In this document: piece after piece, positions 1 to 58,531 of the stretch | Layout of the letters: each line of letters starts with the position of its first letter | How positions within the stretch are numbered: the first letter of the stretch is position 1 | Assembly: GCA_031283105.1 (NCBI GenBank) | Contig: JAITCL010000040.1 | Coordinates: 1 to 58,531 of the forward strand | Direction of reading: 5' to 3' | Source: Treponema sp. | Lineage (GTDB): Bacteria > Spirochaetota > Spirochaetia > Treponematales > Breznakiellaceae | Length of the DNA stretch: 58,531 bases | Notes under the pieces: model-generated | What the model was told of the DNA's origin: nothing | Databases searched by the model: none | The model's input: only the letters and a program-made list of their open reading frames with translations | Program-made: the position numbers and the translations under genes

Positions 1-1
1 C

Positions 2-76
2 GCCGGTTTTGCAATGAAAATTGCTCATGCGGCTCATGCTGCCGGACAACAAGAAATGGGTCTAGGAAACTTCTAA
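2..76 (+). CDS. C-terminal end of an unidentified protein (partial)
   Basis: An open frame enters from the left edge and ends at a TAA, giving about 24 residues ending in QQEMGLGNF. The Ala/His-rich peptide looks like coding sequence, but it is too short to assign a family. The insertion sequence begins six bases after the stop codon, so the gene is probably intact or clipped only at its very end. Confidence 0.35.
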   Translation, partial: AGFAMKIAHAAHAAGQQEMGLGNF

Positions 77-81
77 AATAT

Positions 82-1853
82 GGGGCTGTCCAATAAGAAA
101 GGACAGCCCCCTAAATAAATTCCCCTAAAATAAAAGACATGATAAAATTCCCGCATGAGCAAAGGCAAAAGCGATAAAATCACGTACAAGCCCTATGAAC
201 AGCACCAGGCATTTTTAATTCCCCCAAGCGCCGAAGAACTGATACCGAAAGACCACCTTGTCAGGCTGGTAAGCGAAGTCATAGACGAAAAGGGGATAGA
301 GCAGCTGATGAGGAAATACCAAGCGGGCGGCGGGGCAAGCCGGTATCATCCTGTAATGATGACGAAGCTGTTTGTGTACGGGTATATGACAAAGGTATGT
401 TCCAGCCGAATGCTGGCAAAGGCTGCACGTGAGAACGTGACGTTCATGTGGCTTGCGGGGAATCAGAAACCCGATTTCAGGACGCTGAACGATTTCCGCG
501 GGAAACTGCTGAAAGGGGTTATAGAAGAAATCTTCGTGACTGCGGTTAAGATGCTGGCGGCCAAAGGGTACATCAAACTGGAGCATTATTTTGTTGACGG
601 AACAAAGATAGAATCGGCATCCGGCCGTTACACGTTTGTGTGGAAAAAGGCGGTGGAAACGAACAATAAGAAACTGGATGAGAAACTACGTGCATATATA
701 CGGATGGTGGATGAGGTATGGGAAGAGGAAAACGATGAATACGGGAACAGGGACCTTGAAGAGATGGGCGGCAAGGATGGGTATACCAGCGCCGACGTGA
801 AGGAACTTTCCGGCATTCTCCGGGAGCGGCTGGAACGAATGGACGATGAGGAAAGTAAAAAAAAACTGAAAAAGGAAGTGAAAACGATAGAGAAGGACTA
901 TTTGCCGAGGAAAAAGAAGTATGAGAAGGCCAAGAGGATATGCGGGAAACGGAACAGCTATTCGAAGACCGATCCTGATGCCACGTTCATGAGGATGAAA
1001 GAAGACCATATGCGTAACGGGCAGTTGAAACCCGACTACAATGTGCAGACAGGGACTGAAAACGGGTTTGTAGCAGGGTATGACGTGTTCCCCAACCCTG
1101 CGGACACGAAAACCTTGAAACCGCATTTGCGGCGGCAGGCGAAGAGGCTGGGGGTAAAACCGAAAGTGGTGATAGCGGACGCGGGGTACGGCGGACAGGA
1201 AAATTACGCGTACCTTGAAAACCAGAGAACTGTGGCGGTAATAAAGTACGGCATGTACCGGAAGGAGGAAAGCCGCAAGTGGAAAACGGACGGCTTCAAA
1301 ACCGACAATTGGGAATACAACAAAAAAGGAAAATACTATGTTTGCCCTGCCGGGCGTCAGCTTACCTACACAGAGACGAAAAAAAGGGAAACCGATTCAG
1401 GGTACCCGATAACGGCTGACAAGTATGAATGCGAATCATGTAAATATTGCCGGTTAAAAAAGCGATGCACGAAAGCCAAAGGGAACCGAACCGTTGAACG
1501 GAATGAGCGGTGGCTGAGGCTCAAACGGAAAGCACAGCGGGTACTCAAGGATGAGAGGTATGTTGAATTGCGTAAACAGCGTTCTGTTGAAGTGGAAACG
1601 GTATTCGGCCAGATAAAAGGGAACCAGGGTTACCGGAGATTTTTGCTCAGAGGGACAGCCAAAGTCTCAACCGGGTGGGGATTACTGGCCCTGGGCTACA
1701 ATCTGAAGCAAATATACCGGTTAAACAGGGAAGATACGGCATAAATAGATGCCGGGATACTCGCTGCTTCTCCAACTGTAAATAGTTGTAACTTAATTTT
1801 CACATAAAAACACTAAAAAAGGGGCTGTTCGGAATTACTTCCTAAACAGCCCC
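82..1853 (+). mobile_element. IS1182-type insertion sequence
   Basis: A single transposase gene is bracketed by related ends. The left end (82-110) is the hairpin ggggctgtcc...ggacagcccc, and the right end (1821-1853) starts ggggctgttc and closes with aacagcccc. Read inward from both sides, the first bases match (ggggctgt), as expected for terminal inverted repeats, and each end also folds on itself. The exact termini and target duplication cannot be fixed without an empty site. A similar solo hairpin lies at 20539-20594. Confidence 0.7.
155..1744 (+). CDS. IS1182 family transposase
   Basis: The 529-residue protein has the layout of IS1182/IS5-like DDE transposases. An N-terminal DUF772-type helical domain (about residues 15-115, with YHPVMMTKLFVYGYM and PDFRTLNDFR) is followed by a DDE catalytic region that begins with HYFVDGTKIES and continues with VIADAGYGGQENY. 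A Cys cluster near residue 425 (CESCKYCRLKKRC) precedes the final acidic motif VEVETVFGQIKGN. The frame is intact, so the enzyme may be active. It acts on the element's own ends. The ATG at 155 is well placed about 45 bases inside the left repeat. Confidence 0.93.
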   Translation: MSKGKSDKITYKPYEQHQAFLIPPSAEELIPKDHLVRLVSEVIDEKGIEQLMRKYQAGGGASRYHPVMMTKLFVYGYMTKVCSSRMLAKAARENVTFMWLAGNQKPDFRTLNDFRGKLLKGVIEEIFVTAVKMLAAKGYIKLEHYFVDGTKIESASGRYTFVWKKAVETNNKKLDEKLRAYIRMVDEVWEEENDEYGNRDLEEMGGKDGYTSADVKELSGILRERLERMDDEESKKKLKKEVKTIEKDYLPRKKKYEKAKRICGKRNSYSKTDPDATFMRMKEDHMRNGQLKPDYNVQTGTENGFVAGYDVFPNPADTKTLKPHLRRQAKRLGVKPKVVIADAGYGGQENYAYLENQRTVAVIKYGMYRKEESRKWKTDGFKTDNWEYNKKGKYYVCPAGRQLTYTETKKRETDSGYPITADKYECESCKYCRLKKRCTKAKGNRTVERNERWLRLKRKAQRVLKDERYVELRKQRSVEVETVFGQIKGNQGYRRFLLRGTAKVSTGWGLLALGYNLKQIYRLNREDTA

Positions 1854-1945
1854 TTACGAATTCAAAAAATCGCCAAAATGGTTTTTTTCTACAGGCTCTA
1901 TGTAGCGGACCGCAAGCACGGTACGCTGCTGAGCGCCTGTAGCGG

Positions 1946-2569
1946 TCAGCTTGAAATTCGAGAACTAGGTATCTCCGCGTCTCCCTTTGATTTATTATCT
2001 TCCCACAATCCATCAAAATATTCAGAATAATTTATATATGCTGGTGTGTCGCCAGCTATTCTTTGTATTTCGGTATTTTTACCAAATTTATCTTTTTCTT
2101 GCTGAGATACATATAAACAGTTGTCTAATATGATCAATCTAAATCCAACCTTTTTATTGTGTAGTCTGTATTCAATGTTTGAATTGTTTTTTTGTGCTTC
2201 ATCAAAATTGTTTTTTGAATTTTTTACCTTTGTTTTTAAATTACCTGCATTTTTTGGTAATTCTTTCTGCCTTTCTTCAAGGTATTTATTATTTTCATCA
2301 GATATTAAATATAATTGCTTTAATTTTAAATCACCCATGACTTTTTTTGCAATATTACTGTACTGTTCATCACTAAATGTCGAACCGCACATTGCATATA
2401 CTCGCATTTTTTTTGATTTACTTATATCATCTAATATGTTTTTCTCGGCGGCTTTTTGATCACGAAATTTTGTTTTTTCATATAAATGACGTAATTTCCA
2501 AAAATAAGTTACAAACATTGTTATTGCGGAGCCTAATATACTAATTCCCAAATTGATTAAATATTCCAT
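1946..2569 (-). CDS. Membrane-anchored protein with a degenerate PLD-like domain (third gene of the candidate system)
   Basis: This 207-residue protein starts with one strongly hydrophobic segment (residues about 4-24, LGISILGSAITMFVTYFW) followed by a basic linker, so it should sit in the inner membrane with its bulk in the cytoplasm. Residues about 45-185 alternate strand-like and helix-like stretches (MRVYAMCGSTFSDEQY, EYRLHNKKVGFRLIILD) in a pattern that recalls phospholipase-D-like folds without a full HxKxxxxD motif; this fold call is inference. It begins one base after the stop of the upstream kinase-like gene, so the two are surely co-transcribed. GC content is far below that of the core genes, which suggests transfer. 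It could be the effector or anchor of the operon. No family was recognised with certainty. Confidence 0.6.
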   Translation of the reverse strand: MEYLINLGISILGSAITMFVTYFWKLRHLYEKTKFRDQKAAEKNILDDISKSKKMRVYAMCGSTFSDEQYSNIAKKVMGDLKLKQLYLISDENNKYLEERQKELPKNAGNLKTKVKNSKNNFDEAQKNNSNIEYRLHNKKVGFRLIILDNCLYVSQQEKDKFGKNTEIQRIAGDTPAYINYSEYFDGLWEDNKSKGDAEIPSSRISS

Positions 2570-2570
2570 A

Positions 2571-4973
2571 TTACATATACTCCTGTTTTATTAGAATTTT
2601 ATAAAATTCATCAAATAATCCATCAATATTTTCCCCTAGAATTGTATGATCGAATAAATTTTTATTCCTAACGTAATATTTATCAGAATAAATCATAGTT
2701 TCGTATCGTTCATAAAAATATTTAAATTGAATACCCAATAAATTTTTCATTTTTTTAATAAATTCTTTATTAAGTTTACTAAATTCTAATTTATTTTTTG
2801 TTTTTAAAGCTTGTGAAATATTTTTTGCCAATGGTAATAGCAACTGGTCATCATATTTTAACCCTTCACGCTCAACATATGCTTTTAGTAGATTTTCAAC
2901 AAAAATGTCTTGTAAATAAATAAATATTATAGATATTTTATCATCAAAATATTTTTTCATCTTCTTTATAGATTTAACATGGCGGCATATTACGACTAGA
3001 TTTTCATTATTAAGTCTTTTCCCCATTTCTTCTATAATAAACCCATAGCTATTACCATACATATCATATTTTATATCACAATTTTTTTCAATATAATCTT
3101 TATCCACAGATGTAATATCATCAAATGTGGTCTCTCTCTTTTTTCTACTTGAATATTTACTTGCTTTAGCACATAATCCATTTTCAACTATCTTTGATAA
3201 TAATGTTGATTTTCCTATTCCTGATGGTCCTGACAAAACAAATAATTTCTTCTTGTTTTCTTTAAGTGTATCTGAATTATACTCTCTAAACAATCTAAAC
3301 ATCTGATCAACTAATTCATCTTTCTGATTTCCTGACTTATTTATAGCGCTTGTTTCTGCAAAAATTAAAGCATAATCAAAATCTTCTATGTGAGAAGCAT
3401 AACGCAAAATATCATTATATTCTTGAAGTTTTGCTGGTCCCGTTACATTAATAGAATTCTCAATATGCTCTTTTTTACTTATTTGAGAAAATGTATATGC
3501 GGTTATTACATTCTCCTTTCCAAAATGCTCCCTGCATATCCTAAACATATTAGGCAGACTTGCCGTAAGTACAATGTGCCTGTTTCCATTTTTTATCCGT
3601 TTTATATATTTTTCCAATTCATATCCATAATAAATAGGATTACCATATAATTTTTGATTATTTTCATACAAAACAAAAGGTGTCCCTTCATATTGAAGAC
3701 AGCCGCTATTATGTTCTTGCATTGATTTTATTCGTTGATCTATCTTGTTTATTTCATCTTTATATTTTTGCTCGTTTTCCTTTACTATTCTTTCTAAATC
3801 TATATATTCAGGATTTGATTCAAAATATAGAGATAAAATTTCTTTGTATGCGTTTTCTGATAAATCTTTTTCGGTTGAATTGTCCTTTGCCGCCTCTTGT
3901 TTTTCCTTAATTGTTTTTCTTAGATCTATCCAAAAACGTTCACGTCCTGTTTTTATCTTATTTTTATTGGACAATTTATCTGTTTCAAATTTTACCCTTA
4001 TTTCTTCTTTATCTTTATTTTGAGTTTTCCAGTCTTCATTGTTCATATATTCTTCAAATGAATATTCTTTTTCAAAACTGTTTAATTCTATTAAATATTC
4101 GTTTTCATATTGTTGTAATAAATTTGATTTTGGTATGAATTTACATATTATTTCTCCTTCGTCTCCATCTTCCGCCCACCTGGTAGTATGTTTTTTCAAT
4201 ATATCCGTTTGTAATTTCCCTAAGTTTTTTGCTGCTCTAATAATGTCATCCTTGCCTGACTGTGCATTGCCGGACACAATAAACAATTTAGGAGTTTTTA
4301 TAATTTTTTTATTTAAAAGTATTTTCTCATTAATAACTCCACTAATAACGCCTTTAGCCTGTATTTCAGCAATGTCCTCAAAAGTTTCTTGATAGGGAAC
4401 ATTTAATATAACTCTATCAAATAGAGTTATGTTTTCAATAAAAATTCGATATAAAGCAACTGCCCTTTCAAATCTTGAAATTATTTTGATTTCTGAAACG
4501 CTACCTCTTGTTTCTCCTATTTTTTGCTGAGTTTTAAAATCGGGTATTATTTCCCTAAATAAAAATAAAGATAATACTTGATTAGGGAATTTACTTTTTA
4601 GTTCTTCAACTACCCGAACATCGTTTATCACAATTATCGGTGATTCTCCTTTATTTAGATATTTCTGTAAATCTTTTTTCTTAAAACCGTATTCATCACC
4701 ATAAGTTCTATAAATAAATTCACAATCTTCTGGAATATTTCTTGTTGATTTTACATCTATTACCCAATTGTCACTATCTTTATTGTTTATAAATTGTTCA
4801 TTTATTTCAGTTTCACGATATGGACGAGTTACATATTTCCAATGCCGTTTAGGTTTAAATTGAATTCCATCATATTTAAGTTTTTCTCCAATTTCGATAA
4901 TCTTATTTGTAAAATGTGTTTTACCACAGCCAGGAGAACCTGTCAGCGTGATTATAAATGGAGCTGTTCTCAT
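2571..4973 (-). CDS. Protein with three guanylate-kinase-like P-loop domains
   Basis: The 800-residue protein carries three separate P-loops: GSPGCGKT near residue 12, GNAQSGKD near 233 and GPSGIGKST near 582. Each is followed by features of the guanylate-kinase fold: a Thr/Ser-Arg GMP-loop-like motif (VTRPYRETE, HTTRWAEDGDE, YSSRKKRETT) and a later Tyr-Gly segment (TYGDEYGF, YYGYELEKY, MYGNSYGF). This looks like a tandem triplication. The middle copy has a charged helical insertion of roughly 150 residues (about 270-420). Known guanylate kinases are single-domain enzymes of about 200 residues; I know of no standard family with three copies. The gene lies three bases after the Nudix gene and one base before the membrane gene. 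The substrate is unknown; nucleotide phosphorylation is inferred. Confidence 0.75.
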   Translation of the reverse strand: MRTAPFIITLTGSPGCGKTHFTNKIIEIGEKLKYDGIQFKPKRHWKYVTRPYRETEINEQFINNKDSDNWVIDVKSTRNIPEDCEFIYRTYGDEYGFKKKDLQKYLNKGESPIIVINDVRVVEELKSKFPNQVLSLFLFREIIPDFKTQQKIGETRGSVSEIKIISRFERAVALYRIFIENITLFDRVILNVPYQETFEDIAEIQAKGVISGVINEKILLNKKIIKTPKLFIVSGNAQSGKDDIIRAAKNLGKLQTDILKKHTTRWAEDGDEGEIICKFIPKSNLLQQYENEYLIELNSFEKEYSFEEYMNNEDWKTQNKDKEEIRVKFETDKLSNKNKIKTGRERFWIDLRKTIKEKQEAAKDNSTEKDLSENAYKEILSLYFESNPEYIDLERIVKENEQKYKDEINKIDQRIKSMQEHNSGCLQYEGTPFVLYENNQKLYGNPIYYGYELEKYIKRIKNGNRHIVLTASLPNMFRICREHFGKENVITAYTFSQISKKEHIENSINVTGPAKLQEYNDILRYASHIEDFDYALIFAETSAINKSGNQKDELVDQMFRLFREYNSDTLKENKKKLFVLSGPSGIGKSTLLSKIVENGLCAKASKYSSRKKRETTFDDITSVDKDYIEKNCDIKYDMYGNSYGFIIEEMGKRLNNENLVVICRHVKSIKKMKKYFDDKISIIFIYLQDIFVENLLKAYVEREGLKYDDQLLLPLAKNISQALKTKNKLEFSKLNKEFIKKMKNLLGIQFKYFYERYETMIYSDKYYVRNKNLFDHTILGENIDGLFDEFYKILIKQEYM

Positions 4974-4976
4974 TAT

Positions 4977-6368
4977 TTATTTTAATCCTTCTTTTAAATA
5001 ATCCGCGAACGCAGTAAGCTCCGACCACAATTTTCCTGTTATTATTGTCCTTAAATCAGGAGTCGCTTTAAATGGTTCTGTTCTTTTTTCTTTTGTTTTC
5101 ATATCAATATATTCTATATATTCTCCCCTATAGCAATCGTATAATTCATGCAATTCAAGTAGTTTGTAACTGGAATTTTCTAAATTATTTTCATTAAAAA
5201 GTTCATTCATTATAAAAACATACATATCAGCAAAACATTTAACAGGAGCTTCTGTGGTATCAGGCATAATACGCGGAGAATCTACAGAGTGCCGGCTAAA
5301 ATCATAATTCATACGGAAAAAATAAATTTCTTCATTGTTGTTCTTTATTTCTTTGAATGGAAGAGTTTGCCGTATTTTTTCCCGCCACTCTCCTAAAAAT
5401 ATAGGAATATCTGGATTTATTTCTTTTATTTCATTCGCAGTATGTGCTCCCTGATCTTCTTCTTCAATTTTATATAATTCCTCCAACATTTCACGTGCTG
5501 CTGCTTTTACTGTATCTACCGTGTCTTTTTCCATGTCAACATGTCCACCAATAGATTTATCCCACATATCTCGATTATCTTTAGCATTTTCTGCTCTTTT
5601 ATGAATTAAAACACGTCCATCACGAGTAAAGATCATGCCCCAAATTACTACCTTTGCTTTTGTTATATCCAAAAAAGATGTTCTGGGTAATTGTCCCAGA
5701 CAATGTCTATCCTCATTGTACATCAGTATAATTTCTGTTCTGTTATCTTTTTTCGTAATTTCAGAAGAATATTTTTTTGCGCCTAATTTTTCATTATCCA
5801 AATAAGCGTTAAAATATTGTTCAAATTCTTTTGACCATAAATTTTCTAATTTTTCTTCTTTATCACTTTTTGGGGGTATTGGTATTTTTACAAATATTTC
5901 TTGTTTACAGAATTTTGTTAAGGACAAAGTATAGTAATAATCGTCATCAATATTTATAGTAGGGATAGGGATACGCCAATAACAAGTACGCAATGAGAAA
6001 CATTGTTCTTCATTTTTATCTTTGTTTTCACCTTTAGGTTCAATATGTTTACACTGTTTATTTACCAAATAATCCCGCATTTTTATTTTTGGCTCATTTT
6101 TTATCCTCATAAAATTACCAATATCGTAACTGCGGTCCTGTCCGCTCACATTTTTATTGGCAGAAATCAAGGATGAATAGGTCAAATCAGATTCTGACTC
6201 ACATATTATCTCAACAAGGAGTTCCCCTTTATTAATGCGATCATACCAATCTTCCCTGAATTCATCATAGGGCAAGTCAAAAGACACGGCTCCTAATATA
6301 CGAATACGTGATTTTGCTTCTTTAATTTTGGCAAACAGTTCTTCCCTAGAAAGGTATATTTGTTCCAT
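4977..6368 (-). CDS. Nudix hydrolase with an N-terminal PLD-like or sensor domain
   Basis: The 463-residue protein has a C-terminal Nudix domain. The box (about residues 273-300) reads GGHVDME, then a spacer, then REMLEEL. The spacer between the Glu and REMLEE is 11 residues instead of the canonical 7, a four-residue insertion. The context VLIHKR and MWDKSIGGHV resembles the IPP-isomerase-like Nudix branch. The first 200 residues (KIKEAKSRIRILGAVSFDLP) look like a separate alpha/beta domain related in style to the small membrane protein at the end of the operon. It is the first gene of the three-gene AT-rich minus-strand operon. Nudix enzymes cleave nucleoside diphosphate linkages; the actual substrate here is unknown. 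Confidence 0.75.
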   Translation of the reverse strand: MEQIYLSREELFAKIKEAKSRIRILGAVSFDLPYDEFREDWYDRINKGELLVEIICESESDLTYSSLISANKNVSGQDRSYDIGNFMRIKNEPKIKMRDYLVNKQCKHIEPKGENKDKNEEQCFSLRTCYWRIPIPTINIDDDYYYTLSLTKFCKQEIFVKIPIPPKSDKEEKLENLWSKEFEQYFNAYLDNEKLGAKKYSSEITKKDNRTEIILMYNEDRHCLGQLPRTSFLDITKAKVVIWGMIFTRDGRVLIHKRAENAKDNRDMWDKSIGGHVDMEKDTVDTVKAAAREMLEELYKIEEEDQGAHTANEIKEINPDIPIFLGEWREKIRQTLPFKEIKNNNEEIYFFRMNYDFSRHSVDSPRIMPDTTEAPVKCFADMYVFIMNELFNENNLENSSYKLLELHELYDCYRGEYIEYIDMKTKEKRTEPFKATPDLRTIITGKLWSELTAFADYLKEGLK

Positions 6369-6610
6369 GTTTTTTATTTTCTCATGTTGTTACGGAAATG
6401 TCAACAACAGAGGGGTATTTTAAGAATTTATGCCGCAATATGTACTGACGGGTACATCTTCAATTTCACTTGCCCAAACAGGCGAAATCCTTTCCCTGAC
6501 AACGGTAAGAGGAAACCCGCCAAGAGGACTACGCCCAATGTTACCATAGCGACCCTCTAAGCGGATACCGCTCAGCATACTTAACAAAGCCAATGCGTTA
6601 CCTCAGTCAT

Positions 6611-7238
6611 TCATCCAGAACCCATACCCCCGGTATTATCGCCCGACCCGGCAGTTGCGTTTCTCCAGCGACTAGGGTGGATTCCCCCAATATAAGGCGC
6701 GACCCTGCCCGGTGGCTGTATTTCTGCCACCTAATGCTACGTCACTACCACTGATAGTTCCACTGGTTTTAGTAAAAGTTCCATCTCCTTCAACATACAC
6801 TCCGCCACCGAAAGAGTTGGCATTATTACCGTTTGTTATCGTACTACCCTGCATATTGAAAATTCCACGATCACTCAATGCTCCAATGACAAACACACCA
6901 CCGCCATCTCCGTTACCAGTATTGTCCCTCACCGAAGCACTACCTTCCATTCGGAATATTCCACCGTTATTTATTGTAACTATTGCAGCATTATTACCTG
7001 AACGTCCCCGTAGCGTAACATTCTTGACAATGACCGTTTGCCCGGCGACTATACGCAACAGGCTGCTACTGACGGACAGGGAAAAAGTACCGCCACCTTG
7101 TATAGTTACGGTTATGCCCGTAACAGAGCCGAAAATGTTTTCGTTATCCGGGGACGCGGGTACAGAAACATTACCGGTTACATTGATAATATAGGTTTGG
7201 CCATTACCGCCGTTTCTTATTCTGTTTATTGCCGTGTT
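6611..7238 (-). pseudogene. Decayed right-handed beta-helix surface protein
   Basis: The minus-strand frame encodes repeats typical of Treponema surface proteins of the parallel beta-helix type: TIQGGGTFSLSVSS, VIVKNVTLRGRSGNN, GGGVFVIG, GGGVYVEGDGTF. Three defects show decay. An in-frame TGA (7239-7241) cuts off an upstream part that reads SATIAVPGGISAINV. The frame stops at 6672 after WGNPP. The expected ending WRNATAGSGDNTGG continues in another frame down to a TGA at 6611. No full-length start with a ribosome site was found. Roughly 240 bases on the low-coordinate side (6369-6610) hold no gene I can support. Confidence 0.65.
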
Positions 7239-7390
7239 TCATGTAGATATGTTATTTACATTAATAGCGCTAATGCCGCCGGGAACTGCAATAGTTGCGC
7301 TTCCATACCTTTCCCCCAAAACAGTGTACTTTATTACACTGTGGGCATGATACTATATGCCCACAGCAACATACATAAAAGGAGAAGTAC

Positions 7391-8323
7391 ATGAAAAACA
7401 TGAGGCAATTGTGGATTATCGCCGTTGCGGCGGTGATTGGTTTCTCGGTGTGCAGTGACGACGGCGGCGGCGATAGCGGCCCGGCCAAGGAAATAACATC
7501 TGCCACGGGAATCGTGATGAGGTTGATACCCGCCGGAACCTTTATGATGGGCAGCCCGGAGACAGAACCGAACCGTAACCCTATTGAAAACAATGAAACG
7601 CAGCACTCGGTAAAGCTGAGCAAGCGTTTTTACATGGGCAAGTATCCGGTAACGCAGAAACAGTGGAAAGATGTGATGGGAAAGACAATACAGGAACAGC
7701 AGGGCGATTCAACAACCGACTACGGCAGGGGAGACAATTATCCTATCTATTACGTTACGTGGTACGACGTGGTGGAATTCTGCAACAAGCTGAGCGTTAA
7801 GGAAAAACTTGCTCCGGTGTACAGCCTGAACAACAAGACAGACCCCAGCGAATGGGGAGAAAAAGGAACTGGTTGGAACGATATAACAATGGACAAGAGC
7901 AAGAACGGCTACCGTTTGTCGACCGAAGCGGAATGGGAATACGCGTGCCGGGGAAGTTATGCGAAAAAGGCGACCGAGACGAATACCAAGCCGTTTGGGA
8001 TAGGAGACGGGACAAAGATGGTCAGCGGCATGGCGAATTTTTATGTAACCTATCCGTATGATCTTGCGCATGATCCGGCGGGGAGTTGGAACGATACAGA
8101 GGCAACCGGATATGTAGGAAAGACAACAGCGGTCGGGACATATCAAGCCAATAATTATGGATTGTATGACATGCACGGGAATGTGTTTGAGTGGTGCTGG
8201 GATTGGTACAAGGTTGATATAACAGAGGATAACACGGATCCGGTCGGTGCGGTTACCGGCACTTCCCGGGTGGGACGCGGCGGCAGTTGGTACGACAAGG
8301 GTCAGGTCCTGCGTTCCGCGTAA
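7391..8323 (+). CDS. Formylglycine-generating-enzyme-like (SUMF1 fold) lipoprotein, broken by a nonsense codon
   Basis: A signal segment (residues 1-22, ending FSVCSDD, a possible lipobox Cys) precedes an FGE-sulfatase/C-type-lectin fold domain with RLSTEAEWEYACRG, YDMHGNVFEWCWDW and RVGRGGSW. The ribosome site is aaaaggag before the ATG. The frame stops at TAA 8321-8323 after LRSA, but codons continue in frame to TGA 8384-8386 and give the expected family ending GFRLVRS. One codon, normally Tyr or similar, is therefore a stop. The last 35 or so codons have the look of a DGR variable region. In Treponema such proteins are surface-exposed. The gene may be off, or the stop may be a product of hypermutation. 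The truncated protein lacks the final strand and is probably nonfunctional. Confidence 0.75.
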   Translation: MKNMRQLWIIAVAAVIGFSVCSDDGGGDSGPAKEITSATGIVMRLIPAGTFMMGSPETEPNRNPIENNETQHSVKLSKRFYMGKYPVTQKQWKDVMGKTIQEQQGDSTTDYGRGDNYPIYYVTWYDVVEFCNKLSVKEKLAPVYSLNNKTDPSEWGEKGTGWNDITMDKSKNGYRLSTEAEWEYACRGSYAKKATETNTKPFGIGDGTKMVSGMANFYVTYPYDLAHDPAGSWNDTEATGYVGKTTAVGTYQANNYGLYDMHGNVFEWCWDWYKVDITEDNTDPVGAVTGTSRVGRGGSWYDKGQVLRSA

Positions 8324-8386
8324 CGGGGCAGCGACACCCCGTCGTTCAGGAACTACGTCTTGGGGTTCCGGCTGGTGCGTTCCTGA
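8282..8386 (+). other. Candidate DGR variable region (VR)
   Basis: The 3' end of the FGE-like gene has fixed blocks (GGSW, LRSA, TP, R, GFRLVRS) separated by codons that mostly end in C (TAC, GAC, GTC, GGC, AGC, GAC, TTC, AAC, TAC, GTC). This is what adenine-specific mutagenesis of an AAC-rich template gives. The block ends at the ancestral stop codon, as DGR target regions usually do. No template repeat or reverse transcriptase was seen in this window, so the assignment is inference. Confidence 0.45.
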
Positions 8387-8433
8387 GTTCTGCGGAGTGC
8401 TGTATGCAAAGCATACTTAGCCAACCGCAGAAC
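8387..8433. repeat. Double inverted repeat just after the variable region
   Basis: Directly after the ancestral TGA lies an outer 9-bp inverted repeat (gttctgcgg at 8387-8395 with ccgcagaac at 8425-8433). Inside it is a 6-bp hairpin with a three-base loop (gtatgc aaa gcatac, 8402-8416). DGR targets are known to need a cruciform-forming repeat just downstream of the variable region, and this one sits where it would be expected. It could instead be a transcription terminator, but no T-run follows. Confidence 0.5.
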
Positions 8434-8651
8434 CAACCGCTTTCCCGCAAACGGCCAAAACCTTTTGCAAAATTGAGTAACGTTTTCCTGCCGGTACAAC
8501 GGAATAGATTCCGCGGAAAGCCGGAAAGCGTTTTATTTGGTGACAGTCACCATAGGGAAAATCCCCTATAAAAAGTGACAGCTACCGATATGACGGACAA
8601 AGGTATTGTATAGTTTGCGCTTTTTGATTATAGTATAAACAGGGAAAGCAC

Positions 8652-9335
8652 ATGAAATTACGTTTTTTTATATTGATTTTGGCGGTTCTGGCGGTTATTC
8701 CGGTTAATGCGCAGGAAATCATCACCGCGGAACGCTATCTGAAAATGGTCTCGGAGCGTTATGGTTCAATCAGGGATTATGAGGCCCATATCGTCATTCA
8801 TTCGGGCAGCAGTGAAATGGCCGGTAATGTAAGCTACCTTTCCCCTTCTTTTCTCAGAATAGATTTTACCAAGCCCGCGGATCAGGTCATTGTGTTTAAT
8901 GGGGAGCTTTTAACCGTGTACTTGCCCGAATATCGCGCGATACTCAACCAAACCATTACCCCCGGCCGCCGTCCGGCTTCCGGGGCTTCTTTGGCAAGCG
9001 CCCAGGGTCTTGCCCTGCTCGAGCGCAACTATGTCGCTTCTTTTGTGACCGGCCCCGATCCGGTGGCTCTTCAGGGAAGCCCGCAGGAGGAAGTTGTCAG
9101 ACTGCGGCTTGCCCGGCGTAATATCTCGGAAGGTTTTCGTGAAATTATTTTAAGCATTAATCCCGCCACAAAAACTATCCGCCGTATTGAGGGGCGTACC
9201 ATTGCCGACAGTCTGGTTCAGTTTGATTTCACCAATATCAAGACCAATCAGGGAATCCCCGAAATGCGCTTTATTTATGATTCACCGGCGTCAGCGAATG
9301 TGTACAATAATTTTCTGTTCAGGGAAGTAGATTAG
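8652..9335 (+). CDS. LolA-like outer-membrane lipoprotein carrier
   Basis: The 227-residue protein has a cleavable signal peptide (residues 1-20, ending VNAQE). The body shows the LolA/LolB beta-sheet pattern: SIRDYEAHIVI, GNVSYLSPSFLRIDFTKPADQVIVFNGELL and RRIEGRTIADSLVQFDFTNI. LolA-type carriers accept lipoproteins in the periplasm. The start is an ATG preceded by agggaaagc. The gene is nine bases ahead of the RodZ-like gene and forms an operon with it and rimO. About 265 bases upstream (8387-8651) hold only the inverted repeat above and small palindromes such as ggtgacagtcacc. Confidence 0.8.
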   Translation: MKLRFFILILAVLAVIPVNAQEIITAERYLKMVSERYGSIRDYEAHIVIHSGSSEMAGNVSYLSPSFLRIDFTKPADQVIVFNGELLTVYLPEYRAILNQTITPGRRPASGASLASAQGLALLERNYVASFVTGPDPVALQGSPQEEVVRLRLARRNISEGFREIILSINPATKTIRRIEGRTIADSLVQFDFTNIKTNQGIPEMRFIYDSPASANVYNNFLFREVD

Positions 9336-9344
9336 GAGCAAGCA

Positions 9345-10445
9345 ATGGAATCTCTGGGTGAAAAATTAAAGACTGCCCGCGAAGGGAAAGGCCTGGACTA
9401 TGATCAGGCAAGCAAGGATACCAAAATAGCCGTACGGTACCTCAAGGCGCTTGAAGGTGAAGATTTTTCCGGCTTTCCCGGCGAAACGTATCTTACCGGT
9501 TTTTTGAGAAATTACGGATCGTATCTTGATCTTGATGTTCAGGAGCTTCTTGGCCTGTACCGTGCGCTGAAAATACAGGAACAGCCGATTCCGGTTGACC
9601 AGCTTTTGAGGCATCCTTCGCTGGCGCCCAAAATCGCCGTTGGCGCGGCGCTGGTTATTCTTGCGCTGGGCATAGTTGGGGGCGGGATATATTTTATAAT
9701 GACCCACTCCCCCCGGCCGGGCATTGCCGCGCCGGTTCCCCGTGCGCCGGTTGAATATACCATGAGCGGGGACAGTTTTGAGCATCGTTTTTACCGGGGC
9801 GATACGATTCTTATTCCCACCGGCGGGGACGGGCAGAATCTTTTAAAGCTGGAATTGCAGAGTCTGGAAGAGGCGGTAACCATCCGTACGCCGGGCGGCC
9901 CGATCATGCTTGATTTGAGTCAGGAGGCGAATATAAGCCTCGACAATAACGAAATATCCGGTCTGCTCATAAGCGCCGTGGATTATGTCAAAAACAATGC
10001 GGATATGGGTGTACTGCTCCATTTTGAGTTAAAGAGCGCGTCTACTCTTGCGGCAGCCCCCAATATAGAACTTATTGAAACAACCGGCGTTGCGGGGCAA
10101 TCCGCTTCCACGGTGATATTCTCATCGCCTAACCCGTATCCCTTTACCCTGCAATCCAATTTCCAGAACTACTGTATGTTCCGTTGGGAAATTCTTATGG
10201 AACGCGACCGCCGCGACCGTAACGAGCGCTATTTTCAGCGTTCCGATGAACTTAATATTCAGGCGCAGAACGGCATCCGCATTTGGGCTTCCAACGCCCA
10301 GGCCGCAAAATTCATGGTCATTGGCGGCGGCAGGTCTGTTCCTGTTGAGATTGGCGGCGCGGGCGAAGTAGTGGTGGCGGATATACGCTGGGTTCGTGAT
10401 GAAGAAAACCGCTACCGTTTGATAGTTGCCCGTGTTGAAGCCTGA
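9345..10445 (+). CDS. rodZ: RodZ-like helix-turn-helix membrane protein
   Basis: The layout is that of RodZ: an N-terminal HTH_25 domain (residues about 1-75, GEKLKTAREGKGLDYDQASKDT, KYLKALEG-type helix), a single membrane span (about 98-120, rich in Val/Ile/Gly) and a periplasmic C-terminal region of about 240 residues resembling DUF4115. RodZ ties MreB filaments to the membrane and controls cell shape. The ATG at 9345 follows aggagcaagca. The end overlaps the start of rimO by up to 20 bases, so translation is probably coupled. The C-terminal part is longer than in Escherichia and may be spirochaete-specific. Confidence 0.75.
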   Translation: MESLGEKLKTAREGKGLDYDQASKDTKIAVRYLKALEGEDFSGFPGETYLTGFLRNYGSYLDLDVQELLGLYRALKIQEQPIPVDQLLRHPSLAPKIAVGAALVILALGIVGGGIYFIMTHSPRPGIAAPVPRAPVEYTMSGDSFEHRFYRGDTILIPTGGDGQNLLKLELQSLEEAVTIRTPGGPIMLDLSQEANISLDNNEISGLLISAVDYVKNNADMGVLLHFELKSASTLAAAPNIELIETTGVAGQSASTVIFSSPNPYPFTLQSNFQNYCMFRWEILMERDRRDRNERYFQRSDELNIQAQNGIRIWASNAQAAKFMVIGGGRSVPVEIGGAGEVVVADIRWVRDEENRYRLIVARVEA

Positions 10446-11796
10446 ATCTGCGTTGCGGTACTATGTAGACCCTTTCGGCTGCGTAAAGAATCAGGTCGAT
10501 GCCGAAAATATGATGCTGCATCTTGACAACGCGGGCTGGACTGCCGCGCAAGATGCTGCGGATGCCGGCCTTATTATTGTCAATTCATGCGGATTTATTG
10601 AAAGCGCAAAACAGGAATCGATCAATGCGGTTCTGGGCTGGCGCAAATTGTACCCCGGCAAAAAAATTCTGTTATCCGGCTGCCTTGCGCAGCGTTACGC
10701 GCAAGAACTCGCCCAATCCCTGCCTGAGGCGGACGGCTTTTTCGGCATTGATGATATTGCGAACATTGTTGAAAAAGCGGAATCGTTAACGGGGAACACA
10801 GGCCACAGGCCGTTGGCAAACGGCAATTCCTGTTCACCGTCTTCGCGTCCGCTTTTGTCATTGCCCGGTTCCGCGTATGTAAAAATCAGCGAGGGCTGCG
10901 ACAACCGCTGTACCTTTTGCGCCATTCCCCTTATCCGCGGCCCGCTTCGCTGCCGTACCCTGCCGGACATTGTAGATGAATGTAAAGGACTGCTGGCAAG
11001 GGGAATAAAAGAACTGTGCATCATTGGGCAGGATATTGGTTCGTACCGGTCGAATGGCGCGGGACTGCCGGAACTGCTCAATGCCATTGCGGAGATTTCA
11101 GGCGATTTTTGGGCGCGGTTATTGTACATACATCCCGATCATTTTCCCCTGCCCATTCTTGACGTTATGGAACGCGACCGGCGCTTTCTTCCCTATTTTG
11201 ACATTCCTTTCCAGCATGCGGCGCCGGGGATTCTTTCCGCGATGAACCGGCGCGGTACTGCGGAAACTTATATTTCGTTAGTTGAAACTATCCGCAGCCG
11301 GCTTCCCGCTTCCGTTATCCGCACGACGTTTCTGACAGGCTTTCCCGGCGAAACAGACGCCGATTTTGCGTCTTTGCTGGACTTTCAGGAAAAAATCCGC
11401 GCCGACTGGCTGGGTTGTTTTTCATATTCCCGCGAAGAGGGAACGCCCGCCTCTGCGATGAAGGGACAAGTTTCCAAAAAAATTGCCGCCGGCAGACGGC
11501 GGGAAATTGAAGAGCGGCAGATTCCCATTACCGAAAAAAATATGGATCGCTTTGTCGGGCACAATCTTGACGTTCTGCTGGAGGAACAATTTTCAGGCAG
11601 CGCGGGAGACATTGAAAATGAAAACTTTACAGAAAACCTGTGGCTGGGACGCCTGTACTGCCATGCGCCGGAAGTTGACGGGGCTGCGGTAGTTGCAGGC
11701 GCGGCGGGCGGCGCGGAACCACAAGCCGGCAGTATCATTCCCTGCCGGGTGATTGCCCGCCGGGGTTTCGATTTGGAAGCGCGGCCATCAAATTGA
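10426..11796 (+). CDS. rimO: Ribosomal protein S12 methylthiotransferase RimO
   Basis: This is a radical-SAM methylthiotransferase that modifies an aspartate of ribosomal protein S12. The N-terminal UPF0004 domain binds the first cluster (DPFGCVKNQVDAE, VNSCGFI, LLSGCLAQRY). The radical-SAM motif is CDNRCTFCAIP. A TRAM-like C-terminal region follows. At 456 residues it is of normal length. DPFGCVKNQ and the S12-type spacing favour RimO over MiaB. The reported TTG start at 10426 lies inside rodZ; GTG 10432 and TTG 10435 are alternatives, and no start has a clear ribosome site, which fits coupling to rodZ. Confidence 0.9.
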   Translation: MPVLKPESALRYYVDPFGCVKNQVDAENMMLHLDNAGWTAAQDAADAGLIIVNSCGFIESAKQESINAVLGWRKLYPGKKILLSGCLAQRYAQELAQSLPEADGFFGIDDIANIVEKAESLTGNTGHRPLANGNSCSPSSRPLLSLPGSAYVKISEGCDNRCTFCAIPLIRGPLRCRTLPDIVDECKGLLARGIKELCIIGQDIGSYRSNGAGLPELLNAIAEISGDFWARLLYIHPDHFPLPILDVMERDRRFLPYFDIPFQHAAPGILSAMNRRGTAETYISLVETIRSRLPASVIRTTFLTGFPGETDADFASLLDFQEKIRADWLGCFSYSREEGTPASAMKGQVSKKIAAGRRREIEERQIPITEKNMDRFVGHNLDVLLEEQFSGSAGDIENENFTENLWLGRLYCHAPEVDGAAVVAGAAGGAEPQAGSIIPCRVIARRGFDLEARPSN

Positions 11797-11817
11797 CGAC
11801 AAACTGTTTTGAAGGTA

Positions 11818-11851
11818 GTCTGTGTATAATGTGTCTACATTATAAACAAAC
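11818..11851. repeat. 34-bp palindromic repeat, copy 1
   Basis: The sequence gtctgtgtataatg, tgtcta, cattataaacaaac forms two 14-base arms around a six-base centre. Flanking bases aaggta on the left and tct on the right also match the second copy at 33983-34016. This copy lies between the convergent rimO and YARHG genes. It is AT-rich and has no T-run, so it is a poor terminator; a dispersed repeat or an operator is more likely. Confidence 0.7.
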
Positions 11852-11852
11852 T

Positions 11853-12680
11853 CTAATTAGTTAAATATTCGAATAATTTTTTTTGATATTTATCCAATAT
11901 TTCTGCGCTGTTTATCACTTCATTATCAGGCTTATACCATAGTAATTTTGAAAAATAATTTATCCATTCTGTCGTTTTAAACTCATATCCATGTAAAGCG
12001 AACATTGCATTTACTATTATCCTTTTATCATAAGCGCTTAATCCGTCTATATATTTTAAGATGTCATTGTCCCTTAAACCTGTTCTGGCGATAGAAATTT
12101 TTATATCTTCTCTCCATTCATATTCTATCAGCCAGGCAGGAGACGGCAGTGGATGCATTGTATAGTGATATTTTATTGGATAGTTTAGTTCATAATCCCA
12201 TATAATTACAGGTAATGGAGGATCAGCGGGTATTTGTATTTCATTATTTGCCAATTGTAATCCAATACAATGAGCATTATTAAAATGGGATGACTTTCTG
12301 TTTAACTCCAATAACCATCCATTGAATTTTATATGTGAATATCCTGTTTCAGAAAAGTCATAAAATATAATACTATCATTTGCTTTTACCAAACCGTTTT
12401 TATTGATTATTAAGTATTGAATTATTTTTTCATTATTTGATTTAATAATGACGGCATCCGTAATTGATAAAACGCTATTATTCGTATTTAATTGTCTGTT
12501 ATTATTGGGAATATAAAATAGAAAGGTCTTTGTTTTATTTCTATCCAGATTTAAATCTAAAAAGTTATAATCGCCCAAAAGACGATTATTATCAACATAT
12601 TGCCTGGCTATACTTAATTCATCAGAAAACAAACCCAAAGAAAGTCCCAATAATAAAGTTAAAAACGCATACTTTTTCAT
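11853..12680 (-). CDS. Secreted protein with C-terminal YARHG domain
   Basis: The frame is open from 12698, but ATG 12680 is better: it follows a GGGGAG ribosome site and begins with a classic signal peptide (MKKYAFLTLLLGLSLGLFS). The C-terminal 70 residues match the extracellular YARHG domain: a basic NAMFALHGYEF motif, then YFSKLLWYKP. The function of YARHG is unknown. The protein is AT-rich compared with its neighbours and Asn-rich, which suggests separate ancestry. It begins about 18 bases after the end of addA on the same strand and could be read from the same transcript. Some 160 residues between signal and YARHG match nothing I recognise. Confidence 0.7.
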   Translation of the reverse strand: MKKYAFLTLLLGLSLGLFSDELSIARQYVDNNRLLGDYNFLDLNLDRNKTKTFLFYIPNNNRQLNTNNSVLSITDAVIIKSNNEKIIQYLIINKNGLVKANDSIIFYDFSETGYSHIKFNGWLLELNRKSSHFNNAHCIGLQLANNEIQIPADPPLPVIIWDYELNYPIKYHYTMHPLPSPAWLIEYEWREDIKISIARTGLRDNDILKYIDGLSAYDKRIIVNAMFALHGYEFKTTEWINYFSKLLWYKPDNEVINSAEILDKYQKKLFEYLTN

Positions 12681-12697
12681 TTTATCTCCCCTTCTCA

Positions 12698-15600
12698 TTA
12701 CTTACTAATAGCCCTTTCCAGATTAAAGCCCCTTGCCTGCCCGGTTACATCAACAGCGTGGCCGGAACGCAGATAGTAAAGCCATATTGTGCATTTTTTG
12801 TTTGCCGGAACGGCAAAAAGTTCCGTCGCCGCCCGGTAATAGCAGGCCATTTGCGGAATATGTTCCCCCGGAAATTCCTGGTTGTCGGTTTTGAAATCCA
12901 CCACATAAACCGTCTGCCCGTCTTCAAAAATCAGGTCAATGGTTCCGTTAAAAAAGAATTCTTCTTTATTGGCGTATATCAGGCTGCGGAACGCAAATTC
13001 GCTTCTGCGGCTTTTTGCTTTTTTGGCGATGATTCCCAACGGCGAACGGACAAAACGCAGCGCAAGCTCTTTCCCCGCGTCAAGAAAAGTATCGGCGTCC
13101 GCGGGGCTTAAAAGCCCCGCGAGATTGGGTGGTATAACGGCCTTCTGTCCGGACAACTGCGCTTCAACGCATATATGGGCAATGGTTCCAAAACTGCCGG
13201 AATTGAATTTCTCGCCTTCTTCTCCGCTTTGTTTCGCGTAACGGACAAGCAGCGTATTCACCTTGTCAAAAATATCGGCGGCATGACCGCCTGAATATTC
13301 CCTGCTTACGATAAAATTACCCGGAAGAATGCCGTTTACCGCGGCATCAAGCAGTGATGCCGGTGAAAAATGTCTTTTACTTACATCGGGAGTCCCTATC
13401 ATATCCGCGCGACGGTAAAAAATTTCCACTTTTTTGAGAAAGGTACTCAACCCTTTTTGATCGTTGGGAAACAGGGAACCATGCTGTTCGGCATTACGCA
13501 TATACTGTTCACTGTATACCGGAATTTTTTCTATATTGAAGAAGGATGCCGCAGTACCTGCGGATGCCGAGAGCCCCTCCTGTGGTATATGAGCGCCCAA
13601 CGCGGGAAGGCATAAGCCGAAAAAGGTACTGCCCTCAAGAATGGTATCGCCCGTAATGGGATTCTTTCCTTCCGCCCTTTCCCTTTTTTTATCGATAAAT
13701 TGTTTACAGAGCAGGGAAAAGTCCCCGGCATTTAATTCCGGGGCATCTGATGCCGCATCTTCATTATCAATGCCCAGATATTTGCTTATTCCCAGACAGC
13801 CGCTGAGGTACAGTTCATTTTCCGCCCGTGTCATGCCCACATACAAAAGGCGGCGCAGTTCCGCTGTGCTTTTTCCCCTTTCAACAGCAACCGAACGTTC
13901 CCAAAAATAATTACGTTTTACCTCTTTGAATTTTTTAAAATCAGGGGGGAGGGGAGGAGTAACGGTAAGGCCAAATTCATCGGTATCAAAAACATCGTCG
14001 CTGTAATCGCTCTTACCCTGTTTATCGCAGCAACAGATGAACACCACCGGAAATTCCAGCCCCTTGCTTTTATGTATGGTGATAAGATGTACCGCGCTGG
14101 CGCGGACGCCTTGCCGTTCCAGCGGTATTTCAATATCGCTGAGACGCTTTCCGGATTTGCCCAATTCCTGAATAGTGTCAACAAACGCCGCAAGGGTTTT
14201 GTTTTCTCCGTCAGCCTTTGCCGCCAGATGAAAAAGATAATCGTACATTTCGCGGTATGCGGCAGTTTTGGGATTCCATTCGGTTTCGTAACGATAGCCT
14301 TCATTATACCATAGTTCGCTGACCAGCGCGCTAATGCTCTCCGTACAGGCGCTGTGAAGAATCTTTTGGTAGACGCGCTGGCCGTGGCTGTATTTTTGAC
14401 GGTCTTCTTCGCCTAACAGGGAGAGCGGTTCATTGCCAAAGGGACCGGAAGAATTGTCCATGTCTGCAAGGCAGACGGTAAGAGCGGAGAAGGAAAGGCC
14501 GGCAAAAGGTGAGCGCAGCATCTGCGCGTAGGCCGCTCTGTCTTTCGGATAGACGGCAAGCCTGAGAACCGACATAAGATCGTTTACCGGGCCGCCGTAA
14601 AAAAAGCCGTTCAAGTCTTCGCTGGCGTAGGGAATGTTGAGCAGCATGAGGTGTTTTTCAAAAAGATACTGCGGTTTGCGGCTGCGAAACAGAATAGCAA
14701 TGTCGTGGGGCTGGTATTTTTGTTTGCCGTCCGCGTCTTTTTCCTGCAGCAGCGTATTGATGCGTTCGGCGATATAACGCGCTTCATTTTCTACCGGCGA
14801 CAGGATAACCGTTTTATCATCGGTAAATTCTTTTGCGTCTTGTTTGTCGAGTATGCACAGCGTCAGTTTTCCCTGAGTTTTTTTGTCAGCCCGCAGCGGC
14901 GCAAATGACGCCTCATAAGCGGGCAGAGAAGATGACGCGGCAAAAACAGCGGGGTTTTCCGCAAGGGGTTTTTCCCCTTCAGGGTCAAATTCACTTCCGC
15001 CGAAAATTGCGTTGAACGCGCCGATTAACAGCGGGGCGGAACGGTAGTTGGTTTTTAGGGGAAGGTCGCCGCTGCCGAGTTCTTGCGCTAATGCGCGGAA
15101 CACCGAAACATCGGCGCCGCGAAAACGGTATATGGACTGTTTTTCATCTCCCACAAAAAAAAGTTTTCCCTCGGACAAATTCTGCGCGGGCGGAACGGCG
15201 TTATTGGTAATTTCCGGTTTTTCCGCCAGCATAAAAAGCAGGTCTTTTTGCAGTTCGTTGTTGTCCTGAAATTCATCAATCATTATTGCTTTGAAAGATT
15301 CTTTTTCGCAGTGCCGTATGTCAGGCTGTTCCATAAGAATTGTTTTTGCAAGGCGGGCGACATCATGGTATGTCAGAATTCCCTCTGACCTTTTGCGGTT
15401 AAGGTAACGCTGTTGAAGTTCGGACAAAAGCATTAACACCGAATATATCAGCCCCGACTGTATGCAAAATACCGCCAGCGAGGAAAATTGGGCATATAAA
15501 ACCTTTAATTCTTTTATTGATTCTTTTACCGGATTCTTCAGCGGATAACCCTTCCTCAGGTCAAGGCTGCATATTGATGAAAGAAATGTAAGAACGTCAA

Positions 15601-16441
15601 AGACCGCCTTGTGCTGCGGATGAGACTCCGCCCATTCAATGGCGGAATCATGGGGCATTACCGCCAGTTGGTCAAAAAAAATGCGAAGTTCCCGCTCATC
15701 GGGAAAAACAATGTTACCCGCCGTAAATTGGCTTAAAATGGGGGCAAGCTCGTAAAGATATTTTTCATTTCCGTCATACGCTTCGGCAAGCTCACGAAGT
15801 TTTGCGATAATAAGCCTGTTTTGAATTTTCCATTCCCCGCAGATGAGGGAAAACTGGCTGTCAATATCCTGTTTCAGGTTGGAAGATGAATCAAAATGGG
15901 TAAAATTGATCAGGGCCGCGGCGAAAATATCCCTGGCAATGAACATGGGATTTTTATGGGGGTAAAACCGTATTATTGCATGATGATTTCGCCTGTTGAT
16001 TAAAAAGGGCATGGCTTCATCAATGGCAAGCTGCCGGCAGCGGTCTTCATCAATAAGAAAGCCGGGATTTATGCCGTAACGGGTGGCGGCTTGTTTGACA
16101 ATGCCGGCGCAGTAGGAATCGAGAGTCTGAATACGCGCCTGGGTAAATTCATCAAGGGCCTGCCGCGCCAACGCGCCTTTTTCGCCGGTATCTTCACGGG
16201 CAATTTCGGCTAACAGCAGGTGAATACGCCGGTACATCTGGGCGGCGGCTTTTTTGGTAAAGGTAAGGGTAAGAATTTCCCTGACGCGGTATTTTTTTTC
16301 GGTTACCAGCCAGGCAAAACGGCTGGCAAGAACCAGGGTTTTTCCCGAGCCCGCGCCCGCGGCAATCACCGCATTGTTGGTACAGTAAGCGGCATCGCTT
16401 TGCTCTTTGTTGAGTGCCGTTTTTTTGATGTCAGATTCCAT
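12698..16441 (-). CDS. addA: ATP-dependent helicase/nuclease subunit A (AddA-like)
   Basis: This is a UvrD/RecB-family helicase with a C-terminal nuclease, the motor of a double-strand-break resecting complex. Visible motifs are Walker A (AAGAGSGKT) near residue 27, Walker B (MIDEFQDNN), GDEKQSIYRFRGAD (motif III), TIHKSKGLEFPVVF and LYVGMTRAENELY (motifs V and VI). The nuclease motif is NGTIDLIF...VVDFKTDNQEF. The frame is open to 16588, but ATG 16441 (MESDIKKTALNKEQ) fits the family start; it overlaps the end of the partner gene by 11 bases, which implies coupled translation. At about 1247 residues the length is normal. Confidence 0.9.
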   Translation of the reverse strand: MESDIKKTALNKEQSDAAYCTNNAVIAAGAGSGKTLVLASRFAWLVTEKKYRVREILTLTFTKKAAAQMYRRIHLLLAEIAREDTGEKGALARQALDEFTQARIQTLDSYCAGIVKQAATRYGINPGFLIDEDRCRQLAIDEAMPFLINRRNHHAIIRFYPHKNPMFIARDIFAAALINFTHFDSSSNLKQDIDSQFSLICGEWKIQNRLIIAKLRELAEAYDGNEKYLYELAPILSQFTAGNIVFPDERELRIFFDQLAVMPHDSAIEWAESHPQHKAVFDVLTFLSSICSLDLRKGYPLKNPVKESIKELKVLYAQFSSLAVFCIQSGLIYSVLMLLSELQQRYLNRKRSEGILTYHDVARLAKTILMEQPDIRHCEKESFKAIMIDEFQDNNELQKDLLFMLAEKPEITNNAVPPAQNLSEGKLFFVGDEKQSIYRFRGADVSVFRALAQELGSGDLPLKTNYRSAPLLIGAFNAIFGGSEFDPEGEKPLAENPAVFAASSSLPAYEASFAPLRADKKTQGKLTLCILDKQDAKEFTDDKTVILSPVENEARYIAERINTLLQEKDADGKQKYQPHDIAILFRSRKPQYLFEKHLMLLNIPYASEDLNGFFYGGPVNDLMSVLRLAVYPKDRAAYAQMLRSPFAGLSFSALTVCLADMDNSSGPFGNEPLSLLGEEDRQKYSHGQRVYQKILHSACTESISALVSELWYNEGYRYETEWNPKTAAYREMYDYLFHLAAKADGENKTLAAFVDTIQELGKSGKRLSDIEIPLERQGVRASAVHLITIHKSKGLEFPVVFICCCDKQGKSDYSDDVFDTDEFGLTVTPPLPPDFKKFKEVKRNYFWERSVAVERGKSTAELRRLLYVGMTRAENELYLSGCLGISKYLGIDNEDAASDAPELNAGDFSLLCKQFIDKKRERAEGKNPITGDTILEGSTFFGLCLPALGAHIPQEGLSASAGTAASFFNIEKIPVYSEQYMRNAEQHGSLFPNDQKGLSTFLKKVEIFYRRADMIGTPDVSKRHFSPASLLDAAVNGILPGNFIVSREYSGGHAADIFDKVNTLLVRYAKQSGEEGEKFNSGSFGTIAHICVEAQLSGQKAVIPPNLAGLLSPADADTFLDAGKELALRFVRSPLGIIAKKAKSRRSEFAFRSLIYANKEEFFFNGTIDLIFEDGQTVYVVDFKTDNQEFPGEHIPQMACYYRAATELFAVPANKKCTIWLYYLRSGHAVDVTGQARGFNLERAISK

Positions 16442-19388
16442 TGTTTTTCCCCTGATATACCCGGTAAAGCGTGCGGCATACCTTGTTATATTCACAGTCC
16501 TGGCATTGTTCGGGGTGGGGCGGAGAAAGAGAAAAAGCGCCGCTTGAAATTTCCTGCGCGAAACGTTCTGCATTTTGATCAAATTCATTCATTATTTCAT
16601 TATAACGCCCGCTTCCGTGCATAATACAGTCATTTTCATTTTTTTTGCCCTCCAAGTCTCCAAATAATACCAGCGGTTTGGTGTCAATTATGCTGAAAAA
16701 TGATGCGATATGCACATCTTTTTTATATTTATCTTCAGCAAGGCGAAGGTACAGGGGAAGCTGAAAATTGACAAGGCCTTCTTCAACTTTATACTTTGTC
16801 TTAAAGTCAACAATAGCCAAAGAATTGTTATGCGGTGAATCGCCGCGCGTGTCTTCAAGTATGCAGTCAATTCTTCCGTTAAGAAAATAATTATCCTTGG
16901 GCAATGAATAATTTTCCTCTGTTGCGATTACCTTAAAGCCCGCAAAATAAAAAATAAATTCAGCAAGAAAATCTTTCAGCCGGGAAAAGAACAGCGGCTT
17001 TTGCGCCCGCAGAAGGCGCGCGGTCAGCATACTCATAATCTGGTATTCGCCGGCGGGCAGGCGGGGAAAAGATTCAAATACCGTTTCAATTTTTTCCGCC
17101 AGTAACTTTGAATAATATTCGGGCAGTTGGAGCGCCGGTTTTTTTTCATCGCCGCTGATAATCGGCGTGGCAATAACATCGCCCGTTTGTTTGATTTCGT
17201 TCAAAAATAAATTCAAGACGGCGTGATATACGTCGCCTGAGATATTGCTTGCCATAAGTCCGGTTTCCGCCTCAACATTTTCCAGATGTAACACACGGGA
17301 AAAAATCCATATCAACGGACACTGAAAATACGGCGCAAGCGAAGATGATGAAACGCTGAATTTATCTTTATATTCCTTGCTATAACAAAACCTGTCGCGT
17401 ATCGTGCGCAGTAACGGATGATCCGGCGTTACTATATTGTTAGTGTCGTTGGCATATTGTCTTCTGGACTGCCATTTTTCAAAACCCTGTTTTTGATTTT
17501 GATGAAGTTCCGGCGGAATGGCTGTTTCTGTTTGCGCGGCGCTCTGCAGGGAAGCGTAAAAATTACTTTCATCGCGGTACAGGTCTGCGGCAAATTGTGC
17601 GCTGAATTGCGGATCATCGCCTCCTTCACAGGCGCCGCCGTATCGCTGCCGGGGTTTTGCGGGCGCGTTAAGGGCGCTGTGGGGAATCGTATAGCCGGAA
17701 AATGTCTGTTCCGAACAGAAAAAAGCCGTAGGCAGACGGGAATTGAGCCGGTGCAGTTTGATGAATGTCAATGACGCGTCATTGTCCGTTATGCCCCATT
17801 TTTCCCGCTTGCTTTTGGGAAGGAAGGCCAGAGGCGAAAATACCGCCGAAAGGCTGCTCTGGCTTGCCCCCAAAATAATATGACAGTCAAAAGGCGCCGG
17901 AGCCGCGGTACGGTAGGGGAGGATCGCTACGCCGGAAGATGATTGCTGGGCAAGGTACGTGACTTCCCGCAAATATCCAGTAAAAAATGCGTAGTGATTC
18001 GGAACACGCACATCGGGAAACGATTTTTCTATTTCAACCAGATACGTCAATTCGGAAATGCAGCGGGAAAGGACAATGTCAGTTTCACTCAGGATTTTTT
18101 CCATATCAAAAAAATGTTCACGAAAGGCGAAGTACTGTTTGCGAATTTCGGCGAATGAGGCGGCGCGGCATAAAGCGTTTACCCGCTGTTTCAGGTCTTC
18201 AAAAAAGCGGCGGGTTTGCGTTTTAATGCCGCCAAAGGGATGGGCAAAAGCGTCTTCCCAGACATTAACGGCAATTTCCCCGCCGTCTTTTTCCTCAGTC
18301 CATGAAGTAATACAGTTGTTTTTAATGCCAAATTCGATTAACGCCTGAATGGAATCATTGTCTTTCCAGGGGAGGTGCTGGTTGAGCAGTAATTCCTTTA
18401 CCGAGGCGAAAGAAAAATCCGCCGAAGTGCAGCCGGCAAGCGCCGTAAAAAACTGCCCCGCGGGGTAGAGAACCAGAGGCTTGCCGCTTTGCTTAATGCA
18501 GGGAATGTTGCGGTTGGTAAATTCCCGTAACAGATAAGGGCCGTAATCTTCGTTATCGGGAATACTGACCGATATAGAATCCCAGGGAATATTTTGATTT
18601 TTGTGCAGGGCCAGTATATACAGAGCCGCTTCGGTAATTTCGCCGCGGGAATTGGCATAAAAGAAAATGTCGCAGGGTTTTTGTTCTGTTTCGGCGTCAC
18701 CGGCGCTTATGGTTTTTACATGGCCGCTTGCCGCCAGCAGTTCCCGGTATTCGCTGAAATCGGACAACGATTCGGGAAAAAAAATAAAACACTCCTTTCC
18801 CATGTCTTCAAACGGCGGGGTTTCCCAGGCAGGTTCAAAAAGACCATGCTGCGCAAGAAATTGCGCGTAACGAAGCGCCAGCGTAAAAAGGTCGCTGTCA
18901 TCGCCGGTAAAGCCCTGCGCCCTGTGTGTGGCGGCGCCCTTGGCGGCGGCTTCCTGAATTTGGGCAATGGGCAGTCCGGCGGCCTGCCTGAACCATGCGC
19001 CAAGCTGGGGTAGCATTTCCGTCAGCCACCCGGCAAATGAATCTGCATCAGCTTGCCGCGCCCATTCCGCCCGTATCAGCGATGAAAAAACAGGCGTTTT
19101 GCCTTCGCCGCATAATTCCGCATTTTCCCGGATAAGCGCGCTGACAAACATTTTTCTCAAAACCGCAGGAACGCTCTGCCTGTCTTTCATTTTTGAACGG
19201 ATAGAATTCTGCTTGAATGTATCCCATGCGATAAATTTTTCCATGGCGATTGTGCATCCTGCGTTAAGCTGCCGGCGCAGGCGGAGCAGACGGTCGGCCC
19301 AGCGGGAAGCCGCCACATTGGTGGGAAAAACAAACAGCGAGGCGGGCTTGTCAATATTTTCCAGAAGAACAGTACCGACTGAATTCAT
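16431..19388 (-). CDS. addB: PD-(D/E)XK nuclease, AddB/RexB-like partner of AddA
   Basis: The 985-residue protein is the partner subunit of the resection complex. The N-terminal region has a helicase-like fold without a clear Walker A (SLFVFPTNVAASRWADRL), as in RexB-like proteins. The C-terminal nuclease shows NGRIDCILED and LAIVDFKTKY. A Cys before the nuclease (YFQCPLIWIF) and the tail CQDCEYNKVC give the four Cys of the AddB iron-sulphur cluster. It is the first gene of the addBA operon. The 260 bases upstream (19389-19649) hold only short repeats, including three cacggagg-like units and aatgaatgaatga. Confidence 0.85.
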   Translation of the reverse strand: MNSVGTVLLENIDKPASLFVFPTNVAASRWADRLLRLRRQLNAGCTIAMEKFIAWDTFKQNSIRSKMKDRQSVPAVLRKMFVSALIRENAELCGEGKTPVFSSLIRAEWARQADADSFAGWLTEMLPQLGAWFRQAAGLPIAQIQEAAAKGAATHRAQGFTGDDSDLFTLALRYAQFLAQHGLFEPAWETPPFEDMGKECFIFFPESLSDFSEYRELLAASGHVKTISAGDAETEQKPCDIFFYANSRGEITEAALYILALHKNQNIPWDSISVSIPDNEDYGPYLLREFTNRNIPCIKQSGKPLVLYPAGQFFTALAGCTSADFSFASVKELLLNQHLPWKDNDSIQALIEFGIKNNCITSWTEEKDGGEIAVNVWEDAFAHPFGGIKTQTRRFFEDLKQRVNALCRAASFAEIRKQYFAFREHFFDMEKILSETDIVLSRCISELTYLVEIEKSFPDVRVPNHYAFFTGYLREVTYLAQQSSSGVAILPYRTAAPAPFDCHIILGASQSSLSAVFSPLAFLPKSKREKWGITDNDASLTFIKLHRLNSRLPTAFFCSEQTFSGYTIPHSALNAPAKPRQRYGGACEGGDDPQFSAQFAADLYRDESNFYASLQSAAQTETAIPPELHQNQKQGFEKWQSRRQYANDTNNIVTPDHPLLRTIRDRFCYSKEYKDKFSVSSSSLAPYFQCPLIWIFSRVLHLENVEAETGLMASNISGDVYHAVLNLFLNEIKQTGDVIATPIISGDEKKPALQLPEYYSKLLAEKIETVFESFPRLPAGEYQIMSMLTARLLRAQKPLFFSRLKDFLAEFIFYFAGFKVIATEENYSLPKDNYFLNGRIDCILEDTRGDSPHNNSLAIVDFKTKYKVEEGLVNFQLPLYLRLAEDKYKKDVHIASFFSIIDTKPLVLFGDLEGKKNENDCIMHGSGRYNEIMNEFDQNAERFAQEISSGAFSLSPPHPEQCQDCEYNKVCRTLYRVYQGKNNGI

Positions 19389-19649
19389 AATGAAATTTAA
19401 ATTATAACATTTTTATCACTGACAGCCTAGTACATTGTAACGGCTAAAACTTTACTCGCAAAATTTCTCACGGAGGCACAGCGTTCACGGAGGACACGGA
19501 GGAAAAAGAAAGAATGAATGAATGATAAGTGATGATTTTCCAAAACTTCGCTTTGAACGCATAGCCCCTTCATTCATCTTTGTGCCGCCGTGCCGCTGTG
19601 TGAGGTCTTTCGGAAGTAATTATGGTAAAGATTTAGTTGTTACAGAGTA

Positions 19650-20402
19650 CTAGCGCCACAAAAACCTTTCCCTGTACGCCGTGCCAATCCATTTAAGCGT
19701 TTTGTCAAGCGTTTCCCCCCGGACGGTCTGTTGTTTAAGATCAATCGTAAACTGATTCATTGAAAAATGGCGGTACAAAAAAACCGATTCCTTTAAGTCC
19801 GTGCTGCCGTATATCGCTTTCAACTCATTGGTGTACGCTTCAAAAACGCCGCCTTTTTTCATTTCGGAATAACCGATTATCCACACCGGCGGGACTTTGC
19901 CGTTTTCGCAGATTAAAGCCTGATGAAATTCCAGCAAAAGCCGGGCCATAATCCGCTGTGATTCGGCAAGGGCTGTTTCCAGAATGCTCCCGCCCAGCCG
20001 GCATAATTCTTTTAATTCCACCGTGCGGGGCGTATGAATGGGAGTTTTGTTAAGGATAATAACATTTGTACGGAAATCTGTATTAAGAGAAGGGTTATCG
20101 CGGAAAAATTTTTCAGCGATTTTGCCGGAAGGCCCCACCAGATAGCGGCGGTTTTCGGCCATCTGTTCGCGGCGGCCCGGGTTATCGGCAACGAGTATCA
20201 ACCGTATCTCACTGTCAGCTTTTACATCGTCAAGGGCACTGTTGTACACAATGGGAGTTTCCACGGTATAGGACGGACTGCGGCTGTTCACCAGTTTTTG
20301 CTGGACATTCTGTAGTTCCGGCAGCTTCAGGAGCAGTTTTTTAATTTCACTGCGGTAATGATTCCTGGCTTTTGTAAATTGGTTCCATGCCGAGTTTTTC
20401 AT
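19650..20402 (-). CDS. Uracil-DNA-glycosylase-fold-like protein of unknown function
   Basis: The 250-residue protein has a segment (LILVADNPGRREQ, then RRYLVGPSGKIAEKFF and NVIILNKTPIHTP) that resembles the UDG superfamily pattern: a strand-end Asp-Asn-Pro-Gly loop followed by a conserved Asn/Thr-Pro region. The catalytic Asp/His set of true glycosylases could not be identified with confidence. It stands alone between the addB region and a coiled-coil gene on the opposite strand. The ATG at 20402 has no strong ribosome site. A DNA-repair role is plausible but unproven. Confidence 0.55.
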   Translation of the reverse strand: MKNSAWNQFTKARNHYRSEIKKLLLKLPELQNVQQKLVNSRSPSYTVETPIVYNSALDDVKADSEIRLILVADNPGRREQMAENRRYLVGPSGKIAEKFFRDNPSLNTDFRTNVIILNKTPIHTPRTVELKELCRLGGSILETALAESQRIMARLLLEFHQALICENGKVPPVWIIGYSEMKKGGVFEAYTNELKAIYGSTDLKESVFLYRHFSMNQFTIDLKQQTVRGETLDKTLKWIGTAYRERFLWR

Positions 20403-20450
20403 AGTGTACAGGCTATCATTGGTTTATCAAAACAGCAACTCTGGCAGGAG

Positions 20451-20484
20451 GTGTCCGAAAAGTTTGTAAAACTTCTTCGGACAC
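20451..20484. terminator. Strong hairpin followed by T-rich sequence
   Basis: gtgtccgaa and ttcggacac pair around an inner aagttt/aaactt stem, about 15 bp in all, followed by tttcttt. It has the form of an intrinsic terminator on the plus strand. It lies upstream of both divergent neighbours, so it could also be a repeat remnant rather than the end of a transcript. Confidence 0.45.
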
Positions 20485-20538
20485 TTTCTTTAATATCGTA
20501 TTTTCGTAATATTTCGTAGAAATATGAGAAAATACAAA

Positions 20539-20594
20539 GGCTGTTCAGGAAGTAACCCCGTCAACGAAGTTGACGCGCTTCCTGGACAGCCCCT
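20539..20594. repeat. Solo inverted repeat resembling IS1182 ends
   Basis: ggctgttcaggaag on the left and cttcctggacagcc on the right form a 14-bp stem with an inner gtcaac/gttgac stem. The outer sequence closely matches the insertion-sequence right end at 1821-1853. It may be a MITE mobilised by that transposase or a scar of an excised copy. Confidence 0.5.
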
Positions 20595-20650
20595 ACCCTT
20601 AAATGCTGTCTGCCTTTTCAAAACTTTCAAAAAAGCATATACTAAAAATT

Positions 20651-21799
20651 ATGGATGACAGAAAAAAGCAGATCAGCGAGTTGGAACAGCGAAAACGGGA
20701 ACAGATTGTTTCCCTTGACTCACTGCTGACACGCCTGGGGGAGGCCCTTTTGGGCCGGTTAAGCGATTCTTCTCAGGAGAACGATCCCGCTCTGGGGGAA
20801 TTGGCTGTTTTCAAGCGGTTAAAAAATGATATAGCGGACTCGGAGGCGGCGATACAGGCCGTAGAGGTACAGATACGCAGGTTCAGGGAACTTGAAGAGA
20901 ATATTGCGGCAAAGGAGCAGGAAGACGCCGCCGGTTCAAAAGAATTGGCCATTGTGTATGGCAGACTGGGGAAGCTGCTTTTAGATGCGGCGGCAGGCGG
21001 CGGGAATTATGCGGACTTTTGCGCCCCGTACCGCGACCAGGCCGAGGCGCTGCTGACCAAGGTGTTTTCCCTTGAAGAGCGCGTGGCCGGGCTGGAAGAA
21101 AAAGGGGGCGGCAATGTTTTTACCTGGATTGGCAAAAATACCCAGGGGCTGGTGCTGCGTTCTTTCTTGACCAGGGCGCAGGATAATCTGGAACAGCTTC
21201 GCCGGAATGTGGGCGAGCGCTATAGCCGCGCTGATGCCGTTAAATTGCCCGGCGGCGAGGCGGACAGCGCGTTATCTGAAACTGCCGTAATTGAAGGTTT
21301 ATGCGCGGAGGTTGAACAAAAACGGACAGGGGCCCGCGCCCTCTCGCAGAATTTGGCGGAACTCAGAGAGGAACGGCGGACAATTTCCGGCAGTTTTAAT
21401 GATGAAGGCGACCCGCTCAAGCAGATTCAAACCTTGAAAAACCATATCGCCCATATACGGGATGAACTCAAAAGCCTGTACCGGCGCATCGGCGCGGAAG
21501 CGGCTTCCCTGGACGGCATTGAGCGCAGACAGGTTATTGATACTCTGGTTAGCCCTGAGGATAAAGAAACCCTGGACAACGCGGCGCGAATCAACCGCCT
21601 GATTCATGATGATGAAACAGCCATTGAAAAATTGCAGGCGTCCCTTGCCATTGACGAGGAAAAAACAAAAATTGAAAAATACCGCAGAATGATTCAGGAT
21701 AAAAAAGACAAAATTACCCAAGCCGAAAAGAGCATTATGGAATATGAAGAAAGCATCAGGGTTTCCGAAGCGGCTATTGAAAAATTACAGGGAGAATAG
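20651..21799 (+). CDS. Coiled-coil protein of unknown function
   Basis: The protein is almost entirely Glu/Lys/Arg/Leu-rich heptads (QISELEQRKREQIVSLDSLL, ELREERRTISGS, ESIRVSEAAIEKLQ), typical of long coiled coils. There is no signal peptide or membrane span. The frame opens at 20603; ATG 20651 (MDDRKKQISELEQ) starts directly with coiled-coil sequence and is preferred, though neither start has a clear ribosome site. It ends one base before the topoisomerase ATG (21801), so the two are co-transcribed, which hints at a chromosome or DNA role; this is inference from context only. Confidence 0.65.
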   Translation: MDDRKKQISELEQRKREQIVSLDSLLTRLGEALLGRLSDSSQENDPALGELAVFKRLKNDIADSEAAIQAVEVQIRRFRELEENIAAKEQEDAAGSKELAIVYGRLGKLLLDAAAGGGNYADFCAPYRDQAEALLTKVFSLEERVAGLEEKGGGNVFTWIGKNTQGLVLRSFLTRAQDNLEQLRRNVGERYSRADAVKLPGGEADSALSETAVIEGLCAEVEQKRTGARALSQNLAELREERRTISGSFNDEGDPLKQIQTLKNHIAHIRDELKSLYRRIGAEAASLDGIERRQVIDTLVSPEDKETLDNAARINRLIHDDETAIEKLQASLAIDEEKTKIEKYRRMIQDKKDKITQAEKSIMEYEESIRVSEAAIEKLQGE

Positions 21800-21800
21800 T

Positions 21801-23750
21801 ATGGCGGTAAAAACAAAAAAACCAGTTACCAGGAATGTTGTTAAAAAGAACACGGTTAAATCAAAAGTATCCGGCGCTAAGAAACCGCCTGTTTCCAAAA
21901 TTGATGACTCTAAACCCGGCGTGTATGATGAATCAAAAATCAAAACCCTTTCTTCCCTTGAACATATACGCCTGCGGACGGGTATGTACATCGGGCGGCT
22001 GGGCGATGGTTCCAATCCTGATGACGGAATCTATGTGCTGCTTAAAGAAGTAATTGACAACGGCATTGACGAATTTATCATGGGTAACGGCAAGTGCATT
22101 GAGGTAGCGATAAAGGACGGCGGCAAGCCGGGGGCGGCTACGGTAAAAGTCCGCGATTACGGGCGCGGCATTCCGCTGGGGAAACTTGTTGAATGTGTGT
22201 CGGTGATTAACACCGGGGCAAAGTACAACGACGACGTGTTTCAGTTTTCCGTGGGGCTTAACGGCGTGGGAACCAAGGCGGTCAACGCCCTTTCGATTTA
22301 TTTCAGGGTAGTCGCCGTGCGCGGCGGCGAATTTGCCGAAGCTATTTTTGAACGGGGCAAACTTAAAAGCCAGCGCAAGGGAAAACTGAAAGACAGGCAA
22401 AAAGACGGCACCTATGTTGAATTTACCCCCGACCCGCAGATATTTACCGATTACCTGTTTAACGCTGAATTTATCGAAAAGCGCGTACAGAATTACGCCT
22501 ACCTTAACGCGGGGCTGACACTGGCGTTTAACGGCAAACAATTTGTGTCAAAGCGGGGCCTGTACGACCTGTTATACGAAGAGACCGGCGATGACAGCCT
22601 GTACCCTATGGGTTACTACAAGGGGGAACATTCCCCCAACGGCCAGCTTGAATTTGCCTTTACCCACACCAACAATTACGGCGAGGAATATTTTTCGTTT
22701 GTCAATGGCCAGTTTACTTCGGACGGCGGCACTCATCTTTCCGCTTTCAAGGAAGGTTTTCTGAAAGGGATTCAAACCTACTTTAAGAAAGATTACCGCA
22801 GCGAGGACATTCGGGAGGGAACAGCCGCCGCCATTGCCATAAAACTGAAAAGTCCGGTTTTTGAAAGCCAGACCAAAAACAAACTGGGCAATTCCGACAT
22901 ACGCGCCTGGGTGGTACAGGAAACGCGCAACGCCGTTGAAGACTGGCTGCACAAAAACCCCGAGGCGGGAAAAAAACTGGAACAGAAGATTCTGTCCAAT
23001 GAAAGCCTTCGTACAGAACTGAACGCGGTGAAAAAAGAAGCGCGGGAAGCGGCAAAAAAAATCGCCCTGAAAATCCCCAAGCTGAAAGACTGCAAGTACC
23101 ATCTTGAGGACGGCAAGGAAGGCGGCGAATCGATGATATTTATTACCGAGGGGGATTCCGCCGCCGGGTCGATTGTTTCCAGCCGCAACGTGATGACTCA
23201 GGCGATTTTTGCCCTGCGTGGCAAAGTCGAAAATATGTTCGGGAAAAAACGTGCCGCCATTTACAAAAACGAGGAATTGTACAATATGATGATGGCCCTG
23301 GGCATAGAAAACGATGTTGAAGGCTTGCGTTATGCGAAAATTGTCATTGCCACCGACGCTGATTTTGACGGCTTTCATATCCGTAACCTGCTGCTGACGT
23401 TTTTTCTGTCCTACTTTGAGGAACTGGTAACTGCCGGAAGAATTTTTATTCTGGAAACGCCGCTGTTCCGGGTACGCACCAAAAAGGAAACCCGTTACTG
23501 CTACAGCGAAAAAGAACGCGATGAGGCTTCCGCGGCTTTGGGCGGCCAGACTGAAATAACCCGCTTTAAGGGACTGGGCGAAATCAGTCCCAAGGAATTC
23601 GGCCAGTTTATCGGCGGGGACATACGCCTCGTTCCCGTGTCGGTTAACACCCTCAAGGCCGTTCCCCAGGTGCTGAATTTCTACATGGGCAAAAATACCC
23701 CGGAGCGCCGGGAGTATATTATGAAAAATCTGATAGAGGACGCCGGATGA
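21801..23750 (+). CDS. parE: Type IIA DNA topoisomerase subunit B (ParE/GyrB family)
   Basis: This ATPase subunit drives strand passage by topoisomerase IV or gyrase. The GHKL ATPase shows EVIDNGIDEF, KVRDYGRGIPLG and NGVGTKAVNALS. The TOPRIM domain has FITEGDSAAGS and TDADFDGFHIRN, and the C-terminus has TRFKGLGEISPKEFGQF. A Lys-rich N-terminal tail of about 50 residues is extra. ATG 21801 follows cagggagaatag; an upstream in-frame ATG at 21744 lies inside the coiled-coil gene. A ParC/GyrA partner, usually adjacent, is absent: an AT-rich restriction-modification island follows. Whether it is ParE or a second GyrB cannot be settled from one subunit. Confidence 0.88.
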   Translation: MAVKTKKPVTRNVVKKNTVKSKVSGAKKPPVSKIDDSKPGVYDESKIKTLSSLEHIRLRTGMYIGRLGDGSNPDDGIYVLLKEVIDNGIDEFIMGNGKCIEVAIKDGGKPGAATVKVRDYGRGIPLGKLVECVSVINTGAKYNDDVFQFSVGLNGVGTKAVNALSIYFRVVAVRGGEFAEAIFERGKLKSQRKGKLKDRQKDGTYVEFTPDPQIFTDYLFNAEFIEKRVQNYAYLNAGLTLAFNGKQFVSKRGLYDLLYEETGDDSLYPMGYYKGEHSPNGQLEFAFTHTNNYGEEYFSFVNGQFTSDGGTHLSAFKEGFLKGIQTYFKKDYRSEDIREGTAAAIAIKLKSPVFESQTKNKLGNSDIRAWVVQETRNAVEDWLHKNPEAGKKLEQKILSNESLRTELNAVKKEAREAAKKIALKIPKLKDCKYHLEDGKEGGESMIFITEGDSAAGSIVSSRNVMTQAIFALRGKVENMFGKKRAAIYKNEELYNMMMALGIENDVEGLRYAKIVIATDADFDGFHIRNLLLTFFLSYFEELVTAGRIFILETPLFRVRTKKETRYCYSEKERDEASAALGGQTEITRFKGLGEISPKEFGQFIGGDIRLVPVSVNTLKAVPQVLNFYMGKNTPERREYIMKNLIEDAG

Positions 23751-23830
23751 GGTGTGGCCGCTGCCATGCCAACAGAGATGACAGCGGGAAAACGGTGTCT
23801 GTCACCACGTGCGTTTATTGATTTTGATAT

Positions 23831-23867
23831 ATATGAAACTTTATGTCATATACAGTTAGTTATGTGC
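23831..23867. repeat. 37-bp dispersed repeat, copy 1
   Basis: A 37-base stretch with core ctttatgtcatatacag and end tagttatgtgc recurs at 57684-57720 with 33 of 37 bases the same. It marks the border between the parE region and the AT-rich restriction-modification genes. It may be one end of a mobile cassette. Confidence 0.65.
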
Positions 23868-23915
23868 AATTGGTGCAAATAAACTTTAAAATTATTCGTA
23901 ATTAATATTTTTTGC

Positions 23916-24740
23916 TTATTTTTTATTTAATACAGATAATATTCTTTCTTCAAATTTTTCTTTTGATGGTGGTGTTTTATATAATGCGGCATTCATTAAA
24001 CTGCTATGGCTTGTTCCGATTGCCTTTTTATATGTAATTTCATAATAATATGAGCCGTTACCCTCAATCTTTTTAAAATCATATAACATAAATACAATAT
24101 TGCTTGTATCTGATTTTGGCTCCAATTCATCAAACCGTATTTTTTCTCTTAAATTATTATAGAGGGCTAATTGTATAACAGCAATTATTTTGCTCTGCCA
24201 GTGGTGATGAAAAAAACCCTTATTTATTAACTGTGTAATATATCGCTTTCTTACATTTTCCCAATTTATGCCATAACTAAAGTTTTTTGACATAGTTTGT
24301 TCGGAATTAATAATTGCTTGATAAACTGGTTCTACAGAACCCGTAATATCCACAGCTTGTAATTCTACGCTAAGAAATTGTCTTACATGTTGTTTTTTTT
24401 CGTCAACATCAGCAATAACAAAATCAACATTGCCAAAATTTTCCATTTTGATCTCATGTACTATAATAGGATTTTTCGGACGTTCACCAGGCCAACAAAC
24501 ATCTAAAATTTTCTGCTTAAAATCCGCTTGAAGAAATCGTTTTGGGCAAATACACATTAATTTTTTGTCCTTCCCATGAAATACACTACAAATAGGATAA
24601 GGACCTGATAACTTCTGGCTTCGTTTTGTGCATTGGCTGTTGATAAAAGGACATAAATAATCCAAATTTACAGGATTTCGCCGTAACGCAGATGGTTCAC
24701 CGAGGATTTCTCCGATAACATCAACAGGATTGATTTGCAT
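23916..24740 (-). CDS. NotI-family type II restriction endonuclease
   Basis: The 274-residue protein matches the NotI family. A metal-binding Cys set appears at C30 (YLCPF), C37, C51 and C63/C65 (CICPKRF). The nuclease region has E96 (HEIKMENFG), D106 (NVDFVIAD) and E126-x-Q128 (VELQAVD), the order expected for the NotI active site. It would cut unmethylated DNA at a specific site, and the cognate methylase gene sits 20 bases upstream on the same strand. Low GC marks recent transfer. The recognition sequence cannot be read from the protein. Confidence 0.82.
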   Translation of the reverse strand: MQINPVDVIGEILGEPSALRRNPVNLDYLCPFINSQCTKRSQKLSGPYPICSVFHGKDKKLMCICPKRFLQADFKQKILDVCWPGERPKNPIIVHEIKMENFGNVDFVIADVDEKKQHVRQFLSVELQAVDITGSVEPVYQAIINSEQTMSKNFSYGINWENVRKRYITQLINKGFFHHHWQSKIIAVIQLALYNNLREKIRFDELEPKSDTSNIVFMLYDFKKIEGNGSYYYEITYKKAIGTSHSSLMNAALYKTPPSKEKFEERILSVLNKK

Positions 24741-24760
24741 TATTCTAAATTCCCCTTAGG

Positions 24761-25867
24761 TTAATATAATATGGTTTTTACTGATTTTGCTATTGCTTTA
24801 CTCAATAGAGGAGGAACGGCATTTCCTACTTGCCTGTACTGTTCAACTCGCGGCCCTAAAAAATTTATGCGATCTGGAAATGTCTGTAAACGAGCGGCTT
24901 CTCTAACGGTTAATGTTCTGTCTTGTGTTGGATGTATATATGCACCCCAATGCGGATCACATCTAGTCAAAATAGTGGAGGATAAACCATTCTGTGTTAA
25001 TCGCCCATATCTTTTAGTATGGTCGCTTCTTTTTGCTTTTTTCATCCCATTTGGAAGCAAATCATATGGTATATCTCTCCATGAACCTCCTTGTGGTATA
25101 AATTGCATTCTATGAATATTTATGGGATTTAAATGCGGAGCTCTATGATTAAATATATTCTTTGAATATTTTCGCAAATATTTTTGTAAATCGGACAAGG
25201 GGTCATTAGTATAATCTCCCATTTCAAAACCCTCGTCAATTTTTAATTTGGGCAAATCGGAAATAGCATCCCAAACAGTATTAAATTTTCTTAATTTTTT
25301 ATCACTGGCATTATCATGTGTTGGTTTAGGCCATGGAATAGAATATTTGCCATATACACCAAAAAAAATTATTCTTCTTCTTTCCTGAGGAACACCATAA
25401 TCTTCTGCTTTTAGTATTCTATGTTCAACAGTATAACCTATCTTTTCTAAAGACTCATATATTTCAATAATCGCACGCCCATTTTCAACAGACGACATAC
25501 CTGTAACATTTTCCATAACAATTATTTTTGGCTCAAGAGCTTTAACTATACGAATATATTCCCGGAATAAACCAGATCGTTCATCATGGAATCCTCTTTG
25601 ATGATTGTAAACAGAAAACGCCTGACAAGGTGGGCCTCCGATAAGTACATCAAGCTCTCTTTTTTTAATATTAGTGGCATTCAAAAAATCTTTGCCTGTT
25701 ATATTTTGTATAGGCCCATCTAAAAAATGGACTTCTGGATGGTTTAGTTTATAGGTGGCAGCGGCATACTTATCAAAATCATTTGCCACCAAAATACGAA
25801 AATTTTCCATTCTAAAACCTTCAGATAGCCCGCCAGCACCAGCAAAAAGGTCTATGGCTGTAAACAT
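24761..25867 (-). CDS. DNA (cytosine-5-)-methyltransferase
   Basis: The 368-residue enzyme has the C5-methylase motifs in order: motif I (FAGAGGLSEGF), motif IV (GGPPCQAFS) with the catalytic Cys near residue 79, motif VI (ENV near 119), motif VIII (QERRRIIFFG) and motif X (RQVGNAVPPLL). It protects host DNA from the downstream NotI-family nuclease. The ATG follows a run of G residues that serves as ribosome site. It is AT-rich like its partner. The island ends near 26040, where sequence becomes GC-rich again. Confidence 0.93.
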   Translation of the reverse strand: MFTAIDLFAGAGGLSEGFRMENFRILVANDFDKYAAATYKLNHPEVHFLDGPIQNITGKDFLNATNIKKRELDVLIGGPPCQAFSVYNHQRGFHDERSGLFREYIRIVKALEPKIIVMENVTGMSSVENGRAIIEIYESLEKIGYTVEHRILKAEDYGVPQERRRIIFFGVYGKYSIPWPKPTHDNASDKKLRKFNTVWDAISDLPKLKIDEGFEMGDYTNDPLSDLQKYLRKYSKNIFNHRAPHLNPINIHRMQFIPQGGSWRDIPYDLLPNGMKKAKRSDHTKRYGRLTQNGLSSTILTRCDPHWGAYIHPTQDRTLTVREAARLQTFPDRINFLGPRVEQYRQVGNAVPPLLSKAIAKSVKTILY

Positions 25868-26163
25868 TTCCCCCCCAGTATCAATTTGTTCATATTATAA
25901 CTTAGCTTTTCTATTTTGTCTATATTGTCTGTTTTTATCAAAATGTATCTTTTTTAAGAGAAATTAGGCCTAGTTTTTATAAAAATAACCTACTCTTTGG
26001 CAAAATATTCAATAAACCAGTGCTTAAAAAGCACCAACTACACAACAGGACTGATACTGCGCCGCGAATCTTCGGTTCGAGTCCGCTTTGCGGATAGGAT
26101 GTCGCCTTCGATTGTATTTTTGGTACATTTGCCATTTTCCGGTTTTTCTGCTACCCTCCAAAT

Positions 26164-27183
26164 ATGGAAAAATTTGCCGACGAGGCAATTATTGAAGTGT
26201 CTTCCGGCGCGGGGGGGAACGGCTGCGCCGCTTTCCGGCGGGAGAAGTTTGTTCCCAAAGGCGGGCCTGCGGGCGGCGACGGGGGCAGGGGAGGGGATCT
26301 TATCTTTACCGTTAGGCGCAATTTACGCACCCTGGCCCATTTACGCTACAAACATACCTTTAAGGCGGAAAACGGCCACGACGGCGAGGGATCAGGCCGC
26401 TATGGGCGTAATGGGGCCGACATGGTCATTCCGCTGCCCCCCGGCTCGGTTATCCGCGAAGCGGAAACGGGTACAATGATCCGGGATTTTTCCGGTGAGC
26501 AAAATGATTTTGTGTATCTGAAAGGGGGAAACGGCGGCTGGGGAAACATTCATTTTAAGTCGTCGGTAAATCAGGCGCCCCGTACAGCCCTGCCGGGAAA
26601 ACCGGGGCAGACGGTTCAGCTCAAGGTAGAACTGCAAATAATGGCGGACATCGGCTTGGTGGGTTTTCCCAACGCGGGCAAGTCCAGCCTGCTTGACCGT
26701 TTTACCAATGCCCGCCCCAAAATCGCCGCGTATCCCTTTACCACCAAGATTCCCAATTTGGGGGTGCTGACCGTAGGGAACTCACCTGACGAAGGCGGCA
26801 GGGACATTATTCTTGCGGACATTCCCGGCCTCATCGAAGGCGCTTCACAGGGGGCGGGGCTGGGTATACGCTTCCTGAAACATATTTCCCGAACGGCGGC
26901 GCTGGTCTTTTTGATTGATCTTTCCGATGATAATTACCTTACTGCCTTTGACATACTGCAGCGGGAACTGGCCGCCTTCTCTCCCGAACTGGTGCAAAAA
27001 AAACGGCTCCTGGTGGGAACCAAAACCGATTTGCCGGAAACGGAAGGCCGGCTTGCCGAGCTTGCCGTCAAATACCCCGATGAAAAGCCGCACGGCATTT
27101 CGGTTTTTTCCGGCGATGGAATCAAGGAACTGGCGGAAGATTTACTGCGCCTTACCGAAGCAACGGAACGGGAGAAGGCATGA
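26164..27183 (+). CDS. obgE: GTPase ObgE
   Basis: The N-terminal glycine-rich OBG fold (SSGAGGNGCAAFRREKFVPKG, GGDGGRGG, GGNGGWGN) is followed by a GTPase domain with G1 GFPNAGKS, G3 DIPGLIEGA and G4 TKTD. Obg proteins act in ribosome assembly and stress control. At 339 residues it lacks the extra C-terminal domain of some homologues. It overlaps nadD by four bases (ATGA). The usual rplU/rpmA neighbours are not upstream: the restriction-modification island and a stretch (25980-26160) without a supported gene lie there instead. Confidence 0.95.
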   Translation: MEKFADEAIIEVSSGAGGNGCAAFRREKFVPKGGPAGGDGGRGGDLIFTVRRNLRTLAHLRYKHTFKAENGHDGEGSGRYGRNGADMVIPLPPGSVIREAETGTMIRDFSGEQNDFVYLKGGNGGWGNIHFKSSVNQAPRTALPGKPGQTVQLKVELQIMADIGLVGFPNAGKSSLLDRFTNARPKIAAYPFTTKIPNLGVLTVGNSPDEGGRDIILADIPGLIEGASQGAGLGIRFLKHISRTAALVFLIDLSDDNYLTAFDILQRELAAFSPELVQKKRLLVGTKTDLPETEGRLAELAVKYPDEKPHGISVFSGDGIKELAEDLLRLTEATEREKA

Positions 27184-28364
27184 GACTGGCAATTCTGGGC
27201 AGCAGTTTTAATCCGATTCATCTGGGGCATCTGTTTCTTGCCGATGCGGTTCTTTCCGAACTGCATTACGACCGCGTGATACTGGTTCCCGCGTACCGCT
27301 CCCCGTTCAAGTTGGAGGCCCCCGGCATGGAAAGCGGCGCCCGCGACCGGCTGGAGATGGCCGCCGCCGCCATTGCCGGCGACCCCCGGCTGACCGTTGA
27401 CGATTGCGAGATACGGCGGGAAGGGGTTTCCTACACGGCGGATACCATCGCCGATATTATCCGCCGCTATGCGCCGGATGAAAAGCCGGGCTTTATCATC
27501 GGCGATGATCTGGCGGCGGATTTTCCCCAATGGAACAGAAGCGATGATATTCTCGCGATGGCGGATATTATTATTGCCCGTCGTCTCCATTCGGGCGTGT
27601 TAACGATTCCCTATCCATGCACCCAAATAACCAACAGCGTTATGGAAATTTCATCGGGCATGGTCAGGGATAAAATTACGGCTAACGCGGCGTGGCGTTA
27701 TCTGGTTCCTGCCGCCGCGCGCTCCATTATTGAAAGCCGCGGCTTGTACGGCCTGAACCCCCGGCCCGCGGAAAGCCCCGCCGGAAACCTCATTTTCCGC
27801 GTGGAAGAAGCGGCGCGGGAGGGTCTGAGCCTTGAGCGTTTTCTTCATTCCCGCAATACCGCCCTGATGGCCTGGGATATGTGCCGCCGGTTATCGGCGT
27901 ACAAACTTAATCCTGAACTGGGTTATCTGGCGGGAATGGCCCACGATCTGGGCAAGCAGTTAAGTGAAAAAGAAATAATCAAACTGACAAAAAATGACGG
28001 CAGGAGGATTTCACGGCTGGAAAAGGAAAAACCGTCGCTGCTGCACGGCAGGGCTTCCGCCGTATTGCTCAGGGAGCGTTTTAATGTCCATAATGAAGAT
28101 GTACTGGAAGCGGCGGCCCTGCATACGCTGGGCGGCAAGGATATGGGCCCGCTGGCAAAGATGGTGTACATTGCCGATAAAATGGAAGTCTCGCGGGAAA
28201 AAATTGACCCCGCGGTCAGAAAACTGGCGTACACCGAAAATGATCTTGACAAAATTTTTGTAACGGCGCTGGAACAAACGGCTTCCTGGCTCCGCGCCAA
28301 AAAATTAAAATTGTCACAGGAGAGTTTGGCTCTTCTTGAAAAAATGAGGAGATCGTCTGGATAA
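27180..28364 (+). CDS. nadD: NadD-YqeK fusion: nicotinate-nucleotide adenylyltransferase plus HD hydrolase
   Basis: Residues 1-200 are NadD: GSSFNPIHLGHL (the nucleotidyl-transfer HxGH motif) and SGMVRDKI near the end (ISSGMVR). It makes the dinucleotide precursor of NAD. Residues about 215-394 are an HD domain like YqeK (SRNTALMAWD, MAHDLGKQL, LHGRASA, ALHTLGG). YqeK-type enzymes split diadenosine tetraphosphate. Separate genes in Bacillus, they are fused here. The start overlaps obgE by four bases and the end overlaps the LCP gene by one (TAATG), so the operon is tight. Confidence 0.92.
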   Translation: MRLAILGSSFNPIHLGHLFLADAVLSELHYDRVILVPAYRSPFKLEAPGMESGARDRLEMAAAAIAGDPRLTVDDCEIRREGVSYTADTIADIIRRYAPDEKPGFIIGDDLAADFPQWNRSDDILAMADIIIARRLHSGVLTIPYPCTQITNSVMEISSGMVRDKITANAAWRYLVPAAARSIIESRGLYGLNPRPAESPAGNLIFRVEEAAREGLSLERFLHSRNTALMAWDMCRRLSAYKLNPELGYLAGMAHDLGKQLSEKEIIKLTKNDGRRISRLEKEKPSLLHGRASAVLLRERFNVHNEDVLEAAALHTLGGKDMGPLAKMVYIADKMEVSREKIDPAVRKLAYTENDLDKIFVTALEQTASWLRAKKLKLSQESLALLEKMRRSSG

Positions 28365-29590
28365 TGCGGATAAAAGCCCATTTTGGCGGCAGCGATGCCA
28401 GCATCATTTTACTCATAGCCATAGTGCTGCTTCTGGCGGGCGGCATTGTCATTGCGGTGTACGGTTTACGCAGTGACCCGGTGGATGAAGTGCTGTCCAG
28501 CGACCGCGTCATCAGCGTGTTGTATATTATTGAGAAGGATCAAAAACCCCTCAGTACCTTTGTGCTGATATGTTACCCCAAAACCCGCAGAGCGGCGATT
28601 TTCGATATTCCCGGCGAAATAGGGACGCTCCTGCGGCGGATTAACCGCGTTGACCGGATTGATACCGTGTACAACCCCAACAGAATCTCTGCCTTTGAAA
28701 ATGAAATTGAAAGCCTGCTGGGAATAGATATAGTTTTTTCGATTGTTGTTAATACCGAAAATCTTGGCAAGGCGGTAGACCTTATTGAGGGGGTAGAGCT
28801 TTTTATTCCCGCGCGGGTGGATATACGCGATGAAGCGGGGCTGGTATTGTTCCCTTCCGGCATAAGCCGTCTTGACGGGGACAAGGCTGTCGCCTATATA
28901 AGCTATCAGGCTCCGGACGAAGACCCTGAAATGGCCGTATTCCGGCGGCAGCGTTTTTTCCTGGGTTTTCTTAAACGTCAGGCGGAAATGAATGATGAAC
29001 TGAAAAATTCCGCTGTTTCCCGTTTGTACCAGTCTTTTATTCAAACCAGCCTGAACCAGCGTACAAGGATCCGCCTGTTTGATGAATTTACCGCCATAGA
29101 TTTGGACCGGGTTAATATACAAGTTGTGGGGGGAAACCTGCGGGAAGTTTCGGGCAAGATGCTGCTCATACCCTATTATGACGGAAATCTGGTCAAGGAA
29201 ATTGTGCGGCAGGTATTGGGAACGCTGACCAGCCCCGCCGACGGTTCCCTGACCGACCGGGTCTTTACCGTAGAAGTGCTTAACGGAACCACAGTCAGCG
29301 GCCTTGCCGGAAGGACGGCGGAAATTTTACGGGGATTTGGCTATGACATTATTTCCATCGGCAATGCCGAACATACAGGCTACGATAAAACGCTGATCAT
29401 TGACCGGTCAGGTATTGAAGGAGTGGTAAGAAATTTTGCCGGCATAATCCGCTGCGCCAATATCAATTTTGAGGCATCCGTCCGGGATAATCCGGAAGAG
29501 GAACTTGTCCTGCAAAACGTTGAATACCGCTCGGATTTTACGCTCATCATTGGAAGGGATTTTAATGGAAGATACGTTATTGGAAACTGA
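28364..29590 (+). CDS. LytR-CpsA-Psr family protein with LytR_C domain
   Basis: One N-terminal membrane span (about residues 12-34) anchors an extracytoplasmic LCP domain (FVLICYPKTRRAAIFDIP, YNPNRISAFENEIESLLG, VDLIEGVELFIPARVD). The C-terminal part (VEVLNGTTVSGLAGRTAEIL) is a LytR_C domain. LCP proteins attach glycopolymers to the cell envelope. In spirochaetes without teichoic acid the substrate is unclear. The start is coupled to nadD, and its end overlaps rsfS by 26 bases. Confidence 0.85.
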   Translation: MRIKAHFGGSDASIILLIAIVLLLAGGIVIAVYGLRSDPVDEVLSSDRVISVLYIIEKDQKPLSTFVLICYPKTRRAAIFDIPGEIGTLLRRINRVDRIDTVYNPNRISAFENEIESLLGIDIVFSIVVNTENLGKAVDLIEGVELFIPARVDIRDEAGLVLFPSGISRLDGDKAVAYISYQAPDEDPEMAVFRRQRFFLGFLKRQAEMNDELKNSAVSRLYQSFIQTSLNQRTRIRLFDEFTAIDLDRVNIQVVGGNLREVSGKMLLIPYYDGNLVKEIVRQVLGTLTSPADGSLTDRVFTVEVLNGTTVSGLAGRTAEILRGFGYDIISIGNAEHTGYDKTLIIDRSGIEGVVRNFAGIIRCANINFEASVRDNPEEELVLQNVEYRSDFTLIIGRDFNGRYVIGN

Positions 29591-29942
29591 CCGGGAAAAC
29601 GATACGCGGGCATTGGCGGACATGTTGCGCGAGCATAAAGGCGATGACGTGCTGATTCTTGATTTGCGGGAAACAGACGGCGCATGGACTGACTTTTTTG
29701 TTATTGCGACGGCGAGCAGCAACGCCCACCTGGACGGACTGGAGCGGCATGTCAAGGAATTTTGTCATGAAAGGGAAATCGAAATATTAAGAAGATCCCG
29801 CAAACCAGCCGGAGCGCAGGCCCCGCAAGACGAATGGCGCATCATTGACCTGGGTTCAACTGTTATACACCTGATGAACCGCCGTACCCGTGATTTTTAT
29901 GATCTGGAACGGCTTTACTCAATGGCGAAAATTGCTCCGTGA
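29565..29942 (+). CDS. rsfS: Ribosome silencing factor RsfS
   Basis: The 125-residue protein shows the RsfS/Iojap pattern: ALADMLREHKGDDVLILDL, TDFFVIATASSNAHLDGL, DEWRIIDLGSTVIHLM and RDFYDLERLY. It binds ribosomal protein uL14 and blocks subunit joining in starvation. The frame is open from 29469, but ATG 29565 follows ggaaggga at the right distance and fits the family length. It overlaps the end of the LCP gene. Confidence 0.92.
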   Translation: MEDTLLETDRENDTRALADMLREHKGDDVLILDLRETDGAWTDFFVIATASSNAHLDGLERHVKEFCHEREIEILRRSRKPAGAQAPQDEWRIIDLGSTVIHLMNRRTRDFYDLERLYSMAKIAP

Positions 29943-29950
29943 GACTTTAA

Positions 29951-30325
29951 TTATTCCTCATCGTACTCGAAATCATCATCATCATCGTAGTCGTAATCAT
30001 CGTCTTCATCTTCGTCAAAGTCTTCATCTTCTTCGTCGTCGTCATCATCATCGTCATCATCGAAGTCTTCTTCGTCGTCATCAAATTCTTCCTCTTCCAT
30101 GTCATCGAAATCGTCTTCTTCCATGTCGTCGTCTTCGTCATCATCGCTGTCGGCAAACGCGAAGAACGGCATGGGAGAAAAGGTTTCGTTAAGAACGCCG
30201 TTTTCAGCGCCGTTGACATCAGAAAAAGATTCGCCTGAATAGAGAGGCGTCAAAGCCAGCATTTCCATCGACAGGAATTCCATGCCGGAATCCCCATGAT
30301 TATTCCGGGCTTCGTGCTGAATCAT
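29951..30325 (-). CDS. Small protein with a long Asp/Glu/Tyr-rich tail
   Basis: The 124-residue product has an ordinary first half (about 60 residues) and a second half made almost only of Asp and Glu with a few Phe/Tyr/Met. The DNA of the tail is a run of imperfect cat/tcg/tct trinucleotides on the plus strand, so the length can change by slippage without loss of frame. No family was recognised. A role in charge-based binding of cations or basic proteins is a guess. It stands alone, convergent with rsfS. Confidence 0.55.
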   Translation of the reverse strand: MIQHEARNNHGDSGMEFLSMEMLALTPLYSGESFSDVNGAENGVLNETFSPMPFFAFADSDDDEDDDMEEDDFDDMEEEEFDDDEEDFDDDDDDDDDEEDEDFDEDEDDDYDYDDDDDFEYDEE

Positions 30326-30490
30326 AATTCTCTCCGTTTTGAAGTGTATTTGGTCATACTCAACTGAGTGAAGGCAGTATACTCACGATATAAAGCCCCC
30401 TCTCAAAACATTAAGGGAGAGATTACAGAATTGTCAACTGGTTTTTGCTTTATTACGTGTTTTTTTTTCAAATTTATGATAATTTTATCC

Positions 30491-31543
30491 ATGCCGCGAG
30501 TTAAAATTGAAGCGCCGGCAAAACTGAACCTGCATTTACAGATTGGGGACAGGCGGCCCGACGGTTACCATGAAATAGAAAGCCTGTTTCTTGCCCTGGC
30601 CTTTGGGGACACGCTTTCATTTGAAACTGTCCATGAACCTCAAGTCGTGGAAATTTGCATGGATTGGCAGCCGCTATGCGACGCTCCTGCCGGTTTTCCC
30701 GCCATTCCCCCCGAAAAAAACATTATCTGGCGGGCTGTTTCCCTGTTCAGAAACCGCACCGGTTACGAAAAAGGGCTGAAAATAAGCGTAGAAAAGCGAA
30801 TTCCTCCGGGCGGCGGTCTGGGCGGCGGTTCCTCCGACGCGGCGGCGGCGCTTTTGGCCCTGAACCGCCTTGCCGCGTCTGACGGCAAAGGTCTGGTGAG
30901 CGATGCGGCGCTGGCTGAAATGGGCGCTTCGCTGGGCAGTGACGTTCCTTTTTTCCTGTGTAACGCTGCCGGGGGCGCCGCATGGGTAAGCGGCAGGGGG
31001 GAGAAAGTACAGCCCTTTGATATGCCGGAACCGGCCCGCGGCTTCTCGGTGGTGCTGGTTAACCCCGGCTTTTCCAGTGATACCACCGAGGCATACCGCC
31101 TGTTTAGCGTGTGGCGTAGCAAAAATGCCCTAATATCGCCCCAATATTCGTCATTTTTGCTGAAATTTCTGTCCGGCCCGCCTCAAAACTGGCCCTTTTT
31201 CAATGATTTTTTAACGGTTTTCAACACTGCCGCCGGAGAATCAGCTTCCATGAGCGAAATTTATGCAACCTATCAGCATATTATTTCCGGCTTGCGGGAA
31301 CAGGGGGCGGATTTTGCCGGGCTTTCCGGCTCCGGTTCCACCTGTTTTGGAGTGTTTTCCGGCCGGGAAAAAGCCGAATCGGCGCGAAAAAATCTTTTAT
31401 TGCATTGGCCGTTGGTTATTTGTACGTTTTTACTTGCGCACCCTGCAACACCGTGGTATAATGGTGATATAGAAGAGGGGGCCGATAAGAACAAGGAGAG
31501 TACGTCATGGAGATCACCGACATTAGAGTCCGTAAAGTGGTAG
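30491..31543 (+). CDS. ispE: 4-diphosphocytidyl-2-C-methyl-D-erythritol kinase IspE
   Basis: This is a GHMP kinase of the non-mevalonate isoprenoid pathway. Motifs are APAKLNLHLQIG, the ATP-binding PPGGGLGGGSSDAAA and the C-terminal LSGSGSTCFGVF. The frame opens at 30368; ATG 30491 fits the family start. The final 40 residues run past the normal end, cover the spoVG promoter and overlap spoVG by 37 bases, so the tail is probably unconstrained. Two insertions (CMDWQPLCDAPAGFPA and around 220) make it slightly long. Confidence 0.92.
   Translation: MPRVKIEAPAKLNLHLQIGDRRPDGYHEIESLFLALAFGDTLSFETVHEPQVVEICMDWQPLCDAPAGFPAIPPEKNIIWRAVSLFRNRTGYEKGLKISVEKRIPPGGGLGGGSSDAAAALLALNRLAASDGKGLVSDAALAEMGASLGSDVPFFLCNAAGGAAWVSGRGEKVQPFDMPEPARGFSVVLVNPGFSSDTTEAYRLFSVWRSKNALISPQYSSFLLKFLSGPPQNWPFFNDFLTVFNTAAGESASMSEIYATYQHIISGLREQGADFAGLSGSGSTCFGVFSGREKAESARKNLLLHWPLVICTFLLAHPATPWYNGDIEEGADKNKESTSWRSPTLESVKW
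31434..31462 (+). promoter_or_regulatory. Sigma-70-type promoter for spoVG
   Basis: TTGCGC (31434-31439), a 17-base spacer and a perfect TATAAT (31457-31462) lie inside the end of ispE, 45 bases before the spoVG ATG. It lets spoVG be transcribed on its own. Confidence 0.7.
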
Positions 31544-31788
31544 GCGAGGGTAAGCTCAAAGCTTATGTAACGATCACGTTTGACGAATGCTTTGTGGTGC
31601 ATAATGTCAAAATTATCGAGGGTAAAACCGGAGTTTTTATCGCCATGCCCAGCCGTAAAACCAGGGCAGGGGAATACAAAGATGTGGCCCACCCCATACA
31701 TCCCGAATTCCGCGCGGAATTGCAGAAAAAAATACTGGACAAATACGATTCAGGCGCCGTCCAGGACGATGCTTCTGTAGAAATTTAG
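31507..31788 (+). CDS. spoVG: SpoVG family DNA/RNA-binding regulator
   Basis: The 93-residue protein matches SpoVG closely: MEITDIRVRKVV, LKAYVTITFDECFVVHNVKI, FIAMPSRKT and DVAHPIHPEFR. SpoVG is a site-specific nucleic-acid binder and, in Borrelia, a known regulator. The ATG follows caaggagagtac. It has its own promoter inside ispE. Confidence 0.96.
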   Translation: MEITDIRVRKVVGEGKLKAYVTITFDECFVVHNVKIIEGKTGVFIAMPSRKTRAGEYKDVAHPIHPEFRAELQKKILDKYDSGAVQDDASVEI

Positions 31789-31921
31789 GCCGCTTCGACA
31801 CTTCGGCAAGCTCAGTGAATGCCCCTATTCCTCATTGTTTTTCCTTCGTGTATTTCGCGGTGAAAATTTTCCATCTTCATTTACTCCTTGTCCAATCGCA
31901 TAAAATGGTATATAAAAACCT

Positions 31922-32494
31922 ATGGGCTTAGCGCAAGAAAAAGAAGAGGACTATTGGACTTACGCCGACTATAAGGAATGGGAACTGGCCGAAGGTGAGC
32001 GTTTCGAGCTTATTGACGGTACGGCGTATGCCATGTCGGCGCCGACTACTTACCATCAGTTAATGCTCATGGAATTGAGCAGACAGATAGCGAACTATCT
32101 GCAGGGGAAGCCCTGTAAAGTGTTTCCCGCGCCTTTTGACGTGCGGCTTTTTTACGCGGAAGATGAAAGCGATGACACGGTGGTACAGCCTGATATTTCG
32201 GTGGTCTGCGATGAGCGGAAGCGGGGAAGCGAAGGCTGCCGGGGTGCGCCGGATTTTGTGGCGGAAATTTTGTCGCCTTCCAATACGGCCATTGAAATGG
32301 AACGAAAATTTGAACTGTACCGTCAGGCCGGAGTCCGGGAATACTGGGTTCTCGATGGCGAGCAGAAAATCCTCCACGCCTACTGTTTTGAAAAGGACAA
32401 TATTGCGTTCCGTTCCTATGGCGCTACGGACATTGTTCCGGTGGGGATTTTCAGCGGCCTGAAAATAGTTCTGGAACAGGTGTTCACCCAGTAG
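31922..32494 (+). CDS. Uma2 family (DUF820) putative endonuclease
   Basis: The 190-residue protein has the Uma2 pattern: YTYADYKEWE-like start, ERFELIDGTAYAMSAPTTYHQ, VVQPDISVVCD, APDFVAEILSPSN and KFELYRQAGVREYWVLD. Uma2 proteins have a restriction-nuclease fold with D...ExI catalytic residues (PDISV, AEILSPS) and are often multicopy near mobile DNA. The role is not established. It sits beside a cluster of palindromic elements. Confidence 0.85.
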   Translation: MGLAQEKEEDYWTYADYKEWELAEGERFELIDGTAYAMSAPTTYHQLMLMELSRQIANYLQGKPCKVFPAPFDVRLFYAEDESDDTVVQPDISVVCDERKRGSEGCRGAPDFVAEILSPSNTAIEMERKFELYRQAGVREYWVLDGEQKILHAYCFEKDNIAFRSYGATDIVPVGIFSGLKIVLEQVFTQ

Positions 32495-32508
32495 CGTTCC
32501 CATAGGAT

Positions 32509-32820
32509 AACAGCATTTACTTTTACTTACACACCAATAGCGCATAAACCGGCACAGGGGGACAGCGCCGGGGCTGCCAAAACAGATGGGGGAACTCAAC
32601 TACGCAGCCCCCCGCACGGCTTCTGTGCATCATTGAAAACTATGGGTAATTCCACTATGAGCGTGTCCTCTTGTTTCCCGCGCCGTGCGGCTTTTACTGT
32701 ACACTTAGTTTTTGCTTTTTTTCCTTGGTCTGCTCCGTCGAAGAATCCCATAATGTTTTAGCAACCCCGCACTGCCACCCTGTGCCGCCCTATAATCAAT
32801 GTGACATGGTAAATGCTGTT
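32509..32820. repeat. MITE-like element, copy A1 (312 bp)
   Basis: The ends aacagcatttac and gtaaatgctgtt are perfect inverted repeats. Further in, cggcacaggg...cagcgccgggg pairs with the mirror sequence ccccgcactgccaccctg. The interior matches the copy at 35096-35414 over most of its length, including a ccgcacggc/gccgtgcgg stem. No gene is encoded. Confidence 0.7.
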
Positions 32821-32821
32821 G

Positions 32822-33103
32822 CCCTATAACAGTAGAGGACAGCCGGAGGGGGTGCTGCGGGCGTACCGCCGGCGGGCGGAAACATTTGGAATTCCCCGCC
32901 GGAGGAGACCAGCGGGTAACAGTAACGAGGGTAGGGACAATAAAAGCCCAGCACCTCCATACGATAATTATTCGTACTATCACGATTCGCATGGTTAATG
33001 GAGGTGCTGGGAGGCTCCGCAGGCGGATTCTACAAGCGTTTCCGTCCGCCGGCGGTGCGCCCGTAGCGCCCCCTCGGCTAGTTTGTGCTATTCAAAGTAA
33101 ATG
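32822..33103. repeat. Large nested hairpin A2
   Basis: Outer arms of about 38 bases (gagggggtgctgcgggcgta... and its mirror ending cgccccctc) close on a central module that holds a cccagcacctcc/ggaggtgctggg stem. The central module, from ggaaacatttggaattcccc to gcgtttccg, recurs almost unchanged at 41395-41565, but the outer arms differ in sequence while still pairing. It is noncoding. Confidence 0.65.
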
Positions 33104-33165
33104 CAGAGGTCTTGGGCAACACTATTGCCATTAATTTCCCCTTTATGCTACAATGCTATGCTGTT

Positions 33166-33237
33166 TGGGACGTAGGCAAGCGGTAAGCCACCGGGTTTTG
33201 GCTCCGGCATTCACAGGTTCGATTCCTGTCGTCCCAG
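33166..33237 (+). tRNA. tRNA-Gln (anticodon TTG)
   Basis: The acceptor stem tgggacg (33166-33172) pairs with cgtccca (33230-33236). The anticodon arm is CCGGG-TTTTGGC-TCCGG with anticodon TTG, and the T arm contains ggttcgattcc. The discriminator base is G, as is usual for Gln. CCA is not encoded. A -10-like tacaat lies upstream near 33150. Confidence 0.95.
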
Positions 33238-33282
33238 AAGATAAGCCTGCGGGAGCGCGGGTAATTTTAATGAGGTGTAAGA

Positions 33283-33972
33283 ATGAGCAAAGTAGTTTTA
33301 ACAGCCAAAAACAGGCAAAAAGCAGGGTCGGCGGAGTCCCGCAGAATGAGGCGGAACGGCCGTATTCCGGCAGTGCTGTACGGAAGAAGCGGGAAGGCGG
33401 TTTCCCTGGACCTTGACGCCCAGGAATTTGTCCGCAGCGTAAAAAACATTTCCGAAAGTACCATTGTAAAGGTAGAGGTTGAAGGCAAGTCCTATGACGC
33501 CTTTGTCAAGGATACCCAGCGGACGATTCTTGACGGGAGCATCCTTCATGTCGATTTGTACGAAGTAGAAAGCGGCGTGGTCTTGCGGGCAAGGGTGTCC
33601 CTGCATCTGAACGGGAACCCGGTTGGAGTCCGCGAGGGCGGTATCCTTGAAACCCCGCTGCATGAAATTGAAGTTGAATGTCTGCCTAAAGATTTGCCGG
33701 AACGGATCGAAGTTGATATTTCCGGTCTCAAGATTAACCAGTCCCTCCATGTGCGGGACATACCCCTTGCGGCAGGGGTACGGCTGCTGTCTGCAGTGGA
33801 TCAGGTTGTGGCTTTGGTGAAATTTGCCAAGGTTGAGGCAGCCCCCGTTGCCGAAGCCGAAGCTGCCCCCGGCGCTGCTCCTGCCGCGGGCGCCGCTCCT
33901 GCTGCCGGCGCTGCTGCTCCTGCCCCCGGCGCTGCCGCCCCCGGCAAAGACAAGGGAGAGAAGAAAGCGTAA
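33283..33972 (+). CDS. rplY: 50S ribosomal protein bL25 (CTC type)
   Basis: Residues 1-95 are the 5S-rRNA-binding L25 domain (SAESRRMRRNGRIPAVLYG) and 95-185 the CTC beta domain (GNPVGVREGGILETPLHEIEVECLPKDLP). An Ala/Pro-rich low-complexity tail (about residues 187-222) ends in a basic KDKGEKKA. The ATG follows aggtgtaaga. The usual neighbour pth is absent; tilS follows instead, after the 34-bp palindrome. Confidence 0.95.
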   Translation: MSKVVLTAKNRQKAGSAESRRMRRNGRIPAVLYGRSGKAVSLDLDAQEFVRSVKNISESTIVKVEVEGKSYDAFVKDTQRTILDGSILHVDLYEVESGVVLRARVSLHLNGNPVGVREGGILETPLHEIEVECLPKDLPERIEVDISGLKINQSLHVRDIPLAAGVRLLSAVDQVVALVKFAKVEAAPVAEAEAAPGAAPAAGAAPAAGAAAPAPGAAAPGKDKGEKKA

Positions 33973-33982
33973 TTTTAAGGTA

Positions 33983-34016
33983 GTCTGTTTATAATGTGTC
34001 TACATTATAAACAGAC
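33983..34016. repeat. 34-bp palindromic repeat, copy 2
   Basis: gtctgtttataatg, tgtcta, cattataaacagac form a perfect 14-bp inverted repeat. It matches the copy at 11818-11851 with two differences, which there break the pairing. The ATG proposed for tilS (33994) lies inside it, so the element may regulate tilS or have replaced its original start. Confidence 0.8.
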
Positions 34017-35100
34017 TCTCATTACCTCGGCTTTTGAAGATACGGTTGCCGCCGCCCTTGCGGATTGTCCGCCGGGGGCGGTACTCCTTGCCGCAGTTTC
34101 CGGCGGGGCTGATTCTACCGCTATGCTTGCCGCCCTTGCCGCTGTCAGGGGTCGGTCGGCTTTTAACCTTCGCTGTATCCACATTGAACATGGTATTCGC
34201 CCTCCGGCGGAAAGCCGGGGCGACGCTGAATTTGTCCGTTCCCTGTGCAAACAATTCCGTATACCCTGCCGCGTTGTCTCCATTGCGCCGGGGAAAATTG
34301 CGGCGGCTGCCAAAGACCGGGGCATCGGCATTGAAGCCGCGGCGCGGCTGTACCGCCACCGGGCATGGTTGCGCGAGGCGCGGCGGCTTGAGGCCAAAAC
34401 CGGCGAATCGGCGGCTTTGCCGGTACGGATTTTAACGGCCCACACGGCTGATGATATGCGGGAAACGGCGCTGATGCGGATTCTCCGGGGGGCGGGGCCG
34501 TCCGGCCTCGCCGCCATGCCTGTCAGCCGGGGCCCGCTGCTGCGGCCTTTAATCACGTTAAACCGCCGCGACGTGCTTGATTATCTGGCGGACAGGAATA
34601 TTACCTGGCGGGAGGACTCCACCAATGCGGACACCCAATTTCTGCGCAACCGGGTTCGGCGCTGCCTTATCCCCCAACTCAACGAACATTTTCCCCAATG
34701 GCGGACGGCGCTGACGGCGTTTGCCGAAACCCAATCCCTCACCGCTGAATTTATCCGTGATGAAGCAAGTAGCCGCATCCACTGGCAGTCTTCTATTCCT
34801 CATTCCTCATTCCTCATTCCTCATTGTCTCTACACCAACGCCGAAACTTTTTGCGCCCAGCCCGCCATTATCCGCGAGGAGGCCCTTTTTCAGGGAATAG
34901 ATCGGCTCTTGTCAAACAGCCATAAAACGGCGCTTTCCCGCGGGAAAAAGCGGGTAAATATCCGCCGGGTGAACATCCGCCGTTTTTCTGAGGGTAACAT
35001 TACGGCGGTTGACCTGGGATTGCTGGATTTACGGCGTAAAGGCGGATATGTTGTTCTTTCGGTGAAAAAAAACAAAGCCCGCAGAGGCGCCGGGCAATAG
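33994..35100 (+). CDS. tilS: tRNA(Ile)-lysidine synthase TilS
   Basis: TilS converts the wobble C of tRNA-Ile(CAT) to lysidine, using ATP. The PP-loop motif is AAVSGGADSTAM; further motifs are HIEHGIRP, AHTADDMRETALMRILRGAG and the substrate region LLRPLITLNRRDVLDYL...WREDSTNAD with RNRVR. The first eleven codons come from the palindromic repeat, so the true start is uncertain; no other in-frame ATG precedes the P-loop. A run of four attcctc heptamers (34795-34822) adds a SIPHSSFLIPH stretch near residue 270. The stop codon lies in the left end of element B. Confidence 0.9.
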   Translation: MCLHYKQTLITSAFEDTVAAALADCPPGAVLLAAVSGGADSTAMLAALAAVRGRSAFNLRCIHIEHGIRPPAESRGDAEFVRSLCKQFRIPCRVVSIAPGKIAAAAKDRGIGIEAAARLYRHRAWLREARRLEAKTGESAALPVRILTAHTADDMRETALMRILRGAGPSGLAAMPVSRGPLLRPLITLNRRDVLDYLADRNITWREDSTNADTQFLRNRVRRCLIPQLNEHFPQWRTALTAFAETQSLTAEFIRDEASSRIHWQSSIPHSSFLIPHCLYTNAETFCAQPAIIREEALFQGIDRLLSNSHKTALSRGKKRVNIRRVNIRRFSEGNITAVDLGLLDLRRKGGYVVLSVKKNKARRGAGQ

Positions 35101-35414
35101 TATTTACTCTTTTACCTGCACCAATAGTCCGTAAACCGGCACAGGAGACAGCGCTGGAGCTGCCAAAACAGATGGGGGAATCCAACTGCGCAGCCCCCGC
35201 ACGGCTTCTGTGCATTATTGATAACTAGGGGTAATTCCATTATGAGCTTGTTCTCTTGTTTTCTGCGCCGTGCGGCTGTTACTGTACACTTAGTTTTTGC
35301 ATTTGTTCCCTGGTCTACTCCGTCGGAGAATCCCATAATGTTTTGGCAACCCCGGCGCTGTCCCCTGTGCCGCCCTATTCCGACTATAACCGACGTATCA
35401 CGGTAAATGCTGTT
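35096..35414. repeat. MITE-like element, copy B (319 bp)
   Basis: The ends agtatttac and gtaaatgctgtt and the inner stem cggcacagg/cctgtgccg match element A1 (32509-32820), and the interior is closely similar along its length. It fills the tilS-ftsH gap. Its left end supplies the tilS stop codon. No gene is encoded between 35101 and 35479. Confidence 0.7.
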
Positions 35415-35479
35415 GATTATTGCGCCCGGCTCATATAATCTTAAAGGTAGAGTGATAGAAGCACAAAATGGGGGTATAG

Positions 35480-37360
35480 ATGTTCAATGACCAAAATAAC
35501 AAACAACCGGGGCCGCCGCCCCGCCCCCCCATGCAGGGAGGCCGGCCCAGCGGTCTGGCCCTGATTTTTTTTCTGGTCATGGCGGCGCTGTTTATCGCGT
35601 ATTTTTTCCGGGGGAATTCCACCCCGATACGGGAGATACGTTACTCCGATTTTTCCAATTACCTTGAACAAAACCAGATTGATTCAGTGACGATTAATGA
35701 TAATAACACCCTGGACATCGTTCTTAAAGGGCAGTCCGCGCAGGAGCCTGTCCGTCTGCGCACCCGCATTCCCTATCAGGATCCCGATCTCCTTTCTGTG
35801 TTACGGGAAAAAAATGTTAATATTTCCGGCGCGGCGGCCAGAATGAATTTTTGGCGGATGATAATCGATCTTTTGCCCTGGATTATAGGTTTTGCCTTCA
35901 TCATGTATATGTTCAGAAGTATGCCGGGAGGGGGAAACAGGGCCTTCCAGTTTGGCAAAAGCCGGGCAAAGCGTTACCACGAAGAGGGCAAGAAGGTGAG
36001 TTTTACCGATGTGGCGGGTCAGAAGGACGCCAAGTACGAGCTTGAAGAAGTGGTTGCTTTTTTAAAAAACCCCCAGAAATTTACCAAAATGGGGGCGCGG
36101 ATTCCCAAAGGGGTGCTGCTGGTGGGGCTGCCCGGTACGGGCAAAACCTTGATGGCGCGTTCGGTCGCCGGAGAGGCGGGCGTCGCTTTTTTCCACATGT
36201 CCGGTTCCGATTTTGTGGAGATGTTTGTCGGGGTGGGGGCAAGCCGCGTCCGCGATCTTTTTGAACAGGGCAGGCGCAGCGCTCCCTGCATTATTTTTAT
36301 TGATGAACTGGACGCGGTAGGCCGCACCCGCGGCGCGGGCTACGGCGGCGGTCATGATGAACGCGAGCAGACCTTAAATCAACTGTTAGTCGAAATGGAC
36401 GGATTTGATTCCAAAGACGGGGTGATAATTCTCGCCGCTACCAACCGTCCCGACGTGCTTGACCCGGCCCTGCTGCGTCCCGGCCGTTTTGACCGGCAGG
36501 TGGTGGTTGCCATGCCGGACATTAAAGAGCGTGAGGCGATATTACAGATTCATTCGGCAAAGATACCGATGAGCAAAGACATTGAACTTTCCCGCATCGC
36601 GCGGGCAACGCCGGGAATGAGCGGCGCCGATATTGCCAATCTGGTTAATGAAGCGGCGTTGTTTGCCGCCCGCAAAGACAAGCCGGAAGTCCAGATGCAC
36701 GATTTTGAGGAAGCGCGGGACAAAATACTTATGGGCGTCGCCCGCAAAACGCTGGTAGTGTCGGACAAGGAACGCCGCATGACGGCAATTCACGAGGCCG
36801 GTCATGCCCTGCTGCACTATTTCCTGAAAAACGCCGACCCCCTCCATAAAGTTACCATAGTCCCCCACGGGCGGGCGCTCGGCATGGCCCTGTCCCTCCC
36901 TGAGGAAGACACCTACAGCCGCACCAGAGGCTGGATCGAAGACCGCATTGCCATTTGTTACGGCGGCTGGCTTGCGGAAAAACTTTTTTATAATGAGACT
37001 ACCACCGGCACCAAACAGGATATTCAGCAGGCAACAGAAATGGCCCGCCACATGGTTTGCGAATGGGGCATGGCCGATGAAATGGGGCCGGTGGCTTATG
37101 GGCAGGAGGAAGAGCCTATTTTTCTGGGCAAGGAAATTGCCCGTCATCAGGATTATTCCGAGGAAACCGCCCGGCGCATTGACAATGCCGTTAAAAAAAT
37201 TCTTGACCGGGCGCGGAGCGAAGCGGAACGCATCATTCGCAAATACCGGAAAGGGCTTGAGGCGCTTGCCGACGCCCTGCTCAGCCGGGAAACCCTCATT
37301 GACGATGAGGTGCGGGAAATTTTACACCTGCCCTCGGCAACTGCCGGGGAATCGTTCTGA
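35480..37360 (+). CDS. ftsH: ATP-dependent zinc metalloprotease FtsH
   Basis: This membrane-bound AAA+ protease has two spans (about residues 25-45 and 125-145) around a small periplasmic domain. Walker A is GLPGTGKT near 215, Walker [12 protein letters not shown] near 270, the SRH contains [11 protein letters not shown], and the zinc site is HEAGHALLH near 437, with a later acidic ligand region (ATEMARHMV). It degrades misfolded membrane proteins and regulatory factors. At 626 residues it is complete. The N-terminus is Pro/Gln-rich ([15 protein letters not shown]). Confidence 0.97.
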
Positions 37361-37374
37361 GTGGGGAGTAAGGA

Positions 37375-39156
37375 ATGAGGAATGAGGAATTAGGAATGAG
37401 AAAAAATCGTTTTTCAATTCTTTTCATCTTTCTTGGTTTGTTTATTACGGTTGGTTTAACGGCGCAGTCCGTCGAATTTGAAAACTGGCCCGATGAGCGG
37501 GGAGATCCCGCCATTGCGGAAAAATATCTCCAGTGGGCGCAAGACGCCATTGCCGCGGGGCGCTGGACACAGGCCCGCGCGGCGCTTGAACGGGCTGCTG
37601 ATTTTGCCGATGTCTCGTCGGATATTTCCTACCTTTTGGCGGTGGCCCGCTCTCAGGAAAACGAAGACCGAAGATTGGTGCTGCAATCCCTGGAACGGGC
37701 CATAGGAACAAAACACTGGAAATACTATACCGAAGCCCAGGCGCGGCTTTTACAGGCGGATCAATTTATCACCCTGCGCCGTTATTCTGCGGCGCTGGAT
37801 ACGCTGGCCGTGTATAAAACCATTGCCGGAGAAAACGCCGACCTGGCCCTGCTGCGCCTTGCCGCTCTGAAAGGTTTTGTCAATAGCGGGGCGAGATTGG
37901 GCCCCGGTTTGGTAAGCCTGCCTGTTCCGGTAGAATTCCGCCGCCGTATGCTTGAAACTCTGGATTACTATCCCCGCGATCCCCGCCCCCTGCGTATACT
38001 GCTTAACTATGCACGGGAACGTGATCTCGATAAAGACGACGCCACCCTTGTAGAAATTGCCCTGCGGCGGCTGCCTTTCCTCGTTGAAGCAGACCCGGAA
38101 TTGGCATGGATGGCGGCCCCCTTTATCAGGGATGATGCGCAGGCGCGGCGGCTGGTGGCGGCTTATCGCGCCGGTTCTTTGAAACCCCGCGCGGACAGCG
38201 CTTTCAGGCCCAACCCCGCTTCATTAATACCCGCGCTTAATCTGGGGCTTATTGATGACTTTAACGCGGCGGATGAATTGTTTACGGAAAACATTCTGGA
38301 AAAAGATATTATCGTTAATGTCGGTAATCTGTTACGCAGCGGGGAGGGGAGGGATTACTTCGTCCGCAAACTCCATTCGTTTACCGGCGCCATAACCGCA
38401 GATGAAGACGGCGACGGTTATGCGGAAAGCCGCGCAGTGTACCGGCAGGGGAATTTGCAGGAGTATTACTGCGATACCGATCAGAACGGCATTACCGATT
38501 TGTTTATTTCGTTTAACGCGGGTACGCCCCAGCGGGCGGAACTTACCGTTCTGCCCATGCAAGGAAACGGCAGAGCGGAGGCGTTCATTCTCTGGGAACG
38601 CTATCCCGCGGTACAAAGGGCGGTTCTGGGAAGTGAAAATTATCTGCCCGCGCCGGGAGGATTTCAATTTGCTCCCATTAATTTTATGGAACTGGGCGCT
38701 TCAGACAATTATGCCGGCCTTGTGTTCCCCTTCCGCAATCCCCGCAGCCCGGACATAAGCCGGCATATGCTTGCCTCATTTGCCGCTTCCATCCAGCGTC
38801 CCAGCGCCGAATTTCAAGACGGCGTGGAACAGGTATTTCTGGATCGGGGTATACCCCTCCGCGCTGAAGTTACGCTGCATGGCACGTTGATTTCGGTGAC
38901 CGAATTTGAAAACGGTTATCCTGTTATTCAGCGGCTGGATTTGGACATGGATGGGCGTATGGAAACTGTCCGCCGCTTCCGCCCTCCTCCTGCGGGGGGG
39001 AGATCTGCTTCCGGCGGTCAGAGCGCTTTGCAATCATCGGAAAGCAACTGGAATGAGGGCGGTGTTTTTTCAACCGCGGAACTGTATCAGGATGATGGTT
39101 CGGTTGTTTATTCATGGGATTTGGATGGCGACGGGAAGCGTGAATATGAAAAGTAA
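37375..39156 (+). CDS. Secreted protein with TPR-like helical repeats
   Basis: A signal peptide (KNRFSILFIFLGLFITVGLTAQ) precedes helical repeats in the first 200 residues (AEKYLQWAQDAIAAGRWTQA, RRYSAALDTLAVYK) and a beta-rich C-terminal half with EF-hand-like or repeat Asp motifs (ADEDGDGYAES, DTDQNGITDLF, DLDMDGRMETV, DLDGDGKREYE). The latter resemble calcium-binding dockerin/VCBS-type loops. The start is ATG 37375 (after ggggag) or 37396; the first seven codons come from gaggaat-type repeats. It overlaps the protease gene by 11 bases. The function is unknown; it probably acts in the periplasm. Confidence 0.7.
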   Translation: MRNEELGMRKNRFSILFIFLGLFITVGLTAQSVEFENWPDERGDPAIAEKYLQWAQDAIAAGRWTQARAALERAADFADVSSDISYLLAVARSQENEDRRLVLQSLERAIGTKHWKYYTEAQARLLQADQFITLRRYSAALDTLAVYKTIAGENADLALLRLAALKGFVNSGARLGPGLVSLPVPVEFRRRMLETLDYYPRDPRPLRILLNYARERDLDKDDATLVEIALRRLPFLVEADPELAWMAAPFIRDDAQARRLVAAYRAGSLKPRADSAFRPNPASLIPALNLGLIDDFNAADELFTENILEKDIIVNVGNLLRSGEGRDYFVRKLHSFTGAITADEDGDGYAESRAVYRQGNLQEYYCDTDQNGITDLFISFNAGTPQRAELTVLPMQGNGRAEAFILWERYPAVQRAVLGSENYLPAPGGFQFAPINFMELGASDNYAGLVFPFRNPRSPDISRHMLASFAASIQRPSAEFQDGVEQVFLDRGIPLRAEVTLHGTLISVTEFENGYPVIQRLDLDMDGRMETVRRFRPPPAGGRSASGGQSALQSSESNWNEGGVFSTAELYQDDGSVVYSWDLDGDGKREYEK

Positions 39157-40978
39157 AACCGGTTTACCGTTTTTTTTCCCCCTGCTTGTGTTATGTGCAA
39201 TATCCTGCGTGACAACAACAAAGCAGCAGGAGGAGCGGCTTGCCCCCCGCCGTTCAACCGCAGAGATACGGTTTGACGACATCAAAGAACAGGTTACGCG
39301 CAATCCGGTAAAGGCAATAGACCTTATCGGTACTTACCGTGAAGCCTACCGGATTACCGGTGAGGAGGGCAAGACCGAAGACCTTGTCGCGCTGGAAAAA
39401 GAGGCAATAGAGAATCTGCGGAATTTTCTTGAGCAGGCAATAGCCGAGGAACGCTGGGACGACGCCGCTTCCTACAGCCGCTCTCTGGCAAATCTGGACT
39501 CACTGCCCCAGGCCGCCGCACGGGAACCGGATTTTATTCTTGCCGGGGCAAAGAAGAAATTACAGGATGGCGACAACCTGGGCGCTTTTCTGGCTGCGGT
39601 GCAGGCCAATGAATTGCGTCCCCTTTCGGCGGAAAACGCCATGCTTTTTCTTGACCGGGCGGTGTCGGTAAAACAGCGGCGGGCGGCTGCCTGTTTTTTT
39701 GCCATTGTAGAGCGGGCGGGCGGCGCGGGAAAAGTGTCCGCTAACATTCGTGAATATATCCAGGGTTCTGACAGTGTTCCCTTGATGATCAAAGGCGTTG
39801 CCACGGTGTTGATAGACCGCGGCATAAAAATTGAGCGGGGCAGGGGTTATGCGGACAAGATTCTCGGTTCCGCCTTTTTTATCGATTCATCCGGCCTGAT
39901 GATTACCAATTACCATGTGATTGAAAGTGAAGTAGACCCCAAGTATAGAGGGTATTCCCGGATGTACATACGGATGGGCGACAATACCAGCGCCCGTATT
40001 CCCGCGCGGGTCGTTGGCTGGGACAAAGCGCTGGACCTTGCGTTAATTAAAACGGAGTATACCAGTGAATTTGTATTTTCCATAGTAGACCGGGTGATAC
40101 CCCAGGTGGGCGATACGGTTCTTGCAATCGGTTCGCCGGGCGGGCTGGAAAAAACCGTTACTTCAGGCATTGTTTCGGCGCTGAGCCGCCGCTTCCTGCA
40201 AATTGGGGATGTTATTCAGATAGACGCTGCGGTGAACCCCGGCAATTCCGGCGGCCCGGTAGTGGATACGTCGGGACGTTTGGTGGGCATTGTGTTTGCC
40301 GGCATTGAGCAGTATCAGGGACTGAATTTCGCCGTCCCCGCGGAACGGCTTGCCGCGGCCCTTCCCGCCATGATGCAGGGCGGCAAAGCGGAGCGTCCCT
40401 GGCTGGGCATGGCCCTCAGTGAAACTTCCCGTGGCGCTGAAATCATCTATGTTGCTCCTAACACCCCCGCGTCTTACCATCGTGTGCCTGAAGGCGGCTT
40501 TATCAAAACCGTTAACGGCCGCCAGATACAGGCCCCCCAAAGCCTGCTTATTCCCGCCCTGCAGGACACGATTTTTCAATCACGCCCCGGCGAGTTGGTG
40601 GCTCTGGAAACCCAGGACCCGGACGGCGGACTCAAGCGCCGTCTGGTGATGACCGTTCCCCGTCCCGAACTTCCCCTCGGCGACGCGGCAAAACTCGACA
40701 GCCGCGAACGGCTTGCCGCCCCCCTCTTTGGCATGATACTTTCCCCCGGTCAGGGAAAATCCTGGTATTCCACTTATCAGGTAAAAAAAATCGTCCGCGG
40801 TTCTATCGCCGACGAGGCAAGCATTTCCGACCATGACCTTGTTTACATACGGGGTTTCCGTATTTTTGAAAAAGAAGGCTATGCCCTCATGGAAATAGAT
40901 ATTAAAAAACGCAGCATGGGCTATTTGGAAACCCCCATGCAGCTCCCCGCCCGCCTTGATTCATCGGATACGCTGTAG
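39146..40978 (+). CDS. DegP-like trypsin-family serine protease, predicted lipoprotein
   Basis: The frame opens at 38906, but ATG 39146 starts a lipoprotein signal (LLVLCAISC). About 200 helical residues come first, then an S1C protease domain with the triad His near 256 (ITNYHVIE), Asp near 296 (ALDLALIK) and Ser near 367 (NPGNSGGPVV). Two PDZ-like regions follow (WLGMALSETSRGAEIIYV and the C-terminal GMILSPGQGKSW). HtrA-type proteases handle damaged envelope proteins. The long N-terminal helical part is unusual for HtrA and may be a docking domain for the TPR-like partner encoded just upstream. Confidence 0.88.
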   Translation: MKSKTGLPFFFPLLVLCAISCVTTTKQQEERLAPRRSTAEIRFDDIKEQVTRNPVKAIDLIGTYREAYRITGEEGKTEDLVALEKEAIENLRNFLEQAIAEERWDDAASYSRSLANLDSLPQAAAREPDFILAGAKKKLQDGDNLGAFLAAVQANELRPLSAENAMLFLDRAVSVKQRRAAACFFAIVERAGGAGKVSANIREYIQGSDSVPLMIKGVATVLIDRGIKIERGRGYADKILGSAFFIDSSGLMITNYHVIESEVDPKYRGYSRMYIRMGDNTSARIPARVVGWDKALDLALIKTEYTSEFVFSIVDRVIPQVGDTVLAIGSPGGLEKTVTSGIVSALSRRFLQIGDVIQIDAAVNPGNSGGPVVDTSGRLVGIVFAGIEQYQGLNFAVPAERLAAALPAMMQGGKAERPWLGMALSETSRGAEIIYVAPNTPASYHRVPEGGFIKTVNGRQIQAPQSLLIPALQDTIFQSRPGELVALETQDPDGGLKRRLVMTVPRPELPLGDAAKLDSRERLAAPLFGMILSPGQGKSWYSTYQVKKIVRGSIADEASISDHDLVYIRGFRIFEKEGYALMEIDIKKRSMGYLETPMQLPARLDSSDTL

Positions 40979-41025
40979 GGAATAATAAGACACTGATTCC
41001 GCATATTTACTTTTGATCGTACAAA

Positions 41026-41265
41026 CCAGCCGGATGGGGTGCTACGGAACACCCGGTCACTGAGCTTGTCGAAGTGACCGAGATGTATGCCTAAAAAATT
41101 TACTTGGGGGGCAATTCTAACAAGCACCGCACAAGCCATTTCCTGCGGAAACGGCTTGTGCGGCTGCCTATAAGGTTTTCCCACAAGCCCCCAAATTACT
41201 TTATTGGGCATACATCTTACCAGTACCTACAGTCTCACCACAGGGGGGTCGCCCCATCCGGCTGG
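41026..41265. repeat. Nested hairpin element D
   Basis: Outer arms ccagccggatgggg (41026-41039) and ccccatccggctgg (41252-41265) are perfect. Middle arms of about 30 bases start agatgtatgcc (41091) and end ggcatacatct (41217). The inner stem is ccgcacaagcc/ggcttgtgcgg. A widespread REP-like sequence (cactgagcttgtcgaagtg) lies between outer and middle arms. No gene is present between 40979 and 41757. Confidence 0.65.
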
Positions 41266-41280
41266 CATCGGCATAGGTAG

Positions 41281-41688
41281 CAGCATTTACCGTGTTATAT
41301 CGGTTATAGGGTGAAATAGGGCGGCACAGGGGAGCGGCGCGGGGTTGCCCCCTATGATGGTACAAGCCGGTCAGCAGGGCTGCCGCGGAGTAGCGGAAAC
41401 ATTTGGAATTCCCCGCCGGAGGAGACCAGCGGGTAACGGTAACGAGGGTAGGGACAATAAAAGCCCAGCACCTGCATACCATAATTTTTCGTACTATCAC
41501 GATTCGCATGGTTAATGGAGGTGCTGGGAGGCTCCGTAGGCGGGTTCTACAAGCGTTTCCGCTGCCCCGTAGCGGCCCTGCTGGCTGAGTTTATACCCGT
41601 TGAGTTCCCCCATCTGTTTTGGCCGCCCCGGCGCTGTTCCCTGTGCCGATTTACGTACTATGTGCGTATATTACAAAAGTAAATGCTG
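41281..41688. repeat. MITE-like element, copy C (408 bp)
   Basis: The ends cagcatttac and gtaaatgctg and the inner cggcacaggg/ccctgtgccg arms belong to the same family as A1 and B. The interior, however, is the nested-hairpin module found at 32822-33103, not that of A1/B. It is thus a chimera of the two element types. Confidence 0.65.
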
Positions 41689-41712
41689 CCACCTGTAAAA
41701 CGCCGCGCTCCA

Positions 41713-41741
41713 TTGACAGTTTCCGCCGTTTTTGGCATAGT
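41713..41741 (+). promoter_or_regulatory. Displaced host tRNA promoter at the left element boundary
   Basis: TTGACA (41713-41718), a 17-base spacer and CATAGT (41736-41741) lie 17 bases before the tRNA 5' fragment. Before integration this would have driven the tRNA(CAT) gene. Now it points into the element toward the integrase. Confidence 0.55.
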
Positions 41742-41757
41742 AGGCTCAATGTAAATA

Positions 41758-41778
41758 GCGGGCCTTTAGCTCAGTTGG
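41758..41778 (+). other. attL: 21-bp tRNA 5' fragment
   Basis: The 21 bases from gcgggccttt to ctcagttgg are identical to 52321-52341, the start of the intact tRNA. Here they are followed by unrelated sequence, so this is the left attachment site and not a tRNA gene. Confidence 0.85.
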
Positions 41779-41861
41779 CGTAAAGTGGCGTTTATCCGTA
41801 AATCCTTATAGCACAAGGAGTTATGGAAAGTGAAAAATTAACAAACCCTCAAAAAATAAGC

Positions 41862-41900
41862 GTGATGACACCCTTGATGACAACTCTTTGGAGGTGTCAT
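41862..41900. promoter_or_regulatory. Candidate arm-type recombinase sites near attL
   Basis: TGATGACAC (41863-41871), TGATGACAA (41875-41883) and the inverse AGGTGTCAT (41892-41900) lie just before the integrase start. The same word recurs beside attR at 52182-52190, followed by GGTGATACC. Repeated short words near both att sites are typical of integrase or excisionase binding sites. Confidence 0.4.
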
Positions 41901-41901
41901 T

Positions 41902-43080
41902 ATGCGTAGGCCGACGCTCTACAAACAGCGCGGGACGTGGTACGCCCGGTTCTGGAATGAAACGGAAAAGAAATATCATTCAAAAGCCCTCGGCGTTCCG
42001 GTAGAGGGCAAAAAAGAGCGCCGGCGGGAAGCCGAAGAAGCCGCCCGGAAGATGGCGGCGGATATGGCGGCGGGCGCGGCGCCATTACAGGCCGTGAACG
42101 CGCCGGCCTCCGCGCCGCTCATTGAGTACGCCCTTGCCTTCTGGCGGCCGGACAGCGAGTACGTCCGGGAAAAAGCGTTACTTGAAAAAGAACCGTTATC
42201 CGCCCATTACCTTTTGTCGAACCGCCGCATGGTGGAAACCAAAATGAAACCATTCCCCGGATTTGCGGGCATGACGCTTAACGGCCTGGCCAAGCCGGTA
42301 ATCCGGCAGTGGAAGCTCTGGATGGCGGAGAAAGGGCATTCTGGGCGCACAATCAACGGCGCTATGCTGGCTTTGAGGGTTCCGGTCAAGCGGGCGTATT
42401 TTGACGACTTAATCACCGCAGACCCCTTCGCCGGGGTTCCCAGGGCGGCGCACAAGGAAAGGGCAAGGGGCATACTCACGCCCGCGGAAATCAAAAAGCT
42501 GGTGGAAACGCCCGCGCCCGACCCCCGCTCGCGGCTGGCGGTGTTTTTGCCGCTCTACTGCTCAATGCGCATGGGCGAAGTCCGGGGCCTGCAATGGGGC
42601 GACATATCCGACGGCATAATCCACATACGGCATAACTGGCAGGAAGGCGAAGGCTTGAAAAAATGCAAATGCGGTTCGGAGGGGTATGTGCCGATGCCCC
42701 GCGTGGTCGCCGGCCTCGTGAACCAGGTACACGCTATCGCGCCACTTACCGCCCCGGGGGATTTTGTCATGTCTATAAGGCCGTACCACCCGATATGCCG
42801 GGAAGCGTTAAGCGAAGCCCTGCGCTCAGAATTGTCTTTAATCGGCATTGGCGAGGAACAGCGCAAAAAGCGGAATATTGTCTACCACAGCCTGCGCCAT
42901 TCGTTTGTCACGGCTTGCAGAATCGCGGGGCTTTCAGATTTTGAGACGATGACGCTGTCGAGGCATAAGGACGTGAAAATGTTACAACGCTATTCTCACG
43001 GCAAGGAAGCCCTGGACATAAGGCGGATTGGTGAAAAACTGGAAATGTCGCTGTGTGATAAAACCCCTATTGCGGAATAA
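41902..43080 (+). CDS. int: Tyrosine recombinase/integrase of the element
   Basis: The 392-residue protein has an N-terminal arm-binding start (LYKQRGTWYARFWNETEKKYHSK-like), a SAM-like core-binding domain and a catalytic domain with Arg in SMRMGEVRGLQW, the HSLRHSFVT box and the final LSRHKDVKMLQRYSHG with the nucleophilic Tyr. It would catalyse integration into the tRNA gene. The ATG follows a ggaggtgtcatt ribosome site and is 124 bases from attL. The displaced tRNA promoter at 41713 could transcribe it. Confidence 0.93.
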   Translation: MRRPTLYKQRGTWYARFWNETEKKYHSKALGVPVEGKKERRREAEEAARKMAADMAAGAAPLQAVNAPASAPLIEYALAFWRPDSEYVREKALLEKEPLSAHYLLSNRRMVETKMKPFPGFAGMTLNGLAKPVIRQWKLWMAEKGHSGRTINGAMLALRVPVKRAYFDDLITADPFAGVPRAAHKERARGILTPAEIKKLVETPAPDPRSRLAVFLPLYCSMRMGEVRGLQWGDISDGIIHIRHNWQEGEGLKKCKCGSEGYVPMPRVVAGLVNQVHAIAPLTAPGDFVMSIRPYHPICREALSEALRSELSLIGIGEEQRKKRNIVYHSLRHSFVTACRIAGLSDFETMTLSRHKDVKMLQRYSHGKEALDIRRIGEKLEMSLCDKTPIAE

Positions 43081-43110
43081 CATAAACGGCGGATAATGGA
43101 GTATAATACA

Positions 43111-43308
43111 ATGACAAATTTTGAGAAATGGAAGAATGAATTGACCGCTGAACGGGTGCACGAGGTTTTTAAGGGTAAGAACTGCGCACTTGGCGGAAAA
43201 CACGTTGTCTGTCCGGCGGTAGCATTTTGCGCTTGTGAGCCAACCTGTGAAGAGGGTTTTATGTCATGGGCAACGGCAGATAACGAAGAATGTGAAAATA
43301 TACAATAA
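43111..43308 (+). CDS. Small Cys-rich phage-type protein
   Basis: The frame opens at 43096 (MEYNT), but ATG 43111 gives the start MTNFEKWKNEL, a form common among short Firmicutes and spirochaete phage proteins with several Cys (CALGG, CPAVAFCACEPTCEEGF). Four or more Cys could bind zinc. It lies just after the integrase. The function is unknown. Confidence 0.55.
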   Translation: MTNFEKWKNELTAERVHEVFKGKNCALGGKHVVCPAVAFCACEPTCEEGFMSWATADNEECENIQ

Positions 43309-43346
43309 TTATTTTTGAAAAATCATTGCTTCCCGAAAATATCTGA

Positions 43347-43375
43347 TTGACAATTTCTATTGCCTATGGTATTTT
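43347..43375 (+). promoter_or_regulatory. Sigma-70-type promoter before a short terminated RNA
   Basis: A perfect TTGACA (43347-43352), a 17-base spacer and TATTTT (43370-43375). The next structure downstream is a terminator at 43412-43439, not a gene start. Confidence 0.55.
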
Positions 43376-43381
43376 AATTAT

Positions 43382-43439
43382 GGCGTTTATCCGTTTCTCC
43401 TTATAGCAAATCCGGCTCTTTCTGGGCCGGTATTTTTTT
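43382..43439 (+). ncRNA. Candidate 58-nt small RNA
   Basis: Transcription from the promoter at 43347 should start near 43382 and end at a hairpin (ccggc 43412-43416 with gccgg 43426-43430) followed by seven T. The 5' half (tggcgtttatccgt, tccttatagca; 43381-43410) is a near copy of 41786-41816 beside attL. No ORF fits inside. It may be a regulatory RNA of the element; no expression evidence is available from sequence. Confidence 0.4.
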
Positions 43440-43597
43440 GTCTATGGGAGGGAGCTATCATAAAATTTAACCAGTAAAAAAATATACGCTTTAAATTTGC
43501 CCCAAAAAAAGCTGTCGAACCCCTGCAAGGCGTCTATTTTGACCGGCGGCAATTTCAGGGCCACTGGTATTGGGAGCGAGGTTTTCTCTCCTGCGTT

Positions 43598-43864
43598 ATG
43601 GCGGGCGCAGAAATCCCCGCCGTGATAACTCTGGAACATTTTAAGATGCCTTTTAACCGTGTTATCTTCGGAGCCTTACGTGCGATGAAACACAGGTCAG
43701 GCGTCTATTTTTTGCTCGTTTCATTTCTTAAAGCGACCGGAAACCTTGAAAAGTCCGGCGGGGAAGCGTATCTGGAAAAAATCCGCGATATGGTAGGCGT
43801 ACCGTCCGCAGTTTGCGCTTTCGCGGCCAAACTCATTGAACTGAAGGCGGGGCTGGACGTATGA
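43598..43864 (+). CDS. DnaB-helicase N-terminal-domain-like protein, possibly truncated
   Basis: The 88 residues HFKMPFNRVIFGAL, TGNLEKSGGEAYLEKI and VPSAVCAFAAKLIE match the helical N-terminal domain of DnaB-type helicases, which contacts primase. Domain-like sequence continues upstream of the ATG in the same frame (WERGFLSCV) as far as a TAA near 43475, without any ATG, GTG or TTG. The gene has either lost its start, perhaps through a slip in one of two A7 runs (43475-43481, 43504-43510), or uses a rare start. It overlaps the RepA-like gene by four bases, so together they may replace one DnaB-like protein. Confidence 0.55.
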   Translation: MAGAEIPAVITLEHFKMPFNRVIFGALRAMKHRSGVYFLLVSFLKATGNLEKSGGEAYLEKIRDMVGVPSAVCAFAAKLIELKAGLDV

Positions 43865-45033
43865 CGGAACCAAAAAATACTGAATTCCCCGAAATAGAGC
43901 TGGCGGACTGGGAAGCCGTAACGGAATACGCCGGAAAGCTCATGGACTCCGGCACGGACGAGGAAAAGGCCACCTTTGAGGCAATAAGCGTAATTCTTGA
44001 CAAGAAAAATCAGAAAGTAAATAAAGGCCCCCGCTTCGTGAGAATAGGCGGCGCGGCGGTTACCCCCGTCCGCTGGGCGGTAAAAAACTTTCTGGAAACC
44101 GGAGCGCTGGGAATGATTTTCGGGGATTCGGGAACGTACAAGTCCTTTTTAACGGTCGCCTTGTCCTCCTGTATCGCTACAGGACAAGATTTTTACGGTA
44201 TGCCGGTCAGGCGCAAAGGCGCGGTGTATTATATCGCAGCGGAAGGGCAGAACGGCATAATCCGGCGGTTCCGCGCGTGGAGCCAGGAAAACAAGCCGGT
44301 AATTGACGCGCCCCTGTACCGGTACGAGGGAGCCGTGAACCTGTCCGCCGCCGCCGACGTGCTATTAAAAGCCCTTGACGAAGCGGTAAAGGCCGAAGCC
44401 GAACCGCCCGTGCTTGCGGTTATAGACACCTGGGCGAGGTCTCTCGGCGATGATGATTCCGATACGTCGGCAGCCGCGGAAGGCCTGGCAAAAGTAGACC
44501 AAATAAGGGCTCATTTTCCCGATATGGCCGTGTTAATCATCCACCACACCGGACATGCGAATAAAGACCGCGCCCGCGGAGCGTCCCTGCTCCATGCCGC
44601 GGTTGACAGCGAGTACCGGCTGGAAGTTGACAAAGACCGCAAAATTGTAATGACCAACACCAAAAGCAAGGAATCGGAACTTTTGCCGCCAATGGCGTTT
44701 AAGGCCCGCGGGGTGAAACTGCTGGCCGATGCCGGCGGATATATTCTGAATGAGGACGGGGAAATTGAGACTTCGGCGGTCTTGGAAACGGTTGAATACA
44801 CGCCGCCGGTTGAAGGGCTGGGGGTAAATCAGGAAAGAATTCTGCAAATTTTACGGAAAACGGACGACAAAAAACTGGATTATGACGACTTGCTTGAGGC
44901 TTTCAAACAGGAAACAGGTAAAAGAAAAAGCCAATTTGACCAAACGGTTGACAGCCTCGAATACGCCGGATTGTTGTATTGTGAAAATGGCTTTATCGGT
45001 CTTGGCAAACAACCGGAGAAAAATATTGCATAA
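43861..45033 (+). CDS. RepA-like AAA ATPase (replicative helicase type)
   Basis: The 390-residue protein has a RecA-like core of the AAA_25/RepA type: Walker A GDSGTYKS near residue 85, VYYIAAEGQNGI, Walker B LAVIDTWAR and IIHHTGHANKDRARGASLLHAAVDSEYRL. A winged-helix-like C-terminal part (ILQILRKTDDKKLDYDDLLEAF) follows. Such ATPases are hexameric helicases of plasmids and phages. It directly precedes an array of iterons and palindromes that could be its origin. Confidence 0.82.
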   Translation: MTEPKNTEFPEIELADWEAVTEYAGKLMDSGTDEEKATFEAISVILDKKNQKVNKGPRFVRIGGAAVTPVRWAVKNFLETGALGMIFGDSGTYKSFLTVALSSCIATGQDFYGMPVRRKGAVYYIAAEGQNGIIRRFRAWSQENKPVIDAPLYRYEGAVNLSAAADVLLKALDEAVKAEAEPPVLAVIDTWARSLGDDDSDTSAAAEGLAKVDQIRAHFPDMAVLIIHHTGHANKDRARGASLLHAAVDSEYRLEVDKDRKIVMTNTKSKESELLPPMAFKARGVKLLADAGGYILNEDGEIETSAVLETVEYTPPVEGLGVNQERILQILRKTDDKKLDYDDLLEAFKQETGKRKSQFDQTVDSLEYAGLLYCENGFIGLGKQPEKNIA

Positions 45034-45425
45034 ACGCATAAACCGCATAATATGTATTTATGCAAGGACGGCAAGTGCATGCATAAACGCATATTCCCCT
45101 ATAGGGGGAATATGCGTATGCGTTATGCACGGTTTTTGTGATTGCCGTGCAAACGTGTAAACGTGTGCAAACAGTGTTTACACAGCGCGGTGTGAGTGTG
45201 TGCAAACGTGTATTTACCTATAGGGTAAATACACGTGCACATTTACACTCTGACGAGGGGTAATTTGCCGTGACAGCGGCCTTATATATTTGGCATGATA
45301 CCACACAGCACAAACAGCACAACACAGCACATTTGATGTTTGTGACGCGGCACAACACAGCACAAACAGCACACACACCTTTAGGTGTGTGCTGCGTGCT
45401 GCTGTGCAGTTGTGCCGTGCAGCCG
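45028..45425. repeat. Three iteron-palindrome modules, candidate replication origin or packaging site
   Basis: Three tandem modules share one plan: short direct repeats leading into a strong palindrome, then the repeats in inverse order. Module 1 uses GCATAAAC units and a palindrome with ctatag at the centre (45088-45116). Module 2 uses GTGCAAAC/GTGTAAAC units and a palindrome with the same ctatag centre (45207-45236). Module 3 uses AGCACAAAC units and a perfect palindrome (45368-45393). No ORF with coding character lies between 45034 and 45692. The setting after a RepA-like gene favours an origin; before a terminase-like gene, a packaging site is the alternative. Confidence 0.6.
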
Positions 45426-45692
45426 GAAACAGGTTATCGGTTTTGGCAAGGCAGCCGGAGACAAAAAGGTACTGTGAAACGAAAAATTTATTCCAAGACC
45501 TAAGCGACATGACCGCTCGCTCGCTCCGGTGCGGAATTTTCCGTTTCCGGCGAAAAAAGTGTCAGGTATGGCCCCCAGGAAGGCTGCTATTGCGTCCGGC
45601 GAGGCTTTGCCGTGTCATTTTATCTTTTTTGGTTTGGAGGCGTTTTTCCGCTATTTGACTATAGCGTAGATATAAATCACCCTAAAACATAT

Positions 45693-46436
45693 ATGTTAAA
45701 AACCTGCGCAGAAATATCGAAATTAAAACACTGTACCCGCCAAAGCGTAGATGAATTTCTTAAAAAAAACAAAATCGCGCCTTCCGGCAAAAAAGGCAAA
45801 CTTCCGCTGTATGACTGCGGCAAAGAACCCCTGGCCGGATACCTGGCCGCCAAATTCCCGCCTGCGAAACAAAAGCCGCAAACGCCGTCACCGGAACAGC
45901 CGGAAAACTTGCCAAATAATCCGCCCGCCCCGGATAATGCCGAAGCCGTCCGCCGCATATCAAAACCGCTGAATGACCTGCTCCGTGGGAAAGTCCCCGA
46001 AGGGCAAAAGCCGTCAAGCGTTTTTTACGCCAAAGCGATGAAAATCGCCGAAGCAAACCAAGATGCCCAAATGCTATTCCGGCTCGGACAGCTTGCCGAC
46101 AAGGAAAACCGCGACGAGGAATACCAGCGGCAGCGGATGAATACCGAACGCGCAAATGAGAGTATCGCCCAGGAAAAAGCCGCGCGGCTTAAAATTGAAA
46201 ATGACATCAGGCGTGAGCAGTTTATGGACAGGTCAACGGTAAAGCTGTTGTTTGGCAAAGTATATGCCGTGCATACCAGCACACTCACCCCCCTGCCGCT
46301 GAAATTGTCGTCCATGATTGCCGCCGTGCCGGAAGGAAATGGAAAAGAGGCGACCATAAATAATCTCATAAACGATGAAATTTACGCCGCGCTGGAAAGC
46401 ATCAAGAGGCTGCTGGTTGATTTTGTTGAAGGATAG
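45693..46436 (+). CDS. Terminase small-subunit-like (Nu1-type) DNA-packaging protein
   Basis: The frame opens at 45612, but ATG 45693 starts a helix-turn-helix-like stretch (MLKTCAEISKLKHCTRQSVDEFL) as in Nu1-type small terminase subunits. A Pro-rich linker (about residues 55-85) leads to a charged helical region and a C-terminal part (FGKVYAVHTSTLTPLPLKLSSMIAA) that resembles small terminase subunits. It would recognise the packaging site. The large subunit lies 4.2 kb downstream, separated by minus-strand and ligase genes, an unusual split. The assignment is moderate. Confidence 0.5.
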   Translation: MLKTCAEISKLKHCTRQSVDEFLKKNKIAPSGKKGKLPLYDCGKEPLAGYLAAKFPPAKQKPQTPSPEQPENLPNNPPAPDNAEAVRRISKPLNDLLRGKVPEGQKPSSVFYAKAMKIAEANQDAQMLFRLGQLADKENRDEEYQRQRMNTERANESIAQEKAARLKIENDIRREQFMDRSTVKLLFGKVYAVHTSTLTPLPLKLSSMIAAVPEGNGKEATINNLINDEIYAALESIKRLLVDFVEG

Positions 46437-46439
46437 GGA

Positions 46440-46754
46440 CTACGCGCTTTTCAGTTCCATTTTGAGCCGCAGGCCAAGAATGTCCATCAACTTGAACACT
46501 GTCTTAAAAGATGGGTTCCCATCCAGAGCGAGCGATTTGTACAGGCCTTTGCGGTCAAGGTTTAATTCTCTGGCAATCTGCGCCATGCCTTTTGACCGCG
46601 CGATGTCGCCGATGACGGAAAGAAGGAAATCAGGGTCGTTTTCTTCAAGGGCGGCTTCGATGTACGCTATTACCGTTTCTTTGTCATTGATGTACTTTGC
46701 GGGGTTCCACTCTGAAAATGTAATTTTTTCCCTCGTTTTTATCGCGGTTCTCAT
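46440..46754 (-). CDS. Antitoxin, HI1420 family helix-turn-helix
   Basis: The short protein ends in an Xre-like helix-turn-helix (MAQIARELNLDRKGLYKSLALDGNPSFKTVFKLMDILGL), typical of antidote proteins paired with HI1419-type toxins. The frame opens at 46772, but ATG 46754 (MRTAIKTREKITF) fits better. It starts just after the end of the toxin gene, whose stop overlaps the longer form, so the pair is one operon in toxin-first order. Confidence 0.85.
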   Translation of the reverse strand: MRTAIKTREKITFSEWNPAKYINDKETVIAYIEAALEENDPDFLLSVIGDIARSKGMAQIARELNLDRKGLYKSLALDGNPSFKTVFKLMDILGLRLKMELKSA

Positions 46755-46758
46755 AGTT

Positions 46759-47058
46759 TCATTCCTCCTCATAAAGCCGGGCGATTTTTTTCGCCCTGAT
46801 AATATCCGCCTGCTGCGTGGACTTGTCGCCGCCGCACAGCAGGATAATTATTTCTCTGCCGGTGTCCTTGTAATACACCCGGTAGCCGGGGCCGTAATGG
46901 ATACGCAGTTCGGAGATGCCCTCGCCTACAGGCCAGACATCGCCGGGGTTTCCTTCCTCAAGACGCTTAATCCTTGCGAGAATACGCGCTACCGCTACCG
47001 GGTCCCGGAGTTTGGCAAGCCATTTGTCAAACACGCTGGAAGGCCGCATCTTTTTCAT
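46759..47058 (-). CDS. RelE/ParE-superfamily toxin, HI1419 family
   Basis: The 99-residue protein shows the HI1419 pattern: FDKWLAKLRDPVAVARILARIKRLEEGNPGDVWPVGEGISELRI, then GPGYRVYYKDTGREIIILLCGGDKSTQQADI. It is the toxin of the pair with the downstream antitoxin. Known relatives cut mRNA at the ribosome or poison gyrase; which applies here is unknown. It probably stabilises the integrated element. Confidence 0.87.
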   Translation of the reverse strand: MKKMRPSSVFDKWLAKLRDPVAVARILARIKRLEEGNPGDVWPVGEGISELRIHYGPGYRVYYKDTGREIIILLCGGDKSTQQADIIRAKKIARLYEEE

Positions 47059-47194
47059 AATTCAAGTGTAGACTATAATCCCCATATTGTCAAGGGGAAA
47101 TCGCATGTTTTTCAAAAAAAGTTTTGGGTTATTTCTTGGGTTTTTTTGGGCCTTTGCCGGAAACATTGCGGATCGTTTTATATTTGTGTAAAAA

Positions 47195-48004
47195 CTATTC
47201 TGATATTTCTTCAGATTTATCGGTGGATTCGGCATCATCAGATTTTGTATTTTTTTCCTTTGCCCGATCCAATCTTTTCAGTATTTTCTCAATCTCTTTT
47301 TTGGCTTTTTTTGATTCCTCGGAGTCAATTATTTCTCTTTTAATAATATCATTCGCCATAATATCGGCGATTTCTTCATGGGTAATTTTTACATCTTCAT
47401 AGAGTTTTTTGATGTTCCTGCGGATCAGCGAATACACTTCTTCGCTGTTCAACAATGCCCCAATGATGAATTTGCTTTTTACCTGAATGCTTGAGTAAAA
47501 ATCATCAATGCTTGATTTTTCCTGTCCGTCCTTGCTTATAACAAACAGAGCTTCCAATCCTTTCTCTGACTTCGGGTTCACGGAAAGCATATTAAATTCA
47601 GAAACCAATTCCTTTTCTATTGGTTTTCCGAATTTTATTTTGTATATTATCCACCTTTCGGCGTTGGTTAGTATTACCCAATTAACCCCGGCGTTTGCAC
47701 CGTAATCAATAGCCTGCTTCACATGGCTGTCATTCAAGGCAACCGAAACCGCTTTTACCTCTATTAAAAACTTGATTTTCTTGTGGGCGTCAATAATCGC
47801 CAAATCGCAGTAAGTTCCCCTGATTGCGTATTCGGATGTTAACTCTTTATATTTATCGTAACCAAAGATTTCCTGCAGTATATCGGCCACTACTGTCACC
47901 GTGTCGGATTCATTGGCATCCCGCTTCTTTAAGTTGGCGATAATGTCCTGATACTTTTTAAGATTTTCATTAAGGCGTTTTGTGAATTTTGCCGGAATGT
48001 TCAT
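47195..48004 (-). CDS. Protein with HsdR_N-type PD-(D/E)XK nuclease-like domain
   Basis: The 269-residue protein resembles the N-terminal nuclease domain of type I restriction subunits: TVTVVADILQEIFGYDKY, SEYAIRGTYCDLAIID, then FLIEVKAVSVALNDSHVKQAIDYGANAGVNWVILTN (D...ExK). The C-terminal 100 residues are charged coiled coil. There are no helicase motifs, so it is a stand-alone protein. Single HsdR_N proteins are frequent in phages and islands; roles in defence or recombination are guesses. The minus orientation matches the neighbouring regulator gene. Confidence 0.75.
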   Translation of the reverse strand: MNIPAKFTKRLNENLKKYQDIIANLKKRDANESDTVTVVADILQEIFGYDKYKELTSEYAIRGTYCDLAIIDAHKKIKFLIEVKAVSVALNDSHVKQAIDYGANAGVNWVILTNAERWIIYKIKFGKPIEKELVSEFNMLSVNPKSEKGLEALFVISKDGQEKSSIDDFYSSIQVKSKFIIGALLNSEEVYSLIRRNIKKLYEDVKITHEEIADIMANDIIKREIIDSEESKKAKKEIEKILKRLDRAKEKNTKSDDAESTDKSEEISE

Positions 48005-48036
48005 AAAATACTCCTAATTGATAATGATAATTAATT

Positions 48037-48279
48037 CTATACATTTCCGTATTTTTTTACAACCTTCTCAGGGTTCCGTTTTCCGGCTCCCTTTTTGGGG
48101 CGGCCTTTGCCGGGGACATCGCAGATTGCTTCAAAAACATCTTTGGAATAAAGGTTACCACTAAAAACAGGTTCATAACCTCCACGTAATATTCTTTGAG
48201 CAATAGTTTTGTATGGCTTGCCAAGATGTTTAGCCATTTCTTCAATAGTGATACCTTCCATATGTTTTAGTATCGGCAA
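48037..48279 (-). CDS. Small helix-turn-helix protein, possible element regulator
   Basis: The 80-residue product has a helix-turn-helix-like segment (ITIEEMAKHLGKPYKTIAQRILRGG) and a basic tail (GKGRPKKGAGKRNPEKVVKK). ATG 48261 (MEGITIEE) is the likelier start. It is divergent from the ligase gene, and the space between carries paired direct repeats at the ligase promoter, so it may be the repressor that binds there. Confidence 0.55.
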   Translation of the reverse strand: MPILKHMEGITIEEMAKHLGKPYKTIAQRILRGGYEPVFSGNLYSKDVFEAICDVPGKGRPKKGAGKRNPEKVVKKYGNV

Positions 48280-48359
48280 TTATAGCAGAAAATGTAGAAT
48301 ACAACCAACATTTACTACATACTTGTATAGTAAAATGTGAAAAATCTTCAAAAAAAAAA

Positions 48360-48416
48360 TGTCGAATTCAGGAAACTTTTATTGACATTATGTCGAATAC
48401 AGGATACATTTATAAT
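48360..48416 (+). promoter_or_regulatory. Ligase-operon promoter with two operator-like direct repeats
   Basis: TTGACA (48382-48387) is followed after 17 bases by TACATT and then TATAAT (48411-48416). Two near-identical words, tgtcgaattcaggaaac (48360-48376) and tgtcgaatacaggatac (48391-48407), are spaced 31 bases apart, about three helix turns, on either side of the -35 box. This is a typical repressor arrangement. Confidence 0.55.
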
Positions 48417-48426
48417 ATAAACCCTG

Positions 48427-48497
48427 CGGCACCGGGGAAACAGAGCGTTGTATCGGCTAAGCCCGTGCCGGGGCGAGGCCGGTAGAGCGCTCTTTTT
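48427..48497 (+). promoter_or_regulatory. Structured leader with pseudoknot potential and terminator-like end
   Basis: Stem 1 pairs cggcac-ggg (48427-48436, one bulge) with cccgtgccg (48462-48470). Stem 2 pairs agagcg (48442-48447) with cgctct (48488-48493) and continues inside with tatcggc/gccggta. The strands interleave, so stem 1 closes on the loop of stem 2 as a pseudoknot. A T-run follows stem 2, 20 bases before the ligase ATG. This looks like an attenuator or riboregulator. Confidence 0.4.
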
Positions 48498-48512
48498 ATT
48501 TGGAGGTACGAG

Positions 48513-49388
48513 ATGAAAGTAAATTGCATGTTAGCCAATAAGTACGCGCCCGGTATGTTGGCCGGACGCGCGTTCACCGCCACGCTGAAACTTGACGGGA
48601 TACGGTGCATAGCCGTAAAGAAAGCCGGAACCGTGCGGTTTCTGACCAGAACCGGACGCGCCATTGACGGGCTTGGGGAGATTGAGGCAGAACTGTGCAA
48701 TCACCCGCTGGATTCGTTTGTCATTGACGGCGAGCTGCTGGTTTCCGACACCGCCGGATTGCCCAGTAAGGAACAGTTTAAGGCCACGTCAAAAATCGTG
48801 CAACGCAAGGGTGGCAAGTCCGGCGTCACCTACCATATTTTTGACTGCCTTGAATATGCCGATTTCGAGGCGGGCCGGAGTACCGCGCCGTACGGCGAGC
48901 GCCGCAAACTGCTTGAATCGGCATATGCCGGAATGAACCACGTAAAGGTAGTCCCGGCATTGTATTCCGGGGCCGATGAAAGCCGCATTGAAGATATTTT
49001 CAGCAAAGCCCGCGACGACGGGCAGGAAGGACTCATGCTCAACCTGAACGACGAGCCGTATTCGTTCCGCAGGACTAACGGATTGTTGAAAGTCAAAGTC
49101 ATGCAGGATTGCGACTTAAAAGTAATCGGCTTCAAAGAAGGCGAAGGGAAATTTAAAGACACGCTCGGAAGCGTCGTTGTCGATTACAAAGGAAACCGCC
49201 TGGGCGTAGGGACCGGGATTGACGATGACACCCGCCGTTACATCTGGGAAAACAGGGAAGCGCTGCTCGGCAGGACGGTCACGGTTCAATATTTTAAAGA
49301 AACAAAAGACGACAAAGGCAGGCTGTCGCTCAGGTTTCCGGTTTTTACGGGCATACGCGAAGCCGGAAAAGAAGTGAGCTACGCCTAA
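48513..49388 (+). CDS. ATP-dependent DNA ligase
   Basis: The 291-residue enzyme is a minimal phage-type ligase. Motif I is TLKLDGIRC with the lysine that takes AMP; DGELLV, EGLMLN and LLKVKV are motifs III, IV and V. A short OB-fold follows (LGSVVVDYKGNRLGVGTG...). It seals nicks during replication or packaging of the element. The ATG follows tttggaggtacgag. It leads a plus-strand operon running to the terminase. Confidence 0.92.
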   Translation: MKVNCMLANKYAPGMLAGRAFTATLKLDGIRCIAVKKAGTVRFLTRTGRAIDGLGEIEAELCNHPLDSFVIDGELLVSDTAGLPSKEQFKATSKIVQRKGGKSGVTYHIFDCLEYADFEAGRSTAPYGERRKLLESAYAGMNHVKVVPALYSGADESRIEDIFSKARDDGQEGLMLNLNDEPYSFRRTNGLLKVKVMQDCDLKVIGFKEGEGKFKDTLGSVVVDYKGNRLGVGTGIDDDTRRYIWENREALLGRTVTVQYFKETKDDKGRLSLRFPVFTGIREAGKEVSYA

Positions 49389-49416
49389 AAGGCGAAAGCC
49401 AAAGGAGATAAAACCA

Positions 49417-49683
49417 ATGAAATTAAACAAAGACAAATCAGCGGACTTTTATCATTTTCCTGTTGAGGAAACTGACAGAGTGATGGCGGAAATGGCCCAG
49501 GCCGAAAAAACAGGCGACCTTGCGGCGCTGAAACGGTGCGCGAGGCTGCTGTTATGGCTGTGGGGCGCGTTCCAAGATGACCTGTGCGGAAGTTTCGAGC
49601 CGTTCAATTTTGAGAGCTGCCAGTTTTCAAACGTCAGGGAATTTAACGCCGCATGGAGAAAAGAGGCGGAGGTAAACCAATGA
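49417..49683 (+). CDS. Small protein of unknown function
   Basis: The 88-residue acidic protein (DKSADFYHFPVEETDRVMAEM) has no recognised domain. The ATG follows aaaggagataaaacca, a good ribosome site. It overlaps the next gene by four bases (ATGA) and follows the ligase by 28, so it is in the ligase operon. Similar short proteins are common in phage replication regions. Confidence 0.6.
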   Translation: MKLNKDKSADFYHFPVEETDRVMAEMAQAEKTGDLAALKRCARLLLWLWGAFQDDLCGSFEPFNFESCQFSNVREFNAAWRKEAEVNQ

Positions 49684-49862
49684 CCGAAAAAACTACTATG
49701 GAACCAAAATTCGGAACGCTGTATTTAGGCTGCGTGGGCTACGCGGGCGCGGACATACGCATAGGCCACCGGGGCGATGCCCTTGACCTGCTGGACGAGC
49801 TGATAGAGGCGGAGTCGGTAAAGGACATCGACGTTCCCTTGCCGCCCTCAGAGACGCCATAG
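49680..49862 (+). CDS. Small protein of unknown function
   Basis: The 60-residue protein (MTEKTTMEPKFGTLYLGCVGY...) starts at ATG 49680, coupled by four-base overlap to the previous gene; the longer frame from 49653 is less likely. It is acidic and ends VPLPPSETP. No family was recognised. Confidence 0.55.
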   Translation: MTEKTTMEPKFGTLYLGCVGYAGADIRIGHRGDALDLLDELIEAESVKDIDVPLPPSETP

Positions 49863-49917
49863 CAAGGGGGATTGTGTGAGTATTGACTATAGCGGATACG
49901 CATAGGAGGGTATGAGT

Positions 49918-50607
49918 ATGCACGGCATAATCTACAAAGCCACCGGCCCGACCGGCAAGGTGTACGTGGGGCAAACGACGCGCACATTGGCAATGCGTAA
50001 AGGCCAGCATAAATTCAGGGCATTGAAAGGAGACCGCCGCTCCGCTTTTCAGATAGCCCTGCTTGACGAGGGTTTCTCCAATTTCCAATGGGAGCAAATC
50101 GACACCGCCGACAGCAAAGAAGAATTGGATAAAAAAGAGAAGTTATGGATAGCCCACTATAAGGCCGACAAACCCGAACACGGTTATAACTTACAAGACG
50201 GCGGTATCGGTGGTACTCCAAACGCCGAAGCCCGCCGCAAAATGAGCGAGGCGCATAGGGGTAAGTACCCTTCCCCTGAAACCCGTCAAAAATTGAGCGA
50301 TGTACGCAAAGGTGAGAAACATCATATGTACGGCAAACACCACAGCGAAGAAACCCGTAAGAAGATTAGCGAGGCGCATAAGGGCGAAAAAAACCACAAT
50401 TATGGCAAACAACGCGAATATCTTAGAGGGGAGAAAGTACATACCGCCAAAATCACCGAAGCTATCGCACGGAACATTAAACTTGATTTACAGACGGGAA
50501 TGAGAATTTGTGATTTAGCCAAAAAGCATAACACGAACGTTGAAGTTGTAAGGGCTATCAAACGTGGCAACTCTTGGGCATGGGTACAAATCGGAGATAG
50601 CGCATAA
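49918..50607 (+). CDS. GIY-YIG endonuclease with NUMOD3 repeats (homing type)
   Basis: The N-terminal GIY-YIG domain shows GIIYKATGPTGKVYVGQTTR with later Arg and Glu/Asn (KLWIAHYKADKPEHGYNLQDGG). Two or three NUMOD3 DNA-binding repeats follow (MSEAHRGKYPSPETRQKLS, YGKHHSEETRKKISEAHKG). A helix-turn-helix tail (ICDLAKKHNTNVEVVRAIKRG) completes the layout of phage homing endonucleases. ATG 49912 is too close to the aggaggg site; ATG 49918 fits. It sits next to the terminase gene, a common target of such enzymes. Confidence 0.88.
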   Translation: MHGIIYKATGPTGKVYVGQTTRTLAMRKGQHKFRALKGDRRSAFQIALLDEGFSNFQWEQIDTADSKEELDKKEKLWIAHYKADKPEHGYNLQDGGIGGTPNAEARRKMSEAHRGKYPSPETRQKLSDVRKGEKHHMYGKHHSEETRKKISEAHKGEKNHNYGKQREYLRGEKVHTAKITEAIARNIKLDLQTGMRICDLAKKHNTNVEVVRAIKRGNSWAWVQIGDSA

Positions 50608-50643
50608 CAAACAAAACCAACGTCGGGAGACGTAGGGAGAGGT

Positions 50644-51651
50644 ATGGGATTTTTTTCTGTCGCAGACCAAGATTTTCTTCTTAAAATACTGGAATCAGCC
50701 CCAACGCAAAAACCAACGGAAGATATTGCCGCATGGGTTGAAGGAAGGCGGATACTGCCGACCTCAAGCCCCATACCCGGCCCCTGGCACAACGCGGTTG
50801 CCCCCTATAACATAGACATAATGAACGATTTATCGCCTAACAGCGGCGTACAGCGCGTGGTTGTTATGAAGCCGAGGAAAGTGGGCTTGACGACTGCTAT
50901 GGAAAACGCCATAGCGTATTATATGTTGGCTTGCCCTAGCGTCATTCTGTACGCGACCGCCAGCGAAGACCTCGCCCAGGATTGGGGCGACAATAAAATC
51001 ATGAATGTCATCGAATCGCTTGGCGGCCTTGATAAAATTACGGCAAATACTACCAGCGCCAAAAGCCGCCGCACCGGAAACACATCGGACAAAAAAGAAT
51101 TTATTGGAGGTACGTTATACATAATGTCATCGCAGAGCAAACGCGCCCGCAGGCAATTAGATGTTAGGGCAATTTTCCTAGACGAAGTGGATGGGGTCAC
51201 GGCGGTGACTACCACCGGCGAGGGGAAATTTACAGAAATACTTTTCGGCCATACCGCTGCCTGGGGCACGAAACGGAAAATAGCGCTTTTCGGAAGCCCG
51301 ACCGTGCATGAAACAAGCCTCACCCATGAGTACTGGCTGCAAGGCGACTGCCGAAAGTTTCTTGTTCCCTGCCCGTTTTGCGGCGGAAAGGCGCATGTGA
51401 GAAAATATACTGATTGGCTTTCGTTTGTGCATTGTAATAAGTGTGATGCTGAGCGTAAAGCAGAAACAGAAGATAAAGCCATCGCCGCATGGAATAAGCG
51501 GGCGAATCCAGACTTTAACTGTTCAGAAGCGGACACAACAGGCGATGGAAAATGTATTGGCTATCAAATTAACAGTATAGACGATGAGCCGCATGATAAA
51601 TGCAAAGATTGCCCCAAAAGCCAATTCTATGAGGAGGCAAACGATGATTGA
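50644..51651 (+). CDS. GpA-type terminase ATPase domain fused to a Lar-like zinc ribbon
   Basis: Residues 1-245 match the ATPase part of GpA-family large terminases: KPRKVGLTTAMENAIAYYML (Walker A variant), RQLDVRAIFLDEVDG (Walker B) and GDCRKFLVPCPFCGG. From that Cys motif on, the sequence becomes a Lar-like ribbon (CPFCGGKAHVRKY...CNKCDAE...KAIAAWNKR) and a second Cys cluster (CSEADTTGDGKC, CKDCPKSQ). The nuclease domain of terminases is missing; full GpA proteins have over 600 residues. The protein is a chimera joined at the shared CPxCG. The ATG follows gggagaggt. It could still translocate or interfere with a helper phage's packaging. Confidence 0.75.
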   Translation: MGFFSVADQDFLLKILESAPTQKPTEDIAAWVEGRRILPTSSPIPGPWHNAVAPYNIDIMNDLSPNSGVQRVVVMKPRKVGLTTAMENAIAYYMLACPSVILYATASEDLAQDWGDNKIMNVIESLGGLDKITANTTSAKSRRTGNTSDKKEFIGGTLYIMSSQSKRARRQLDVRAIFLDEVDGVTAVTTTGEGKFTEILFGHTAAWGTKRKIALFGSPTVHETSLTHEYWLQGDCRKFLVPCPFCGGKAHVRKYTDWLSFVHCNKCDAERKAETEDKAIAAWNKRANPDFNCSEADTTGDGKCIGYQINSIDDEPHDKCKDCPKSQFYEEANDD

Positions 51652-51730
51652 CATACCGTTAGGCAAGGCATTAGTGGTAGAGGAAAGTATGAATTGCGAA
51701 GGCTGTTTATTAGCGGGTTTGGACAATTAG
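51644..51730 (+). CDS. Very small Cys-containing protein (28 residues)
   Basis: The frame MIDIPLGKALVVEES ends with CEGCLLAGLDN and a TAG. Its ATG overlaps the terminase stop, with gaggaggc just upstream as ribosome site. The start IPLGKALV and the CxxC look like a known type of small phage protein, perhaps shortened by a frameshift, since the next frame continues with coding character. Confidence 0.4.
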   Translation: MIDIPLGKALVVEESMNCEGCLLAGLDN

Positions 51731-51951
51731 AAGAATTTGTGGTCGTCGCCCTGAACGAAAAATGGGAGCGGGATTTCGGGGAGCGGAAACGGTGGCAGAA
51801 ACATACATTATTCAATCCAGCATCACAAAAAAACTATAGATGGTATGATTGCCCTTATTGTGGGCAGTTAGCAGGAGAAAATGGACTGACTAACTACTGC
51901 CCCAATTGCGGTAAGCCGTTAGACCCGCCAGACCCGCCGGAGGAAACATGA
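51694..51951 (+). CDS. Small zinc-ribbon protein
   Basis: The C-terminal half has paired CxxC motifs (YDCPYCGQLAGENGLTNYCPNCGKPL), a classic zinc ribbon. The N-terminal half (LNEKWERDFGERKRWQKH) is charged. The TTG at 51694 lies inside the preceding small gene; a later start such as GTG 51739 is possible. It overlaps the excisionase-like gene by four bases (ATGA). Confidence 0.55.
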   Translation: MRRLFISGFGQLEEFVVVALNEKWERDFGERKRWQKHTLFNPASQKNYRWYDCPYCGQLAGENGLTNYCPNCGKPLDPPDPPEET

Positions 51952-52178
51952 CAAATTTTGATTTAGAGAAAATTACCCAGCTGCCGGAACTGAAAGGCGA
52001 GTTTTTTTTAACGCCAAAGGAATTCGCCAAAATTGCGGGCATTACCCCCGAATGCGTATACGGCTGGGGGAGGGCGGGCTATATAAAACTTAAGAGATTT
52101 AGCCCGCGCCGGTTAATGGTTCCTAAAAGCGAGGTTTTACGGTACTTAAAAGGGGAAATGATGGAGACAAAAAAGTAA
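51948..52178 (+). CDS. Excisionase-like helix-turn-helix protein
   Basis: The 76-residue basic protein has a MerR/Xis-like winged helix: FLTPKEFAKIAGITPECVYGWGRAGYIKLKRFSPRRLMVPKSEVLRYLKG. Such proteins direct excision by bending attachment-site DNA. It is the last gene before attR, and TGATGAC-type repeats lie just downstream, which supports an excision role. A plain regulator is the alternative. Confidence 0.65.
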   Translation: MTNFDLEKITQLPELKGEFFLTPKEFAKIAGITPECVYGWGRAGYIKLKRFSPRRLMVPKSEVLRYLKGEMMETKK

Positions 52179-52246
52179 AAGTGATGACACTTTGGTGATA
52201 CCTTTAGTAAAAACGCTATTTTTGGGCTTATTTGGCCTATACCCTG

Positions 52247-52276
52247 TTGACATATTTTTACCAAAAACGCTATATT
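52247..52276 (+). promoter_or_regulatory. Element-borne promoter for the rebuilt tRNA
   Basis: TTGACA (52247-52252), an 18-base spacer and TATATT (52271-52276) lie inside the element, about 47 bases before the tRNA. Because integration removes the native promoter, this one must drive the tRNA now. Confidence 0.55.
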
Positions 52277-52320
52277 TTCATTAGATTTCATCAAGGTTCA
52301 TCACGCTTTGATTAATTTTT

Positions 52321-52341
52321 GCGGGCCTTTAGCTCAGTTGG
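52321..52341 (+). other. attR: 21-bp repeat at the tRNA 5' end
   Basis: This is identical to 41758-41778. It covers two bases before the tRNA, the 5' acceptor strand and most of the D arm, so the crossover lies in the 5' part of the tRNA gene. Confidence 0.85.
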
Positions 52342-52396
52342 TTAGAGCTGCAGACTCATAATCTGTAGGTCCGGGGTTCAAGTCCCTGAAGGCCCA
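52323..52396 (+). tRNA. tRNA with CAT anticodon (Ile2 or elongator Met)
   Basis: The acceptor stem gggcctt (52323-52329) pairs with aaggccc (52389-52395), with discriminator A. The anticodon arm is GCAGA-CTCATAA-TCTGT and the T arm is ggggttcaagtcccc-like. The 5' part resembles Bacillus tRNA-Ile2(CAT), whose C34 is modified by TilS (gene at 33994); elongator Met is the alternative. CCA is not encoded. The tRNA is intact despite integration because the element restores its 5' end. Confidence 0.92.
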
Positions 52397-52634
52397 ACAA
52401 ATACCAGCGCCCGTAAGGGCGTTAATTGAACTAAGTCAGCACGTTGTAGCCCAAATAAGTGCCACTGTATGCCAAGAACGGCGCGAAGGCTTTAGCCTGA
52501 GTAGCGGGCGCCAACAAACAGCGCATATAAATATTGACCATCAGTCCGGCGATTACTGTGAAAGAGGGGGGATATGATTCCCCTATGCCTCATGGAATAA
52601 TTCATCTTGACAATTTACTGATTTTAAGCGATTA

Positions 52635-53321
52635 TTATAATGTGGGTTGTCGCTCTTCGGAGCCAGGCGAATTGAACGCCCCCGTACCCACTGGCAGGGC
52701 GGTTTCCTTTTCGTAAAGGATGCCGCCTTTTTTTATTGACGAACGGAGCGAGGTCGCGACCGTGCTTGCACGGACATGACCGAGCGAGTGAGGAAACGAA
52801 GGGTTTAATACCCCGCGGCTTGCCGCGGAAAGCCGCCGTAGGCGGTGGGTGCAGGGCTTGCCCTGCGGTATAATACCCTTTATTTTGTTTAGGGTATTGT
52901 TTACGTTACGGCGATGGGTTGATATGGACACGGACAACCCTCCGATGTCAACAACAACGGAAATAACGGCATCTATCTTTTCGCCCGAAAAATCCTGGAA
53001 AGACTTTGTATAGAGTTTTACTCTGTCATTCCCTTTTTCTGTTTCAATTACCACAACCGGATCGCTCAAAGTTTGATAGACAGCCCCCAAATATTCCTCG
53101 CGTCCCCGGGCTTTCAGTTTTTCGTACTGATGTTCTCCCAATTTGACATTTTCAATAGGCGTTTTCACTTTACCGCCCGGAAAAAGCTTCTTGTATGTTT
53201 CCCTTGAAAACTCAATTTTTTGCATAGGTACGGCAAATAGCTTCAGTTTTTCCATGAGGCGTGTCATTGTCTGGGCATTATCCTGCGCTTTTTCCCGGCT
53301 TATGTTCCACGGTTCGGCCAT
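52635..53321 (-). CDS. PBECR-like (barnase/EndoU/RelE-fold) nuclease-like protein with in-frame insertion
   Basis: Residues 1-148 resemble the PBECR group of phage-linked toxin nucleases: GGKVKTPIENVKLGEHQYEKL, REEYLGAVYQTLSDPVVVIE, VVVDIGGLSVSISTH. Residues about 149-196 are translated from a palindromic insertion (52738-52884). After it the family-like ending resumes (KKGGILYEKETALPVGTG). Deleting the 147 bases restores NKIKKGGILYEKE without a frame change. The ATG at 53321 has no strong ribosome site. In other elements these nucleases sit in phage head or toxin genes; here it may be a relic near the tRNA. Confidence 0.6.
   Translation of the reverse strand: MAEPWNISREKAQDNAQTMTRLMEKLKLFAVPMQKIEFSRETYKKLFPGGKVKTPIENVKLGEHQYEKLKARGREEYLGAVYQTLSDPVVVIETEKGNDRVKLYTKSFQDFSGEKIDAVISVVVDIGGLSVSISTHRRNVNNTLNKIKGIIPQGKPCTHRLRRLSAASRGVLNPSFPHSLGHVRASTVATSLRSSIKKGGILYEKETALPVGTGAFNSPGSEERQPTL
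52738..52884. mobile_element. In-frame palindromic insertion element (141 bp plus 6-bp target duplication)
   Basis: tttatt at 52732-52737 is repeated at 52879-52884. Between lie perfect hairpins with CTTG loops: ccgtg/cacgg, ccgcgg/ccgcgg and gcaggg/ccctgc, plus ccgcc-gta-ggcgg. The 147-base unit is 49 codons and keeps the frame of the host gene open. It behaves like the palindromic elements that invade genes in Rickettsia, though the sequence is unrelated as far as I can see. Confidence 0.65.
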
Positions 53322-53384
53322 GTTATCCCCTTATTGTTTTGTTAAAGGAAAGCACCGCGTGGCGGTTTCAGCGGGCGCCAAATC

Positions 53385-54521
53385 TTAATTCGCAAATCTC
53401 AACACCGGTATCACCGGTTCGGTAAGTTCCATCACGGCGGGAAAATCTTCTTTCTGCAATAAAACAGTTTCGCCGTCCATTTGGGCAAGGATGGGATGTT
53501 CGCCGGAGAATTCTATGCGGCGGGCGTTGAACAGCATCGCTTCGGGTTTGTCGACATGGGTACCGGCGGCAAAAAGTCCCTTCAGGGCCAGTTTGCGCAG
53601 CAGGGGCATCTGCCTGATGGCGCATACGTTACGGTCATCGGGAAGAATTTTTTTTTGGGAACCGTAGGTTCTATGCCCCGATATGCCGACGGCAAGCAGC
53701 AGGAGTTTTTCACGTAACGAACAAACTTCCCCGCCCTGCCCGTCCAATGCCCGTACATTGAGATAGCCGACGGTGTACAGGCGGTCGTAAAGCAGCGCGG
53801 CAATGTCTACCCAAAGTTTGTAAAAATCGCCGGGGAGTTTTCCTTTCATTTTGTTGGTCATGTGGGTAACAAAAGCGTCGAGGCCCACGGAAAGAATGTT
53901 GAAGGCAAGGAAGGGGCCTTTTGATTCGGCCATGCCGCCGGGAGCGGGAATAAGCCGTACTGCGGGGGTTAATTCAATTTGCGACGGTTTAATTAACAGT
54001 TCAAGGGCGCGGGCAAGCTGCGGAGAATCCGCGCCGTCATTGCCGGTACCCATAGGAAGGCGGAGAACCGCTGTATTTGCGCGTACTGAGGCGGGTGCCT
54101 GGTACAGGGCGGAAAGCGCTTCAAGGCTGGTACCGTCGCCGCCGGCGGTAATGAGCAGGTAAAAGGGCGCGGATTGAGGAGCCGGGGCTTTGCCCAAAGC
54201 GGCAGCGGCTTCATTAACCAGAACTTTGGCAATTTCCACAGCGGAACCCGGCCCTTCGGTGGGGACAAGGCCGCAGACGGCAAGCGCGGAGCCGGATTTT
54301 ACGACAGCCTCCAAAGGGCCGCACTGTTCCCGCAGAGGATTCAATTGCGCCGCCGCGCGGCACTCTTCCAGCGCCCGATGGCTTTTTCTCCACCGCGACG
54401 GCATGACAAAGCCGCCCGCGCCGGGGTTGGCGATAACCACCCAGCGCAGCGGCCTGCCCGGAGCAACCAGCGAATGGGCACATATTTCAGCTAACGATTT
54501 GGCAAAATATTCCATGCTCAT
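53385..54521 (-). CDS. Diacylglycerol-kinase-type lipid kinase
   Basis: The 378-residue protein has the DAGK catalytic signature: VVIANPGAGG, LLITAGGDGTSLEAL, RLPMGTGNDGAD and, near the end, HPILAQMDGETV. These enzymes phosphorylate diacylglycerol or related lipids at the membrane. A glycine-free insertion between the first two motifs makes it slightly long. It lies 11 bases after prs on the same strand and is probably co-transcribed. Confidence 0.85.
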   Translation of the reverse strand: MSMEYFAKSLAEICAHSLVAPGRPLRWVVIANPGAGGFVMPSRWRKSHRALEECRAAAQLNPLREQCGPLEAVVKSGSALAVCGLVPTEGPGSAVEIAKVLVNEAAAALGKAPAPQSAPFYLLITAGGDGTSLEALSALYQAPASVRANTAVLRLPMGTGNDGADSPQLARALELLIKPSQIELTPAVRLIPAPGGMAESKGPFLAFNILSVGLDAFVTHMTNKMKGKLPGDFYKLWVDIAALLYDRLYTVGYLNVRALDGQGGEVCSLREKLLLLAVGISGHRTYGSQKKILPDDRNVCAIRQMPLLRKLALKGLFAAGTHVDKPEAMLFNARRIEFSGEHPILAQMDGETVLLQKEDFPAVMELTEPVIPVLRFAN

Positions 54522-54532
54522 AATTTTTCAAT

Positions 54533-55798
54533 TCATTCGTCTTCGCTCTGATGAAAGGGCAACTCATGCTGCGAGTCCAATTCCTTTGCGCCGGCCAACA
54601 GGCGGTTGATGATCTCGCGGTTGTCCAGCAGGTCTGAAATTGAAAGGTCCCGGTGCAAACGGGCGATAACCTGGGCAAAAAGGCTTGAAATATTCACGTT
54701 GATATACCATTCGCGTTTAATCACTTCTTCCTGATGAATGGCATTGGTTCCGATGATGCGGTAAAACAGGCCCTCACGGTAGGCATTTTCAAGATGGGTA
54801 ACCGCCTCGCCCGAAAACAGGGGCAGACTGATTGAACAGATGATGCGGCGGGCGCCGTTCTCCTTGAGTATCTTCATCCCCTTTATCAGGGTTCCCCCCG
54901 TACCGAGCATATCATCGGCCATAAAAACCGTCTTGTCTTTCACATTACCCAACAGCCGTATCTGTGAAATATTGGTATGCGACGCATCCTTGCTGATCTT
55001 TGAATAATCCCGTTCCTTGTACAGCAGGGCAAGAGGTTTTTTAAGCGCCGAAGCAAAAAATTTATTCCGGTCTACCGCCCCGGTATCCGGCGAAACAACC
55101 ACAAAATCATCGTTAAGGATTCCATCCATATTGGAAAGGGTTCTGATTATCTGATAACTGGCATGCAGATTTTCCAGCCGCATCCGCGTAAAAGAATTCA
55201 TTATATCCCGCGAATGGATGTCCAGGGTGATAATGTTGTAAACCCCCAGCCCCTCAAACATTTTTCCGATGCGGGACGCGGTAAGGGCCTCCCTGCCCTT
55301 TGCCTTGTGCTGCCGGGCATAAGGGTAATTGGGAATAACCAGCGTTACCTGCTGTGCCCCCGCCTGCCGCGCGGCGTCAATGGTAACAAAGAGCATCATC
55401 AGATGATCATTGATTGAAAGTATTTTCCCGTTTTCACAACCCGAAAAACGCAGGGGGTAATGGTTTTCGACATCCTGAAAAATATACACATCCTTGCCCC
55501 GGATTGATTCCTGGATTTCCGTTTTGAATTCCCCGTTGGGAAAACAGGTAAATTTTACCGGAATTTTCAGCTTGGGAACGTGGTGCTTGTTTTTTCCGTA
55601 AAAAACAACCTCGTTGATAAAGTTAATCTGTTCAATAACCTTTTCGACGTCTATAGCATAGCGCCGGGCAAGTTCCGCCGCGTGCCGTTCATTATAACGG
55701 CGGTACAGTTTTTTAAGGTGAACAATCACCTCATCGGCAAACACCTCGCCGCCGGGGCAGGCTATAATGGCAAGTGTCGCCGGATTAGAATATTTCAA
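54533..55798 (-). CDS. prs: Ribose-phosphate pyrophosphokinase
   Basis: PRPP synthetase supplies activated ribose for nucleotides, His and Trp. Motifs are YARQHKAKGREALTASRI (flexible-loop region), DIHSRDI and the PRPP-binding FMADDMLGTGGTLIKGM. At 421 residues it is about 100 longer than the usual enzyme; the extra part lies at the N-terminus (about residues 25-90) and the C-terminus (LHRDLSISDLLDNREIINRLL). The frame is intact. It heads a two-gene operon with the lipid kinase. Confidence 0.93.
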   Translation of the reverse strand: MKYSNPATLAIIACPGGEVFADEVIVHLKKLYRRYNERHAAELARRYAIDVEKVIEQINFINEVVFYGKNKHHVPKLKIPVKFTCFPNGEFKTEIQESIRGKDVYIFQDVENHYPLRFSGCENGKILSINDHLMMLFVTIDAARQAGAQQVTLVIPNYPYARQHKAKGREALTASRIGKMFEGLGVYNIITLDIHSRDIMNSFTRMRLENLHASYQIIRTLSNMDGILNDDFVVVSPDTGAVDRNKFFASALKKPLALLYKERDYSKISKDASHTNISQIRLLGNVKDKTVFMADDMLGTGGTLIKGMKILKENGARRIICSISLPLFSGEAVTHLENAYREGLFYRIIGTNAIHQEEVIKREWYINVNISSLFAQVIARLHRDLSISDLLDNREIINRLLAGAKELDSQHELPFHQSEDE

Positions 55799-56003
55799 AA
55801 GGTCTCCCCCTGATCATTCATTAACGCTGACAGGACTTTATACCATAAAAAAGCCTGCAGGTCAAGGCATTAAACCCCACTGCGAATAAAGGCAAAAAGT
55901 TTGGAAAACGGTTACGAATGAAGAAAGTGTCACCATCAAACATAGGACGTAGCCAATCAGTACCTTGTATTTTTCCGGTGTGTTATACTATATTTTTCCT
56001 ACT

Positions 56004-57170
56004 ATGGAAATTGCCTATATCTTTTGTGAACCCGGAATAATCAGAGTTCCTCTTTTCGGCTACGACAAACGCCTCTACCGGTTTTTTCTTGCCCGCGGCG
56101 GAAAATGGGATAAGGCGCACAATGAGTTCATATTAGATGAAAATAGAAGCGCCGAACAATTGTGCGGGGATTCCCCGGGAGTTCCTTTTGTGTTGATTAA
56201 AGGGCAGTCCCCTGTTTCCGTCAGGGTCTTTGGCTTTTTAGGGCGTCCCTGGGAACAAACCGCCCTTGATAATCAGCAGCGGACAAAATATCCTGTGCCT
56301 GTCCAACCGTCCGTCTTGCCTGACCAATTCCCCAAGCACTGGGAAATCAAACTTGAAAACGAGCTTAGATCCAGAAAATACAGCCGCAGCACCATACTTG
56401 CCTATATTTACTATAACCGTCTTTTGTGCCGCAGCCTTCAAAAGCCTCCGGAAAGAATTCAATCGGATGATATTAAACAATTTCTTGCTGCTATCGAAAA
56501 AGACAGGGATTATTCCGCAGCCTCGCTAAATCTGGCTATCAGCGCCATGAAATTTTTTTACAAAAGAGTTTTACAAAAAGATATTATAAGGGAACAGCGC
56601 CGCCCGCACCATGATAGACGCCTTCCCATAGTCCTGTCAAAGGACGAAATCAGGAAAATGCTCATGACCAGGAAAAATTTTAAACACCGCCTTCTTTTGA
56701 TGATGGTATACGCCTCCGGTCTGCGGGTCAGCGAGGTGGTACGCCTTAAACGCCAGGACATAGACATCGCCAGAAAATTAATTATGGTAAAATCCGGCAA
56801 AGGGCGCAAAGACCGCTATGTCATCATGTCGGAAACGGTTATCAAAGTCCTTGCGGATTATTATTCTCGGTATAACATCACCGACTGGCTTTTCAGCGGC
56901 GCCGCCCCGAATAAACATTTGGCTGCACGTTCCGCGCAGCATATATTTGAGGACGCGCTCAAAGAATCCAAAATCGTAAAAGACGCCTCAATTCACAGCC
57001 TGCGCCACTCTTTTGCCACCCATTTACTGGAAAGCGGCACCGACATCCGCTACATTCAGGAACTCCTGGGACACTCCTCAATCCGCACCACCGAACGCTA
57101 TACCCACGTCGCCCGCCGTAAATTTCTGGCAATCACCAGCCCCCTTGACACCATAGATGATGAGGAGTAG
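56004..57170 (+). CDS. Tyrosine recombinase (Xer/integron-like architecture)
   Basis: An unusual N-terminal part (about 115 residues, MEIAYIFCEPGIIRVPLFGY) precedes a SAM-like core-binding domain (YSRSTILAYIYYNRLL) and a catalytic domain with Arg in SGLRVSEVVRL, HSLRHSFATHLLESG and LGHSSIRTTERYTH. It lacks the extra segment that defines integron integrases. Similar proteins head cassette arrays or act as solitary integrases. The frame opens at 55965; ATG 56004 is the first ATG. It is followed by two small modules in the same direction and by attC-like repeats. Confidence 0.88.
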   Translation: MEIAYIFCEPGIIRVPLFGYDKRLYRFFLARGGKWDKAHNEFILDENRSAEQLCGDSPGVPFVLIKGQSPVSVRVFGFLGRPWEQTALDNQQRTKYPVPVQPSVLPDQFPKHWEIKLENELRSRKYSRSTILAYIYYNRLLCRSLQKPPERIQSDDIKQFLAAIEKDRDYSAASLNLAISAMKFFYKRVLQKDIIREQRRPHHDRRLPIVLSKDEIRKMLMTRKNFKHRLLLMMVYASGLRVSEVVRLKRQDIDIARKLIMVKSGKGRKDRYVIMSETVIKVLADYYSRYNITDWLFSGAAPNKHLAARSAQHIFEDALKESKIVKDASIHSLRHSFATHLLESGTDIRYIQELLGHSSIRTTERYTHVARRKFLAITSPLDTIDDEE

Positions 57171-57183
57171 GGTAAATTATAAA

Positions 57184-57468
57184 ATGGAAACATTAAATGC
57201 CCTGGAAAAGGCTATAAAAGGCGAGAATTTACTCAAAAAATATAATCTGGAGAGAATAGGCATATTTGGATCATTCGCTCGTGGTGAAATGGCAAATGAT
57301 ATTGATTTCTTTATTGATCTGGAAAATTATAGCGTCAAAAATCTAATAAACTTAAAAAATGATCTTGAAAAAATAACCGCAAAAGAAGTTGATATAATGT
57401 TAAAAAAATATGCAAATCCAATTATTTTATACCGCGCCCAAAAGGATATGGTATATGTTACCCAATGA
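57184..57468 (+). CDS. mntA: MNT-type nucleotidyltransferase, antitoxin of a HEPN-MNT pair
   Basis: The motif GIFGSFARGEMANDIDFFIDL is the GSxxRGE...DxD signature of minimal nucleotidyltransferases. In MntA-HepT pairs the MNT protein AMPylates and silences the HEPN RNase. The frame opens at 57157, but ATG 57184 (METLNALEK) is the likely start. It overlaps the HEPN fragment by 14 bases. Confidence 0.85.
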   Translation: METLNALEKAIKGENLLKKYNLERIGIFGSFARGEMANDIDFFIDLENYSVKNLINLKNDLEKITAKEVDIMLKKYANPIILYRAQKDMVYVTQ

Positions 57469-57544
57469 AAAAAATGACTTGTTATATTTAGTGAACATTT
57501 TAGAATATATTGGAAAAATTTGGAACGGAAGCATCTCCTCTTGA
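57455..57544 (+). pseudogene. hepT: Truncated HEPN toxin gene
   Basis: The frame MLPNEKNDLLYLVNILEYIGK matches the start of HEPN (HepT) toxins, then departs from the family and stops after 29 codons, without the RxxxxH RNase motif. Only the antitoxin survives intact. Confidence 0.6.
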
Positions 57545-57629
57545 GCTGTACGGGAGAATTTACGTGGATAAGCCTCAACCCTGACAATTTCCTCATTTTT
57601 GTCATTCTTCCACCATTTTTCCTCCGCTT

Positions 57630-57720
57630 GACACTATTCCCCAAGAGGGGTAGAGTGTCATATATAACACAGTTTAGGAAATTATATGACGCTTTATGTC
57701 ATATACAGGTAGTTATATGC
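57630..57720 (+). repeat. attC-like inverted-repeat region with 37-bp repeat copy 2
   Basis: A hairpin gacact...cccc/gggg...agtgtc (57630-57659) is followed by catatataac and, at the far end, gtagttatatgc. A tatgac/gtcata stem lies between. 57684-57720 repeats 23831-23867 (33 of 37 bases). The mirror-image ends ataac/gttat recall cassette recombination sites. The gap 57545-57857 holds no gene. Confidence 0.45.
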
Positions 57721-57857
57721 CATTTGTCCTAAAATTTGTTTTAGAATAATGGATTAAGGTATGGATGAATAAAGAAATGAGTCAACGGCGCAGTAGACAT
57801 GGTTTTTGTGTAAATTATGGAATGTATGTTCCATAAAAATATATTAAAGGAGTTTTT

Positions 57858-58280
57858 ATGAAAAACACAATCAAACTTTTTGGGATTGTCGCCATCGTAG
57901 CGGCAGTAGGGCTTTTGGTAGTTAGCTGTTTAACCGTTCCAACAAACACATCAATCGATGGTGTTTGGGACAGAGGGGATATTGTTATCACTATTTCTGG
58001 TGATACCGCTGTCTTCACGCAGTTTAATCAGAATTATAGGCATATAGAAGTAGTTAATATTGGAATGGTCAATATTGGCGATCAAAACATTAGGAACATT
58101 AAGAGAGTAGGTTATTATAGCTTTACTGGTGAGCTTTTATACATACTTTCAGACAAGGATTCAAGTGGTGAAATTATCCGTTACACAGGATTAGATTGGC
58201 GTAACTGTACAATCAGTGTATCCACAAGCGGAAAAATAATGACGATAGATGGCGTAGATACTTATACCAAAATGCAGTAA
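57858..58280 (+). CDS. Small predicted lipoprotein
   Basis: The 140-residue protein has a lipoprotein signal ending AVGLLVVSC and an Asn/Ile-rich beta-type body (SIDGVWDRGDIVITISGDTAVF), a common form of small Treponema lipoprotein. The ATG follows taaaggagttttt. It stands as a single-gene module between two repeat regions. The function is unknown. Confidence 0.75.
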   Translation: MKNTIKLFGIVAIVAAVGLLVVSCLTVPTNTSIDGVWDRGDIVITISGDTAVFTQFNQNYRHIEVVNIGMVNIGDQNIRNIKRVGYYSFTGELLYILSDKDSSGEIIRYTGLDWRNCTISVSTSGKIMTIDGVDTYTKMQ

Positions 58281-58371
58281 TAAGCTGTTATTGGAGTGAA
58301 GTACCAAATAAAGTATTTGTGTAATTGTATTGAAAATATTTATTATAAGTATATTAGTGTACGGACAAACG

Positions 58372-58531
58372 GCATATAACAGGACTGTAACTGTACGCCG
58401 CCAGTAGGCGGCTAGGCTACACAAAACCGTGTTCGGGCTACGCCCTCTGCACGGTTTTGTTCCGCCACATTTGGGGCAGGGGTCGTTGCTACGCAACGCC
58501 CTATTACCTGCCCCAAACGTCAGTTACAGCC
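58372..58531. repeat. Nested inverted repeats at the right edge (attC-like)
   Basis: It begins cggcatataac, the mirror of gttatatgcc at 57712-57721. Inside lie ctgtaactg/cagttacag (outer), gccgcc/ggcggc, aaaccgtg/cacggttt and ttggggcagg/cctgccccaa stems. The window ends inside it, so its right border is unknown. No gene is present. Confidence 0.5.

Follow-up and report, generated by a model that had tools for sequence, protein, structure and literature searches.

We have found that three tandem repeat modules lie directly 3' of the gene for a RepA-like helicase in an integrated phage-derived element, within a stretch of 58.5 kb that was analysed as a whole and is referred to here as the window. 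Comparison with related elements indicates that each module is probably a replication-origin unit of the element's phage family, recognized by the winged helix of RepA and present here in three tandem copies. The features that we computed are the modules themselves, their geometry, their site after repA, a conserved palindrome centre, the predicted winged-helix fold and the co-variation of the repeated words with that domain.

Three repeat modules in the window

The interval 45028-45425 contains three modules, each combining direct and mirrored repeats with a palindrome and an inverted copy. The original prediction had described three such modules, and its boundaries agree with ours to within 1-2 nt. 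Module 1 (45027..45128, + strand) has direct iterons at 45028, 45036 and 45045, an inverted one at 45059, direct ones again at 45081 and 45089, and inverted ones at 45111, 45117 and 45124; its palindrome (45087..45117; the palindromes are given without strand) has perfect 13-bp arms around the centre CTATAG at 45099-45104. Module 2 (45147..45248, + strand) has direct iterons at 45147, 45155 and 45165, an inverted one at 45176, a direct one at 45200 and an inverted tail to 45248, with a palindrome (45206..45236) that again has perfect 13-bp arms and CTATAG at 45218-45223. Module 3 (45300..45420, + strand) is built from iterons at 45308 and 45360 (GCACAAAC), degenerate AGCAC copies and one inverted GTTTGTG, and its palindrome (45367..45394) is centred on CTTTAG at 45379-45384. 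The CTATAG centre shared by two of the palindromes had thus been correctly noticed.

These repeats exceed those in 1000 dinucleotide shuffles. Across 45027-45425 there are 89 direct and 60 inverted pairs of 7-mer self-matches, against shuffle maxima of 33 and 42. Module 1 alone has 14 direct and 21 inverted pairs (maxima 9 and 14); in module 2 (18 and 12; maxima 11 and 16) and module 3 (36 and 15; maxima 23 and 27), only the direct repeats top every shuffle. Folding of the modules as DNA gives z-scores on the + and - strands of -6.8 and -6.5 for module 1, -5.1 and -6.0 for module 2, and -3.8 and -2.8 for module 3; the RNA folds are likewise significant. The whole 58.5 kb has seven strong hairpins (stem at least 10, loop at most 8), of which three are the module centres. 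That the modules act as folded structures is plausible. The top repeat-density score of the whole window belongs to a segment at about 29956-30085, with 83 direct and 0 inverted 7-mer pairs, that is unrelated to the modules.

The iteron words GCATAAAC, GTGTAAAC/GTGCAAAC and GCACAAAC had been thought to share only AAAC, but all of them fit GYRYAAAC and differ by transitions only. This motif occurs 10 times within the interval of about 0.4 kb, compared with 0.33 times per kb in the rest of the window. Because the words amount to one degenerate 8-mer, a single RepA can plausibly serve all three modules, and the proposed existence of three binding specificities inside one element is unlikely.

The element and its RepA protein

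The modules lie in a 10.6-kb element (41758..52341, + strand) that is bounded on either side by the 21-bp direct repeat GCGGGCCTTTAGCTCAGTTGG. Its copies are at 41758 and 52321, the right one within the 5' portion of a gene for tRNA-Met, and are likely the attachment sites of the element, which is itself likely a satellite or a decayed prophage. Upstream of the modules are genes for a tyrosine integrase (41902..43080, + strand; PF00589 7e-15; phrog_1 3.5e-40), a small DnaB N-terminal-domain protein (43598..43864, + strand; PF00772 1.5e-5) that overlaps the start of repA, and the RepA-like hexameric helicase of AAA_25 type (43861..45033, + strand; PF13481 3e-30, together with the structural model and Foldseek). 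By eye, the locus L012 has an N-terminal region similar to the small DnaB-N protein fused to its RepA.

Neighbouring genes outside the putative origin encode a TerS-like small terminase (45612..46436, + strand; phrog_57 1.2e-8), for which no relatives were found among the viral contigs, and a truncated gpA-type large terminase ATPase (50644..51651, + strand; PF05876 4e-43; PF14354 1e-12), which ends early after the ATPase domain and runs into a Lar-like restriction-alleviation zinc domain. The truncation suggests that the element is a decayed prophage. Pfam and PHROGs also identified a DNA ligase and a GIY-YIG endonuclease. A PICI is marked by int, rep-ori and terS, by a lack of structural genes and by dependence on a helper. 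The window element has an integrase, a rep-module pair and a terS-like gene, and its ORFs scanned with Pfam and PHROGs included none that could be named as a head or tail gene, so that its origin may now be out of use. A scan of the ten main ORFs of the element with the same two resources gave no match to RepC or RepB'. By the left edge of the window, a long ORF (155-1744) appears transposase-like from its translation by eye.

The AlphaFold model of the window RepA (mean pLDDT 76) has a core that matches RSF1010 RepA among many RecA-like folds, with TM-scores by target length of 0.64-0.66 for this predicted fold against structures 1nlf and 1g8y. On the basis of its AAA_25 domain and this model the protein is a RepA-type helicase of the AAA_25/RSF1010-RepA-like class, predicted to be hexameric, rather than the prim-pol plus SF3 helicase of the pRN1 type. 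Its C-terminus, at about residues 322-381, is a winged helix that falls within the high-confidence part of the model, and which by itself retrieved the winged helices of MarR, Fur, BlaI and Rpa2/MCM in Foldseek (E 0.005-0.03). Among bacterial genomes, the one named RepA relative that turned up is in a Spirochaetaceae MAG, which points to a spirochaete as host.

Position and geometry are shared among relatives

The window modules begin at the repA stop codon, and this arrangement recurs in relatives. Behind each of the two closest RepA genes found in IMG/VR (64-66% identical) there is a single module of 120 nt, its CTATAG palindrome perfect, and the locus L016 (RepA 59%) has a module in the word AACTTT, again with CTATAG. 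In the more distant L012 (RepA 37-41%), a module with the word GTCCG lies within the 3' end of the repA frame, and in several loci module and repA coding sequence overlap. At L012 the repA frame continues through the module (6170-6300), which supplies the C-terminal part of RepA, making this origin-like DNA also coding.

In a repeat-density scan, the top repeat segment of the locus fell at the repA stop (within -400..+600 nt) in 30 of 38 RepA clusters, where 6.9 were expected (P 2e-16); the remaining eight clusters are without a module near repA by the same measure. At L055, two repeat-dense segments lie 3' of repA. Among five complete phage records, the module is the top repeat segment of the entire genome in four (CRP-406, CRP-821, CRP-811 and MW202867), while the scan of the fifth, MW202475, showed no such module. 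GC skew was uninformative in these five records, probably because most phage genes are on one strand.

The typical plan, drawn from 20 modules at 18 loci with words and centre strings picked by hand, comprises three direct iterons 8-11 bp apart, one inverted iteron and a spacer; there follow two direct iterons 8-12 bp apart, the centre 10-12 bp further on and, last, inverted iterons. Written as iteron directions with start-to-start spacings, window module 1 is '> 8 > 9 > 14 < 22 > 8 > 10 [CTATAG] 12 < 6 < 7 <', L016 is '> 8 > 9 > 14 < 42 > 8 > 10 [CTATAG] 11 < 6 < 7 <', L010 is '> 9 > 10 > 16 < 27 > 9 > 10 [CTTAAG] 9 < 7 <' and L129 is '> 9 > 10 > 16 < 28 > 9 > 11 [CTAAG] 8 < 8 <'. These four modules are alike in geometry and unrelated in their words. 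Departures from the plan are seen at L034, L043, L049 and MW202867, and in CRP-811 and CRP-821 the first iteron group is inverted. An automatic count found CTATAG centres in 8 of 31 modules and 0 of 344 random windows; for centres of the general form CT(W)nAG, the counts were 19 modules and 7 random windows.

Position, geometry and centre are kept across elements whose RepA proteins are only about 30-40% identical. The modules thus have ordered iterons at a fixed place relative to the rep gene, as in an iteron-type origin, and preserve structure without sequence directly 3' of rep, as in a stem-loop origin of the pRN1 type. The words vary between related elements and the plan and palindrome centre do not, so the region is not freely variable.

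Iteron words follow the RepA winged helix

Across 415 pairs drawn from 42 non-redundant loci, taken at a core identity of 70% or more and with module-encoded RepA residues masked, word similarity tracks winged-helix identity when the core is held constant (partial rank r 0.85), although the locus pairs are non-independent and most come from one IMG/VR clade. With the winged helix held constant, word similarity has almost no relation to the ATPase core (partial rank r 0.03). A Mantel test before masking gave p 0.0005, and the co-variation stood after masking. Mere linkage was considered as its cause and rejected, since the downstream flank, across the module from repA, shows no effect (partial rank r 0.07 with the winged helix held constant).

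A natural experiment is provided by four related phages of Roseobacter, CRP-811, CRP-823, CRP-821 and CRP-831, the RepA ATPase cores of which are 99-100% identical. Their C-terminal domains pair CRP-811 with CRP-823 and CRP-821 with CRP-831 (99-100% identity within pairs and 73-79% across), and the words pair in the same way, CTACAAA in the first two phages versus GTATAAA in the others. The N-terminal part of RepA pairs otherwise, CRP-821 with CRP-823, and the start of the next gene is similar in all four by eye. The cognate match to be expected between an initiator's DNA-binding domain and its iterons is thus seen in the form of co-variation, at the level of sequence. The notion of differing binding specificities, doubtful within the element, is strongly supported between elements, and the predicted origin for the RepA-like protein gains good support from this co-variation and from the recurrence of the plan after repA.

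Particular helix segments can be set beside particular words. In the L051-L125 clade from IMG/VR the pairs, read by eye, are KSNRFRE with AACCGAA, NARRFKE with GTACCGAA, KNNRFWE with CATCCGAA and ANNRLWE with ATCCGGA, possibly amounting to a readable winged-helix code. Several putative readers of the word GGGACA (L010, L049, L066 and L087) share a KKAFQR-like segment. The word recurs in L135 and MW202867 beside winged-helix sequences quite unlike these, as if by convergence.

Proposed function and alternatives

It is unlikely that RepA binds the modules as an operator or as an incompatibility (copy-control) region, and not as the site of initiation. Binding by the RepA winged helix would account for the co-variation equally well in that case, and the triplication resembles the incompatibility arrays found in iteron plasmids. 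However, a site 3' of the gene, or within its 3' end, is ill suited to promoter control, and the palindrome, with its conserved AT centre, is suggestive of strand opening.

In both the window and L016 the modules are located between repA and terS, and cos sites are often near terS. The original prediction had allowed for a packaging site, but a cos or pac site read by the small terminase now appears very improbable, because the modules do not show the association with terminase genes that it implies. An integrase-RepA-module cassette is common to L007 and to the window and L016, yet the terminases differ in type, being HNH, TerS and a 589-aa TerL in L007 and a gpA-type TerL in the other two. 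The contig of L013, a relative with HNH-TerS-TerL genes and a 70% identical integrase, encodes no RepA and is also without a module. In four complete phages repA is the neighbour of the module and the terminase genes are about 1.4-4.6 kb away, and the words track the winged helix of RepA.

There is equally little to recommend transcription terminators or RNA structures that close the repA operon. Strong hairpins at gene ends and significant RNA folds are in keeping with such a role, but terminators have no need of ordered iterons, the modules overlap the coding region of repA in several loci, no T-run directly follows the window hairpins, and Rfam gave no match. Least probable of all are dispersed REP-like repeats or the functionless drift of a repeat array. 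Slippage can make repeats with inverted copies uniform, but when the element's own genome was searched at the DNA level, the interval matched only at its own site, and its position, geometry and centre persist across divergent RepA proteins.

For modules that are replication-origin units, we infer binding, opening, loading and origin activity as follows. The C-terminal winged helix of RepA would bind the iterons, which in the window have the form GYRYAAAC, to the left and right of the palindrome, and the near-constant geometry of direct and inverted copies would turn the RepA subunits towards the centre. With CTATAG or CTWnAG as its AT centre and strong stems to either side, the palindrome would open or be extruded as a cruciform, allowing helicase rings to load on the exposed strands, with host primase and polymerase then following. 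The triplication could possibly serve dosage, or represent one main copy and two accessory or incompatibility copies.

We also advance, as a proposal with somewhat less than an even chance of being right, that the modules exemplify a widespread and undescribed class of phage origin, in which a helicase of the RSF1010-RepA class reads its own origin. Its C-terminal winged helix would recognise a freely evolving word whose copies keep a fixed arrangement about a CTWnAG palindrome that forms a cruciform. Recognition, opening and loading would then fall to a single protein with no separate initiator or loader, and the domain-word pairs would evolve as exchangeable cognate cassettes. Origins of this kind would account for the site and manner in which many phages with RepA-type helicases begin replication, and make it testable whether a RepA/DnaB-class helicase can recognise an origin and load there alone. 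The modules also offer a natural data set for protein-DNA recognition, with dozens of winged-helix/word pairs in near-fixed geometry and near-identical helicases of swapped specificity, to which the window adds an unusual triplication.

Comparison with known origins

In a search of mainly open-access literature we found no earlier description of such a phage origin layout, only papers on pRN1/BIP-1, PICI, PLE and iterons in general; work on PLE RepA and on extrachromosomal prophages of mycobacteria deals with proteins of other types. The stem-loop origin of the crenarchaeal plasmid pRN1, whose replication protein is ORF904, is about 100 nt of structured DNA directly 3' of its replication gene; it keeps its structure but not its sequence, and mutation showed that it is needed for replication (PMC4234260). 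The window modules resemble it in being structured DNA directly 3' of a rep gene, in keeping structure over sequence and in the C-terminal winged helix of the protein. However, pRN1 combines an SF3 helicase with a prim-pol and has no iterons (PMC4234260), whereas the window has an RSF1010-RepA-like helicase and ordered iterons around a palindrome.

The rep-ori of PICI/SaPI elements, as far as its description in PMC6092414 goes, is a functionally tested replicon with the origin immediately 3' of rep and two iteron sets around an AT-rich stretch. The modules are similar in both respects, but differ from the rep-ori as described there in having a palindrome with a conserved CTWnAG centre.

With the oriV of RSF1010/IncQ plasmids (as described in PMC4234260) the modules share iterons and short hairpins, and the proteins share the RepA core fold. 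In RSF1010, though, RepC reads the iterons and RepB' the hairpins, whereas the window RepA itself bears a winged helix and the scanned ORFs yielded no separate initiator. The alpha protein of phage P4 is of the SF3 helicase type. It is a helicase-initiator with a winged-helix origin-binding domain that reads repeats (ori and crr), and it has a Toprim-type primase that sets it apart from the window RepA (PMC4234260). What the two proteins would have in common is a helicase equipped with its own winged-helix origin-binding domain for reading repeats, as we predict for RepA.
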